64,000 nucleotides of DNA, taken from the NCBI GenBank assembly GCA_946811185.2, contig OX328099.1:39667299-39731298 (forward strand). The letters are read 5' to 3'. The notes under the pieces are model-generated. The model saw only the letters and a program-made list of their open reading frames with translations. It was not told the DNA's origin and did no database searches. Position 1 is the first letter of the stretch, and every line of letters starts with the position of its first letter. This stretch comes from Hippopus hippopus. Its lineage: Eukaryota > Mollusca > Bivalvia > Cardiida > Cardiidae. Both the position numbers and the translations under genes were made by a program. Below are positions 1 through 64,000 of this stretch, piece by piece.

Positions 1-452
1 CCTCTCCTGTGCGCTTGAGTTCCCGCATTTCACAAGTTGGTTCCGGCGCTTCACGTGTTGGGTCTGGAATTTCAAGAAGTAGTTCGTCACAGTCACAGAC
101 TGATCCTCGATCTTATGGTCGAAATAGACCGAAATCACAATACTCTAGGGTTAAAACTAATATAGATTCTTTCCATGAAGAAAAAGAAGGTATGTTTATA
201 ATGCCCGACGATCCGGAATTCCCAGCCAACTATCCATCAATAGAGAAACAAGCCACGTCATACTGTATAGGAGATTTACTGCCTGCTGTGGAAAAAAGTA
301 TTTTTTCAACTCAAAATGGAAAAGGTCGCCAAGTAAATGATACTGGCGGTCGTCAAGACACGACGGTAACATCCATAGATAATACCACGTCCAATGATGG
401 CTATGTCCTTCTTCAAAAGGGTGTGGATCTTCTTTCTACTGGTCTTGGCAAG
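1..452 (+). CDS. Exon of an unrecognised host gene (enters from left edge)
   Basis: An open frame runs from the window edge to a good splice donor (AAG then GTGAGA) after position 452, ending in phase 0. The 5' part encodes a Ser/Arg/Gly-rich low-complexity stretch (SRISQVGSGASRVGSGISRS). It is followed by a less repetitive part with an acidic patch and a segment reading LLPAVEKSIFSTQNGK, and ends in YVLLQKGVDLLSTGLGK. The reading frame continues into intron sequence and stops at about 470. The exon may start before the window. I do not recognise the family. Downstream plus-strand exons at 7273, 13932 and 14980 may belong to the same gene, but at least one linking exon was not found, because the 7273 exon needs a different incoming phase. 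Confidence 0.55.
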
Positions 453-1400
453 GTGAGATATGTAGTCTGATATTGATTACGTTTATTGTGTTTCTCCCAT
501 TTATGCCAATTTTTACTCTTAGTTTTCAAATACTTCAGTGCAGGTTGAATACAAATATGTCTTTCTCTGTTAAAAAGGGGGTTTAATGCATCTGCCAAAA
601 GTATTGACGCTATGAATAAATTTCCTGCAAGTCAAAGGACCATCCTACCTCATGATTTATCAAGTTTTTAGACAAAATGTATATATGATAATGCTTTACG
701 AAGATGTATTGAACCCCCTTTTCTAGAGCACTGCTCAAATCAAACTTGTTAAAAATCTAGGAGCCACAGTCAACATGGTCATAAACCTAGACAGGAAAAT
801 TATCATTACCGGCTAAATAATCAAAAGAATTTTAAATAAATTTACAATGAAGCCCACGAAGTTGCCTGTTATATCGTTGTTTCAGAAGGTAAAAACTTTA
901 CTCGTTCGACTGCTAATTTTTTTTATTACATCTTATTGCCCTTGGCTAAACAAGCGATGGGTATAGATCTAAGATCAAATTACACTTTCTGTACAGTCTG
1001 ATCTTGATCTAATCAGACCACAAAAGCCCATGTTTTCGCCCAGTGCGCTGAACGGGTTAACTCAGTTGGCTACAGCTGATGTTATTGTGGGTTTCCTCGT
1101 CATTAAGTCATGATGGAATGCTCTATCACAATTCTTCAAAATTTTGCTAATATACAGTTGATCTTCGTTTTCCCATAAAGATTATTAATATAAATGGAAT
1201 TTCAAATGATTGGTAAAGTAGGTTTGAGTCAAATGTGTGTCAAATATAGCAAACCTTTGTTGTTGCGAGATAATGCGATTTTCTAGTGTAAATTATTGTA
1301 TAAGTTAAAGGCACAGCAGCGGGCAAAGTGAACAATGCGGGTATAAAAATACATCTAAATTTAAACCATACCATTTTAAAGTATTTAAAATATCGCGTGG
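453..1400. other. Intronic/intergenic AT-rich sequence with one decayed MITE
   Basis: No coding exon is supported. A decayed copy of the GAGCCATGCTC-type MITE lies at about 556-742; both ends are recognisable but its usual GC-rich core is missing. The rest is unremarkable AT-rich sequence. Confidence 0.4.
556..742. repeat. GC-core MITE family 2, internally deleted copy
   Basis: The left end carries the family motif AAAGGGGGTTTAATGCATC and the right end its inverted counterpart (GATGTATTGAACCCCCTTTT). The palindromic CCTGCGCAG core of the better copies at 1812 and 63505 is absent. Confidence 0.6.
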
Positions 1401-1414
1401 ATAACTTTTGTTGT

Positions 1415-1562
1415 GCGGTCAGTCCAAGTGTTAGTCGCGGGCAGAAAAGTAAATTTTAAAACTAGGTTAAAAGTTGCCAAGTTGTTCTGTCTTTTGTTTA
1501 CTTTTTACCAGGTTTTAGAATTTATTTTTTCTGCCAGAGACTAGCACTTGGACTGCCCGTAC
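1415..1562. repeat. Imperfect inverted repeat
   Basis: Arms of about 35 bp at 1415-1450 and 1528-1562 share GTCAGTCCAAGTG / CACTTGGACTG with mismatches, around a spacer of about 80 bp. It resembles a small foldback element, but no target duplication is resolved. Confidence 0.5.
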
Positions 1563-1715
1563 AATAACAGATTGTCATCTTCACAATAATTTCTGTACTT
1601 CTTAATGGCAATTAAATGGTATAGTCTAAATTTAAATGCATTGTAGCTCCCGCATAGTTCATTTTTGGCCGCTACTTGGCCTTTAAGATTACTTTTGGTC
1701 CTTTGACATCCAAAC

Positions 1716-1721
<6 letters not shown>

Positions 1722-1756
<35 letters not shown>
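1722..1756. repeat. (AG)n microsatellite
   Basis: An uninterrupted GA/AG dinucleotide run of about 34 bases. Confidence 0.95.
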
Positions 1757-1759
<3 letters not shown>

Positions 1760-1811
1760 AGGACGGAACAATTTTTTCTATGTTTCCTCTACCATGCTAA
1801 GTACCAACATA

Positions 1812-2081
1812 TGAGCCATGCTCTGTTAAAAGGGTGCTTAATGCATCTGCAAAAAGTATCGACTCATATCAGTCTGCGCAATCCGCACAGGCTGACATGA
1901 GTCTGAAACTTTTTGTTATTGGTCAATTTTCTATATGTCAAAGGACCAGTGTGCCTCATGATTCAGCCTGTTGTTTTACAAATTGGATTTTATAGATCCA
2001 CAGTTATGTAGATCTAATGACTTGCTTGGTATAATGCATCAAGGAGATGCATTAAGCCCCCTTTTGCCAGAGTATGGCTCA
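1812..2081. repeat. GC-core MITE family 2, near-full copy
   Basis: Inverted ends TGAGCCATGCTCTG and a matching right end AGTATGGCTCA, with inner terminal motifs GCTTAATGCATC and GATGCATTAAGC. The core holds a palindrome around CTGCGCAATCCGCACAGG. About 270 bp with no coding capacity. Confidence 0.8.
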
Positions 2082-2522
2082 TTTATTTAGCTGTGCCACG
2101 TGATATATTCGCCTCTCACTATAGAATGTTATATATCAGTAATCACTTTGTATCTGCCTATCTGCACTAATGTTGAATTGCCACATATTACTTACCATTG
2201 CATGATATTTGATGTAAATTTCAGCGAATGTTTTTGTGCTAAGTACACTTTTGCTGTCGTTTCTTCTTTGATATTTCATTCAGCGTGTATATAGGTAAAG
2301 ATTTTTGTCTTCTTTTTTCGGGCTGTTTGAAGAGTTAGAAAATGTTCATCGTTCTAGTAAATATGTGGGCAAATTCAAAGTGCTGACAGTACTTTTTATT
2401 TGTCCCGTTTTCCGTAAGAAAACGAGTTCCATATCTACAGAATGTTGTAGACATATGGCAAAGTTACATTGAAAGAGATTACATCGTAGAAGTATTTGAA
2501 GACAACGAAAATATCTTATTTA

Positions 2523-2741
2523 ACCCTGTACCGAATAATACCTAGTTTTGACTACCCTGACGTCAAAAAAGGCATTTGGTAAAATTGTGAGAAGAGGAGA
2601 AAACGCTGGCAACCAGCATATTCTTCTTTTTTCCAGAATGGTTTCTACCCTCTGATAGCCATGTCAACCCATTCTTTTATCGTTTGCAAGCATGCTTTCA
2701 ATTTTGAAAAGTGCTAAGTTTGTCTCCTGGTAAGGGGTTAA
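2523..2741. repeat. TTAA MITE family 1 copy
   Basis: Decayed copy: the central foldback reads GGAGAAAACGCTGGCAACCAGC and the right end reads GGTAAGGGGTTAA. See the entry at 35246 for the family consensus. Confidence 0.6.
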
Positions 2742-3461
2742 TTGATGCTTGATAAAAATTGTGGGAAACAGAGCAATTGTAACGAACAAACGCATCTTTT
2801 CGCTGATTTTTAAAAAGCTGTATTCTGTTGGAGACGTAAAAGGTTTTGTTCGTGCAATCATTTGCCGTAACTCGACATGGGCATGATAACGATTTACTCT
2901 TCAAACAGTTCTGTTGGACTTTTTATCTTCGGAACCTGCACTTCTTATTCATCACCTTTTGGGAGCGTAGCCACGAATGTAGTTGAGAAGAATCCTAAAA
3001 TATTTTTTCTGCGTTTCTTTCGTTCGCATTTTTTCTCGAAATGGCAAACCTACAAAATGAGAGTGAATCAAGGGGCCTGGCTTTGCGACCGATATTTTCA
3101 ATTATGCTTCTGAGGGGCGTTACAGTTTTGAATGCCGAAAATTCAGAATACAGAAATAGACTCGTATGTACATTCATTTCATTTTAAGCATAGCATAATA
3201 GGTCGATTTTGGTTGCTTTTGCAGACGGTAATGATCAGGGTTAGAATGCACAGAACTTGCAGTCTGATCTTGGATCTACACCGTCCGATATTTTTGTCAG
3301 GTATGACTAGATTGAACTTGCTATATTTGGGCGTTTTCTAAGGACTTCTACAGTCTTTTTCATTTAGTTGGCAATGGATTGGACTTTTGTCTACATAGAG
3401 AAGTCTTGTTTGCATGAAGGCATTGATGTGTTGTGGATTGGGCAAGGGTTACACCGTGTTC

Positions 3462-3852
3462 TGGGCCCAAATTCACCGACCACTCTTAAGAACATTCCTA
3501 GTATTATTCTCAAGAATTTTATAAATTTGAAAGTAACACAACTCATGATTGGCTGAACCAAATAGTTTAGCCAATCAGAAGTTATGTTACTCTCTAAATC
3601 AGGGTCAGTATTCACCAACCATTCTTAAGAACAATCTTAGTCTTATTCTCCTGAATTTTCTAAATTTGAACGTAACATAACTTCTGATTTGGCTAAAGCA
3701 TTTAAGTTAGCCAATCAGAAGTTGTGCTACTTTCAAATTTAGAAAATCTTAGGAAAAAAAAATAGAGAATGTTCTTAAGAATGGTTGGTGAATACGGAAC
3801 CAGAATGAGATTTAGAGTCAAATCAAGAATGGCTGATGAATACGGGCCCTGA
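3462..3852. repeat. Nested copies of the CATTCTTAAGAAC foldback MITE
   Basis: Four end motifs are seen. Two are in forward orientation (ATTCACCGACCACTCTTAAG at about 3471 and ATTCACCAACCATTCTTAAG at about 3610), and two are inverted (about 3772-3797 and about 3826-3847). Between the ends are AGCCAATCAGAAGTT inverted pairs. The arrangement fits one copy inside, or overlapping, another. Confidence 0.7.
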
Positions 3853-4954
3853 CCCCACTTTTCTTTTCACCTATCCATTCACCCATTCTCCTTCTAGAGC
3901 ACTTTGGGACCCCCACCCTTTCGCCCTAACCAGACACGTCACCCACTAATACGTAATGTAACAGTCGTAGTTGAGAAAGCTAAACAGATGGACACTGCCA
4001 GTGGACATGTAAGTATACAAGCAAAGAACGGGCTTATGTAGAATATTAAGATTCTTCAGGATCGATGATGATATTTTTTTTTCACAAACTTGAAGGATTT
4101 TCTCTTTAAGTTTTCAGTGTTTGAAGCCTTGCTTCAGATGTAGACCACCATGGGATTCCCAAAGCAGTTTTTTAAAGTAACGAAAAAGTGCGCGAAGCAT
4201 GTTTGTGGTGAAAATAGTGTGTGAGATAAAAATCGGGCTTAATTCATTTTTTAAGATCGTTTTTGGGTGAAAATAATCCATTTTAGGTACAAGTACACTT
4301 TTTCGTAGGCTACGTGTGAGTGACAATAATTTGTTCGTTTATTTTTTTTTAAGTACGAGGGGTAACGAACAATTTCTGCATTTTTCGCACTGTTTTCTCA
4401 GTGATTATATAGATCTATACCTTTTTTAAAAATATTTAACAGTGATACATTTTGGTTAAATTAGCTTAGAAATCCATTTTTTCGGAGTGAAATGTCCTAT
4501 TCATTTATTTCAAGCTCTTACGGTTAAACAAAGGCCTCCAGATATAAATTTAATCCATTCCAAAGCTTGGCGGCATTTTAACAAGATTGATTACCCTTAA
4601 AGGGACCTACTTAGATGTTTTTGGTCGTGAGTCATTTTATGAAAAAGTAATTTTCGCGGTCAAATAACGCCATGGTCGTTTCGCAATCAGTAACTCCGTC
4701 TATTTTTATAACAACAGATATGACGTCATCATACATTTCTGAATATGCTTTGGTATAATCGACGAGTGTTTTTTGATCCTTGTAACATTCCTACAAGCCA
4801 TTGTGAAATCCGGCTACGTAGTGTGTAAAGGAAATATCATCAGACAAAAAATACACATTTCTTTCTGATTTATTGTTGGCTTGCAAACTGTTGCCTAGGT
4901 GAATTGAGCGACAAAACAGTTTTGAAATATAGTCTGATTGAAAAACACCCTTTA

Positions 4955-5112
4955 ATCCTTTTCAATCCTTGGAAGAAGGCTTTGGAAATCTTTGTGGGAA
5001 AGGAGAAAATGCAGGGAGTTAATCCCATCATTTGAGCCACCTTTAATTTGTCGTCTACAAATCCTTTCAATTTGAACTAGTTTACAGTTTTGTCGTTTTG
5101 TAAAGAGTTAAA
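4955..5112. repeat. TTAA MITE family 1, partial copy
   Basis: Contains TTTGTGGGAAAGGAGAAAATG and the family arm TTTGTCGTCTACAAATCCTT, ending TTTTGTAAAGAGTTAAA. The second half of the central palindrome is lost. Confidence 0.6.
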
Positions 5113-5119
5113 GGGGAGA

Positions 5120-6210
5120 AACGATTCGTATTAAGCATATTCTATTGTCAGAAACCTGTATAGCATATCTTTAATCCCAGTTAACTTGGAATTCTTTTTA
5201 GTTCCATTTGCAAGAGGCCAGCGTCATCTTGTCATCTTCTTCACCATATTTACATTTTGGAAATTTCTGCATATCATCATGAATGATCCTCGGATAGGCA
5301 TCTGTCAGATTCCCGCCTAGAATCTTGAGCCACCCAAACCGTGGCGCTGATCAAGGGAAATTACTCGTTAGAAATGATAGACAATGTAAATACTAAATCT
5401 TACCGCTCATTGGTAGGGTTACGTTTACATGTTTAATTTGAACACTTTTGTTTTTGTTGGCGTAAATATCCACAGGTTATAATAATAAAAAAAAAAAAAA
5501 ATAGACGTTTTCCAAAACACAATCATTAGAACTTTTGTTAAAAAATGTTCGTTAGGCTTTATTGATATTATTTCTCTTTTGGTAGACTACTTTCATTAAT
5601 TTTCTATGACTGCATCTGTGAAATAACGGCTGTTGTGGACAGGTTATTTTTTTTTAAATCAGAGACTTTGTTCGGATAAGTGTCACTTTTCATACCAGTT
5701 ACTGCTTGCTGGATTTAACAGTCAGTAGAGCAGAAGAGGGCTATAACGATCCTCTTGCCTCCTTTTCAGTGATACGCTCCATTTTTAAGGAAGATGTTGT
5801 TGATTAAATATACAAGTATTATATATACTGACATCACGTAGTCGTAACAACTTCTTTACTGTCATTCATGGGGGGAGGGGGAGGGGAAAGGGGAGGGGTA
5901 GGTATGATTTGATTGTATTATCGCCATTTTCAACAGTAAGCCTACATGTATTTCGATGATATCTTGCAGCTAGTATAATATCTATCCACATTTCTTGGAT
6001 AAAAGCTCAGTCCTATGACAAAAACAAATGCCTTTTCTATGCATACTTCCACCAGTACCGGCCACATGCGATTGTCTTGTGACAAACTTCACCGACTATA
6101 TACTACTTGTCCGCTATGTTACAGAGAATTGCGACCAGCGCTGCCAAAACGGGGACGTTTATACAGACACCGCGCATTGGGTCCGATAAGGGGTCAGTAT
6201 AACATTACTT
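5120..6210. other. No gene seen
   Basis: AT-rich sequence with a G-rich simple stretch at about 5871-5903 and short A/T runs. No ORF with coding character and no repeat end could be identified. Confidence 0.4.
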
Positions 6211-6217
6211 GCATTGG

Positions 6218-6442
6218 ACCCTTTACTAAACGATCCCATGATTTAACGACCCTTAAAAAAAGAAGCTTTTGAAAACATTGTGGGAAAAGGAGAAAATGCT
6301 GGTGACCAGCATTTTCTCCTTTTCCCACAATGTTTTCTATCCTTTCAAAAATGAATCCTATCGTGCGAGACACAATTGGTTTTTTGTCTGTCAATGCATC
6401 AGTTTGAATGAGGCTAAAATTTTGTAGTCTGAGAAAGAATTA
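6218..6442. repeat. TTAA MITE family 1 copy
   Basis: Left end CCCTTTACTAAACGATCC. A near-perfect central palindrome at about 6275-6332 is built on AAAACATTGTGGGAAAAGGA and its complement. The right end is decayed. Confidence 0.75.
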
Positions 6443-6571
6443 AAAACTTGTGAGAAGTTGTTGAGAATCCCTCTACCAATCTTATCTCAAACTATTTCTG
6501 CATAGACTACATGTATTCATAGTCATTCTATGGCACAACCTGAAAAAATTATAGGGCTATGTTGAACCCTT

Positions 6572-6775
6572 TACCGAACAATCTCGGGTTTTTAACGACC
6601 CATAGGAAGCAGGCTGTTGAAAACACTATAGAATAAAGAGAATATGCTGGTAACCAGTATTTTCACCTTTGCCCATAATGTTTCTAAAATTTCATGGACA
6701 AATATCCTACTATAAGCCATATCTAATCTGTCGTCTACAACTGCTTTGAACTTGCACATCAAAATTTTAATAATT
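6572..6775. repeat. TTAA MITE family 1 copy
   Basis: Left end CCCTTTACCGAACAATCTCG, central foldback ATATGCTGGTAACCAGTAT, and the family arm TTTGTCGTCTACAACTGCTT. Confidence 0.65.
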
Positions 6776-6934
6776 TCAGCACAATTTGGACTAAGAAAAA
6801 TATTTCGAAGTAGGCTTAATTCGGATTATCAAGCCATCAGTATACTTTAGAAGGACAGAAATTTCAAATACTAGGCCTATTATACTTTGCAGTCTTCGCA
6901 CGTGTATCAATAATGAATTGCTTATATGAGCAAT

Positions 6935-7103
6935 CTGGGTCCGTATTCAACAACCATTCTTAAGAACAATCTTTGTCTTATTGTTAGAAAATGTCTAAAT
7001 TTGAAAGTAACGCAACTTCTGATTGGGTAAATCGTACAGTTTAGCGAATCAGAAGTCGTGTTACTTTCTGAATCTAGAATAAGAGTTGTGAATACGGACC
7101 CAG
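6935..7103. repeat. CATTCTTAAGAAC foldback MITE, complete copy
   Basis: Terminal inverted repeats CTGGGTCCGTATTCA and TGAATACGGACCCAG bound about 169 bp. Inner motifs match the copies at 3462-3852. Confidence 0.75.
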
Positions 7104-7272
7104 AACTACTGCATCATTATTTTTCAAAGACACGTACATCCCGCCAAACACTTCGAATTACAATTCTGCTTCTTCGAGTTATTGAGCTTTCTTTGTAGAT
7201 CGATTCTTTTTTTCTGTTTGCATTTCCGCTGCTTTAGGATGTTTTTCATGTTCTTTGTTTAATTTTTCACAG

Positions 7273-7399
7273 CATTAGGACGCAACTTAGTCCCGACAAG
7301 GAGACCAAGAGAAAATTAAAGGAGGCATTTACGAAATTTTATCAAAATCGCCCAAAGGAGATCGGCAAAGAATTTCGAAGAACACAGACCATGTGGCAG
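7273..7399 (+). CDS. Candidate internal exon of the unrecognised plus-strand gene
   Basis: A polypyrimidine acceptor (TTTAATTTTTCACAG) precedes and a donor (CAG then GTGTGA) follows 127 bases that are open in one frame for 42 codons. The peptide is charged and helix-like, with segments LSPDKETKRKLKEAFTKF and RPKEIGKEFRRTQTMWQ. The surrounding DNA is non-coding in all frames, so it stands out. The incoming phase needs two carried bases, which exon 1-452 does not supply, so another exon must lie between if they share a gene. Function unknown. Confidence 0.5.
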
Positions 7400-7776
7400 G
7401 TGTGACCGTGCCGATCTCAATACTGCCATATCCAAGAAGTGAATAGAAATATGTTCAACCCGTAGTCTACTTAGCGCGACACTTGGACCTACAGCGGACA
7501 GTGTAGATCAAAATCAGACAGCACGAAACGTGAGGGCTGATCTTGGATCTATACAGTTCGATCTGGTAATTTTATACTATGGAAATTTTTCTGAGATCGG
7601 AATACTTCGATCTCCACTAAAAGCTTGAAATGTTCATTCGATCACAGGACAATTCATACCAGGACAATTCGTACCTGACAATTAATATCCATTAATACGG
7701 AACGATTTGTTCTGGTAGGAATTGGCCAGGTACAAGTTATCATAGAATCTATCTAATATATCCAGCAGTTTAAGGA

Positions 7777-8006
7777 TTAACTCATTACCAAACGACAAAA
7801 TTTTAGGTTTGTCCAAATCGAAAGCATTTGCAGACGACAAAGTAAAAGTGACTGAAAATTTGAAACTTGTTTTGTGAAGGGTAGAAGACATTGTGGGAAA
7901 AGGAGAAAATGCTGGGTTACCAGCATTTTCTCCTTTTCCTACAATGTTTTCTCAAGGCTTCTTTCTCAGGGTCGTCAAAAGTAGGGACTGTGTGGTAATG
8001 GGTTAA
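7777..8006. repeat. TTAA MITE family 1, full copy
   Basis: Bounded by TTAA at 7777-7780 and 8003-8006. Ends are CTCATTACCAAACGAC and GTGTGGTAATGGGTTAA. The central palindrome of about 57 bp is almost perfect. Confidence 0.85.
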
Positions 8007-8639
8007 AGCCACCGTTGATTGTTATTCTTCACTTCGTTGCTGTACTGTTTTTGTTCGTTTGTTTGTTTTTTGGTGATAGGGCCTACCAGTATCTCGAAAT
8101 CTTACGTTTTTCAAAACACGTTTAATGTGCTTCGTGATGTGTCTGGGACAAAAAGCGACTATGAAAAAGTTGCGGAATATGAATAAATTCTAATTGTAAC
8201 ATTAGAAAAAGACAGAAAGGTCACTTAGAGAAAGAAAGATACAGATACATCTCGATCAAACGTGCTTCATCGATGTTTTTAACGTAAATCCCGCCTCCCT
8301 CCAATTAACTTTTTCGGCAGTTTTCATTTAGCTATAACATAATAAACCATAATGATTACAGACGGTTTTCTTACTTTTACACGTTCACTCATTTAGAGTC
8401 AAATGCCATTTTCAAAAGTAATTCAGTTATTTCACGGCGACTAGTGCACATCATCGCCCGTTCTAGGTATTTCTATAGATACATGTAATAGCTTTATTTA
8501 CACTTTTCTCAACAAACCACTAGCTGCTTCCCATAGATCTATACTGAATCTTGTCATTCCTTAAGGTGCTGAAAAGCCTTTTTCGCACACAGCATTCGTT
8601 CCAAGTCAATGACTACTTTCCCATACCGGTGCCGTCGAG

Positions 8640-8820
8640 AAATTGTTTAGCGGTGAGAAAGGAATGAATTCTGTCGTAATGAATCCTTGAAAGAACTTCG
8701 TCAAGCTGGTATTCGACCTCACGACCTCTGAATTACAAGCTCTGTGGCAACACGGCTGGGCTTCTGGGCTCAGTAATGCGCTTTCGAATACCAGAACTCC
8801 TTGCACAACATATGAAAAAC
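8640..8820. repeat. tRNA-derived SINE-like fragment
   Basis: On the minus strand a B-box-like GGTCGAATACC lies downstream of an anticodon-arm-like stretch; the segment is bracketed by GGTATTCGA repeats. Tentative. Confidence 0.3.
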
Positions 8821-8825
8821 AAATG

Positions 8826-9052
8826 ATTCATGCTCTGACAAAAGGGGGTTTAATGCATCTCTGCCATGCATTACACCAAGCAAGTCCTCACATAATTGTG
8901 GATCCCTAAAATCTATTTTGTCTAACACTCGGCGTAATCCTGATGTAGAATGGTCCTTCAAATAGCAAAAAGTTTTGACCCATGTCCAGCATGAGTCGAT
9001 CCTTTTTGCAGATGCATTAAACCCCCTTTTTCCAGAGGACATAGCTCAAATC
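8826..9052. repeat. GC-core MITE family 2 copy
   Basis: Ends ATGCTCTGACAAAAGGGGG and GATGCATTAAACCCCCTTTT in inverted orientation. The core palindrome is decayed. Confidence 0.7.
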
Positions 9053-9155
9053 CAAAACACTTAAATCATTTGAGGCTACCCCTGGCATAAGTTGCCTCTC
9101 CTTTCCATTCTTAGTTACATGAGAAATTTACTATACATTGTTTTTCAAGAAAATA

Positions 9156-10721
9156 TACTGACACGCAAAAGAAAGTGTGCACTTGGTTAATTGGGAAATT
9201 TTGCATACTTAACTAAGCAAATATTGGCATATTTGGTATCAAAATTTGCAAAAATGTACTGACTACACAACATTTTGATTTTGATTGAAATTTAGTTATA
9301 AGCAGATTTTTGTTTTACGTGTAAATCACGGAGGGGTGAAAAATAAAAGTTGCAGACTTACGATTTTTTGGTAAATGCTCTTTGGCCTTCGGATACTTGT
9401 GTAGTTACGTAACATTTAATCAGTATTTGTTGTGCCCACCTCGTCTAAGGATGAACGCCAGTATTCTAGACCGCATGGACCTGACGTAACGTCTAATGAA
9501 GTCGGCGGAAATGGCGTTCCATTCATGTGCTAAGGCTGCAGCCAAGTCATTGATATTGTTGATGACATGGTTTTTCCCTTGCTCTCCTACCAAGCAAATC
9601 CCATAGATGTTCGATGGGATTCATATCCGGAGAGCAAGACGGCCAAGGTAAGACATTAACGTTATGTCTAGCGAGATAGGCCTAATTCCTGGTTAATACA
9701 GCACTATGTGGCCTTTCATTATCATGCATTAGACAACCAGGATTCTGTTGTAGGAAAGGAACAATAACTGGGCGTAAAACTTGGTCAATATAACCTTTGG
9801 CATTTAAATTACCACGAATAAAAACAAGGTCTGTATTCATATCACCCATGATACCTCCCCAGACCATTACACTACCCCCTCCAAAACGACCCCGCTCTAG
9901 TAGACAGTTTTGGTCAAAACGTTCCCCTCTACGTCTAAATACCCGAACTCTACCGTCTGCAGTGCTAAGTTTAAATCGCAACTCATAACTAAAAAGCACC
10001 CTAGACCACATGGCGCGGTTCCAACGTAAGTGACGGCGAGCCCAGACCAGTCTGAGAGCGCGATTTCTGTTATTAAGAACCTGACCTACGCAAAGTCTCC
10101 TAGCCTTTATCGGGTAAGGATTGGCCCTTAGGCGTCTCAGAATGGTATCCCTAGATACGCCAAGCTCCTTCGCAGTGCTTGTAGCCGTTTTGAATCGATG
10201 ACGCAAGTGCATCAAAGTCAAAAATCTATCCTGACGTGCCGTTGTCACATTCGGCCTACCGGATCGTGGGCGATCTCTAATGTTTCCATTCTGGTTGAAA
10301 CGTTGTCGGAGTTTGCTTATTGTGTTTCTATGGCAGTTAAACTGCCTAGCGACGTCAGCAACGCCAACACCGGCAGCGAGCTGCACAAGCGCTTGAAATC
10401 GCTCGTTTTCTTGAAGCTTTGGCATCGTGTTTGCGAGTGAAATTAAAAAATGAACTGTGATTTATTATTGCACTATCGATAAAGATATCGGCCAGGGCCA
10501 ACCCGTTGCTGTACACACTTTGCACGGGTAGCACGAGCGAAAGTTACAAAATAGCCCGCCGTCAATGTGAAGGTCGTCTATGCCCTGAAATATGGGTTAA
10601 ACTGGGGCAGTTTGTGGAGGATTATTTTCTTCTCTCATGTTAAAAAATCCGTTGTTCTAAACTTTGTTATAAAAAAGTTACGCCCAATATAAAAGTGCAC
10701 ACTTTCTTTTGAGTGTCAGTA
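9156..10721 (-). mobile_element. Tc1-like DNA transposon (inactive)
   Basis: Terminal inverted repeats of about 25 bp (TACTGACAC with AAAGAAAGTGTGCAC at the left, the complement at the right) are flanked by the TA target duplication at 9154-9155 and 10722-10723. The interior holds one broken transposase reading leftwards. Length of about 1.57 kb is normal for Tc1 elements. Confidence 0.9.
9420..10425 (-). pseudogene. Tc1-family transposase pseudogene
   Basis: The first 247 codons are open. They carry an N-terminal paired-like helix-turn-helix (VADVARQFNCHRNTISKLRQ), a second HTH with RPRSGRPNVTT, and part of the DDE domain. Three defects are visible. The position normally held by the first catalytic Asp in the FSDE motif is Tyr (FSYEL). 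An in-frame TAG stands at 9682-9684, just after the second catalytic Asp block (HDNERPH). A frameshift near 9563-9580 follows the still recognisable SPDMNPIEHLWD block, which includes the third catalytic residue. After the shift the C-terminal part (EWNAISADFIRR) continues in another frame to about 9420. The enzyme cannot be active. Confidence 0.9.
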
Positions 10722-10744
10722 TATAAACACTTAATTCTTGCGAA

Positions 10745-10945
10745 AATAAGAAGTGTTTTATCGAGACCAAGGAAATGGCTTTTGAAAACATTGTGGGAAA
10801 GGGATAGAATGCTGGTATGTCTCCTTTTCCCACAGTGTTTTCTACACTTCCACAGTCAAATCTCACCGTTCCAGCCATATTTTATTTGTCGTCTTAATAT
10901 GCTTTCAATCTGGAATAGTTCAAAATTTTGTCATATGGTAAAGAG
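10745..10945. repeat. TTAA MITE family 1, partial copy next to the Tc1 element
   Basis: Contains AAAACATTGTGGGAAAGGGA, a shortened centre, and CTCCTTTTCCCACAGTG, ending TATGGTAAAGAGAAAA. Confidence 0.65.
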
Positions 10946-11302
10946 AAAAGCAAATTCGGTGCTCATGTTTTTCATTATGAAAATGAAAAAAAAAAAAAAA
11001 AATACTCTATAGCAGCAAAGAGCTAAACTTATCCTACTGACTTAAAATAATCCAGGGAACGTCTTCAAATGAGTTCAATAAAACAAGGACAGTACAAACA
11101 GATCGGACTGTCCAGTCGTACATGCTGATATTTGTCCAACACTCCCCACTCACTAGCTAAGCATACAGGAGATCGTCTAATATCAACGGTGATTCGCCAT
11201 GTTGAACAGCATTGTAAGTAAATTTTTTGCCCTTTGCAACAGAAACACCGCTAAGCGGAAACATTTCATAAACGGAACTTATTTACAACGCAAATACCTT
11301 GG

Positions 11303-11551
11303 AAAACGGGGGTTTAATTCATCTTGATAATGCATCACACCAATATACCAAGCAAGTCGTCACATAATAAAGACCCATTGTATCTAAAACCCTTACGAAT
11401 CATGATGTAGAATGGTCCTGTGACGTGCAGTAAATTTACCAATAGCAAGAGGTTTCGACCAAGGTCAGCTTGCGTGATATGCGCAGGCTGAACACAGTCC
11501 ACATACTATTTGCAGATTCATCAAACTGCCTTTTTACAGAGTATGGGACAA
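11303..11551. repeat. GC-core MITE family 2, decayed copy
   Basis: Recognisable by CGGGGGTTTAATTCATC at the left, CAAGCAAGTCGTCACATAAT inside, and TTGCAGATTCATCAAACTGC at the right. Confidence 0.6.
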
Positions 11552-11599
11552 ATTATTATAAAGTTTACATGTAATACTGGCCTTCGAAGGCTTATCTTT

Positions 11600-13560
11600 G
11601 AGAGATAAGCTTAGTCCAAATTTCGCAAACATAACACCTCATGTGCATATAGAAATGAACTTGGTGTCCATCATTACTTGTATAGCGCTTACAACATGCC
11701 TATTCAAACTCTCCGACCAGCGGTCCTTGGCTAGGAGAGGAGCCATGTCGTACGTAGTGGAAAGAGGGTGTCCATTTTTAGCGCAGTAAGTAACGAGAAA
11801 CATTCTGCTTTTCAGTACGTTCGGTGTTGAGCGCCGTTTTCAACAGTATATCGGTTATATCACGACGGCCAGTACACGTACCTGGTATGTGTTTCTGGTG
11901 GTTCCTTTCACCAGTGCAACACACAACACTTTTCAAGTCACTGGCTGCTTCGCTACAAAAATGTCGAAACTACGTCCACTGGTGAAAGATCAGTGGATTC
12001 AGTCAGACTAGCTATCGTCAACACTGGAACATAGTTTGACTGAGCTGGAAATCGATCAAACGGTTCCTGAAGACGATGAAAATTCTAAAATTGGTGTTTC
12101 TTAATAATCAGCATGACTAAGCCACCCGACTCTTTGATGGAGGTCACGGTACTGTACATGTCAAGTAAAGGTTTTTTCTCAACATAATTTTACATTATAA
12201 TTAAAAGGATTCATGTAAGTCTTACTGCAGAATACCTCTCTCAAACTTTGGATCTTTTAATAACCTTTTGTTAATGAGTGAAGCTAGATCTGTTTGGTTT
12301 CCGAGAAATACTTCCCCGAATTTGCATTGTGAACAAATGGCGTGATTATTGTCCATATTATCCGTTGGATTCAGAAAGCATTTTTGGCAAGTCACTCTAT
12401 ATAACCCTCCGCCCTTCTTTCCCCCCCCCCCCCGTTCGAATACGGCTGTAGCGGGGCTCGGTAAACGAAACACGCTCTTCTGAGTAAATGCGCCTTTAAT
12501 CTTCTTTAATATTTCATTACAATACTAAAAACCAACATAACATAGCGGTGTAGGCGGCATTGGCGATTCTCAACTATGAGCTTACTTTCCTTCAAGCCCG
12601 CTCGACCGCTACTGATTTTGAAAAAGCAAAATAAACAATTTAACGTCATTTTGGCGTCGCGTGAACGTCGCGTGTATTTTGGTACGGCGCGACGTTACGA
12701 TATGCTAAAATGTACTAACTAAGAGCTTGAACGCTCTTACAACGGCCTTACTAGGCTGCAGAATAAGCGTAAGCTACATGATATTCTGCAGAAACCCGCG
12801 GAATGAACTTTTCAAAATACTGGACTCTGCTTTGATTCTCGCGCAAACACAAGATGGAAACCTGTCATACTCTCTACAAAGGAGAACATCGAAAAAATAC
12901 GACCGTGAATTTATCTCGAATTTTGATGTAAAAAGCAAACTATTTCTCCTTTTCTTGTCAATCATTCCATCTGAATAACATAGATCCACAACATCATTTC
13001 ATTCGCCCGAATTGTACATACGGAAAAAGTAAGTGGTAAAAACGGTAAATTCTGCAAATTCGTTTCAGCACGAAACTGTCTCTTGCTAAAATACCTGGGC
13101 GAAACTAGGGGCGAAAACGGCAAGAAGAATCAAAGTGCTGTAAGCCCTCTAGTACTCTGCAGTATACAGAAGAACTCATGTTCGCGATAAAACTTGTCGC
13201 AAAATGAGAATATTACATGCCTGGTTTGTAAACAAGATCAGACTGCAAGATTTGTGAAGCACTGTTAGGATACCAAAAGTCAGACTGGACCAATTAAAAT
13301 GGACGCAATGATTTGGCTGGTGTTTAATAAAATTTGCAATCAAGTAGATCTAGATTTAAATAATAGATCTTTTTATAAATACCTGTATACAGATTTGACG
13401 CGGGAAGTAATATATGCATTTATTGGCTCATTTAGAAAAGTCACTGAAAGTCAGTAAACCCAATCATGTATGGCAGATATTACTGATTTTACAAGACTGC
13501 TTTTTGAGGAAAAAAATATGCAAGAAATAAGATGTGTTTTAATAGTAAATATGTATATAT
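11600..13560. other. No gene supported; CpG-richer patch near 12540-12720
   Basis: About 2 kb without supported exons. The stretch 12540-12720 is richer in CpG (for example GGCGTCGCGTGAACGTCGCG) than its surroundings. A C-homopolymer lies at about 12421-12434. A short minus-strand ORF at 12222-12473 has two CxxC pairs, but no splice or homology support was found. Confidence 0.35.
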
Positions 13561-13569
13561 ACTCATGAT

Positions 13570-13795
13570 TTAACTCTTTACCAAACGACAAAATTTTAGA
13601 CTGATCCAAATTGAGGGCATTTGCAGACGACATATCAAATGTAGCTGAAATGATGTTAATTGTCAGCAAAAGTAAAGAAAACCTTGTGGGAAAAGGAGAA
13701 AATCCTGGTTACAAGCATTTTCTCCTTTTCCCACAAGGTTTTCAAAAGGCTCCTTCAGGGTCGTTAAAACCAGGAATTGTTTGGTAAAGGGTTAA
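13570..13795. repeat. TTAA MITE family 1, full copy (226 bp)
   Basis: TTAA at 13570-13573 and 13792-13795. Ends CTCTTTACCAAACGAC and GTTTGGTAAAGGG. Left arm ACAAAATTTTAGACTGATCC, central palindrome at about 13682-13741. Confidence 0.9.
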
Positions 13796-13931
13796 ATACT
13801 GTTTTTTCAAACTGTTAATGCCATGATATCATCAGCGCCTTTATAAATAATAAAGCTATGTTCGGGAAAACTACTTTGACTATGGCTGGCTAGTTCAACC
13901 ACAAGCGCGAGTAGATCTAACAACATTTACA

Positions 13932-14052
13932 ATGAGCCCCAAGGGAAGTAGCACAAGTCTGCCAATGAGTTCCACAACAACACACATAAACTGGTTATCA
14001 GTGGTCTATAATCGATTTGTGAAGGAGTATGTGCCCATGGAACTGTTCAAAG
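13932..14052 (+). CDS. Penultimate exon of the unrecognised plus-strand gene (5' limit uncertain)
   Basis: Open reading ends at a strong donor (AAAG then GTACGT) in phase 1. From the ATG at 13932 it gives 40 codons, MSPKGSSTSL followed by THINWLSVVYNRFVKEYVPM. The frame is open upstream to about 13854, so the true acceptor may be further left, or this may be a start codon of an alternative transcript. Phase matches the terminal exon at 14980 exactly. No family recognised. Confidence 0.5.
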
Positions 14053-14549
14053 GTACGTAAAGATGCACTCAGTATAACCCTTCGACCACAAAATGAATTA
14101 ACAGCTAGCCATGTGTGTATTTGGTGAAAAGTCTAGACTAAGTTCAACCGGCTCACATGTGGAGTCTGATCTTGGTCCACACTACCAAAACCTCCGCTGA
14201 TTTCAGACAAATTTATTACATAAAACACACACACACAAAAAAAGAAAATCTGGACCAATACGCGTTTGCCAATGTATGGATCAACATAATTATCAGCAAT
14301 GGCTTATATATCATTACACACTCATAATTTCTTTGCCCAGTGTATCTAATAAGGTATTTGACAGCGTGTATAAATAAGCAAACAGTAAGTTCTATGCAAT
14401 ACAATGAGTCTGATCTGTCCACAAAAAACATAACTATCTAGTTATGAATTGTCAGTATGCAGTTGATGGGCTGTCCAATTTTGCACGGTATAAAAGTTGA
14501 CAAAAGCCTTAAAAAAATATTTATCAACTACTTGTACTTTCAGGGCTAG

Positions 14550-14786
14550 TTAACCCTCTACCAAACAATCTTGTGTTTTGATGACCCCGAGGTAAATACC
14601 GTTTAAAAACACTGGAAAAAGGAGGGAATGCTGGTAACCAGCATTCTCTCTTTTATCCCCCCAGTGTTTTAGAACTACCCAATTTAAGACAAATATCACC
14701 ATTTGTGCAATGCTGAATTTGTTGTCTGCAAATGCTTTCAATTTGGACCAGTCTAAAATTTTGCCATTTTTGGTAGAGTAAATTAA
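14550..14786. repeat. TTAA MITE family 1 copy inside the intron before the terminal exon
   Basis: TTAA at 14550-14553, left end CCCTCTACCAAACAATC, central foldback ATGCTGGTAACCAGCAT, right end TTTGGTAGAGTAAATTAA. Confidence 0.75.
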
Positions 14787-14794
14787 AATTAAGA

Positions 14795-14905
14795 ATTTGT
14801 TACATATGCAATTTAAGCATCGTCCAGTTCAACACAGAGATTGGACCGTGGCACTTAGAAATATTTACTTATTACTTGTTCATTTCAGGAAAGAATATGC
14901 CATGT
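14795..14905 (+). pseudogene. Degenerate duplicate of the terminal exon
   Basis: The stretch at about 14810-14842 (CATCGTCCAGTTCAACACAG) resembles CACCATCCAGTTTAACACAG in the terminal exon, and GGAAAGAATATGCC at about 14889 recurs at about 14996. Both lie upstream of the exon and carry no open frame. Confidence 0.5.
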
Positions 14906-14979
14906 TAATGCGCAGTCAGATTTTGCACAGAAGTTCAATGCTGGCCCTGGGCATCCTAAATGTTTATTTACTATTGCAG

Positions 14980-15086
14980 GGCTAATCAATTGTGGGAAAG
15001 AATATGCCCTCTATGCTATTGATGCACCATCCAGTTTAACACAGAAACTGAATGTCGACTACAGCGCTGTACCAGGAATAGGTTAA
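14980..15086 (+). CDS. Terminal exon of the unrecognised plus-strand gene
   Basis: An acceptor (TTTACTATTGCAG) is followed by 2 + 105 bases that continue the phase of the exon ending at 14052. The frame reads LINCGKEYALYAIDAPSSLT and ends in SAVPGIG and a TAA at 15084-15086. A poly(A) signal follows 120 bases later. The gene converges on DDX24, whose stop codon lies 1.5 kb further right. Function not recognised. Confidence 0.6.
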
Positions 15087-15167
15087 CACTTGATAATATA
15101 ATTCTATGATGATAAAGGTTTACTGACCTGTATTATTTCTTTTTATGCTGTTTAACTGATACTTCAA

Positions 15168-15389
15168 CTCTTTACAAGATGACAAAGTGTTATATTTGTC
15201 ATTCCAATAAAAATTAAAGAAGACCAATGAAACATATCCCAATAATGGAACTTGTCTGTCAATTAGTATGAAATGTGAGAAAAGGATGAAGTGCTTGTTA
15301 CCATCATTTTCTTCTTTTTCACCAAAATGTCTTCAAAAGCATTCTTCCTCAAGGTTGTTAAATCAAAGGATTGTTTGGTGTGGGGTTAA
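15168..15389. repeat. TTAA MITE family 1, decayed copy overlapping the 3' end of the plus-strand gene
   Basis: Left end CTCTTTACAAGATGACAAAG, shortened centre, right end TTGTTTGGTGTGGGGTTAA with TTAA at 15386-15389. It contains the AATAAA at 15206. Confidence 0.7.
15206..15211 (+). promoter_or_regulatory. Candidate poly(A) signal AATAAA for the plus-strand gene
   Basis: The first AATAAA after the TAA at 15086; it lies within a decayed MITE arm. Confidence 0.45.
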
Positions 15390-16300
15390 ATCCCTAAGCT
15401 TCAATGCACCAAGCAAAGCCAAGTTAAAATTGTCCTGAATAGAGCTGAATGAGTCATAATGCTATCAAAACAAAACTTGACACCATAGCAGGGCAGCTGG
15501 TAACACTCAAGGCCAGGAACTCGGGGTTTAGGGTTCAGACTTGGTCAACGTTCTTTCCTTCCATGGATTGACCGAGTCATTAGACAAAGTCTTTTCTCTA
15601 GCACCCCTCAACATCAATTCGACTCTCGTAAGGCTTGTCAAGAATGCTGTGTGTAGCACTGGTTAAAAACATCAGTTATGTATCAATAGGTACTCCAGAT
15701 GCTGTGACATTCTAAAAGCACTGTTGTAAAAGTATGAAAACATAGTGACAGGGTGAAAATACCACTACTCTCTTTGAAATACCACTGCTCTCTTTGGTAT
15801 GGCCCAACCATGAACCAAGGCAAGCAGCCTTCTACAACACACAGAGAAACAGTATCCATTTAACTGCACTTTGTGTACAGTGAAGACAGAAATCAGATTG
15901 TGTAGAATTTGCATTTTGATCGTAAATCTACGCTATCCTATATTTCATACAATGTTCCGGTAAAAACAGCTTTGATGGTGAAATATTTGGGACTTTTTCC
16001 AAGGCTAAAATATTGATTGATGGAATATTATTACACCATGCTGATGGTTGAAAAATGTACCCAGGATCTAAGCACATGCAACAAAAAGAAGTGAAATACT
16101 GTAATTTTACCCATTACAGGTTAGGATCTATGCTTGTTGCTTTGCATGCTGATCAGTTTCTACACTGGATCTAAATCTAACCTGAAACAGTATCAGACTT
16201 TTTTCACCTACACACAAATCAGAAACCTTCAAACCTTACTCACTTTTTATCAATTTTAAAATGGGGATAACCTGAGGATAGAATCAATCTCTTTCTATTC
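15390..16300. other. Region between the convergent genes, no gene seen
   Basis: AT-rich, without coding exons. A short duplicated phrase (ACCACTACTCTCTTTGAAAT and ACCACTGCTCTCTTTGGTAT) lies at 15761-15800. Confidence 0.4.
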
Positions 16301-16309
16301 AATAAAAAT

Positions 16310-16315
16310 TTTATT
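16310..16315 (-). promoter_or_regulatory. DDX24: Candidate poly(A) signal AATAAA for DDX24
   Basis: The minus strand reads AATAAA about 265 bases past the DDX24 stop, just beyond the MITE that fills the proximal 3' UTR. Confidence 0.5.
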
Positions 16316-16362
16316 AACAAATACATGTACAACAAAAAACAGATGATTAAATTCTCACTTGT

Positions 16363-16578
16363 CAACTCTTTATCAAACAACAAAATTTTAGACTCATTCA
16401 TATTGAAAAAAAATGCAAACAACACAGTCACTATGACTGGATTCTCATTGAAAGAGTAGAAAACACTGTAAGAAAAGGAGAAAATACTGGTTACCAGCAT
16501 TTTCTCCTTTTCCCACATTGTTTTCAAAAGCCGTCTTCCTCAGAGTTATCAAAACATCGGTCGTTTGGTAAAGGTTAA
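16363..16578. repeat. TTAA MITE family 1 copy abutting the DDX24 stop codon
   Basis: Left end CTCTTTATCAAACAACAAAA, near-perfect central palindrome at about 16468-16524, right end CGTTTGGTAAAGG. TTAA at 16575-16578 directly touches the TGA stop of DDX24 (16579-16581 on the minus strand). Confidence 0.85.
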
Positions 16579-16742
16579 TCAGTTCACTTTAGCCATCATT
16601 CTGTTCTGTTTTTTCATCTTCCATTTATCTTTTTTCTTCTTCAATGGTTTTTCAGCTAATGGTTTTTTCTTCAGATTTTTCATGATTTTTTCTTGTTTCT
16701 TTTTGTCTGTCTTTAATTGTGCTAGTGCTCCACCTGTCTCAT
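16579..16742 (-). CDS. DDX24: DDX24 terminal coding exon 18
   Basis: Acceptor ATTTTATTGCAG, 54 codons and TGA, in phase with exon 17. Lys-rich tail ([20 protein letters not shown], ending MMAKVN) like the basic C-terminus of DDX24. The stop codon abuts a MITE. Confidence 0.85.
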
Positions 16743-19700
16743 CTGCAATAAAATTATGCAACAACTCTGTCTGTTCAGAAGTATTTTCATATCCATCCAT
16801 CCATCCGTCCATCCATCCATCCATCCATCTGTAATGCAGTCATTCAAGCATCTATCCATCCATCACACTTTCATCCAGCATTCCATCATACTTTCTTCCA
16901 TCCATCTACAAAATAGTGAACTTGTAATACTAGTTAAATCATTTTTCAATTTGTTTTTAAATCTGACAAATAGGTCCCTAGGGTAGGGTGCCATTATTTT
17001 TTCTGTCTTGTATTGTCAGTATAATTTGTTGTCTATGCCATTTTCACTCAATGATAAAATTTTCACATACTTTACATACTTTCACTAAAGAATAATCATG
17101 GGGAGTATATACATGTATGCTTATTTTTAAATTGGGAAATACCAATTATCATATGCAGATTAAGTTCCTCATATTGAAATGAGGAACAACATGCAAGATG
17201 CAATTTCTCATTCTGCCACATTGTTTTCACATGTAATTACATGCATATAATTAACCTTAATGCATACTGACTTTTATCATTTTGCAAATATGAAATCAAA
17301 TTTCAACGAACTCACTTTTATTGACGGGTATTGCCAGTTTACCACTTTTAGTTGGGTACTTTCCCCCTGTAACCAAAGGCACTATGGGCTGTTTCAGTAA
17401 CATTTCTAATTCTGTTTTTAAAAATTTCATGGAGCGTTTGTGTTCTGCTTGCTTTCTATCATCACCAATATCTGCTAAACTAGTACAAGTCAAGGTCTGA
17501 ACATCAATACTTTTGTTATAAACATGTCCCTATAAAGTTTCTAGCTCAATTACATGCATCACATGCAAATAAAATCAGACATGACAGAAAAAAATCTGTA
17601 TCTAGACAGTGTGTAATATGGTTCTGAACATGCACACAGAATAAAATTCAGATTGGTTTGCAATTTGAGCATCAAAATGATACGCAACAATATCTATCTG
17701 CCATTTATTCCAAAAATTTATTACTCACTTAACTAGTACTTTTTTAAAAATTTCTTAATGTTTTCAAATAAAATCATCAATAGTTGCAAAATTCTTTTAA
17801 AATCTGTAGGTACACAATAACATGGATATCATGTTGTAGTACCTTTCCTGGTGCTTGTATCTGGGTCTCCTTATGTAGAAAAATTTTGATATTTTGATAT
17901 ATCTTGGTCTTGCAAGATATAAAAGTTCCCCAAGCAGCTCAAGCAAATACAAGCACCAGGACTATTACTACACTATATTTTGTATGTATACACAGACAAT
18001 ACCAAAATTTGCTAGAACCAATCACCACACATCATGGAGATAACAACAGCATTCCATGCTGTATTGCAGGTATTTGGAGAAAAGGTAAATGAGTAAAACC
18101 TGCCATCCTTCATTAGCTTCCTGCCATAGATTCTATGCATCCTTGATCATTGCTCCAAACTTCTCATAGCATATTCAGTGTGATGATTAACAGTATCTAC
18201 AATCATGTACAGATTATGAAGAAAGCTCAAATCTTCTGATTCACAAGTATTGAAACAGTGTAACAGTTTTATTATACTTGCATCCAATAGTAGTACCGGT
18301 AAGTTTCATATTTCCTATACTTCCTCCTCAGAACTTTACCACACACACCCAAATTTTTACCAACCTTAAGGAAAAGTGCTTTTGAAAATACTGTGTGAAA
18401 AGCAAAGAATGCTAGTAAACAGCATTTTTTTTCCTTTCCTCCTCATATTTTCTTCCCCTTTAAAGACAATTTCCATCGTTTAAACCACCTTCTTATGAAC
18501 AAAGTCCGTAACAAAGAAACAAATGAATAAATGCATGGCAGTACAAACCGCATCTGGCGGGATTCGAACCCATGGCGGACAAGATCCTCGTTTTTCGAGG
18601 TTTAAAAGACCAATACCTTAACCACTGAGCCAAAGAGATATCTCTCTAATGCAGTTGTTAGGTATTGTATTTAAATCGGGACGAAGCCATGCATGAAGGA
18701 ATGGTCTCCCGTAACACATCCCCTCTTAAAGTCATCATTTATTGATGACTCAAAGCCTTATTAGGCAGTAAGTCTATTATTTAGACAATAAATGTCCGTT
18801 TTTGGACAACAAATGGGATTAATGGCTCAATGGCCAATCCCGGACGAGCCCCCATCTTACGAACAAAGTCCGTTACAAAGAAACAAATGAACAAATGCAT
18901 GGCAGTACAAACTGCATCTGGCGGGATTCGAACCCATGGCGGACAAGATCCTCATTTTTCGAGGTTTAAAAGACCAATACCTTAACCACTGAGCCAAAGA
19001 GATATCTCTCTAACACAGTTGTTAGGTATTGTATTTAAATCGGGACGAAGCCATGCATGAAGAAGTGGTCTCCCGTAACAACCTTTACTTTGTTGCCTGC
19101 AAATGATTTTGATTTGGACAAGCCCAAAACCCATTTTGTTTGGTAATGAGTTAACTCTTTACTAGAAAATAAAATCATAGACTTGTCCATATTGAAAACA
19201 TTTACAGACAACAAATCAAATGTGGCTGTTACGGTTGAATTTGTCTTTCAAAGCAAGGAAAACTGTTGAAAATAGAAAAATGCTTGTTACTAGCCTTTTC
19301 CCTTCTCCCACCATGTTTTCAAAAGCCATTTTCCTCTGTGTTTTTAAAACAGGAGATCGTTTGGTAAAGGGCTACTCTCCAACATTTACAATCACTCTAA
19401 AAATATTTGAAGTTAAGAATGGAATTAATCAGATGATCAAACGATATCAGAAAGGATACATTCCGTCGTCCTCAATATCTATGCCGGATTCATCTGCCAT
19501 TTTCTTGAACCAGTCATTCTGCCGCTTCCTTTTCTGAAATCTAAAACAACCAGAATATACTAGTTACAGTAGAACCTCAATTATTCAAATGCAAAGTGTG
19601 ATAAGAAATTTATTTAGAGCATCAAACAATCTCTGTATTTCAACTACAAAAAATAGATTACTTTTATTCATCCACTTAAAAGTCTCCATTCCATGCTGTA

Positions 19701-22700
19701 AGAATACTGGCTATCATTGAGTGAGTTTACAGATAACTAAATATCTTTTATACACATCCTGACTGAAAACAAGACCACCACATACAGGTGCTAACGCTCG
19801 GCTGCAGCTGCTTTCTTCTTAAGGAAAACTTCCGAGTCAATAAAAGGGCATAACTGTGTCTAAAATACTTTGATGGTTATCTGCCCTAAATGTATTGGTT
19901 CCCCTTTTGATGTTTAACAAGTTGTCCAAGTTTAAATTCAATGTCTTCATAAATAACAGAGGTATTGTAAAATGTCTAAGTTTTTGCAAAAGGATAGAAA
20001 ATCATAGAATAACAGAAAATCATACATTGTTAGAAAGTGAATTCAAATCTGAATAGACAGATGGTAAATACATACAATTACATTAAATAGTGAGTTTACA
20101 TTTAAACATCAAAAATCTATATAACCACCAGTTTGCCATATGCAGACGTCAATGTCAACTTTAAACATCACACTTGGCTAAAGTCAATACCTAGGTTGAC
20201 TCTCTTGACGAAGTCACCGCCGGTGGCCACGCATCTCAAGCTAATTTGTAAGAATCTTATGTGCTGCTGTTCTGGAAATGCCGATCTTATCTGCTATCAC
20301 CTGGACCACGAGGTTTCTATCTTTTTTTACCATATCATGAACACAGTCTTTATTTGTAGTCATCACAATAGACGGCCTTCCAGGTCGCTCACTATCTTCT
20401 ACTGATGTTCATTTGTTCCGAATTCATTTCTGCCATTTAAAGACGAATGTCTTTCCACATTTTGGCAAACTAGCTGATTCTTCGACCATTCACAGGGTTT
20501 CAGATGGATACTACCTTAAACCATGGCAAAACTTTGTAGGTCCATGTTTACAGTTGGCTTCATGTTGACTGATATTCACTGTTACCCATCACTTTCAAAA
20601 ATTTTGGTAGAAACTTCAAAACCTAGTGTAACATCCTCAACTTTACAGGTAGTGGCTTCAGGACATCACATAAAGTAATATAGTTTTGTGGCATTTATTG
20701 ACCATTGATGCCTATATAACAAGGTGTATTAAGGACTTGAGTTTTATTGAAATTACAGCCTGCGTCAAACATGCAACCCATGTTGCTATGGAAACCAATA
20801 GCTCTTTGTTGGTTACATATGATCACTTAATGTCACATTTCCATATTGTATATAAATTACTTAATCTATTTCTATCAATATGTGCATATACGCTTTTGAA
20901 CTTTTAATACATAATTCAGCAAACTTTGAGGACAACCCTCATAGACTGTACGGTAGATGGTTAAAAATTGTTAAAACAAAAAAAACTTGTTAGGGCCCAA
21001 CTCACCTGTATTCCTGTGTTTCAATTCTACGTACAAGATCCACCCTCTGCTTGACCTCTGATAAATATTCAGGTTCTACTGGGAAAAGTGGTAAATCTTC
21101 ATCTGTAAATGGAACTCTTATCGTTATGTAAAGGACAAAAGCACAAATGCACGTGATTAGCCCTTACAAAATAAAAACTAACACATTTCTGCAGATACTT
21201 ATAAACAGAAAATTGTATGTCTGAAAAGGGGCGCATCAATGTCAAAGTATCTTTGGATAGTTGCCTGTCCAATTGGTGTGAATTCCCCTGTTGATAGTAA
21301 ACAATTTGCCGTAGTTTGAAGTAAGTAACTTCAGTTGTGACAAAAAAAAAATGTCCAAGTTTTTACAGGACAACAACACATTTTACAGGGCTATGAAAAT
21401 AAGTTGACATTTTATTGAAAACGGCCAAACCAATAAAGAAACAGCTAGTAAAAAAAGAAATAAGCAAAGCGTGCAACTCTTGGCAATTCCTGTCAAACTA
21501 TTGTTGAATTTCACCTATTTGTGTAGTCTGACCTTGAACTACACTATTCCCCAAAACTACTGATGTGATAGGCTCTAAGGAATAACTATTGTCTGGATGT
21601 TAATATGATCACATTCAAACTTCCACACTGGAAAACAATGTGACAAACAGATAAACTGCTTAAACAAGCAATGTCTCTTTTTACCATAATGCTTCTACAT
21701 GTATTCAAGCATTTAACTTTAATTCATGTTAATTATTAATATTTTTCACAAGGATATTTTCAAATCTAATTCAGATTTGATTTGAAAGTTAACTCCTCAC
21801 CAGACAACAAAACTTTCGACTTGCCCAAATTGAAAGCATTTGCAGGCAACAAATTGATGTTGTTTAAATGATGGAATTTGTTTGGAAAGGGTAGAAAACA
21901 TAGTGAGAAAAGGAGAAAATGCTGGTTATCAGCATTTTCTCCTTTTCCCTTATTGTTTTCAAAAGCTTCCTTCTTCCAGGCCGATGAGTATGGGATTGTT
22001 TGCTACAGTAGATCAAAATCTACCATACCTCTGTTTAATGTGTTGATGATCTTCTTATAGTTTTTCATGTCATTTGGCCCAATTAACACAATGCTCAAGC
22101 CTTCCTTCGATGCTCTGGCTGTACGCCCACTTCTGTGTATATAGTTCTGAAATATTGTAAATTTGTGTGTTTGTTTGTATGGTGTTCTGACACTGTTATC
22201 AACAGTCATTTATATCATAGTGGCCAGTGCAACTATCCATGCTATCCTTGAGTTTCTTTTACCAGTATTTCGCACAATATTCTCTCCAAACAACAAGCCG
22301 CTTTTCCATATAACCATCTTGGAAACAATGATCAGCTGTGACAAAGGCCAAACTGGAGATTTGAACCGGCATCCCCCTGGTTTCAAGTTCTTCAAATTCA
22401 AAGTCATTACCTAATCTGACTAATTCCAAGCAAATGAATTGTGGACTATCTTTGTAAAATATGAGGAATTAGTAGAAATAAAGGTTTAGAATAACCAGCA
22501 TTTTCTCCTTTTCCCACAACATTTTCTATCCTTCTAGAGACAAGTTTCAATTTTAGGAGTCAAATTTCATTTGTTGTCTGCAAATGCTTTCAATATGAAC
22601 AAGTCTCAAATATTGTTGTCTAGTAAGGATTTAATCAACAATTTTTCAGTACGGTACTTCAAAACAATCTTCTACTGACAACTCTTTTTGGTGTTTCAGT

Positions 22701-25700
22701 AGACTGCTTTGAAAAAATATTGTTGCAAAATGAGACAGCCCTTACAACAAGCATTTTCTCCTTGTGTCACAATGTTCTCATCTGTATTAATGTACTTAAC
22801 CTCAATTTATGTTTATAATCAATATTGTACAAGGATGTTTTCAGAGGCATCTGATACAAGAGGTAATTAGTTAACCATTAATATCAGTGTATCTAAGTCT
22901 TTACCACAGGACATATGGATAGATACTGACCGCTATGACATAACTGAAACAATGTTGAAAAGGGTGTAAAACACCATACAAACAAGCAATTACCTCATGT
23001 CAAGATTTTAGATGTGTCCAAAATGAAAGGACTAGCAAATGACAAAGTAAATTTGATGGGAGTTGCCTTCGAAAAGGTAGACAATACAATGTGGAAAAAG
23101 AGAAAATGTTGGTAACCACTATTTTCCCACTGTGTTTTTAAAGGCCCACTTCCTCAGGGTTGTTTAAACATGGGATTGTTTTGTAAAGGGTTAAAGAAGA
23201 GATAGGGATTACATGCCTCACCTCCACTATATTTGGCACTTGAAAGTGTATAACATGTTGAACATTGGGAATATCCAGCCCTCTGGCAGCTACATCTGAC
23301 GCAATTAACAATCCCCTTGGATTAGCTATAAAATGTAAAGAAGAATGTGACAATTCATTTCTATATATTAAGCAAAGCAAGCAATTAGCCTATATATTAC
23401 TACTGCAAAAACTCATTTTCATTTCTTACATTTTTTTCACCATTGCACAATTTGATGATATGGTTTTCTTGAAAGGATTTGCTGAAACTCCAATATATAT
23501 ATATATATATCCTCTGGAAAGAGTCCAGCTACTGTTCTGACTGCTCATTTGAGCTGCTGCCCCTTTTCTTTTTGGCATGTCAGTTTGCAGACTATATAAA
23601 TAAATATCAATAAATATATAAATGAAATTTCCTATGATTTTTCAATAATCCACATACATTGAAAATATCAATTCTCGGACACATTCATATCCAAACTACA
23701 TAGGCTAATTAGGCTAAATAATATTATTTCAAAAGTGGCCGATGCTGCTGCTTATCTTTGCAACTTAATCATAAATCTCCCTTTGCGAACTAATGAATAA
23801 TCTCCTTTTCCCACAAGGTTTTGCTGCAACATACATGAAGTTATCACTAGGTGGCATTTTGTCTAGTTATGGTGTAATTATATTGTAAGGAAACACAGAC
23901 AGCTACCTGTAAATTTATCCAGGTTTTTCAACCTTTGTCTCTGATGCATATCAGCATGAAGAGGTAGTGGACTACATTTCAAGTAGTTGAAGATGGAAAC
24001 CAGTCTACGGATACAGTCTTTACTATTACAGAATACAAGTGTTCGCCCTGGGTATTGTTTGAGAAAGTAGTGTAAGTAAATATCCTGTAATAATGAAAAA
24101 AAAAAAAAAATTAAATAAACATACTTTTATGATGTTATACACAGATCCATCACCTTAAGTCTTTACCAAACGACAAATTTTAGACTCTTCCAACGTGAAA
24201 TTTTCTGCAGATGCAAAACTCCAAACTTCTTCCACAGAACTTAACACAGTGAGGGATACAGAGAAAATGCTTGTACCAGCATTTTCTCCTTTTTCCACAA
24301 TTTTTTCAATAGCCTTCTTACTTCGGGTTGTAAAAACTCAGGGCTGTGAAATAAAAAGTTTACAAGAGGGCCATGATGGCTCTTAAGTAGCTCAGCTGAG
24401 CCTTTTGACCAAACATGACCCATTTCCAATCTCTTGCGAGATATAATGACAAACATTCTAACAAGCATTCATAGGTATTGGACTGAAAATTAAGTCTAGC
24501 ATACACAAGGCTTTTCAAAGATTTGATCTTGTCACCTAGTTATTGACCTTCTAGAGTGAACAACAGTTTTTTCTAAGATTTGATGTGGTGACCTTGTTTT
24601 TGACCCAATGTGCCCCGTATTCGAACTCATAAGAGATATCATGAAGAAAAACATTCTGACAAACTTTCAAGAGTAATGCACTGAAAATGTGGCCTCCACA
24701 GTGTACACAAGGTTTTCCTAAGATTTGACCTAGTGACCTAGTTTTAGATTCAACATGACCCATTTCTAAACTCATCCAAGATATCATCAAGACAAACATT
24801 CTGACCAGCTTTTATGAATATTGGACTGAAAATGTAGCCTCCACAGTGTACACAAGGTTTTTAAAAGATTTGACCTAGTGACCTAGTTTTTGACCGGACA
24901 TGACCCATTTTCAGATTCATCTGAGATATCATCAGGACAAACATTCTTACCAACTTTTATGAGTATTGGACTGAAAATGTGGCCTCTAAAGCGTACACAT
25001 GGTTTTTCAAAGATTTGACCCAGCGACCTAGTTTTTGACCCTATATGACCCGTTTTCACACTTGTCAAAGATATCATCAAGACAAGCATTTTGATCAATT
25101 TTCAAGACTTTGGACTTAAAAAAGTGACCTCTAGAGTGTACACAAGGTTTTTCTAAGATTTGACCTAGTGACCTAGTTTTTGACCGGATATGACCCAATT
25201 TCAAACTCCTCTGTGATGTCATCAAGACAAACATTCTGACCAAGTTTCATGAGTTATGGACTAATGTGGCCTTTAGAGCGTACACAAGCTAAAAGTTGAC
25301 GTCAGACGACACAAGATGGATGCCTGACACAGCATGATCACAAAGGAACTTTTCAGGAACTTTTCGATTTTTTTTCATCAAAGTGTAGCAATGACAATGT
25401 AACAAAACTTCATATTTTCAAACTCATTGCTTAGATTTACCACAAGACTGAATATTCATTACTGAAGTGGTTTCAGTGATCAAATGAGGGTACCCTGTCT
25501 AAAATATGTCGTAACAGCTGAGTCTGGCTGTTCAATAATGGGTAAACATATTTAATCATGAAATGATACTTTCAATGTGACATCAATTTCCACTGTATTG
25601 CAAGTCTGTTTCATATATATTTTTTATGGTACAACAATATTTAACAAAAGGACCATGATGGTCCTATATCACTCACCTGAGTACTTCAGCAGTAAAGGTC

Positions 25701-28700
25701 TACAATGAAGATAAATACCAAATATCGAGGTTCAAGGCCAAATGATAATGAAACAAGAGCTGCAAATTGTCGCAAGATATGCCCGTCCCACCACCAGTTG
25801 TCAAGGAGGTATAATAATCGCAAAGGGCAGGTAATGCAACAAACATGTTTACCAAGTCTCAAGTCAATTTGACTTGAGACTTCAAAGTTTCGTTCCAGAC
25901 AAGCAAGAAATACTGAAAAATGAAGATCAAAGTGGAATTACTTAAAATCCACGCTAGGTAGAGTTATTGTTCTTGCGCACTGTACTCGGTAATATTGCAA
26001 CAAACATGCATACCAAGTTTGAAGTCGTTCTGACTTGAGAGGACAAAGTTATATTCCTGACAAGCACTAAATGCTGTAAAAATGATGATAAAAGGGAAAT
26101 AACTCAAAGACAGCATGAGGTAGAGTTGCAATTCTTGTGCACTGCACTTCCAAATATTTCAACAAATAAGCATACCATATTTCAAGTCATTCCTACTTAA
26201 GATGACAAAGTTTTGCTCCAGACAAGCAAGAAATGCTATAAAAATGAAGGTCAAAGGGGGAATAACTCAGAATTCGTGCTAGGAAGAGTTACGCTTCTTG
26301 TGCACTGCACTTCGTACTTTTTCAACAATCATGCATACCAAATTTGAAGACGTTCAGGCTAGAGATGACAAGGTTATATTCCTAACAAGCAGAAAATGCT
26401 GTAAAAATGACAATCAAAGGGAAATAACTCATAGACAGTACGAGGTAGAGTTATGGTTCTTTCACACTGCACTCTGTATTATTGCAACAAAAACAAATGC
26501 CAAGTTCCAAGTCAATCGGACTGGAGATGACCAAGTTATGCTCCAGACAAAGAACTATTCTAAAGAACTTTCTAATTCAAGGGCAAATAACTCCAGTCAT
26601 TCTGGTCCGTTCAGACCCATAATCGAACTCATCCAAGATCTTATGGTCATAAGTATTTTGACTAAGTTTGATGCTGATTGCTTAACAATTGTAGATGCTA
26701 GAGAGTAAACAAAGTCAAATATAGCAATTTTTCTAATTCAAGGGCAAATAACTCCAGTTGTTCTGGTCCGATTAGACCCATAATCGAACTCATCCGAGAT
26801 CTTATGGTCAAATATATTTTGACCAAGTTTGGTGCTGATTGGTTAAAAATTGTAGATGCTAGAGTGTAAACAAAACTAGAGGCCCTTGAGGGCCTGAAAT
26901 CGCTCTACTGGCAGTGATTTTGCTTTTTTGCCAGCATATATTATGAATTATGATGTGAAAAGAAAAAAGACAAAAAAAAAAACATGAAAAAAAAAGTGGG
27001 TGTTCTTACAACTGGGCATGAACCCACTAAGACAGTGTAAGCCAAGGCATGGTGAATTAAACAGTGAAATTCCAAATTTGATAGGGTTTCAGTACACCTT
27101 GTACTTTACAATCCCAGCAAATTTCAAAGGAATGTGACAAAAAATGTGGATTTTGTTGAGTAAATAGTACTAAGTTATCAAATGGCTGCTTTTCCTGAAC
27201 AGATTACTAGATTTTCTTCACTTGTACTAGAGTTCAATCCTTTGATGAACCAAACAATCTTTGAAAGTTTCAAAAGAATTGGATCAAGACTGTGGACTTC
27301 TTTGCCTAAACAAGAAATGGAAATTTTCAACTTTAAATGGCTACTTTTCCCATACTGTTTGTTGGATTCTTTTCAAAATCAATAGGGTTAAAGCTATTGA
27401 TGAGACAAACAAACTCTTCAAGTTTCACGAAAATCTGATAATAAATGGATACTGTATCATGTAAACAATAAATGGAAATGTTTAACTTAAAATGGCTACT
27501 TTTCCCAAACTGTTTGTTGGATTTTTTTCAAAATCAATAGGGTTCAAGCTATTGATGAGATAAACAAACTACGCAAGTTTCACGAAAATCTGACCACAAA
27601 TGCAGACTTTACTGCGTAAACAAGAAATTGCAATTTTCAACTTCAAATGGCTACTTTTCCCATACTGTTTGTTGGATTTTTTTCAAAATCAATAGGGTTC
27701 AAGCTATTGATGAGATAAACAAACTGTGCAAGTTTCATGAAAATCTGACATCAAATGCAGACTTTATCGCGTAAACAAGAAATTGCAATTTTCAACTTCA
27801 AATGGCTACTTTTCCCATACTGTTTGTTGGATTTTTTTCAAAATCAATAGGGTTCAAGCTATTGATGAGATATACAAACTGTGCAAGTTTCATGAAAATC
27901 TGACATCAAATGCAGACTTTATCGCGTAAACAAGAAAAAGACTAATGGACGGACAGACAGACAGACAGACGGATGGACAGACGGACGGACAGACGGAAAC
28001 CATACCATGACATAAGCTCTGCTGGCTTTCAGCCAGTAGAGCTAAAAATGTGAACAGACAGACGACGGACGCCGACAGATGGTGAGTGATCACAATAGCT
28101 CATCCTGAGCACTTCGTGCTCAGGTGAGCTAAAAACTTAAGCTGGAATCCATGACCTATTGCTCTTGAAAACAGGTCCCTTACATGATGGTCACTGGGAC
28201 AGTGTGTTGTGTTATCAGTTGTTATTCTGGGGGAAAAACTCATGTGCTGACTTGTTTTGGGGACCAGTTTCCAGAAACTCATTTGTGTAACATTGTGTTG
28301 AACAAAATTACAATGGTTTTGAGTTCTGCATCTTCTAGCAGAAGGCTAAAGTTATGATTTGTCACCACTAGATATACCAACCTTTTGCTGTAAAACTGCT
28401 TCTGGAAAAAATATATATACCAGTGTCCCTTCTGGGGCACATATGCTGCCCACTTGTTAAAACTTTAACCCTTTGCTAGACAACAAAGTTTTAGACAAGT
28501 GCAAATTGAAAGCACTTGCAGATTTAAGATTAAATGTGGCTCTCATGATGAGCCCTCTCTCTGAAAGGATAGGGAAAAAATCAGGAAAAAGGAGAAAATG
28601 CTGGTCACCTGCAGTTTTCTCCTTTTTCTACAATGTTTCCAAAAGCCTTTTCCCTCAATGTCGTTAAAACAAAGGATTGTTTGTAGAAGGGTTAATCAAC

Positions 28701-31700
28701 ACCATGATGACAGTATAGTAAATGATTCCAGAATCCTCTGGATACACATCGGTGACAAGTAAAAAAAAACTTAACAACTCTTAATTGTTTGAAAAGGACC
28801 AAGGCTCATGTGAAAAAAAAAAACAGTGACAATTTTTTACCTTTTCTTCATTAGAGCAATGTATTCTTGCCTCTGTAAGCGTCTCAACAGTGCCCACTTT
28901 TCTTGTCAAATCTACTACTTTTGGTTTGGCCTTCAATCCAATACTTTGCATGAGAAGTTCTAATATATAGAAATACATAAAAATTTTTGAAAATTTGATC
29001 AAGGCTTTTTGTTAGTGGGAGAAATTAGTTTCCTGCGCCACCATCTCACTAAAGATTTATGGGTTGTGGTCATTCTATATGGCCTGCAACATGCGAAAAG
29101 GGACATTCGGACATTTGCGTAAAGTGTCGTCTCGGATCAGCCTGCGCAGTCCGCGCAGGCTAATCCGAGACGGCACTTTATGACTACATTAGATTTTGTG
29201 CTACAGTACACTCACGCAAAACAGAAAATTGCATAAAAATGGAAGGTGTCATTTTGGATTAGCCTGCGCGGACTGCGCAGGCTGATCCGATACGACATTT
29301 TACGGAAATGTTCGAATGTTCCTTTTCACGTGTTGCAGGCCATATTATTCAATCTTACTCTTTACCTTTTTTCAAAACATAAACTGTTCAGTAACATTCC
29401 ACATAATTAAATGTCCATGCTGATTTTCAAACTTTCTCCATGAATGAGTTCAATCACTATTTGTGTGGTCATCAGGACTTTGTGTACATGAGTCTATTAA
29501 TGATAATATAAATTAAAATTTATCATCTGAAAAATTACTTTTTGTAATTATGTTAATATCACTAGCCTCAAAGAAAGCTTACTGTTTTACAGAGTACAAA
29601 GTGCAAGCAACTTATTTGCTTAACTTTAGTACTATTTGTTTTGCTACCCATTACACCATTCTTTACCAGATACAAGTATAAAAGTTTACCTCCTTTATTA
29701 TACTATAAATTATGTTTTATTGTGGTCAGGTAACTGTGATTTCCCCAGCCAAAGGGTTAAAAAATTACAGGTACTCATTTCTAGACAATTTTCTAAAATA
29801 TTGCAGTTGAGCCCCAGATTAAACAATACACTGACACTACTGAAACTTTACCTAGCTTCTGTGTTTCTGTCGTTTTCACAATTTTATTTTTCTTTCGTTT
29901 GTTTGTTCTCTGTGGACCCTCATGAACAGTTGTGAGAGTTGCTGAGAAAACATGGGTGTGTCTTTTGGCAGCGATCTTTGGATTGCTGGGTGTAAAAGTA
30001 AGGCAAAATGAATTATTCTACTGACTCAATAGGGACTATTGAAAGTTTTCTAAAAATACTACCAAGTTATAGGTAACCTTGTAAAATGATCTCAATCTTT
30101 TATTAGTACTAAGATGATTCACATTCAACAGGTTTTTTTGTTGACTTAAACCTATATGGCCTGCAACACACGAAAAGGGGCATTTGGACATTTGCGTAAA
30201 GTGTCATCTCGGATCAGCCTGTGCAGTCCGCGCAGGCTAATCCGAGACGACACTTTCTGTTTTTATGTAATTTTTATGTAATTTTCTGTTTTGCACAAGT
30301 CTGCTGTAGCACAAAATCTAATGTAGTTGTAAAGTGCTGTCTCGGATTAGCCTGCGCGGACTGCGCAGGCTGATCCGAGACGACACTTTACACAAATGTC
30401 CGAATGCCCCTTTTTGCATGTTGCAGGCCAATTATTGAGTCATGCTCTGTGAAAAGGTGGTTTCATGCATCTGCAAAAATTATCAACTCAAATCGGCCTG
30501 CGCAGGCTGATCTGGGTCGAAACTTTTTGCTATTTGTAAATTTTGTGCATGTCAAATGACCATTCTACTTCATGATTCAGTTGCAGTTTAGACAAAATGG
30601 ATCCATACTATGCAATGACCTGCTTCACATGATGCATCATGAAGATACATTAAACTCCCTTTACTCAGAGAGCCCCTTAATTATATTTTGTATAAGGCAC
30701 CATCATTCTATATAAATGGACTTTGAAATTATGAGAGAAGACACCATTTCTGCACCCCAAATCCCTTGGTTTGGTGGTGCATATGTATCAGCTGTAGCAA
30801 CCTGTTCATTCTCCTTAACAAAGATGCCAGTTCCTCAAAATGTCCTTTTTCTACCATTCTATCTGCTTCATCAATGACAAGATGGCCAGTTTTCTCTATC
30901 TCTGACAAATATGGAACTCCCTGAAAGAAAACAAAACGATCATCAACTTGAACTCCTGAAGAACTATTTAGCAGAATGCTTATTTGTTTTTATGGCTTTA
31001 AACACCATTTCCAACAGTATTTCACTTAAATCGCATCAGCCAGTGCACCTATCCATGCTTTCCTGGACTTTGTGCTTTGCAAAATATTATGACCAGGCCA
31101 CTGGCTACTTTCCCATGTAAATATCATGGCAACAAGTGCAGTAGCAAGAAAAAAAGAATTTTTGTCCCAATGACTATCACTCATCCTTGGAAAAAGATTG
31201 GTGTAGCTAAAGAATCGAAAAGCCCTGGTTTCAAGTCCTCTGTGCATTTTTACAGGACACAGCATTAAAGTAGAGAAAAGTAACCCCCCTCCCCCTCCTC
31301 CCCCCCCCCCCCCCCCCAAAAAAAAAAGAGAGAGAAAAGTTCCTCACACATAGTGACATCTCAAACAATTGAAAAGGCATTAATTTACATATATTAAAAA
31401 GTAATGGCAGGAATTGACACCTGTTTGAGAAAACACTGTGTGTGCAGGCATGACAATTCATACAAGCAGTTGGAAAACACTGCAACTCTTTACATACAGT
31501 CTTGTGATAAAAATATTTTGAGGTTTCTGTGAGTAGTAAAGAGAGAAAATGATACATCCGTTAGGCTGAAACTTATAACAAACGATGTTACTTTTGGACA
31601 CATTCTAGATCAAGATCAGACAGCACACAATGCAATCTGATAAAAGGAGTTACACTGACAAATATCTACTTGGATATTCTGGCTTGTCTGAAAATTCAGT

Positions 31701-34700
31701 AGCTTTTTCAACTGGCTGAAAATGAATAATTCCCTTTTTTTTCCATTAAAGTAAGACTGTGGCCCTTAATTATTTACACGATGATGAAAATTTTGAATTT
31801 GTCCATATTAAATGTATTTGCAGAATACAAATAAAATTGTAGCTCCCATGTTGGGACTTGTCTTTTGAAAGGGTAGATGATATTAAAAGACAAGGAGAAA
31901 ATGCTGGTGATCAGCATGTCTTAATACCCTTAATGTTTTTGAAGACTTTCTTCCTAAATGTCCCAAAAGTATAGTTTATTCTGGTACAGGTTGTAACCAT
32001 TCCACTGTGGTTTAATGTCTTTAAACTTACTTCCTGTAGAAGGTCCCACAATCGCCCTGGGGTTGCTACCAAAACATCTGGACAGTGTTTCAATACACGT
32101 CTCTGTTTCTGCACGGACATGCCACCCACTACGGTCGCAATCTATAAATACCAAGCAGTAAAACAGCTAACCAAAATTACATTAAAATCCAAGATACAGT
32201 TACTGTATATTAAGATTTCAATATGCGCATTTACTGATCTGGTAAAATCGGCAATTTTCATGTCTATGGTAATGAATTTAAACTACGATTTACAACAGTA
32301 TGCTTTATCTACATTTCATCACCAATGCATGCTATAGTTTCAAACTGTGACAGATAGTGCTTAATTTGCATAAATGCTAAAAAAGTAATCAATCCTTGTA
32401 CCAGTTCTTTTAACACTTTGACAGACTACAAAGTTTAAGATTTATACAAATTCCAAGCATTTGCAAAAATCAAAATAAATGTTGATCAAACTTTGGCACT
32501 TTTCTTCGAAAGAGTGGAAAATATAGTTGGAAAGAAGAAATTGCTGGTTACAATGTTTTCAAAAACCTTCTCTTTCAGAGTTGTTTAAACTCATATTGTT
32601 TGGTAAAGGGTTAATCTTTACTACACCCTAAGATCGAAAATTAAGAGTATTTACAGAAAGAAAAAAACGACTGTGGCTCAAATAATGAGATTTGTCTTTG
32701 ATGGGTTCAAAACATGGTTGTGAAAAGGAGAAAATGCTGGTTACCAGCATTTTCTCCTTTTCCTACCACGTTTTCAATAGCCTTTTTTCTCAGGATCATT
32801 AAAACAATGGATTTTTTGGTACAGGGTTATATCATCTGATATTTCTTGCCCTTAGACACCAAATGCTTAAAAATCTACTTGCCCAGGAGTTATAATGGGA
32901 AGGATCTTGTTCTTGTTGCCATATTGAGATAACAAGGTTTACCACACAACAAAATTTAACACTTTTCCAAACTGAAAGCATTTGCAGACCACAAATGTTA
33001 CTCAAAACATGTCATTTGTCTTTCATAGGGTAGAAAACATGGTGGGAAAAGGAGAAAATACTAGTTGCTAGCATTTTCTCCTTTTTCCACAATGTTTTGT
33101 AAAGCTTTTTTTCTCAGGGGTAATTAAAAGTCGGGATTGTGTGGCAAAGTGTTAGAAACCCTACTGCTTCTATAATGAAATAAATCAGTCTTTATAGAGC
33201 TCTTCTTTTTTGATACATTACCTTTATATCAGTATGTTTAGCTATAGCAGTGAGATGGTTTTTCACTTGAATAGCTAGTTCCCGTGTGGGCTCCAGAACC
33301 AGGGCAAATGGATGGGTCTTTATATTTCTTCTGGCTTCTAGATTCTCCTTTTCAATCCAGCTGAAGTCGACATCCTTGACAACTCTGACACAACCTAGTT
33401 CATTTTCCTGTATAAAATGAAGAAAAATGATTAACTCTTCACCACACAATTTTTAATAACCATGAGGTAGAAGGCTTTTGAAAACATTGTGGGAAAAGAA
33501 GAAAATGCTGGTAGCCAGCATTTTCCTGTAAAATAAGGAAAAATAATTAACTCTTCACCACATAATGTGGCTTAACTCTCTATCACACAATCCCTACTTT
33601 TAACCACCCTGAGGTTGAGGGCTTATGAAAACATTGTGGGAACAGGAGAAGATACTGGTAACCAGCATCTTCTCCTTTTCCCACAATCGTTTGTCTTGCC
33701 AACAAGCATACAATTAAAAAAAAAAAAATGTCTCAATTCTAGGATAAATAATTCTTTAATATCTGGAAGAAAACACCTGGAAGTTGTGTCTTGAACACAT
33801 AAAGTTCATGCAGAACTAGGGGAGCATAAATATGAGAGTGTGCTAGTGAACATACATACATACATACATACATACATAATGATAAATCTAAAAAAAAAAA
33901 ATGATACTTATGACCTGAAAAACGATATCTTTCTTACTGGCAACTGCCTGAATTCATCTTCATCTGAACTTTCACTATCAGAAACCTCTTGATCATCATC
34001 TGAGTGTACTTCCTCATTTTCTATATCACCTTCAGTTCTATCATCTATTGTCTGATCATCATCACTTTGATTATCATCGTCAGGAACATCACCATCATCT
34101 TGATCAACATTACTTTCTTCATTTTCATCATCATCATTCTCATCACTACTTGCACCACTTTCTAGAATATCACTGATTCCTTTGTCAACTCTTTTCCCAA
34201 CTAAATCTTCAAGTGAATCTTCAAATTCTTCTACATCACTTTCTGACTTCTGGCTTTTACCCTCAAGGTTATCTTCTGAATCCCCATCTGATTCGTCATC
34301 TTTTGTAACTTCAGTCACTTGTCCTGGTATTGAAAGTACAAATAACTCTGTCCCAATCTCTCTTTACAAAATAATCCTGTGTTTTAATGACCATGAGGAA
34401 GAAAACATTGCGGGAAAATGAGCATACATGGTAACCAGCATGTTGTCCTTTTCCCACAATATTTTCTACCATTTCAAAGACACATCATATCATTTGAGCC
34501 ACTCTGAATTTGCTGTCTGTAAATACTGTCTAACTGTACACCTCTGGTAAGGGGTTACATTGAACAACATAGGCACTTAGAGTCTTTCTAAAAATTCTTG
34601 AATACTTGCATAGAATAAATCATGTCAATATTAGTTAAAAAAAATGTTCTTACTCTCTACCAATGACGAAATCTTAACTTGTCCAAAAATTTGTGCAGCC

Positions 34701-37700
34701 AACAAAATTACTGATCGTCTGGTCCATTTTTAACATTATTTCAGTTATACTACGGCAGCCAGCACACCTTTCAATGCTTTCCTGGAGTCTCTTTTACCAG
34801 TACTATGCACAATATTCTTCCCAAGCCACTAGCTGCTTTTCCATATAACCATCATCAAAAGAATGATCAGCTGTGAGAGAGGAATGCATTCTGTAGCAAT
34901 GACTACAATTGATCCTCAGAAAGAAAAACCAGCAACCATCTATTCTTAAGACCTGTACACTACCAACTGCTCCAGTGGGGCTCAGTCTGATTGAATTAGA
35001 AAAATGTCTGGCTGGATAGCTCAGTGTTTAGCATATCTGACTCGTGACCTGGTGGTTACTAGTTCAATAGCCAAATGACACAAACTTTCTTTCTTGCAAT
35101 TTTTTGCCTCTCACCTCTGTTGCATGTGAGAAAAGCAGTCAGTGGCTTGGAAAGAAAGTTGTGTCAGTATTGGTGTGAAAAAGCCAGGAAACACATGCAT
35201 AGGTGCACTGACTGCTGTGATATGATCTAAGCTGTTCAAGCTGTGTTAACTCTTTACCAAACAAACCCTGGTTTTCACCTCCCTGAGAAAGAAGCCTTCT
35301 GAAAACATTGTGGGAAAAGGAGAAAATGCTGGTTACCAGCATTTTCTCCTTTTCCCACAATGTTCTCTTCCCTTCCCAAAACAAATTTTAATTTTTGAGT
35401 CACATTAATTTTGTCGTCTGCAAATGCTTCCCATTTGGACTAGTCTAAAATTATGTCGTTTGGTAAAGAGTTAAACTTCAATACAAACTAAGAAAAATGT
35501 CTCATCATAATGCAAACATATATGTGTATGACTTTGTCCCTTTCAAATTAACTTAAAAATTAGTCTTGCTTGCATTTGGGACACTTATTATGAACATGTA
35601 CCTTATTTCTGCAAGTTTACAGGACAATTGACTCCTCTTTGAAAATCTTTGGCAGAACACTGTAGCATAAACATTTTACATGTATTTAGTGCTAAAGAAT
35701 GTAGCCTTAAATCAATCTCACCTGAACTTGCAATGTATTCTTCCATTTTAAAGACACTTTGCATCATTTGAGTCATACTTAACCCTTCAAGTGCCTTTCA
35801 CTACTACAGTTGCCTTTACCTCGCATGTAGATCAAGATCAGGCTGCACAAAACATGCAGTCTGAACTCTGATTTACACTGTCCACTTTGCTGCAACACTG
35901 TAGACTTAAAAAATTGAGCATATTTGGGTCTTGCTTCTAGACTGAAAATGCCAGTTGGGTTTATTCTGCACTTCAAGGGTAAATTTGCTGTCTACAAGTA
36001 TTTTTCAACGAGGACAGGTCTAGATTACTGACCCCTGATAAATGAAAAAATTTGGATGACAAACAGTACCTTTTACTTCACCTTCCTTATTAGACCCCTT
36101 GTGTTTTGCTTGTAGTATGTAATGTAAGATAGGAATGCCAAATGCCAGAGTTTTACCACTTCCCTGTAAATGTACGCATTTACATTTATGTTAACCTTTT
36201 ACCAAAATTATTGCATTTTAAAGACCAAGAGCAGGAAAGCTTCTGAAAACATTATGAGAAAAGGAGAGATTGTTTGTAACAAGCAATTTCTCCATTTCCC
36301 ACAATGTTTTACTACCCTAATACAGAACTTCAGCTCATTTTTACCAATTTCAAATTTGTCATCTGCAGATGCTTTCAATATTGAAGTGTTCAAAATTTGT
36401 CGTTTGGGAAAGTATTGATATAAAGAGATGAAATTACTTGTTTGATCTCAACACTCTAGGCTGCATCTTGACATCCTTTCAATGATGGGAAAGTACTATT
36501 TTTAACAGTTGTTAAGAAGTTGTTAGCAAATGGCTCTGTGATTTTACAACCCTGAGATAGACAGCTTTTGAAAACATCATGGTAAAAGGAGAGAACTCTT
36601 AATACCAGCATCTTCTCCTACTATATATCTATCCTTTTGAAGATGATTCTACCTCAAGATCCATGTATATTAATGACTAAGGTATTAGGCTTGGTTCAAC
36701 ATTTACCAAACAAACCCGTGTTTTTATGACCCTGAAGAAGAAGGTTTTTAAAAACATTGTTAGAAAAGGAGAAAACGCCGGTTACCAGTATTTTTTCCTT
36801 TTTCAACAATGTTTTCCAACATATCAAAGACAAATCATACCATTTGAGAACATTTTATTTGTCATCTGCAAATGCTTTCAATTTGGATTGGTAAAAAATT
36901 TTGCCTTTTGGTAAACCGAATGATTGATTGAATGGTGTTTTATGCTGCTTTCAACGTCACTTCAGTACTATCATGGCAACAGCTCACAAATTAATGAATG
37001 TTCTGAGTTTCACCTATAATATGCTGGGGCCCTGACGTGTCTTGCCAAAAGACACTTCCATAAAAGACCCAGTGCTTCCAGCGAGGACTGAACCTAGGGC
37101 CTCCAGGTTACAACTCGCATTCTTTACCTTTGAGCCATGCAGGACCCTTCCTTTGCGGTTCGACAAATCACCGAAATACCGAAACATCAAAATATCCCCA
37201 TTTTTTCATTGTTGGCTTCAGATAACTAACATAAGTACGCAGGATTTTTCTTCTTTTATTTTTCATCAACACATTTAATCAAAGTATTAATCGTTCTTGA
37301 GGAGAATGATGTTGTTTGTATACACTGATCATTTATGCGGAGACAATCACCGAAACACTTGCGTGTCTGACCTGTTACACGCTGAAATATCTGGGTCTTG
37401 ATTACGACAATCTAGACCAAAGCTTTATCAATATGACATCAACACTTATATTTCTTTGAATGATCAACACACAAAAAAGAAAATGCTCGTAAGAAGTAGA
37501 CTCAAATCAGACATTACATGATATAGGTATCTGATCTGTCGAAACACACAAGTTTCTCGGCTCGTGCTGTTCTCTTCTGTTAAAGTGAAGCGATCATAAT
37601 TGAAGTTGTTCGGCTGGCATAACCCAGTTTGTTTGATATGTAGGTTTGTCATTGTTATTTTTAAAGTAGTATGGTTATTATTCATAATCTTATCGGCAGA

Positions 37701-40700
37701 ACTGTACTTGTCTTATCAATTCATGTCTGGTATCGTGTTAACTACAGATTCAAAATGGCTGCCGGTTTTCTAATTTGGTGATGTTTGAATTTCATATTCC
37801 CAATAAAGAAAAGGAAAACTATTTTTTCTAGCACACTTATGGATAAAGATCAGACACATCAACCTTGTTCAAGAGCTACTGACGCAAGTTTGCGTAAGTA
37901 TAATCCCTGAATTGATCAATTTTAGTACGTGGAACTGGTATTTCGGTGGACATATACAGTACGGTAGGCTATTCCGGTGCACATTCTTCACCAAGGGCTT
38001 CAAGTTGCTATTTTGACATTATGTTTAATACTAACCCTCCTTCATCAGTATAATTACAATATGTGTCAAAAACCACAACTTCAATTATCTAAAGCTTGAA
38101 AACAAGAGGGCCATGATGGCCCTGTATCGCTCCACTGGCTATTAAGTAAAAACACTACAAGCCAAACATTACAATATTCAGCAAATTGATTTTAAACACG
38201 AGGACATGCAAACATTTTTCTATCTAATCCTACGAGAAAGTTGTGATCCATGGGCAAAGCCAATTTTGATCGCAAAGCTATAATTATTTGAATCCTGGTG
38301 GAGGTCCACAATATAAAGCTCCATACCAAATAATTCAGTTCTTGAATGTTATAAACAAGAAGATTTTCAAATTTTTCTCAATTTGGGCACCCTAGATAGA
38401 GACCCCCTAGATAAAGCTAAATGCAAAATTTGATAGCCCTAGCCCTTATAGCTAGATGCGAAAGATTTTCCTATATAAGCCCGCCCATGTAAAACATGTT
38501 ACCCCCCGGAGCGAAGTCAAATTTGACCCTCGGCTATAATTTGGACACCCTTGGTACAGGTCCACTAGATAAAGCTACATGCCAAATTTGGTCGCCCTAG
38601 GCCCCATGGCTAGGTCAAAGAATTTTAAAGTTCTCCCTATATAAGCCCATGTAAAACTTGTTATATAAGCCCATGTAAAACTTGTTACCCCCGGGCAGGG
38701 CCTAATTTGACCCCAGGGCTATAATTTGAACAATCTTGGCAGAGGTCCACTAGATAAAGCTACATGCCAAATTTGGTAGCTCTAGGCCCTATGGCTAGGT
38801 AGAAGAGGAATTTTAAAGTTCTCCCTAAATAAGCCCATGTATAACTTGTAACCCCCGGGGCGGGGCCAATTTTGACCCCAGGGCTATAAATTGAAGAAAC
38901 TTGGTAGAGGTCCACTAGATAAAGCTACATGCCAAATTTGGTAGCCCTTGGCCTTACGGTTTCAGACAAGAAGATTTTCAAAGATTTTCAAAATTTTTCA
39001 GTTTTGTTGCCATGGCAACCAGAGTTTTTGAAGGAATTAAATTCTTTCAAGAAATTCTGAAGAGGACCATGGCAGGATCATTTCTGTGAAGTTTCATCAA
39101 AATTGGATGGGTAGTTTCAGAGAAGAAGACGTTTTAAAAAAAAGTTAACGCAAGGACGGAAGCACGGACGGACGGACGGACGCACAACGGACAACAGGCC
39201 ATGACATAAGCCCGCTGGCCTTCGGCCAGTGGAGCTAAAAATTAAAAAAAAAAAAAATGGTATTTGGGTGTTTCGGTGGTATTTCAGTATTTCGATGATT
39301 TGTCAGACCCCTTCCTTTGGTATAGAGTTAATGCATAGATTGGATAGACATGATGAAATTTTATCATTCTTACAGTTTCTGCTGCTCCTACAACATCCAT
39401 TCTATCTCTTATAGCTGATGGAAGAGTTCTAGCCTGTATCTGAGTGGGTGAGGTAAAACCTTGGTCTTTAAGTGCCCATAGAACTGCATTTGGTACATGC
39501 AATCCTTCCCATGATTCCATATCAGTGGCTGAAAGGAGATAATTAACACTTTCGAGTGCCAACTAAACATGCTTTGTGCAGTCTGACGAGAATCTATGCT
39601 GGCAATAAAAGTAGCTATGCTTGTGAAGACACATTAAGGGGTCCAATCTATTTATACCAATACATTTCACAAATACCACAATTACTAAATCTTGCATCTG
39701 TGCAATTACACGTCAGAAAATACTGCAAGAAGTTCCTCTTATTTGCACTTGTCAGTTCATTATACACATGAAATAACCGGTGTTGGTAACAGTATTAAAT
39801 CAATATTATTTCTGCAGCTCCTTACTAAAACTACTTGACTTATTCAATTACAGTGGGAAAAATTTTCGTTTGTTGAAAAAGCAGATTACAAATCAACTAT
39901 GGTTCAAGTGATAATATTTGTCTTTCCAACTCAGAGCAAATTTTTTTTGCCTTTACTGCCCCAATAATCTGTACTCACCTAATGCCTTATACATGTGCAT
40001 GTAAGAAAATTTCTTAACATTACACATTTATCATTTTGCAGTAAATTACAGCATTTCTTGTTTTTAGAACTAACATCTGACGCTAACATAATATCTCAAA
40101 CCTTACAGTACTCAGAGTCCTTTTCAACCTTGAACTCTTGACAAACAAAAAACCAAAGACCTATCCATATTGAAAGCATGGCTGAACATGATTCCTTAAT
40201 TACGGCATAGAATTGGAAAACAAACAAACAAACAAAAAAAATTCCTAAATAACTTTAATAACTTACATCAAACTGCACAGGTTGGGCCTTAAAATAAGGG
40301 TTCTGATGTGCTAAAGATAAACAAGAGGGCCATGATGGCCCTGTATCGCTCCACTGGCTAATACGTAAAATCACTACATGCCAAACATTACAATACTTGG
40401 CCAATTGGTTTTGAACATAAGACCCCTGAAACAGGACTAAAATTGGTAGCCCTAGTTCATATGGTTAGTAACAAGAAGGTTTCTAAAGATTTCACTATAT
40501 AAGCCCATGTAAAACTTCTGACCCCTCGGGGTGAATCAAATTCCCCCCTAGGGCTATAATTTACGCACTCTTGGTGAAGGGCCTTTAGATATAGCTACAT
40601 GCGAAATTTGGTAGCCCTACGCTTTATGAATAAGTACAGGGAGATTTCTTAAGTTTTCTCTACATAAGCCCATGTAAAACTTGTGACCCCCGGGGCAGGG

Positions 40701-43700
40701 CCAACTTTGACCCCAGGGCTATAATTTAAGCACTCTTGGTAGAGACCCACTAGATAAAGCCACATGCAAAATTTGGTAGCCCTAGGCCTTACGGCTAGGT
40801 ACAGGGAGATTTCTAAAGTTTTCCCTAAATAAGCCCATGTAAAACTTGTGACCCCCGGGGTGGGGTCAAATTTGACCCAAGGGCTATAATTTGGGCACTC
40901 TTGGTAGAGGTCCACTAGATAAAGCCACATGCAAAATTTGGTAGCCCTAGGCCCCATGGCTAGGTCAAAGAAGAATTTTAAAGTTCTCCCTATATAAGCC
41001 CATGTAAAACTTGTTATATAAGCCCATGTAAAACTTGTTACCCCCGGGCAGGGCCTAATTTGACCCCAGGGCTATAATTTGAACAATCTTGGCAGAGGTC
41101 CACTAGATAAAGCTACATGCCAAATTTGGTAGCTCTAGGCCCTATGGCTAGGTAGAAGAGGAATTTTAAAGTTCTCCCTAAATAAGCCCATGTAAAACTT
41201 GTGACCCCCGGGGCGGGGCCAATTTTGACCCCAGGGCTATAAATTGAAGAAACTTGGTAGAGGTCCACTAGATAAAGCTACATGCCAAATTTGGTAGCCC
41301 TTGGCCTTACGGTTTCAGACAAGAAGATTTTCAAAGATTTTCAAAATTTTTCAGTTTTGTTGCCATGGCAACCAGAGTTTTTGAAGGAATTAAATTCTTT
41401 CAAGAAATTCTGAAGAGGACCATGGCAGGATCATTTCTGTGAAGTTTCATCAAAATTGGATGGGTAGTTTCAGAGAAGAAGACGTTTTAAAAAAAAGTTA
41501 ACGCACGGACGCACGGACGCACGGACGGACGGACGACGGACAACAGGCCATGACATAAGCCCGCTGGCCTTCGGCCAGTGGAGCTAAAAAAGATACCTTT
41601 GACACAAAACCATGCTCTGGAATGAACTCGGGCCATTTCATGAAATTTGTTTAGAAGTAACCATTGTTTACATACGCTTTTCTTTATGAAATCTTTCTCT
41701 GTCTTTTTCTGATTTTGTTTCTCTTTCTGTAATTATTTCTTTTTCTGTCTGTTCATCACAGGCTGACATAGTCTTGATACTTTCATCTTCCACAATGGAT
41801 GGTTCTGATCTTTTTATTTTCTTCTTTGGTGATGAGTCTCTATTTTCTGTGAGAAGACCAACCTAAACTTTATTATTGAGCACATATACATCAAATTTAA
41901 CCACTCGTCCTAAAAAAGAAGTTATACAGATTTTTCAATATTTTACAATTAAGTAGCTGATGGAATAACTCCAAGACCTTGGGCAAAAAAGTTACCTGGT
42001 TTCAAAATTGGTCGAGATAAGCAAAATCAAAGTCGCATGAAAAATCAGGTAGGTTGCCTCGGGTATATTGAAAAGACATCAGGTGACTAAAAGAAAAATC
42101 GGTATGTACATAATCAGCATGTGTATTACCTCATTCCCAAGAGTCTGTCACACCTGACTCACAGCTGGTGCCCAGTGAGTTTCATTTGTTAAGATTTGAC
42201 AAGTAGTTGTAAATTAGTTTTTTGGATACCATGCCCACTAATTAAGCAGGAGGTTATTATGCAATAACCTCCTGCTAAATTGGTGGCCAAGTATCAACTT
42301 AACCAACAATTGTCACATCTAGGCTCCATTTTGTAGCCAATATTCTTGCAAAGTCAAATGGATGTTTATAGCAAGTATAATGTATTATCATACTGCAAAG
42401 AAATTTCTCGTGATCTGATTGGATAATGTGCCCCGAACATATATATCATGTACACTGGCAAATCCAACATAAAAGCAGTTTCCCTTTTGGGGGCCCCGTA
42501 TACATGACTACACTTTCAACACAACATCCAAAATGGCAGCATCTATCAAGATTAACATCAAGATTATGCACCAAACTGCACATTTTACCAAGGTTTCAGT
42601 GATGTCAGTTCCCAGTGACCACAGTTTTCACTGAATTGGGGCACTCAGAAGGGAAATTCTACTTGGTCAGCATACTCAATTTTTGATACCAAAAAACAGG
42701 TAAATTTCACTTAACACACCTTGGAGTGGTAAAACTTTGCAGTATAATAAATTCTTTGTACAGTCAGGTTGCAGGGGACTTGGAAACTTATTATACTGCA
42801 AAGAAATTTCTCATGATCTGATTGGATAACATGCCCCGAACATATATATCATGTACACTGGCAAAACCAACGTAAAAACAGTTTCCCTTTCAGGAGCCCC
42901 GTATACATGACTACACTTTCAACACAACATCCAAAATGGCGGCGTCGATCAAGATTAACATCAAAATTATGCACCAAACTGCGCGTTTTACCAAGGTTTC
43001 AGAGACGTCAGTTCCCAGTGACGTCAGTTTTCATTGAATTTGGGCACTCAGAAGGGAAATTCTACTTCGTCAGCGTACACAATTTTTGAAACCAAAAAAA
43101 AAACAGGTAAAATTCGCTTAACACACGTTGGAATGGTAAAACTTTGCAGTATAATAAATTCGTTGTATGGTCAGGTGGCAGGGGACTTGGAAACTTGTTC
43201 ACGGCTGTGGCGAATCATGTCGCCACCTCGCCTTCGGCTCGGGGCGACATGATTCACCATAGCCATGAACAAGTTTCCAAGTCCCCTGCCACCTGACCGT
43301 ACAATTAATATTGTTCACGGCTGTGGTGAATAATGTCAACACCTCGCCTTCGACTCGGGGCAACATGATTCACCACAGCCGTGAAAAAGTTTCCAAGTCC
43401 CCTGCCACCTGACCATACAACTAATAATGTCCTTAACAATATTTTCTAAGACAATAGATGGTCTTATGAGAATTTCTGAGGACAGACCAGTTCCAAGTCA
43501 ATTCGCTATAAAAATGCAACTACTTCTTTGCCATCAACATTTTCAAAAGTACTTTACATGCATTTCACATATTCAGGTTTATATGCAGTTTTTATTACAA
43601 ATGTGTTTAAATCTTAAGGGAAAAAAAGGACTTTGTCATTGAACATTTTGGTTGTTTTATATGGAAAGCGTAGCTTAAGATCAGTCTAGACACTACATGT

Positions 43701-46700
43701 ACATCTAATCTTCAATCTAATACCTGTTCTACCACAAGACCTTCTGGCAGAAATGACTTTAGTAGTGTTATACATGTACCTGGGTTTACCTTAGTGACTG
43801 AATATCAAATACAATAAGTGTTTTATGGACAACAATGAAATATCTTTTAATACAAAAAATAAACCTTTAGATCTCTTCCTCTTCTGTACTTTCTGTGTTG
43901 AAGAAGGATCTTTCTTTGCCACCGAATCACTTGTATCTTTCTTGTCATTATTTGCTTTGCCTTCTCCATCATCTGATTGAGCCTTATCATTCTTTTTTCT
44001 TCTTTCTGCTTTTTTCTTCTTATTTTTTGTTAATCTGTCTTCTGCTTTTTTCTGAAAATACCAAAACAAGTATGCCTCAAATAGAGTATTCAGCAGCATT
44101 CTCTTATTGTGGTCTTTTCAGAATCATAAAAACGTAAGATGTAGTCTGAAGAACAGCTAAATCCCACGCTGCCATTTTTTTTGGAAATCCTCACATGAGT
44201 GAATGTTTGGCCAATGAAAATCAGAAAAGCTCAGGAGACATAAAGACACAAAAAGTGTTTTGGATAGACAGATGGATAAAAGGATGGAGTGTGCTGATGG
44301 TCATATCTATAATCCAGAAACACTTGACTCAAGGTCAATGATAATCATAGACTCTGCACATCATCTATTGAGCCAAACATTTGACTTTTTTTTCTGAAAA
44401 TCTTTTAAAGAGTTGAAGGAGACATGGAACAGACATGAAACTGAAGACTCAAGCACTTGAACCACAAATAAGACCTTGACCTTCAGTCTTTATGGTTGCG
44501 TAATACCTTCCCAGTAAGGCCTGGGTTTTAAGAGATACTCAGCAAACTTGATTTATGAGAATATGACCTCTGAACCCTGTGATTTTCATCTTGGAGTCTA
44601 GCTTCTAAAACCATTGCTACACAAACTGTCACATAAGGATGAATACCAGTGTGAAATATCTTGAAAATTGGACTATGGTTTTGAGAGATATAAAGTTGAA
44701 AAGTGTTACTGACTGACAGACAGAATGATGTACTGACTGATTGGTGAGTGAAACCTCCATTCTGCATATTGTCTCACCAAGGTGCAATCAAATTTGAAAT
44801 ATTTTAGAAATCAGGCCAGGGGCTGGAGTTATGGAATGGACAAGATTACAGTAACGAGCATCTGACTTTTGCCCCTCTGCTGTAACCAAGACCTAGCAGC
44901 CTGGCATCTAAAACCTCCACTCTGCACATTGTCTTGTCACAATGCACACAGGGATTCAACAGATGTGGAGTAGACATGATAAATGAGAATCTGGCATGAT
45001 CCCAGCTGTGACCTTGACCCTGCAGTCTAGTGTCTAAAACCTTTGCTCAAACTCACTAGGTCAACTGTCAAGGACTTTTCTGGGTTAGAATGCGTGGTAA
45101 AATGTTTTCAATATGCTAATATCTGGCCTGAAAAGTGATAAGGATCTATCAGTAAAGGCGATCTTTCTATAAAAATATATGTTTATTTTCTTGTGTTTGC
45201 CACATTTCATAAATTAATAGTAGTGAGGCCAATGTTCTAGTACTGGTAACAGAAACTCCTGGTATGCATAGACAGGTGCACTGGCTACTGCAATATACCT
45301 GACATAATCTTGAAAATGGCATTAAACACCAGACAACCAATCTAGGGATTTGAAAAAATTATTGTTATCCAACAATGATATGTTTCTTGAACATCACTTC
45401 ATTTGTATAGGTGTAAACAGAAATCTGCAAAACCCCTGGAACTCCCCACTCTGGATTTGCTCAGCATTTTCAGAGGGATAATGCAAGAGATGAAAAGAAT
45501 GAATGTTGAAATAGTGAATATGCAAGTCCTTCAATATTCATTCCGTACATTGCTTGCCTTTAAAATCATCCAAAAATTGCTAAGCGAAATCCATAGTTCA
45601 GAGTTCCAGGGATTGTATACCCAGAAAAATCCTTATATATGGTGGCCGGTAACTGGTCAGTCCACCACACCTGGTGAACGTAAACTGTTGGGTCTTAAAA
45701 AAAAAGGGGGGGGGTCTTCAGTAGTATGAAGGCAGTAGGCCTAAAAGATGCAATGGAAATTTTCAACGAAATGGACAAAATGGAAACTGTTTGACAAAAT
45801 GGAAATCGTGGGCTATAAAAACTACCGAAACAGTAATAATTTGCCAACAAAAACGTGAAAAGGTGTTTGTTTAATGATTTGTAGGGTTTTTTTTTTTCAA
45901 TTTAGAAAAAAAAAAGTGGTTTTAGCAATAGATCACCATACTGTGGAAATTAGCATGCTACTTTCTTTCATGTGAGCAAAACAGAAATGGGAATAGGACT
46001 TACAGATTTATGGATGTTTCGGTAACAGACGAGTTCGGTAAATTAGACATATATAGTAAATCGATCGGATGTTTCAGTAACTAGGCAATTATATAGTATT
46101 TATGTATGGTTACGTTCTTCATACCCAATACATGGCATTGTTTTGTTCGAACGTTTATTTTTTCATTTGCATTTTCCAATTTTTATCCAAAATAATATTT
46201 TTGTTATGTTGCCCATTCCATGCTGTATGCATTCACTCGAGGCTAAATAGCTGGAATTAATAACTTTTGATCACCATGTCTTATTTTTTGTTTTCACCAA
46301 AATGTGTGGATATGATTAATGTATTGGTGGTGAAAAAAGTAACAGTACATAAACACCATTATATTTGCTTTGTTACCGAAACATCCAATCAATTTACTCT
46401 ACAAGTCCAATTTACTGAACTCATCTGTTACCGGAACATGTCACTTGACGTACGAAATGGAAATCTTGACTGACTTAGAATTTTACTGATCTAACATTAT
46501 AATAAAATGATTGTGCAAAGTGTTATTAAACAAAACTAAAGTGAGGCCATGGTAAAAGTAAAATTTTCCTCATTTTCACACCGTTTTGGTTTCCATTTTG
46601 CCCTTTAATTCCAAATTTCCATTTCGCACAGGTTAAATAATGATATACATTGGTTAAACAACAAATGGCGAAATTTGGACCAAACATTATTTATATTTTG

Positions 46701-49700
46701 TGATATTCTTATCAAATTATTGAAATGTCTCCAAAATTGTTTATCAACACGATTTTTGCACTTGATCAGTTCTGCACAAAATTTGTACCATGACAGTTTC
46801 CATTTCGCCCACCCATTTCCATTTCGTACAGGTCTGTGGGTTTTAAAGATGAACTAGCGTGTTTTGGTGCGTATAACACGCACATTTTTTCAGCTCTGAA
46901 TAATTTCAAACTGGGGACTGCGTGTTATACACTACAATTGGCAAAACCATGTTTTTCTCCTCCTTGAAAATCGGTCGTATATCAAAAAGGTTACCTGTTC
47001 AAAGTGGGGGGGGGGGGGATAGGTACAAAACGGCCAAAGTTCTCTCGCCAAAGCCTTAACTTTCGTCATCATCCCATTTCAACTTTTACCGATTTAAAAA
47101 AAAAAAACATTATGTTTTAATTTTGTTAAAATGTATCTGTACATTCTTAATTTGTGGATTAGGATTCGTAATTTCCCGATTCTATCAGCCATTTTGGCAA
47201 TGGCGAACATACCACGTAATGATAAATATTGATTTACTGTTATCGTCTGATTCGTCTCATATTTTTTTTTTCTTTGTTAATAGCTAAAATTGAACAATTA
47301 TAAAAGAGTAAAATAATGATTCAGAAAGAAATGAATGATTTAAAAAATATATATATTTATCGCTACTTTTTACAAAAACCGTGATTTACATCCAGGGTTC
47401 TCCTTTGACCCGGGACTCTGGGTTTTGACGCATGGAAATCCGAAATGACCCGTTTTTGACGGTCAAAAATATCTGCCTAAGCGTCAATCTGACGCATGAG
47501 ATTACCAGCCAAAGGGTCACATATATTATGTCGCATGCATCCGGCGGGAATGTAGCCTATAATAAAAACGATCAGTGTCAACTGTGTACAGATGCACGCA
47601 GCTCTGTTTATTCACACGTAATCAAGCTGGCGAGTGGTGAGTCATTTTTGAAAACATGATAAAGGTGTTAGTCCAATTATCTAGTGTAAAATGACAGGTT
47701 TTCAAGTTAACTGCTACCCTAATTAACAAATTTATGTCAAATCATGCAGTAATACTTGTAAAAATATTAACTGATTTGAAAAAAAGATCGCTGGAAAAAA
47801 AACGTGAAAACGCATGACACAACTGAAATCAGTTTGACATCGTCCGATCAGAGGCACTTCAAACTATCTTTTCATCTTTGGTGACAAATTTAAACAGTGA
47901 ATTTATACTTATTTCTTTATAAAACAATAAGTGAAAGCTAAAATCTCTGTTTGAAAATTAGGAAAAACTTTTTAAGATGAAAATAAACAACAACCTATAG
48001 ATTAGATGGGGGGGGGGGGCCGGAACAAGTGTGAAAGAAAAAGTAATTGGACAAGAAAAGAAGACTTAAATCTTAAGAAATAACACTTTAATGGATGTGA
48101 CCTTTATTTTCTCCCTTTTCCACAATGTTCTAGGGTAAGAAAGACAAACCAAGTCATTCCAGCCACATTTGAATTGTCGTCTGCAAATGTCTAAAATAAT
48201 TATGATGTAGTCAAAAGTTTTTGTTGTTTGGTAAACAGTTCAAAAGTTGTTTGTGTCCATTTATTCATCAAGATGAATTGCATGCTAGGGCTGCAATTTA
48301 AAATTCCTCTGTCCACTTCATTCCAACAAGTCTCTACATAAGATAGGGTATTTTCTTATCCAATTCCTATCCATAAACAAAGAACATAAATGGAAAGTTT
48401 TCATTATTTCATCCTTATCTCTCTGTGATAATTTTGACCCTTGGACATTTCTATTAGACTCTTGGAAATTCCATTTTGACTCTTTGAAATTTGGGCCCAA
48501 GATTGACTCTTGGGATTCTGGACCTAGGGAGAACCCTGACATCATATAGATCTATGTTTATTTCACACCTGTCACATTTGTCGATCGAGGTGAGAAAATA
48601 GGAGATTAACTTCGATATGGTCGTCAGTTCAATGTGTGAATTTGCAACATGCCATAAACTGGCATGTTTTTATATTCCCCCGAGTACAACTTTTTGAGAA
48701 CGACATTACGGAGGAAGAAGATGATGACCAGTCATAATATACGGTCGCTAACAACGGCATGACAGACGAAGAAATCCAGAAACTTTTCGACGAAAGTGAT
48801 GACGAAGAGTTTGAAGGATTCGATCCTTTCCGGGAGTAAAAAACAGTCCTTTTCAGGGCTAAATTTTTCAGAACGGCCCTTTTAAGGGCCAGAAACAGGT
48901 TCCTTCGGGGATCTAAACAAACAAATCGAAAGTCATTTTTCTCAATGTTGTCATTTATCAATAAAAGCACGGCCACAAAATAAAGCACACCTCGAATCAT
49001 TACCATTTCCACTTTGATCAAAAATGGTTTTTTCCCTTTGATAGAGTATCGCCATTTACAATTTTTCAAGATAGCGACGTAAGCTTCACGTGTTACGATA
49101 TTTTGGTCAATTTTTGATGCGTGTTGTACATCTGAACAACCTTTTTTCCTCGGATTTGATGCTGAAAAAGGCCTGCGTGTTATACATGCCTGCGTGGTAT
49201 ACACAGCAGTTTACGGTAGTGAATGGCTAACAACGAAATATTACCGTATTTTGCTTAAATTTTGGGACAGTAAAAAAATATTATTTTTTTTCGTGTCCAA
49301 ATACTTAGGTCTACAAAAAATAATTATTTTGTCAGCTGTCCAAAATCTTATGGTCAGACAAGACAAGCTGTCATACCGTAAGTCACTGACTGCTAACCAC
49401 TCAAATATTGCTGAGGTTAAAATATTGCTACGTCGTTGATTTCAATAAACCTACGATCATTTGCAGGTTTGTCTATTTTTAAACAGATTGGAATTCCAGT
49501 AGTCAATTTGTGCACTAAGAGTTTAAAACTTCGCTTTTTCACATTGTTTTCATTGATGATTAATTTGTCACTCATTATTATCTGCATCCTGGGATCGCGA
49601 TGAGGGTTGTTATTCTGCATTTGTAGATAAATTCACTACACAATTTACCTGCTTACGTGAGGTGAACGACGTAAATTCCACTCTGATAAGTACCTGCTCG

Positions 49701-52700
49701 GTCAGTTCTCAAATTTGATTGGTTCGTTGATCTTCGATCGATAAACCTCAGTTAGACTAGAATACTGTACCTTGATTTCTATTTAAAAACAACGAACCCG
49801 ATTGACTGTGAAATACATGCATGTCAACTCTATGTCAACTTCGGATGTACATGTATACATTATGTAACTTGGATACAAGTTTATCACACCATTTTTAAGC
49901 TTATATCGGATTTTTTTTTTGAATTGGGGTTTCAAATAGTATGTAAGGTGATCGGGTTTTTTGTCTTTAATCTGTGACACTACCACCTTAGAATCACCAA
50001 AACACGAAAGAGTCGAAAAGTTTTCTTAGTATTTAATATCAGTCAGATTTAAAGTTAAGACAAACCCGCTCTCTGTGTCGCTCTCTCTCTCAAGATCTTG
50101 TTCGTTCTCTTGCTCTCTTAGTTTTGTTCTCCGCCGCTCGTTCATCTCGCACGCATATTTATGTGGACGGACGTACCACACAGACACGTGCCGATTATAC
50201 AACACGCTGGGATCACGTATTCCACCTGATACCCAGGGCATGTATAATGTTAAAAATACATCTCCAAATATGTATCCAAGGTTGCACGTTCGTACCTACG
50301 CCGAAGGTCATAGTGTTACATCCATCCCTTTCTTTAAAATTTTCTACTTGTTGAAAATTAAACTGTATTAAATATCAATCTTGATATTAACGATAGTATT
50401 GAACTAAACTTATAAAATGAGTCTGTCAGCATAGCGTGTGTAAGGTAGAAACTGAATGTTTCTGAAACTGTTGATTGTAGCACTAATGAAATTAAACACT
50501 TATAATGATAAATAATTAATTTCTATAAGTCTTATTTTATTCTTGTCGATTGTCTGTTGTGTACTGTACCAGTTCATTGTACCATTCGTTGTATCAATTC
50601 ACTATACCAGTTTATTGTACCACTCATAATGGACGTCCATCACGCTGAAGAGTCCTCATTGCGTGGTAGCTCCTAGCCTGTGGTGCTGTCGGTTTCTCGT
50701 CATAAATGGCTGTGAAATTGCCGGTCGTTAGTCTATTGGCTGCTTCTACAGCGATGTCAACAGACAGTTTAGTTAATAGTTCCGGTTCCACATACGGTAA
50801 CTCCTTTTTCAAAATAAATTCGGATGTTTTTGAGACTTCATGTACAATTTTATTCCAGTTATTATTTGCCATTTTGAATAATATCCACAACAGTTTGATG
50901 AGCTTTTTCGTTGTTCTCGGGCTTTTAAATGTTTGGTATGCATTTTTTTTTTTTTAATTGGGAGAGAGCTACTTTGTACTTTTTTTTAAACAAGTGGTGT
51001 TTTCTATTTCATAACTAAGAAAAACATACAAAAATGTCTTAATTGGGTTCTTCACCACGCAACGCTTGAGGCAATTACGTGGGCTTTTTACCCCATTATC
51101 AAGCAATATAACACAAAAAATTATAAACAAAAATCAAAAGGTAACCTTGTCTGTCAACTCATAACCTTGTGTCTTCGGTTATAATACATGGATACAAACT
51201 AGGATTGTATTTTACTTCCGCAGATAGTGGTGGCGCAGATCCGGCTGGTAGTTTGGTCCTACACGACTCAATGGCTCAGAGCTCAGCTTCAGCCGAAGCC
51301 GTCTTCTGTCGACTCACCATACACATTTTGTGAAAACAACTTGGCAGATAGCAACTCTTTTTGTTTCGTTTACAATAGCAATAGACAATGACAAATATAA
51401 ACAACATGATTACGAGCACAAGGCTAACGTATTGCCAAAATGTCCAGTCGGAATTCGAGTCAAAATCAACGTCAGTTGATAATTCTAACTGTGTAATTAA
51501 ATTGTCTAACGATAAGTCTTTAATGTCAGTCAGCTGAGTTGGGATTGAAATATTCGACACGTTAGGGAATTTATCGTTCAAGGGTCTCCAAACCATTGAA
51601 TAAGAGAAATTTGCTGTTTTTAATTCCCAGAAATTTTTGTGTGATACCTTAGACTTTCCTACAATGAAAGGTTCCATCAGAGAGAAATGTTTGTTTGAAG
51701 CAATGCATTCACTTTCAACCTTAATAACATCTAAGGGCGGTTTAGTTTGCAATTCTGTGTGCTGGCCATTACACACTAATGCGAATTTTAAACTTTCCTT
51801 AGAGACGATTAACCAGGTAGAATCAAACAAGTGCTTTGCTACAGGTAAGGTCATTGAGGTTACTTGCGTAAAACAGTAGTTTCTTATCGCGTCTGTAGTA
51901 GATATGAAAAGATTTATGAGTCACGCGTTGCTCAGGCTCGTAGAGAATACAGGACTATATACTGTACAAAACCTAGCGTTTTTATGACTGCACACTTGTA
52001 TTTCACTATCTGTCAATAGCTGATATTTTGTTCTAGCCTTGTCAATTAAGAAGCCATTTGATTCTAACCTGTAGGTGGCTAATAAACCTGTATCTTGTGA
52101 CTTACGAGAATGGGTGATGGTAACAGGTGGTAAGATCGGAACAGAAATAATCTTGTACACCTCGTACTCAGTGTCTAATTTTAACATTGGTATGGCAATG
52201 ACTATTCAGGGTTCTCCTTTGACCCGGGACTCCGGGTTTTGACGCATGGAAATCCAAAATTACCCCTTTTTGACGCTCAAAAATATCTGCCTAAGCGTCA
52301 ATCTGACGCATGAGATTACCAGCCAAAGGGTCATATAAATTATGTCGCATGCATCCGGCATGAATGTAGCCTATAATAAACACGATCAGTGTCAACTGTG
52401 TACAGACGCATGCAGCTGTTTATCACACGTAATCAAGCTGGCGAGTGGCGAGTCATTTTGGAAAACATGATAAAGGTGTTAGTCCAATTATCTAGAGTAA
52501 AATGACAGGTTTTCAAGTTAACTGCTACTCTAATTAACAAATTTATGTCAAATCATGCAGTAATACTTGAAAAAATATTAACTGATTTGAAAAAAAGATC
52601 GCTGGAAAAAAACGTGAAAACCCATGACCCAACAGAAATCATTTTGACATCGTCCGATCAGAGGCACTTCAAACTATCTTTTCATCTTTGGTGACAAATT

Positions 52701-55700
52701 TAAACAGTGAATTTATGCTTATTTCTTTATGAAACAATAAGTGAAAGCTAAAATCTCTGTTTAAAAATTAGAAAAAAACTTTTTAAGATGAAAATAAACA
52801 ACAACCTATAGATAAGGGGCGGGGGGGGGGGAGGAAACCGGAACAAGTGTGAAAGAAAAAGTAATTGGACAAGAAAAGAAGACTTAAATCTTAAGAAATA
52901 ACACTTTAATGGATGTGACCTTTATTTTCTCCCTTTTCCACAATGTTCTGGGGTAAGAAAAACAAATCAAGTCGTTCCAGCCCCATTTGAATTGTCGTCT
53001 GCAAATGTCTAAAATAATTATGATCTAGTCAAAAGTTTTTGTTGTTTGGTAAACAGTTCAAAAGTTGTTTGTGTCCATTTATTCATCAAGATGAATTACA
53101 TGCTAGGGCTGCAATTTAAAATTCTTCTGTCCACTTCATTCCAACAAGTCTGTACATAAGATAGGGTATTTTCTTATCTAATTCCTATCCATAAACAAAG
53201 AATATAAATGGAAAGTTTTCATTATTTCACCCTTATCTCTCCGTGATAATTTTGACCCTTGGACATTTCTATTAGGCTCTTGGAAATTCCATTTTGACTC
53301 TTGAAAATTTGGGCCCAAGAGTCAATGACTCTTGGGATTCTGGACCTAGGGAGAACCCTGACTATTATTATTTTTCCGTCAAGAAAGAAAGTTGTGGTCG
53401 TAAGGTATTTATAGAAAGACCAAATATCTGTTTTGGGGTTTGCGATTAAAGCCATTAGATCTGGGGCTGATTCTTGTATTTCTAAGAGTAGTTGTCTTAG
53501 GCGTAATGGGTTTATTATTCTAGTAGACAATTTTCCAAGAGCAAGATAATCTAACTGTGCTCTTAATTCAGTTAAGAACAATCGTGCATTGTGAATTAAC
53601 ACATTTATTTCATCGATAAGTAAGTCGATACGTGCATATACTTCGAGGAATCTACGATTTTCTTTTATCCTTCGCGCAAGTTCGTGCGTCACTTGAGTTA
53701 TCTTAATATCCATTTCTCGAATACTACCGATTATTTCAATGATTGATTGTCTATTTTCTCGAATTAGAACAAGTGATTCGTTTATGATCGTAAGACTTTG
53801 TTCTACAACATGTACTATTCTGCGTTGGTTAAGTGCTAAAGATGAAATTTGGTTTCTAATTTGCTTTAGATCAGACTCACTGACAGTTCCAAATAACCAA
53901 GATAACGCGTCACCAACAAAAGGAAGAAGTGACCTACGTTTTCTCGTGCGGTTTGCAACTGAGCTTAACTGTGCAATGTCATTCTTAATACTAACCTCTA
54001 CACTTTCAAGATACAAAACTTCTTGATGTAAGCCCTCAAATGTATTCTTAAATGCCTCAAAATCCTCATTATCTTTAAAATATCTTGATTTCGACACGTC
54101 GAATAGAGCATTAACTAGTTCTAAATCTTCCCTTAACCTTGCCATTAATTGCTCTAACTCGTTAAAATCGATAACTATTGTTGCTAGCCATTTTGCTCTA
54201 GTTGCAGATATTTCGTTTGTCTTATAGAAAACAACATTGTCTCTTACTATTACGTCACTAGGTATGATCGCTGCAGCCGACCAAAACACACAATTTAAAG
54301 AAACAACAACTGCCAAAATGTTTATCACAAACATCCCGACCTGTGAAATACAGAAGGTCGATATACATAAAATGTACACAACATTTTATCCTAAACGTAC
54401 ACGACGTTTGTCATTAGATATTCGGTAGATCTACCCTTAACACGAATTTTCAAACCTATTTTGAAAATACCTATTATATTCTGCCTTGAATATAAGTTAG
54501 CCTTCTAGTCAGGCATACACATGCATTTTTATGCTTAATTCGACTCTGTTGACGAGTCATTAACAGCTGACAAAGAATCTTGTTCATTTTGTTCACGAAC
54601 CTTACACGATCTGATTCTTTGATGTAGTTCAGCAAGGGGAATATCCGATTCCGAACCACTGTGAGAGCGTTCTCTGCGATAACGTTTGACTAGAAATTCG
54701 TTCTCGTCATATGAAACTGTGTCAGAATTTGTATCAGAGGAAAAATCATCAGTCGAAACAGGTGGGACAATGTAATTAGAAGGTCGTAATTTTCTACCTG
54801 TTTTATCTGTAGGAATTTCCCATTCATTTAAATTAGCAGGTCGTAAATGTTGTGCATGAACTTTTGTAACATTTCCATCTAATTGGTTTCTTATGATAAA
54901 TGTTACAGGTGAAGTTTGTTCGATTATCCTATAATAAGGTTGCCATTTAATATCTAATTTATTCTTTCTGGTATGGTTTTTATAATACACGGGATCACCT
55001 ATTTGAAACTTTACTTCTTGAGCATGGCGATTTGCCAACTCATTTCTCTTCTTTTTCGCTCTTTTCCGATTTTGATGAACGCAAAGAAAAGCTTTGTGTT
55101 GTTGTTCTAACGCCATTTTGTGAGGTTCTTCGCCTTGATACTTTCGTCTTCTTTTTAAAAGATTATCTATTGGTAAGACTGGTTCGTTGCCAAATAAAAG
55201 AAAGAAAGGTGAACACTTTGTAGACTCATTAACACCAAAGCGGATTGCTGCTAAAGCTTGATTTAGAAACATATCCCATGAGCCAACATCTGTTTGTAAT
55301 TTTTTTGATATTATGTCGACTAAAGTTCGGTGATATCTTTCTATCAAACCATTACTTTGTGGATGGTAGAAGGACGTTGTTACGTGATGTATGTTAAGTT
55401 CAGCTAATGTTTCTTTCACTGTTTGATTAATGTTTTCCGATCCATTATCAGACAAAATTTCTAAAGGACAAGAATAACGAACAAATATTTCATCAATAAT
55501 TAAGTGTGCTATCGTCTGAGCACTCTTATCAGGACAAGCAAATGCTTCAGGGTATCCTGAAAATAGGTCAATAAAACTAACAATGTACTTGTTTCCTGAC
55601 AATGACGTAGGGTATGGTCTGCTAACATCTACAGCACATTTTGCCCACGCGTATGGGGGTGTATCAGTTTCTTGTATAGCTGTTTTTGTTTTTTGATTGC

Positions 55701-58700
55701 TACGCGTCTGACAAACTATACATGATGTTACATACGATGTAACATCTTTATATCAGTTAACCCAATAATACTTAGCCCGTATGGCGTCATAAGTCTTATC
55801 TATTCCCATATGCCCTAAAGTAGAGTGGTACTCTGCTAAAATAGCATTTTGTAAATGACTAGGAATTTAAAGACGAAGGATTGGTTCAGTATCTGGGTAC
55901 GAAATAAAGTACAAAACGTTATCTGAGAGCAAGTGCTTTTTCGCAAGAGACAAAGACAAGAATTCATTTCGCAAGCCCTGCTTGATATGATGAATAGTTT
56001 CATCCTTATCTTGCTCAACAGCCATATCAAGTTCATTTTTATAGATAGGCTTTTCTACCCTATCTTCGAAATGTGGCTGGCACCTTGCATATTGCTTCGG
56101 CCTAAAACGATTTGAGTTCAAGGCACTTATTCTAAACATTTGACCGCTAACATCTGGGTCAAGTAAGGGAGATTCATCTGACTGAAGTGCGTTGGGTGGC
56201 ACACGAGATAAAAGATCAGCGACCGAATTCTTCGTGCCTGCAAGATACTCAATCTTACAGTTATAGCCTGCTATGCTCAACGCCCACAATGAAACTTTCT
56301 TAATTTGCATTGGTGACTCAAGCAAATATTTAAGTGGTTTATGGTCACAAAAAATAGTGAACTCTGCGTTGTGTAAGTAATGATCTAGTTTTTGGAGACT
56401 GTAATATATTGCATAAGCCTCTTTCTCAATAGTAGACCACCTGGTCTGTGTATCACTCAACCTATGTGAGAGATAGTATAGAGGTCGTTCAAGGTCTTGA
56501 CCTTCCTCTACAATTGTTTGCGTAAGACAAGCACCTATACATTTATCACTGGCATCAGTGTACAACTTATATGGTAATCTTGTATCTGGAAAAAAAATAA
56601 GTGGCAGCTCTGATAGTATCTGTTTCAATTTATCAAAGGCTAATTGGCATTCCTCAGACCATCTAAACTTGGCATACTTCCTAGCTAAACCTATAATTGG
56701 TTCGGCGATACTTGAGAAGTGTGGAACAAATCTCCTATAATAGCTACACATTCCAATGAAGCTTCGAACTTCTTTCACGCTCAAGGGAGGTGAGAGTGAT
56801 TGAATTATATCAACCTTCTTTTGCTCGGGTTGGATACCATGTTCATTTATAACGAAGCCTAGATAGTTCGTTTCCTTTTTTAGAAAACTGCACTTTTTCA
56901 ACTTTAGGTGTAAACTGTGCTTACGTAGGCGGTCAAACACAAGTTGGATGTGTTCCAAGTGTTCTTCAAGAGTTTCTGAATAAATTAGGATATCATCCAG
57001 GTAAGCAGTGGTAAAATCACTTAACCCTTCAAGTACACGATTCATCAACTCTTGAAATATCGCAGGAGCATTGGTCAGTCCAAATGGCATAACAATGAAG
57101 TGAAATAAGCCTCGGTGGCATGTAAAAGCTGTCTTATCCTTATCATTTTCGTCCATTAAAACTTGCCAATAACCGGACTTTAAGTCTAGTGAACTAAAGT
57201 ATTTAGCTCTTCCCAACAAAGCTAAGATATCATCAATGACCGGAAGTGGGTATGAATTAGATTTAGTAATCTTATTTAATTTTCTAAAGTCAACACAAAA
57301 TCTTTTTGATCCATCTTTTTTGTCTACAATGACCACGGGAAATGACCATGATGACCGACTTCTTTCAATTATGTTTGCACCTAACATTTCATCTATGGCC
57401 TTGTTTATGACCTTCCTGTTATTCAACTGAGTACGGTAAGGTTTAAGTTTTATAGGTGGGTGTTCACCAGTATCAATTTTCATGCGAACTGTGTCAGTAT
57501 GACTAAGTTCAGCATCCGTGTTTGCAAACAGATCGACATTTTTGGTAATGAGGTTAATCACCTTGTTTTTGTGTTCGGGTGGAACGCTCAGGTTATCTAA
57601 CTCATAAGTGTCAAGGTTGTGCACATTACCTGATTTTTCAGGAGAACTCGACTTACCTGGGAATTTTTTATCTACAGCCATAACCTCTGTAGGATGAATT
57701 AGTGAGATATGGGCGACAGGTGACCTAGTTCAAAAGGTGTAATCTCATATTCTTGCTCTGTAGGCAGTTCGGAGTGCCTTCTCACCTGACATTGACGAAT
57801 ATGGGCAGTCTGTGGGGGAATAGTAACCTTGTTTTTTAACCTAGCAACGGAGGCAATATGTACATCGTCCACAAGTGGGATGTATGTCTGATCGACCCTG
57901 ACACAACCAAGGTCATGGTAAACACGCACACCACGTGATTGTAACCAGTCTAATCCTATAATAACATTACGGTTTAGATTTTGAACTACGTAAAATTTAT
58001 GCAACATTTTTATACCACCTATACAGAATCCTAGCTCAATGAAGCCGTCTATTCTCAAGGGCGTATTTCCAGCGGTTGCAAGACTTAGATCGTGTTTTCT
58101 TAATTTTGGTTTGTTTTTCAAGGCATGGAAAACACGTCGGTGAATTAATGATACTTCTGCGCCTGAATCAACTAACGCTCTATATTTTTGTTTCTCAATT
58201 TTTATAAGTAAAGAATTTGGACCTTTTGTCACCGAATTTATAATAATGTTGCGACCCTTGTTTTGTGGTTTATGGCTCCCCGCATTGGCTTCTACATGTG
58301 GGAAGCCGTCGCGTTTAGCTGATTTTGTGGCCAGCCTACTTGAAAATTTGTGTTTGGACATTCCCTGGCAATGTGTCCAATACCCTGACAGTTATAATAT
58401 ACAATATTCGGTTTTTTACCGGGCTGTTGTTTTGCATTACTATGAGCTGCATTTACAGTTGCATCTTTTTTCATTCTAATTCTGCAGTCTTTAACGCGGT
58501 GGCCTCTTTTTTTACAATAGAAACAAGTTATCTTAGGCCTTGCATGACTTATGTCCATAGGTTCCTCTTCTCTGGGGGCTATAGTTTCTTTTGGTTCGGT
58601 CCCCGTCTGGAGAGTGAATCGTCTTCGGAGATTTTGTTCTCCTGTGGCCGACTTCACTGAATCATTGAAAGTATTGGGGTTATCCCTCATTACTTTCATT

Positions 58701-60350
58701 TTCATAAAATCGAATAGAAGACCATCAATAAAGTAGCCAATTAACTGACGTTGTACCGAGGCGCCATCTTGACCCTCGAACGCGTCTTCGGCTAAAGCGA
58801 GCAGTCTTTCTGCATAAACCTGTATAGACTCTCCTTTGTTTTGTTTGACTCTTCGGAGCATTAGAAGGGCGTGTTGGCAGTCTATTACTTCTCCGAATCT
58901 TATTTTTAACTCTTGTTTTATTTGGTCCCATGAATGGTTTCTATTTGCAGACAGATAGCGTTTAAGAAAATCGCTAACTGGGCCATGGCTAGATTGATAG
59001 GCTATAAGTCGTACGTTTTCCACTGATGTCTTCGTCAAGGTCGCATATTTTTCTATACTTTTGATCCAGTTTTTAAAGTTTTTTGGCTTCGACCCGTCAA
59101 AGCTTTCAACGATTTTTGCAATGCCTTGTGCTCCAACAGTTGTAGTGAGCTGACTCATCTGAGTCTCCACAGTTTCAAAAAGTCTAACAAAGGGAGGTTG
59201 TTCTGCTGTCATTTTCAAAAAGTGTATAGGAAAAAGTCAACTTACGGTTTTTGGAGTACTTCTAGTTATTCCGGTAAATCCAGACCCTGGTTAACACGGC
59301 ACCAAAATATAAATATGTGACACTACCACCTTAGAATCACCAAAGCACGAAAGAGTCGAAAAGTTTTCTTAGTATTTAATATCAGTCAGATTTAAAGTTA
59401 AGACAAACCCGCTCTATGTGTCGCTCTCTCTCTCAAGATCTTGTCCGTTCTCTTGCTCTCTTAGTTTCGTTCTCCACCGCTCGTTCATCTCGCATGCATA
59501 TTTATGTGGACGGACGTACCACACAGACATGTGCTGATTATACAACACGCTGGGATCACGTATTCCACCTGATACCCAGGGCATGTATAATGTTAAAAAT
59601 ACATCTCCAAATATGTATCCAAGGTTGCACATTCATACCTACGCTGAAGGTCATAGTGTTACAAATCGGGAAACTCCCATTGAAATTGGAAGGGTTGGGA
59701 AGCATGCTTACATGTGGAGAAATGAAACTACGCGAAATAAGTGCTTGTAAACAAAGGGTATCAAACAGATTGAAAATTTTTTTTTTAAACATATATTCAC
59801 TGTCCCAATTCTTTGGAATAAAAAAATACCGATCTTGCTTTGCAATTTTTAGTATGGCCCAAATCTTTGGGTCATGAAAAAATAATTATTTTCACGATTT
59901 TTGATGTTGTCCCAATACGTTGGGTGTCCCAAAATTTAAGCAAAATACGGTACTTCACATTCGTAAAATTTATCCCAAAATTATTTGAATAATTCTATTT
60001 TATAACTTTAATTTATCTAAATTCACTTCACTATCTATTCTAGACTGATAACGATTTCCATTTCGTTAAGCAATTTCCTTTTCGTCCATTTCGTCGAAAA
60101 ATTTCCGTTGCATATTTTAGACCTACCCGTATGAAGACAGGGAAAACGTCATCCTGGCAAACATGAAAAAGACACACTAGCAAACATTCAGCAATGTTCC
60201 TACCGATTTTTCTCTGAACGATGATATGTCATAATCCTCCAGTACTTCAATATAAGTTGGTCCGGCAAAATCAATACCAGAGAAGAAACTGCGGTCAAGT
60301 TCTATCTTTTTCCAAGAAGATTTCGGTTTCACGTGTACTGTGTTCTCCAT
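16579..60350 (-). CDS. DDX24: DDX24, ATP-dependent DEAD-box RNA helicase (whole gene, 18 coding exons)
   Basis: This nuclear/nucleolar helicase is linked in other animals to ribosome biogenesis; it unwinds RNA using ATP. Eighteen exons (listed separately) join with matching phases into 2715 bases, about 904 residues against roughly 860 in vertebrates. Visible in order: Q-motif region GFTSPTQIQ (about 192), motif I GSGKT (221), a long acidic insert (about 252-380), PTRELA (420), TPGR (469), DEAD (496), SAT (533), DVAARGLD (673), HRSGRTAR (701) and a Lys-rich C-terminus. The ATG sits in a strong context (AAGATGG) with an in-frame TAG 21 bases upstream. The large insert between motifs I and Ia, together with TPGRLWDLL and [15 protein letters not shown], is diagnostic of DDX24. 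Introns are swollen by transposons, with intron 1 alone 16 kb. No break is seen, so the gene should be functional. Confidence 0.95.
16791..16900. repeat. (ATCC)n microsatellite in DDX24 intron 17
   Basis: Regular CCAT/ATCC units at 16791-16832, decaying to about 16905. Confidence 0.9.
17316..17479 (-). CDS. DDX24: DDX24 coding exon 17
   Basis: Acceptor CTTGTACTAG, strong donor AAAA/GTGAGT, ends phase 1. Reads [20 protein letters not shown] and [15 protein letters not shown], aligned with the C-terminal KTKYPTQSGK block. Reading through the donor would add only SEFVEI and a stop, so splicing is preferred. Confidence 0.9.
18491..18716 (-). repeat. TRIM 3' LTR
   Basis: Contains a tRNA-like segment on the minus strand: A box TGGCTCAGTGGTTAAGG (18616-18632) and B box GGTTCGAATCC (18560-18570), with a hairpin (CCTCG/CGAGG) between them like the long variable arm of Leu/Ser tRNAs. 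Confidence 0.85.
18837..18854 (-). promoter_or_regulatory. tRNA-Pro primer binding site of the TRIM
   Basis: Minus strand TGGGGGCTCGTCCGGGAT, immediately adjacent to the LTR boundary at 18855. Confidence 0.85.
18855..19080 (-). repeat. TRIM 5' LTR
   Basis: Same structure as the other LTR; B box at 18924-18934 and A box at 18980-18996. Around ten differences from its partner, including GCAG to CACAG and GAAT to AGT near the outer end. Confidence 0.85.
19151..19372. repeat. TTAA MITE family 1 copy, tandem with the previous one
   Basis: Starts with the TTAA that ends the copy to its left. Ends CGTTTGGTAAAGGGC. The central palindrome is decayed. Confidence 0.7.
19460..19540 (-). CDS. DDX24: DDX24 coding exon 16
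   Basis: Acceptor GTTGTTTTAG, 81 bases, ends phase 2 before GTATCC. Reads [20 protein letters not shown] then DIEDDG. The donor is weak by sequence but phase fits exon 17; without it the frame stops five codons later. Confidence 0.85.
20165..20530 (-). pseudogene. mariner-type transposase relic
   Basis: On the minus strand the fragments [27 protein letters not shown] and [17 protein letters not shown] match the N-terminal HTH region and SGRPS linker of mariner transposases. Several stops interrupt the frame, and the catalytic part is not seen. Confidence 0.65.
21006..21102 (-). CDS. DDX24: DDX24 coding exon 15
   Basis: Acceptor CCATTTACAG, donor GTGAGT, ends phase 2. Reads [20 protein letters not shown], aligned with the DEDIPLFPV block after the helicase core. 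Confidence 0.95.
21789..22005. repeat. TTAA MITE family 1 copy in DDX24 intron 14
   Basis: TTAA 21789-21792, left end CTCCTCACCAGACAACAAAA, near-perfect centre ATGCTGGTTATCAGCAT. The right end stops next to the donor of exon 14. Confidence 0.75.
22029..22146 (-). CDS. DDX24: DDX24 coding exon 14 (motif VI)
   Basis: Acceptor AATATTTCAG, donor GTATGG, ends phase 1. Reads [20 protein letters not shown]. Confidence 0.95.
22185..22440. repeat. Dispersed repeat with CCAGTGCACCTATCCATGCT motif
   Basis: The order of short blocks (ATTTATATCATAGTGGCCAG, TATCCATGCTATCCTTGAG, AACAAGCCGCTTTTCCATAT) recurs at about 8410-8620, 11830-11990, 30995-31270 and in both arms at 34731-35230. Confidence 0.55.
22490..22634. 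repeat. TTAA MITE family 1, half copy
   Basis: Only the right half is present, from AACCAGCATTTTCTCC to GTCTAGTAAGGATTTAA. Confidence 0.7.
22979..23194. repeat. TTAA MITE family 1, decayed copy
   Basis: Ends in GATTGTTTTGTAAAGGGTTAA (TTAA 23191-23194), a few bases from the donor of exon 13. Confidence 0.65.
23222..23325 (-). CDS. DDX24: DDX24 coding exon 13 (motif V)
   Basis: Acceptor CATTTTATAG, donor GTGAGG, ends phase 0. Reads [20 protein letters not shown]. Confidence 0.95.
23907..24084 (-). CDS. DDX24: DDX24 coding exon 12 (motif IV region)
   Basis: Acceptor CATTATTACAG, donor GTAGCT. Reads [18 protein letters not shown] and [19 protein letters not shown]. Confidence 0.95.
24155..24360. 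repeat. TTAA MITE family 1, truncated on the right
   Basis: TTAA 24155-24158, left end GTCTTTACCAAACGACAAAT. The right end is lost where the next element starts. Confidence 0.7.
24362..25340. mobile_element. Element with CCATGATGG head and tandem internal units
   Basis: Begins ACAAGAGGGCCATGATGGC. The interior is a series of about 160-180 bp units, each with TTTGACCTAGTGACCTAGTTT, CATGACCCATTT and GACAAACATTCTGACCA. Overlapping minus-strand ORFs here are repeats, not genes. The right boundary is not clear. Confidence 0.6.
25644..28136. mobile_element. CCATGATGG-head element, outer copy containing a nested relative
   Basis: Head GGACCATGATGGTCC and ATCACTCACCTGAG; tail CTGAGCACTTCGTGCTCAGG and TGAGCTAAAAA. 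The head and tail can pair (CTCACCTGAG / CTCAGGTGAG). The interior has units of about 170 bp (CAAGCAAGAAATGCT, AAAGGGAAATAACTC, TTGTGCACTGCACTTC). Confidence 0.7.
26873..28048. mobile_element. Related element nested in the previous one
   Basis: Head GAGGCCCTTGAGGGCC and CGCTCTACTGGC; tail GCTGGCTTTCAGCCAGTAGA then GCTAAAAA. Inside are about five tandem copies of a unit of about 156 bp (27180-27935) that contains TACTGTTTGTTGGATT, followed by a GACAGACG/GACGGACG microsatellite at 27950-27995. Confidence 0.75.
28465..28695. repeat. TTAA MITE family 1, full copy
   Basis: TTAA at 28465-28468 and 28692-28695; left end CCCTTTGCTAGACAACAAAG, right end GATTGTTTGTAGAAGGG. Confidence 0.85.
28841..28959 (-). 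CDS. DDX24: DDX24 coding exon 11
   Basis: Acceptor TATATATTAG, donor GTAAAA, ends phase 0. Reads [20 protein letters not shown] and [11 protein letters not shown], the start of the second RecA domain as in vertebrate DDX24. Confidence 0.95.
29081..29341. repeat. GC-core MITE family 3 (GGCCTGCAACA ends)
   Basis: Ends GGCCTGCAACATGCGAAAAG and CTTTTCACGTGTTGCAGGCC, flanked by TATAT and ATAT. It holds two internal palindromes built on CGGATCAGCCTGCGCAGTCC and its complement. Confidence 0.85.
29852..29985 (-). CDS. DDX24: DDX24 coding exon 10 (motif III)
   Basis: Acceptor TTTTACACCCAG, donor GTAAAG, phase 2 to 1. Contains [14 protein letters not shown] followed by a basic stretch ([10 protein letters not shown]). 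Confidence 0.9.
30158..30429. repeat. GC-core MITE family 3, second copy
   Basis: Same ends and the same two internal palindromes as the copy 1.1 kb to the left. Confidence 0.85.
30436..30672. repeat. GC-core MITE family 2 copy, directly beside family 3
   Basis: Starts GAGTCATGCTCTGTGAAAAG, ends GATACATTAAACTCCCTTTA, a few bases after the family 3 element. Confidence 0.7.
30802..30920 (-). CDS. DDX24: DDX24 coding exon 9 (DEAD motif)
   Basis: 39 codons plus two bases, donor GTTGCT. Carries [18 protein letters not shown], the Walker B DEAD box followed by the DDX24-type extension. Confidence 0.95.
31284..31334. repeat. Poly-C / poly-A / (GA)n simple repeat
   Basis: A C-rich run followed by an A run and GAGAGA. 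It produces a spurious poly-Gly ORF on the minus strand. Confidence 0.9.
31768..32005. repeat. TTAA MITE family 1, decayed copy next to exon 8
   Basis: Left CCCTTAATTATTTACACGAT, centre GAGAAAATGCTGGTGATCAG, right decayed. It ends about 25 bases from the exon 8 donor. Confidence 0.6.
32031..32141 (-). CDS. DDX24: DDX24 coding exon 8 (motif Ib)
   Basis: 37 codons, acceptor TATTTATAG, donor GTAAGT. Reads [15 protein letters not shown] and [16 protein letters not shown]. Confidence 0.95.
32410..32614. repeat. TTAA MITE family 1 copy, first of a tandem pair
   Basis: TTAA 32410-32413 and 32611-32614; right end TTGTTTGGTAAAGGG. Confidence 0.8.
32611..32830. repeat. TTAA MITE family 1 copy, second of a tandem pair
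   Basis: Uses the TTAA at 32611-32614 as its left flank. The centre is a near-perfect palindrome; the right end is TTTGGTACAGGGTTAT. Confidence 0.8.
32934..33156. repeat. TTAA MITE family 1 copy
   Basis: Left GGTTTACCACACAACAAAAT, near-perfect centre, right TTGTGTGGCAAAGTGTTAG. Confidence 0.75.
33222..33407 (-). CDS. DDX24: DDX24 coding exon 7 (motif Ia)
   Basis: Exactly 62 codons, acceptor TTTTATACAG, donor GTAATG. Contains [21 protein letters not shown] near copy of its acceptor region lies about 118 bases upstream in the intron (33520-33567). Confidence 0.95.
33402..33567. repeat. Duplicated exon 7 acceptor region with a truncated MITE between
   Basis: 33402-33450 and 33520-33567 are near copies (both contain CATTTTCCTGTA, AAAAT and TTAACTCTTCACCACA). 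They bracket a half copy of the TTAA MITE. Confidence 0.75.
33574..33705. repeat. TTAA MITE family 1, half copy
   Basis: Left end CTCTCTATCACACAATCCC, centre GATACTGGTAACCAGCATC; the right part is missing. Confidence 0.7.
33848..33878. repeat. (CATA)n microsatellite
   Basis: Regular CATA/ACAT units, about 30 bases. Confidence 0.9.
33938..34323 (-). CDS. DDX24: DDX24 coding exon 6 (acidic insert)
   Basis: 386 bases between acceptor AATACCAG and donor GTAAGA, phase 1 to 0. About 129 residues, nearly half Asp/Glu, with Ser runs ([17 protein letters not shown]). It corresponds to the family-specific insert between motifs I and Ia. Several SDDE-type acidic Ser sites suggest casein kinase 2 targets (inference). 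Confidence 0.9.
34353..34556. repeat. TTAA MITE family 1 copy next to exon 6
   Basis: Left TCTCTTTACAAAATAATCC, centre ACATGGTAACCAGCATGT, right CTCTGGTAAGGGGTTA. Confidence 0.7.
34731..35232. repeat. Foldback element with a tRNA-derived SINE at its centre
   Basis: The left arm (34731-34850) and right arm (35115-35232, inverted) carry the same dispersed repeat, including AAGCCACTAGCTGCTTTT and its inverted partner. Between them on the plus strand is a tRNA-like segment at about 35008-35075 with an A box (TAGCTCAGTGTTTAGCA) and a B box (AGTTCAATAGCC). Confidence 0.6.
35246..35474. repeat. TTAA MITE family 1, best full copy (229 bp)
   Basis: TTAA 35246-35249 and 35471-35474. Ends CTCTTTACCAAACAAACC and GTCGTTTGGTAAAGAG. 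The central palindrome at about 35304-35360 has 28-bp perfect arms around a single T (CATTGTGGGAAAAGGAGAAA is the outer part of the arm). TTAA targets and CYCTTTACC ends suggest mobilisation by a piggyBac-like transposase (inference). No ORF. Confidence 0.9.
36070..36163 (-). CDS. DDX24: DDX24 coding exon 5 (motif I)
   Basis: Acceptor TACAG, then [20 protein letters not shown], donor GTACTG after one extra base. The exon boundary splits AAET/GSGKT. Confidence 0.9.
36191..36415. repeat. TTAA MITE family 1 copy next to exon 5
   Basis: TTAA 36191-36194, left CCTTTTACCAAAATTATTG, right GTCGTTTGGGAAAGTATT; it begins 28 bases from the exon 5 acceptor. Confidence 0.75.
36500..36690. repeat. TTAA MITE family 1, badly decayed copy
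   Basis: Recognised by TTTTACAACCCTGAGATAGA and CTTTTGAAAACATCATGG; ends lost. Confidence 0.5.
36698..36918. repeat. TTAA MITE family 1 copy
   Basis: Left TTTACCAAACAAACCCGTG, centre CCGGTTACCAGTA, right TTTGCCTTTTGGTAAACC. Confidence 0.75.
36922..37145 (-). repeat. tRNA-derived SINE with (ATCA)-type tail
   Basis: On the minus strand a tRNA-like head has an A box-like ATGGCTCAAAGGTAAAGA and a B box-like AGGTTCAGTCC, then a body. The 3' end reads ACACCATTCAATCAATCA. About 220 bp. Confidence 0.65.
38101..39240. mobile_element. CCATGATGG-head element in intron 4
   Basis: Head ACAAGAGGGCCATGATGGCC and CGCTCCACTGGC; tail CTGGCCTTCGGCCAGTGGAG then CTAAAA, preceded by GGACGGACGGAC. Internal units of about 160-180 bp contain AAGCCCATGTAAAACTTGTT and CACTAGATAAAGCTACATGC. 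Confidence 0.8.
39374..39528 (-). CDS. DDX24: DDX24 coding exon 4 (Q motif)
   Basis: Acceptor CTCCTTTCAG, donor GTAAGA, ends phase 0. Encodes [20 protein letters not shown], then GFTSPTQIQ and DVVGAAET, the first part of motif I. It is flanked on both sides by large similar repeats (38101 and 40321). Confidence 0.95.
40320..41590. mobile_element. CCATGATGG-head element in intron 3, same orientation
   Basis: Same head, tail and units as the element at 38101. The last 630 bp (40960-41590 versus 38611-39240) are almost identical. Minus-strand ORFs here (40649-40957) are repeat artefacts. Confidence 0.8.
41676..41846 (-). CDS. DDX24: DDX24 coding exon 3
   Basis: Acceptor CTTCTCACAG, 171 bases (phase 1 to phase 1), donor GTATGT. 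Charged linker with [13 protein letters not shown] and many Glu/Lys. The frame is the only open one and phases fit exons 2 and 4. Confidence 0.85.
42388..43205. repeat. Two tandem units of about 400 bp
   Basis: 42388-42789 and 42790-43205 share long blocks such as CAAAGAAATTTCTC, GAACATATATATCATGTACA and CAACACAACATCCAAAATGG. Both end in CAGGGGACTTGGAAACTT. Divergence is mostly C/T and G/A changes. Confidence 0.8.
43163..43304. repeat. Long near-perfect palindrome
   Basis: Arms of about 62 bp (outer part GGTCAGGTGGCAGGGGACTT) surround a short GC-rich centre (ACCTCGCCTTCGGCTCG). A second, shorter version follows at 43310-43425. Confidence 0.85.
43865..44051 (-). CDS. DDX24: DDX24 coding exon 2
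   Basis: Acceptor TATTTTCAG, 62 codons plus one base, donor GTTTAT. Very Lys/Arg-rich ([27 protein letters not shown]), consistent with nuclear/nucleolar targeting. Confidence 0.85.
44150..45100. repeat. Decayed repeat-like sequence, no gene seen
   Basis: Recurring phrases such as GTCTAAAACCT with TGACCTTGACC suggest an old member of the unit-based elements. No exon support. Confidence 0.35.
45100..45735. other. Intron sequence with no gene seen
   Basis: A 108-codon plus-strand ORF at 45403 lacks splice or family support. A G-run lies at about 45708-45714. Confidence 0.35.
45737..46836. mobile_element. Probable DNA-transposon remnant with AATGGAAAT ends
   Basis: Starts GGCCTAAAAGATGCAATGGA and ends with CCATTTCCATTTCGTACAGG, loosely inverted. 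Sequence inverted and similar to the left end (CGTCCATTTCGTCG, TTAGACCTAC) also occurs at 60060-60127 on the other side of the nested stack. So 45737 and 60127 may instead be the two ends of one interrupted element. Confidence 0.4.
46862..49215 (+). mobile_element. pogo-like DNA transposon remnant
   Basis: The ends carry GTGCGTATAACACGCAC with a nearby TTTTTTCAGC, and GCTGAAAAAGGCCTGCGTGT then TATACA. Near the right end a plus-strand frame reads [20 protein letters not shown] and FDPFRE-stop (48760-48839), like the acidic C-terminus of pogo/jerky-type transposases. Most of the coding part is gone, and a hAT-like element sits inside. Confidence 0.5.
47393..48538. mobile_element. hAT-like non-autonomous element, copy 1
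   Basis: Terminal inverted repeats CAGGGTTCTCC / GGAGAACCCTG. Target duplication ACATC (47388-47392 and 48539-48543). 1146 bp, no transposase; it contains a half copy of the TTAA MITE (about 48100-48240) and a G-run. Confidence 0.85.
49973..50320 (-). repeat. 3' LTR of the env-bearing element
   Basis: 348 bp; minus strand begins TGTAACACTA and ends TAGTGTCACA. Differs from the other LTR at about a dozen sites. Confidence 0.95.
50321..50335 (-). promoter_or_regulatory. Polypurine tract
   Basis: Minus strand AAAGAAAGGGATGGA directly before the 3' LTR; expected primer for plus-strand DNA synthesis. Confidence 0.85.
50624..50872 (-). CDS. Small ORF between env and the 3' LTR of the retroelement
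   Basis: About 82 codons from [20 protein letters not shown] to a stop at 50624; an upstream in-frame Met at 50890 adds six residues. Predicted soluble, mixed charge, with no signal peptide, membrane segment or zinc knuckle. It has no resemblance I can name. The position after env is where some retroviruses and errantiviruses carry accessory genes. It could also be chance, as it is short. Confidence 0.45.
   Translation of the reverse strand: MANNNWNKIVHEVSKTSEFILKKELPYVEPELLTKLSVDIAVEAANRLTTGNFTAIYDEKPTAPQARSYHAMRTLQRDGRPL
51276..54334 (-). pseudogene. env-like gene of the retroelement (interrupted)
   Basis: Envelope-type glycoprotein. The likely start at 54334 gives a signal peptide ([17 protein letters not shown]). 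A furin-type site RTRKRR is followed by a hydrophobic, Gly-containing stretch ([16 protein letters not shown]) like the fusion peptide of baculovirus F and gypsy env proteins, and then by heptad-rich helices. Near the C-terminus is a membrane anchor ([20 protein letters not shown]) with a short basic tail, ending at 51276. Two breaks are seen: a hAT-like insertion at 52207-53360 with its 6-bp duplication, and a TGA at 51921-51923 in the frame that both flanking open stretches use. The insert plus duplication (1160 bp) accounts for the frame difference across it, so few other lesions are present. Described only; not functional as it stands. Confidence 0.85.
52207..53360. mobile_element. hAT-like non-autonomous element, copy 2, inside env
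   Basis: Same TIRs as the copy at 47393 (CAGGGTTCTCC / GGAGAACCCTG). 1154 bp, target duplication ACTATT (52201-52206 and 53361-53366). About 96% like copy 1 by eye, so the two insertions are of similar age. Confidence 0.9.
54535..55866 (-). pseudogene. Integrase part of pol (retroelement)
   Basis: The same frame as the RT ORF continues past its TAA (55867-55869). The zinc-binding part ([14 protein letters not shown] with CIVC) lies at about 55650-55830 and is broken by a TGA at 55753-55755. The core domain is open from 55602: [13 protein letters not shown] (first Asp), [12 protein letters not shown] (second Asp) and [15 protein letters not shown] (Glu). A C-terminal domain with [10 protein letters not shown] and [15 protein letters not shown] follows and ends at 54535. 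It would insert the cDNA into the genome if intact. Confidence 0.9.
55867..57681 (-). CDS. pol: Reverse transcriptase / RNase H of the retroelement
   Basis: 604 codons. RT blocks include [45 protein letters not shown] and the catalytic [10 protein letters not shown] connection region ([17 protein letters not shown]) leads to RNase H ([47 protein letters not shown]). This is the standard Ty3/gypsy layout. It ends in an in-frame TAA before the integrase, in a frame that then stays open, so the stop looks like a mutation. The start at 57681 is in a different frame from the protease ORF, so frameshifting or a lesion lies between. Confidence 0.9.
   Translation of the reverse strand: MAVDKKFPGKSSSPEKSGNVHNLDTYELDNLSVPPEHKNKVINLITKNVDLFANTDAELSHTDTVRMKIDTGEHPPIKLKPYRTQLNNRKVINKAIDEMLGANIIERSRSSWSFPVVIVDKKDGSKRFCVDFRKLNKITKSNSYPLPVIDDILALLGRAKYFSSLDLKSGYWQVLMDENDKDKTAFTCHRGLFHFIVMPFGLTNAPAIFQELMNRVLEGLSDFTTAYLDDILIYSETLEEHLEHIQLVFDRLRKHSLHLKLKKCSFLKKETNYLGFVINEHGIQPEQKKVDIIQSLSPPLSVKEVRSFIGMCSYYRRFVPHFSSIAEPIIGLARKYAKFRWSEECQLAFDKLKQILSELPLIFFPDTRLPYKLYTDASDKCIGACLTQTIVEEGQDLERPLYYLSHRLSDTQTRWSTIEKEAYAIYYSLQKLDHYLHNAEFTIFCDHKPLKYLLESPMQIKKVSLWALSIAGYNCKIEYLAGTKNSVADLLSRVPPNALQSDESPLLDPDVSGQMFRISALNSNRFRPKQYARCQPHFEDRVEKPIYKNELDMAVEQDKDETIHHIKQGLRNEFLSLSLAKKHLLSDNVLYFISYPDTEPILRL
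57699..58361 (-). CDS. Aspartic protease region of the retroelement
   Basis: 220 codons. The active-site motif [12 protein letters not shown] and the later VIIGLDWLQ (flap/Gly-Asp-Trp block) mark a retropepsin-type protease, which acts as a dimer to cut Gag and Pol. It overlaps the end of gag by 70 bases in another frame, which suggests ribosomal frameshifting; the end of the ORF lies 17 bases before the RT ORF start. Confidence 0.85.
   Translation of the reverse strand: MSKHKFSSRLATKSAKRDGFPHVEANAGSHKPQNKGRNIIINSVTKGPNSLLIKIEKQKYRALVDSGAEVSLIHRRVFHALKNKPKLRKHDLSLATAGNTPLRIDGFIELGFCIGGIKMLHKFYVVQNLNRNVIIGLDWLQSRGVRVYHDLGCVRVDQTYIPLVDDVHIASVARLKNKVTIPPQTAHIRQCQVRRHSELPTEQEYEITPFELGHLSPISH
58292..59218 (-). 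CDS. gag: gag of the retroelement
   Basis: 308 codons from a Met 97 bases inside the 5' LTR. A capsid-like helical region ([31 protein letters not shown] segment) is followed by a nucleocapsid part with one good zinc knuckle, [14 protein letters not shown] (CX2CX4HX4C). A second one, [14 protein letters not shown], has its first Cys replaced by Tyr. It packages the RNA and forms the particle. Confidence 0.9.
   Translation of the reverse strand: MKMTAEQPPFVRLFETVETQMSQLTTTVGAQGIAKIVESFDGSKPKNFKNWIKSIEKYATLTKTSVENVRLIAYQSSHGPVSDFLKRYLSANRNHSWDQIKQELKIRFGEVIDCQHALLMLRRVKQNKGESIQVYAERLLALAEDAFEGQDGASVQRQLIGYFIDGLLFDFMKMKVMRDNPNTFNDSVKSATGEQNLRRRFTLQTGTEPKETIAPREEEPMDISHARPKITCFYCKKRGHRVKDCRIRMKKDATVNAAHSNAKQQPGKKPNIVYYNCQGIGHIARECPNTNFQVGWPQNQLNATASHM
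59287..59304 (-). promoter_or_regulatory. Candidate primer binding site of the retroelement
   Basis: Minus strand TGGTGCCGTGTTAACCAG starts 11 bases inside the 5' LTR. The leading TGG fits pairing with a tRNA CCA end; the tRNA was not identified. Confidence 0.5.
59316..59663 (-). repeat. 5' LTR of the env-bearing element
   Basis: 348 bp, TG...CA ends, matched to the LTR at 49973. Most differences are C-to-T or G-to-A at former CpG sites. Confidence 0.95.
60204..60350 (-). CDS. DDX24: DDX24 coding exon 1
   Basis: 49 codons from ATG ([19 protein letters not shown]) to a donor GTAGGA, ending in phase 0. The segment [12 protein letters not shown] matches the WKEVKID-type N-terminal block of DDX24. 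Confidence 0.9.
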
Positions 60351-60627
60351 CTTGGAAATGTATAGTCTCTAAACTAAACGAGAAGTAAAAATAAAACAAT
60401 GAGAATACCAAGCTGCAAGAAACACTCTGGTTATGTTACTTTTAAACAAAATAGAAATTAATACATTAGATAGACAGTGCCATTTGTCATTTATATTAAC
60501 ACCATCGAAATTAAATCATTAGATTATAGAGTAAACCTGGGAAGGGTGCAATTTCCAGGCTTTACGATTGCGGTCGTATTGCTCATGTACTGTGATTCAG
60601 AAAGGTTGGATCTACCCTGGGCTCATT

Positions 60628-60960
60628 CAAAGGAAGGGGGGAGTAATGTCACGGAGAGAGGTTAGATATATAAGCACTTGAAACCTGCCTTGCTGTTGAG
60701 CTAGCTTTTACAGCGATGCGGTTTGGCGTATTTCTCTCCGTGATAGTTAAGTAACGTGCTCTGGGTTAGTACCTGGATGGGTGACCAGGCCGTTGCACGT
60801 TACAGTAGTCAGTTACCTTCCTTGATACCTCTCTACTACTTCATAGGCCCTGAACAGGGTTCTACTTGGGTTTTATCCTCCGCCCCTGATATCCTTTGCA
60901 CTATTTAGGAAATGTTCAAGCACGGATAAAAATCTCCGTCGAATTTTATCAAACTGTTAC
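60628..60960 (+). mobile_element. Possible LTR (3' part of a retroelement) containing a 5S-rRNA-like segment
   Basis: A purine-rich tract (CAAAGGAAGGGGGGAG, 60628-60643) is followed by TGTCACGGAGAGAGG (60647), as expected for a polypurine tract and LTR start, and by a TATA-like GATATATAAGC. The LTR end was not found, so this may be a fragment or not an LTR at all. Confidence 0.4.
60745..60790 (+). ncRNA. 5S rRNA-like segment (promoter half), not a functional 5S gene
   Basis: AGTTAAGTAACGTGCTC and GTTAGTACCTGGATGGGTGA match the internal promoter region (box A, intermediate element, box C) and following bases of 5S rRNA. The 5' half of the molecule is not recognisable, so this is a derived sequence. 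Confidence 0.6.
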
Positions 60961-60999
60961 TTCGATCCACTTCGGCAGCACGAACTTACCAAATGTTAC

Positions 61000-62100
61000 C
61001 CATCTTTTTGAAAAATTTACTAGGAATGGAATTTGACGCGTTAGGTTTCAGGTATTTTAAGTATTCTTTAAAGACACGACAAATCCATTAGCCGTGTAAA
61101 GAGTTGAAATCGTTCATGAATAGTTCGGCATTCAGACGATAATCGCTAAGTTTGGACAGTAATTTAAGCGTGTACCTTATGATAATAGAGGTCATATATT
61201 TCATGTTGACCAATTTGTTCGAGTTATATTTGTATATTCAAGATATTTCCTTCCGAGACAAACGTGAGCATACTGATGAACCGTTTTACTAAGAAGACGA
61301 AAAAAGTCATCGTGTGAAAACAATTTGTCAAATACACTAACACTGGTAGTTCTGACGAATGTTTGGTCCTATGAAAATTGCGTAGGTTGATGGCTATTCC
61401 TGGGAATCACACACAGAAGTTTTGATCGCAATACTGACGCTTTGAGTTACGACCACGGACACCACCAAACTTTTCATCATTTTTTAACAAACTCAAAAAT
61501 ATAAGCTAGCGGTGACCCGGTGCTATATTTAATGTGAAATTGGGAAAATTGTGAATAATCTCTAGTTATATGCATAATAATGATGCTGAAACGTCAAAAA
61601 TACGAAGGAGCTACTTCAGAAACATGAGAAAGAGAAACCACTTTACATATATTAATCAGATAGTTGTTCAAAATTTATTTACTTTAGTCCATTTTGGAAT
61701 GCCACTGATTAAATTAGGGGAGATTTGGAGAAGATATGGGTAGATATGTGAAAATTTAGGTAGATTTTGAAACGATTTCGGTCGATTTTGGAAAGATTTG
61801 TGAAGATTTGGGAATTTTGTGTCACTCATTCACTTGATGCATTTCAACAGTAATAGTGTGTGAACTTCATTTTGAAAATACTATGCAAGCCTTAGATATG
61901 TATTACAAGCAAAATACATGCAATAGAAATCGCAATATCTCTAAGTAAAGCATGGAACAAAACAAAGGAAATCAAATAAACGACCTAGACGCATTTTGGT
62001 TACGTAGCTTTTTTTATGTAACAAGGCAGATAACGGAAATGTCACTATTTTCTCCAATTCATGAACAGATAAAGTTTTGCCTCAAGTATCTCTGCCTTGT
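61000..62100. other. No gene seen
   Basis: AT-rich. 61715-61815 is a low-complexity stretch of GATTTGG/GATTTTG-like units. Confidence 0.4.
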
Positions 62101-62119
62101 GTCACATTTTCTCCTTAAA

Positions 62120-62300
62120 GATCAAGTCTCGGGCCTATTGAGGCTGTGGATTTGAGCCCCAGGGCTGGTTACGTTAAAGAACCAGGCATACCATAGGATG
62201 GGTTTCGTCCTGTATCTTGCACTATCCCACCTAACATAATAAAGAGTCTTCTGGGGGCGTCGCCCATAGGGTCAACCGGTGGTGACGATAGATAAACGGG
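62120..62300 (+). repeat. SINE-like segment
   Basis: GGATTTGAGCCCCAGGG resembles a B box, followed by GGTTACGTTAAAGAACCAGG (a common SINE body motif) and an ending near GACGATAGATAAACGGG. Tentative. Confidence 0.35.
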
Positions 62301-62379
62301 AAATAATCGTAATATCTTCTCCTTTGTATTATGTCTGAAAATAGTCTGGATTTAACTGCGTACAAATTAACAAAAAATT

Positions 62380-62560
62380 ATATGTGATCAAGTAGATGAG
62401 ATACGCAGACGACAAACTACAGTGTAGATGTATCTCCCATAATTAGATTTGTCTTTGGATGGGCGAAAAAAAAAAAAAATGGGCTGGTTGCCAACATGCT
62501 CCCGTTTTCCCACAATATTTTCAAAAGCCCTTTTCCCCACGGCCGATAAAATTCGTGATT
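62380..62560. repeat. TTAA MITE family 1, decayed copy
   Basis: AGACGACAAACTACAG, a short A-run, GGTTGCCAACATGC, then CCCACAATATTTTCAAAAGC. Ends lost. Confidence 0.55.
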
Positions 62561-62984
62561 GTAATGCATCCACATAACACGTTCATGTCGTTTCAAATTT
62601 GCTGTAAAACATTTTTTTCAAGCTTTTCCTGTTAACCCGCTATTTGATGTAAATATTTTAATTTAATTTGTTGTTATATTACTGTTTTGCAAGGCGACTT
62701 GCACGTCGAATAAATTCTTGACTGTGCGAGGATTCATACCAAACTCGGCTTGGTTACAAGCTCAGTGCACTAATGACTGAGCTTCCGGTATTCGACACAG
62801 AAACTGTAGTCTGCTCCCATTTATTTGGAAACCTGGAGGAGGAACACAGAAAATATTTTACAGCTGGTCCAGAGCATTAATTATAGTTCGTAATTATTCC
62901 AAATGTTTAATAGGCCTAGTTCGTTATATCAATCGTAATGGTTTATTCGTTATTTCAGCAAGGGTAATAAAAACAAACATTTCA

Positions 62985-63065
62985 TCCCTTTCCCACAATC
63001 CTTTCTACCCTTCCGTAGACAAATTTTAGTTTTTAAACCACGTTTAATTTGTCGTCTTCTGTGTA
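62985..63065. repeat. TTAA MITE family 1, quarter copy
   Basis: CCCTTTCCCACAATCCTTTC and TTTAATTTGTCGTCTTCTG only. Confidence 0.55.
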
Positions 63066-63503
63066 CTACCTAGGTCTGCAGTGTAGTTAATAATGTCCAC
63101 CTTCATATAGACTTCTGAATAAGTGTTTAAATTGTAAACATTTCCCCCTTTTATAATTGAAAATGTCAGTGTTTTGCACAGGATGTCATTAACTATGAAA
63201 AAAGAGCAAAATCTGATTATTTCGGATACGAGCACGAACAAAATATGTGCCCGAATTATTCAAGTGGATTGTTACAGTTCTGCTCGAAACTCGATTTTAC
63301 TTCGAGATATGTCTTCATAAGCACTCAAAGTTTCTAGCCAATCACAGACCCAGCTGTGCTTCCCTGAAAATTGTTGTAGTACTGTCCCACTTCCGTTAGC
63401 CGTGTCGAAGTGCCGTCGAAGAAGCTTGCCGAAGTAGCAACAAATCCCGAGTTCAATATACGTGCTTGATACCATGCATACCTGCACGAGGACAAGAAAA
63501 GAA

Positions 63504-63769
63504 ATGAGCCGCGCTCTGTGAAAAGGGGGCTTAATGCATCTGCGAAAAGTTTCGACCCAGGTCAGCCTGCGCAGTCCGCGCAGGCTGACCTGGGCCGAAA
63601 CTTTTCGCTATTGGTCGATTTTCTGCATGTCAAAGGATTAGTCTACCTCATGATTGAGTCGGTTGTTAAAAAAAGTGGCTATTATGGATCCATAGGTATG
63701 TGATGGCTTTCTTGGTATGATGGATTACGGAGATGCATTAAGCCCCCTTTTGCCGGAGCATGGCTCAAA
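63504..63769. repeat. GC-core MITE family 2, best-preserved copy
   Basis: Ends TGAGCCGCGCTCTGTGAAAA and CTTTTGCCGGAGCATGGCTC, inner GCTTAATGCATC / GATGCATTAAGC. A perfect central palindrome at about 63550-63607 (AGGTCAGCCTGCGCAG / CTGCGCAGGCTGACCT type) around CCGCG. Confidence 0.85.
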
Positions 63770-63814
63770 TATAAGAAAAAACATTGGAGTGTGTATATCA
63801 GTAATCAATACAAA

Positions 63815-64000
63815 AATTACCCTTTACCACATAATCTCACGTTTAAACGACTCTGAAGGACAAGGCTTTTGAAAACGTTGTGGGATTAAGGAGTTCTAAA
63901 ATCCTTGTTACCAGCATTTTCTCCCTTTCCCACAATGTTTAAAACCCTTTTAGAGAAAACATCATCATTAGAGACAGCTTTGATTTGTTGTCTTCAATTG
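63815..64000. repeat. TTAA MITE family 1 copy running off the right edge
   Basis: Left CCCTTTACCACATAATCTC, AAAACGTTGTGGG, CTTGTTACCAGCATTTTCTC and TTTGTTGTCTTCAATTG at the edge. Confidence 0.7.

Follow-up and report, generated by a model that had tools for sequence, protein, structure and literature searches.

Introduction

TRIMs with tRNA-like LTRs have already been published under the name Helenus, given by Kojima (2024), who placed them in class TRIMp3 and found them in fungi, animals and a plant (PMC10886601). According to the accessible part of that account, Helenus occurs in bivalves, for which 51 families have been published, its reported molluscan range consists of Pteriomorphia only, and its insertions in animals are flanked by 4-bp target duplications (PMC10886601). 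Priming by tRNA-Pro is described there for some bivalve Helenus families and for the oyster element Gypsy-13_CGi, and experiments are said to be required before a pol III promoter of Helenus can be called functional (PMC10886601). Two further systems are related in organization. Cassandra of plants, a TRIM that forms tandem arrays, carries an internal pol III promoter within its LTRs, and the available portions of the literature on it trace that promoter to 5S rRNA (PMC7215508, PMC10853983). The bivalve family biv-TRIM occurs in solo and tandem copies and has an interior of 77–80 bp without a clear primer site, in which the segment TGATCCCAAAGGAC is found in all but one species (Satovic, 2019; PMC6934838). 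The available part of the same paper reports no tRNA-like promoter for biv-TRIM, and describes cockle elements whose left and right terminal repeats fall into different clusters (PMC6934838).

The element described here lies in the genome of Hippopus hippopus, in a stretch of 64 kb that was analysed whole and is referred to below as the window. The family to which it belongs is of a largely known kind. It consists of short elements with two LTRs, a primer site and a purine tract, with A and B boxes in the LTRs (without a full tRNA) and the 4-bp duplication typical of animals, and so resembles Helenus as far as that group is set out in the accessible text, including the bivalve hosts and the tRNA-Pro site of some bivalve families; the tandem arrays seen here are likewise noted for the zebrafish element LTR-11_DR (PMC10886601). 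From Cassandra it differs in having a tRNA-like rather than a 5S rRNA-derived promoter sequence, and Rfam scans gave no match in the LTR to 5S rRNA, by which Cassandra would be recognized, or to the hammerhead ribozyme expected of a retrozyme. In contrast to biv-TRIM the interior measures 138 bp and, by inspection, lacks the TGATCCCAAAGGAC segment, whereas insertions with two different LTRs, described below, recall the cockle elements.

An earlier note on this DNA had identified a TRIM with tRNA-like boxes and a tRNA-Pro primer site, an identification borne out by the anatomy of the element and by about 100 genomic copies. Its suggestion that such an element would be a new, tRNA-like counterpart of Cassandra was anticipated by Helenus/TRIMp3 (Kojima, 2024; PMC10886601). 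Nor is the primer site unexpected in an invertebrate, as the note had held, because tRNA-Pro is reported for some bivalve Helenus and for Gypsy-13_CGi (PMC10886601).

Structure of the element

The minus strand of the window contains a complete 590-bp LTR element at 18491–19080 (Table 1). The repeats, flush primer site, purine tract and target duplication on which the earlier note had based this reading are all confirmed. The same note had placed the A and B boxes and the hairpin in the orientation of the element without giving a strand; every one of these features lies on the minus strand. The direct repeats extend over 18485–18716 and 18849–19080 with 95% identity over 232 nt, and the LTRs proper, 226 nt each, are 96.0% identical. 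The duplicated target ACCT of the forward strand reads AGGT on the strand of the element. The primer site, which we take to pair with the 3′ end of tRNA-Pro, occurs once in the 64 kb when up to three mismatches are allowed, with 0 occurrences expected from 100 shuffles.

Table 1. Features of the LTR element and their positions in the window.
Feature	Position	Strand	Source
5′ LTR, 226 bp, TGTTACGG...CGTAAGA	18855..19080	-	repeat comparison
3′ LTR, 226 bp	18491..18716	-	repeat comparison
Interior, 138 bp	18717..18854	-	sequence
Primer-binding site TGGGGGCTCGTCCGGGAT (tRNA-Pro), flush with 5′ LTR	18837..18854	-	pattern scan
Purine tract TTAAGAGGGGATG, abutting 3′ LTR	18717..18729	-	sequence
A box TGGCTCAGTGG, 5′ LTR, LTR position 85	18986..18996	-	sequence
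Variable-arm-like hairpin CCTCG-AAAAA-TGAGG, 5′ LTR	18950..18964	-	sequence
B box GGTTCGAATCC, 5′ LTR, LTR position 147	18924..18934	-	sequence
A box, 3′ LTR	18622..18632	-	sequence
Hairpin CCTCG-AAAAA-CGAGG, 3′ LTR	18586..18600	-	sequence
B box, 3′ LTR	18560..18570	-	sequence
Target-site duplication ACCT, left	18487..18490	.	sequence
Target-site duplication ACCT, right	19081..19084	.	sequence

The start of the B box follows that of the A box by 62 nt in each LTR, with the short hairpin in between. When one LTR was put through 20000 single-base shuffles and one strand was scanned, an A box followed by a B box at the stringency used turned up once. No tRNA was detected by ARAGORN in the window or in 21 loci with copies, and an Rfam scan gave no tRNA match to the element. 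The sole Rfam match near it was a 13-nt tmRNA fragment lying over the B box (9.7 bits). Likeness to a tRNA is therefore limited to the boxes with their spacing and a CTTTTAA that resembles an anticodon loop.

Copies in the host genome

The host assembly (1.07 Gb, 34 contigs) was searched with the whole 590-bp unit, giving at least 46 matches with the best 40 of 3561 candidates scored, and with the interior (best 40 of 1448 candidates) and a single LTR (best 40 of 3406). Further queries with a short-form 5′ LTR and a short-form 3′ LTR (see below) took the best 40 of 2765 and of 2781 candidates; all of these match numbers are lower bounds, and the candidate counts give a first look rather than a true copy number. 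Once 13 duplicate chains and one short chain had been dropped, the 134 loci yielded 125 non-redundant chains. Duplications were counted on the 106 chains with both ends, the 19 lacking an end being excluded.

A target duplication flanks 91 of these 106 chains, measuring 4 bp in 88 and 5 bp in three; 15 have none. The duplications comprise 60 different sequences, and no pair among the 106 chains has a common flank. One hundred chains start with TG, and 100 end with AAGA. Eleven solo LTRs with both ends were found, all with TGTTA...AAGA ends, of which nine have a 4-bp duplication, one has a 5-bp duplication and one has none. Of 84 near-complete interiors, 57 carry the primer site TGGGGGCTCGTCCGGGAT without mismatch. 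In a set of the retrieved loci 133 primer-like sites were seen, and all but one lead in register into the expected interior, the exception being a TRIM interior shifted by one base. Among 60 single elements with LTRs of matched type from the first 76 loci the median LTR–LTR identity is 95.7%, with the lowest value near 88%, which indicates that most of these 60 copies are not fresh. Tandem arrays with shared LTRs also occur. The longest seen, L079 (6909–8591), has five LTRs and four interiors within an outer target duplication.

Varied duplications and solo LTRs would, according to the earlier note, support its reading, as would boxes in every LTR; they are present in most. The note had also named two findings that would speak against its reading. 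The first, copies without the tRNA-like part, is confined to exceptions, the part being generally retained: the B-box stretch is missing from one LTR each of L129 (the 5′ LTR) and L042 (the first), and neither LTR of L075 has a B-box match. The second, repeats occurring only as SINEs, does not describe the 11 single LTRs, which are solo LTRs by their ends and duplications.

Forms of the LTR

The first 76 loci provide 149 near-complete LTRs, comprising 125 of a long form (mean length 226.6 bp), 22 of a short form (206.7 bp) and two of a third form, both from L075. The third form is about 206 bp long and has a deletion right after the B-box region. In the aligned rows that were compared, the long and short forms have a common left part that includes the A box and a common last ~45 bp, but carry different sequence between the anticodon-like loop and a point about 20 bp beyond the B box. 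The same 149 LTRs were used for counting boxes. The A box is present in 106 of 125 long-form and 20 of 22 short-form LTRs and the B box in 102 and 15, respectively; both boxes with spacing are found in 88 long-form and 13 short-form LTRs and are absent from the remainder (37 and nine) and from both third-form LTRs. Ordinary tRNA genes have an A-to-B spacing of about 44. Where both boxes are present the spacing is 62 in 66 of the 88 long-form LTRs and 44 in 11 of the 13 short-form LTRs.

In a larger set of 172 long-form and 43 short-form LTRs, all columns in which the two forms diverge in composition by more than 0.4 lie at positions 78, 99 or 108–176. The interiors of 64 long-form and 13 short-form elements have no column differing by more than 0.25, and flank identity is 0.930 and 0.933 in random long-short pairs versus 0.933 and 0.929 in random short-short pairs. 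Because the differing columns are confined in this way, and interiors and flanks are alike, we conclude that the 3′ half of the tRNA-like sequence was exchanged as a cassette on a common backbone.

Within the long form, the mean major-allele frequency is 0.968 for the A box and 0.977 for the B box, compared with 0.941–0.977 for other LTR regions. As the boxes are conserved no better than the rest of the LTR, selection on them is unsupported at this depth.

Insertions with mixed LTRs

LTRs of both forms are combined in 11 single insertions whose duplications are intact, eight of them short-long and three long-short. One more short-long element lacks a duplication, and mixed arrays are also present. 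Queries neutral to order gave a first set (L013, L018, L059, L071, L094 and L110, of which L013 and L094 are incomplete) with the short form in the 5′ LTR by 6 to 0 (P 0.03). In mirror queries, the 40 loci found with a short-form 5′ LTR included a long-form 3′ LTR in six single insertions (L071, L116, L120, L123, L124 and L125), and the 40 found with a short-form 3′ LTR included a long-form 5′ LTR in three (L130, L131 and L132). A fixed order with the short form 5′ was thus rejected (Fisher P 0.48). In the mirror sets the loci with an unclear partner were fetched (12 and 7), the rest being judged from search matches or from loci already retrieved. The arrays L119, L121 and L103 were not counted as mixed, nor were loci with the partner LTR cut, deleted or absent (e.g. 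L015, L126, L129, L133 and L134). L011 was rejected as a mixed element, both of its LTRs being short-form.

In the standard LTR life cycle one template yields both LTRs, and the mixed insertions therefore point to strand transfer between molecules or to later gene conversion. The same observation makes LTR divergence an unreliable clock here, since one insertion can bear two LTR types. Chromosomal gene conversion after insertion, rather than inter-molecule strand transfer during reverse transcription, has roughly an even chance of being the source of the mixed LTRs. Both LTR orders occur beside intact duplications, similar copies are plentiful as donors, and in L124, L071 and L059 the flanks are as alike as those of matched LTRs, all of which favour conversion. 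Over nine short-long pairs, however, the flanks average 0.937 (left) and 0.944 (right), closer to the values of random long-short pairs than to those of matched long-form pairs, which are higher (0.955 and 0.962). L018 is an outlier among the short-long pairs with a right-flank identity of 0.77, and the outcome of the flank comparison as a whole is intermediate.

Tentatively, the family may be a single TRIM population with two pol III promoter halves (spacing 44 or 62) on a freely recombining backbone, the halves being swapped in replication and the mixed insertions arising where two RNAs are reverse-transcribed per particle; we regard this as possible but rather doubtful. Inter-element recombination was reportedly described in pear Cassandra by Yin in 2014.

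The pol III question

The family is best read, with a probability of about 85%, as a Helenus-type TRIM, that is a non-autonomous LTR retroelement with a proposed pol III promoter and presumed mobilization by Gypsy elements. The LTR–interior–LTR arrangement, primer site, purine tract, 4-bp duplications, solo LTRs and A and B boxes are seen directly. Pol III would bind the A and B boxes of the 5′ LTR and start slightly upstream of the A box, and, since TTTT runs are few on the transcribed strand, its transcript could span the whole element. A terminator in the 3′ LTR would be unnecessary, because strand transfer needs only RNA reaching into this LTR. The RNA would be packaged by an autonomous Gypsy element, which would be expected to carry the same primer site (pattern TGGGGGCTCGTCCGGGATV). 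Reverse transcription would then be primed by tRNA-Pro, with strand transfer in the part common to both LTRs, and insertion would be carried out by the Gypsy integrase. Recombination between copies, whether by template switching or gene conversion, would account for the swap of 3′ halves in the tRNA-like promoter.

The transcribed unit has on average 0.98 TTTT runs in the long form (57 elements), where 3.72 are expected when 15 of these elements are dinucleotide-shuffled. The short form has 0.58 (12 elements) versus 3.87 in dinucleotide shuffles. AAAA runs are near expectation (1.96 versus 1.80 in the long form and 1.17 versus 1.04 in the short form). Shuffles with at most one TTTT had a frequency of 0.05 for the long and 0.03 for the short form, and those with none of 0.007 and 0.004. 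Interiors have a mean of 0.05 TTTT per 138 bp (84 copies), whereas flanking DNA (46.8 kb) has 13 per kb. A TTTT-poor transcribed strand is what pol III transcription would favour; as the copies share ancestry, the deficit amounts to no more than one or two observations that are independent. A TTTT is retained in the anticodon-like loop of the long form, where it would be a possible early terminator.

An ordinary pol II TRIM, whose LTR merely holds a fossil SINE or tRNA fragment without promoter activity now, would fit with the lack of a recognized tRNA fold and with long-form boxes that are conserved no better than the adjoining LTR sequence. It is nevertheless an unlikely account of LTRs that have two distinct 3′ halves, a B box in most copies at a spacing of 62 or 44 and a common A box, and whose transcribed strand is so poor in TTTT; replacement by another tRNA-like half is not expected of a fossil. 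Finally, although the A and B boxes resemble a SINE head, it is highly improbable that the 226-bp repeats are SINEs flanking a short spacer by chance, given that SINEs have no LTR structure and have longer duplications of varying length, and that this family has LTRs, an exact primer site at the start of most near-complete interiors, 4-bp duplications in most chains with both ends and 11 single LTRs with constant ends, nine of them in 4-bp duplications.

Surroundings of the element

A DDX24-like RNA helicase is encoded on the minus strand, its exons (as read by eye) occupying about 39562–19447 of the window. The TRIM lies ~367 bp downstream of the stop codon (also read by eye) on the same strand, and is possibly within the 3′ UTR of this gene. 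In a tree of 24 proteins the DDX24-like protein groups with that of the freshwater mussel Potamilus (support 91/86) inside bivalves and gastropods, with octopods outside; the fork with the ark clam Tegillarca, a member of Pteriomorphia, is without resolution, and candidates were limited by length so that longer bivalve proteins were left out. In the pieces aligned by BLASTP, identity is 64.0% of 314 residues to Tegillarca versus 61.7% of 402 to Potamilus.

A Gypsy-type element extends on the minus strand from about 49969 to at least 59611, with 300-nt terminal repeat blocks that are 97% alike. Its gag-like ORF has zinc knuckles, an integrase domain is present among its pol-like ORFs, and a further ORF is weakly similar to a baculovirus F protein (27.1 bits). 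This element is the only Gypsy noticed in the window, and the stretch inside its 5′ LTR is TTGGTGCCGTGTTAACC rather than the tRNA-Pro site expected of an autonomous partner of the TRIM. At 9682–10461, also on the minus strand, a 259-aa ORF has helix–turn–helix matches that include a Tc3-type transposase domain, below the curated cut-off. Among the retrieved loci, L052 contains a long hairpin (1191–1316) with sub-threshold similarity to Rfam microRNA precursors (MIR2950, 29.9 bits, cut-off 76).

Discussion

The alternative 3′ halves, the mixed-LTR insertions and the TTTT poverty are additions to the published picture of Helenus, and the exchange of promoter halves is the most interesting of them. 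The accessible part of the Helenus report holds no mention that we found of two alternative or exchangeable tRNA-like halves, of mixed-LTR insertions or of TTTT avoidance, the string TTTT having 0 occurrences in it (PMC10886601).

With a further genome and about 100 dissected copies, the family confirms that molluscs are a group in which TRIMs with tRNA-like LTRs thrive. Having two promoter halves on a common backbone amounts to a natural experiment on what portion of a tRNA-like promoter determines how successful such an element is. If the halves are indeed swapped in replication within one population, promoter modules would act like alleles within a population of retroelements.
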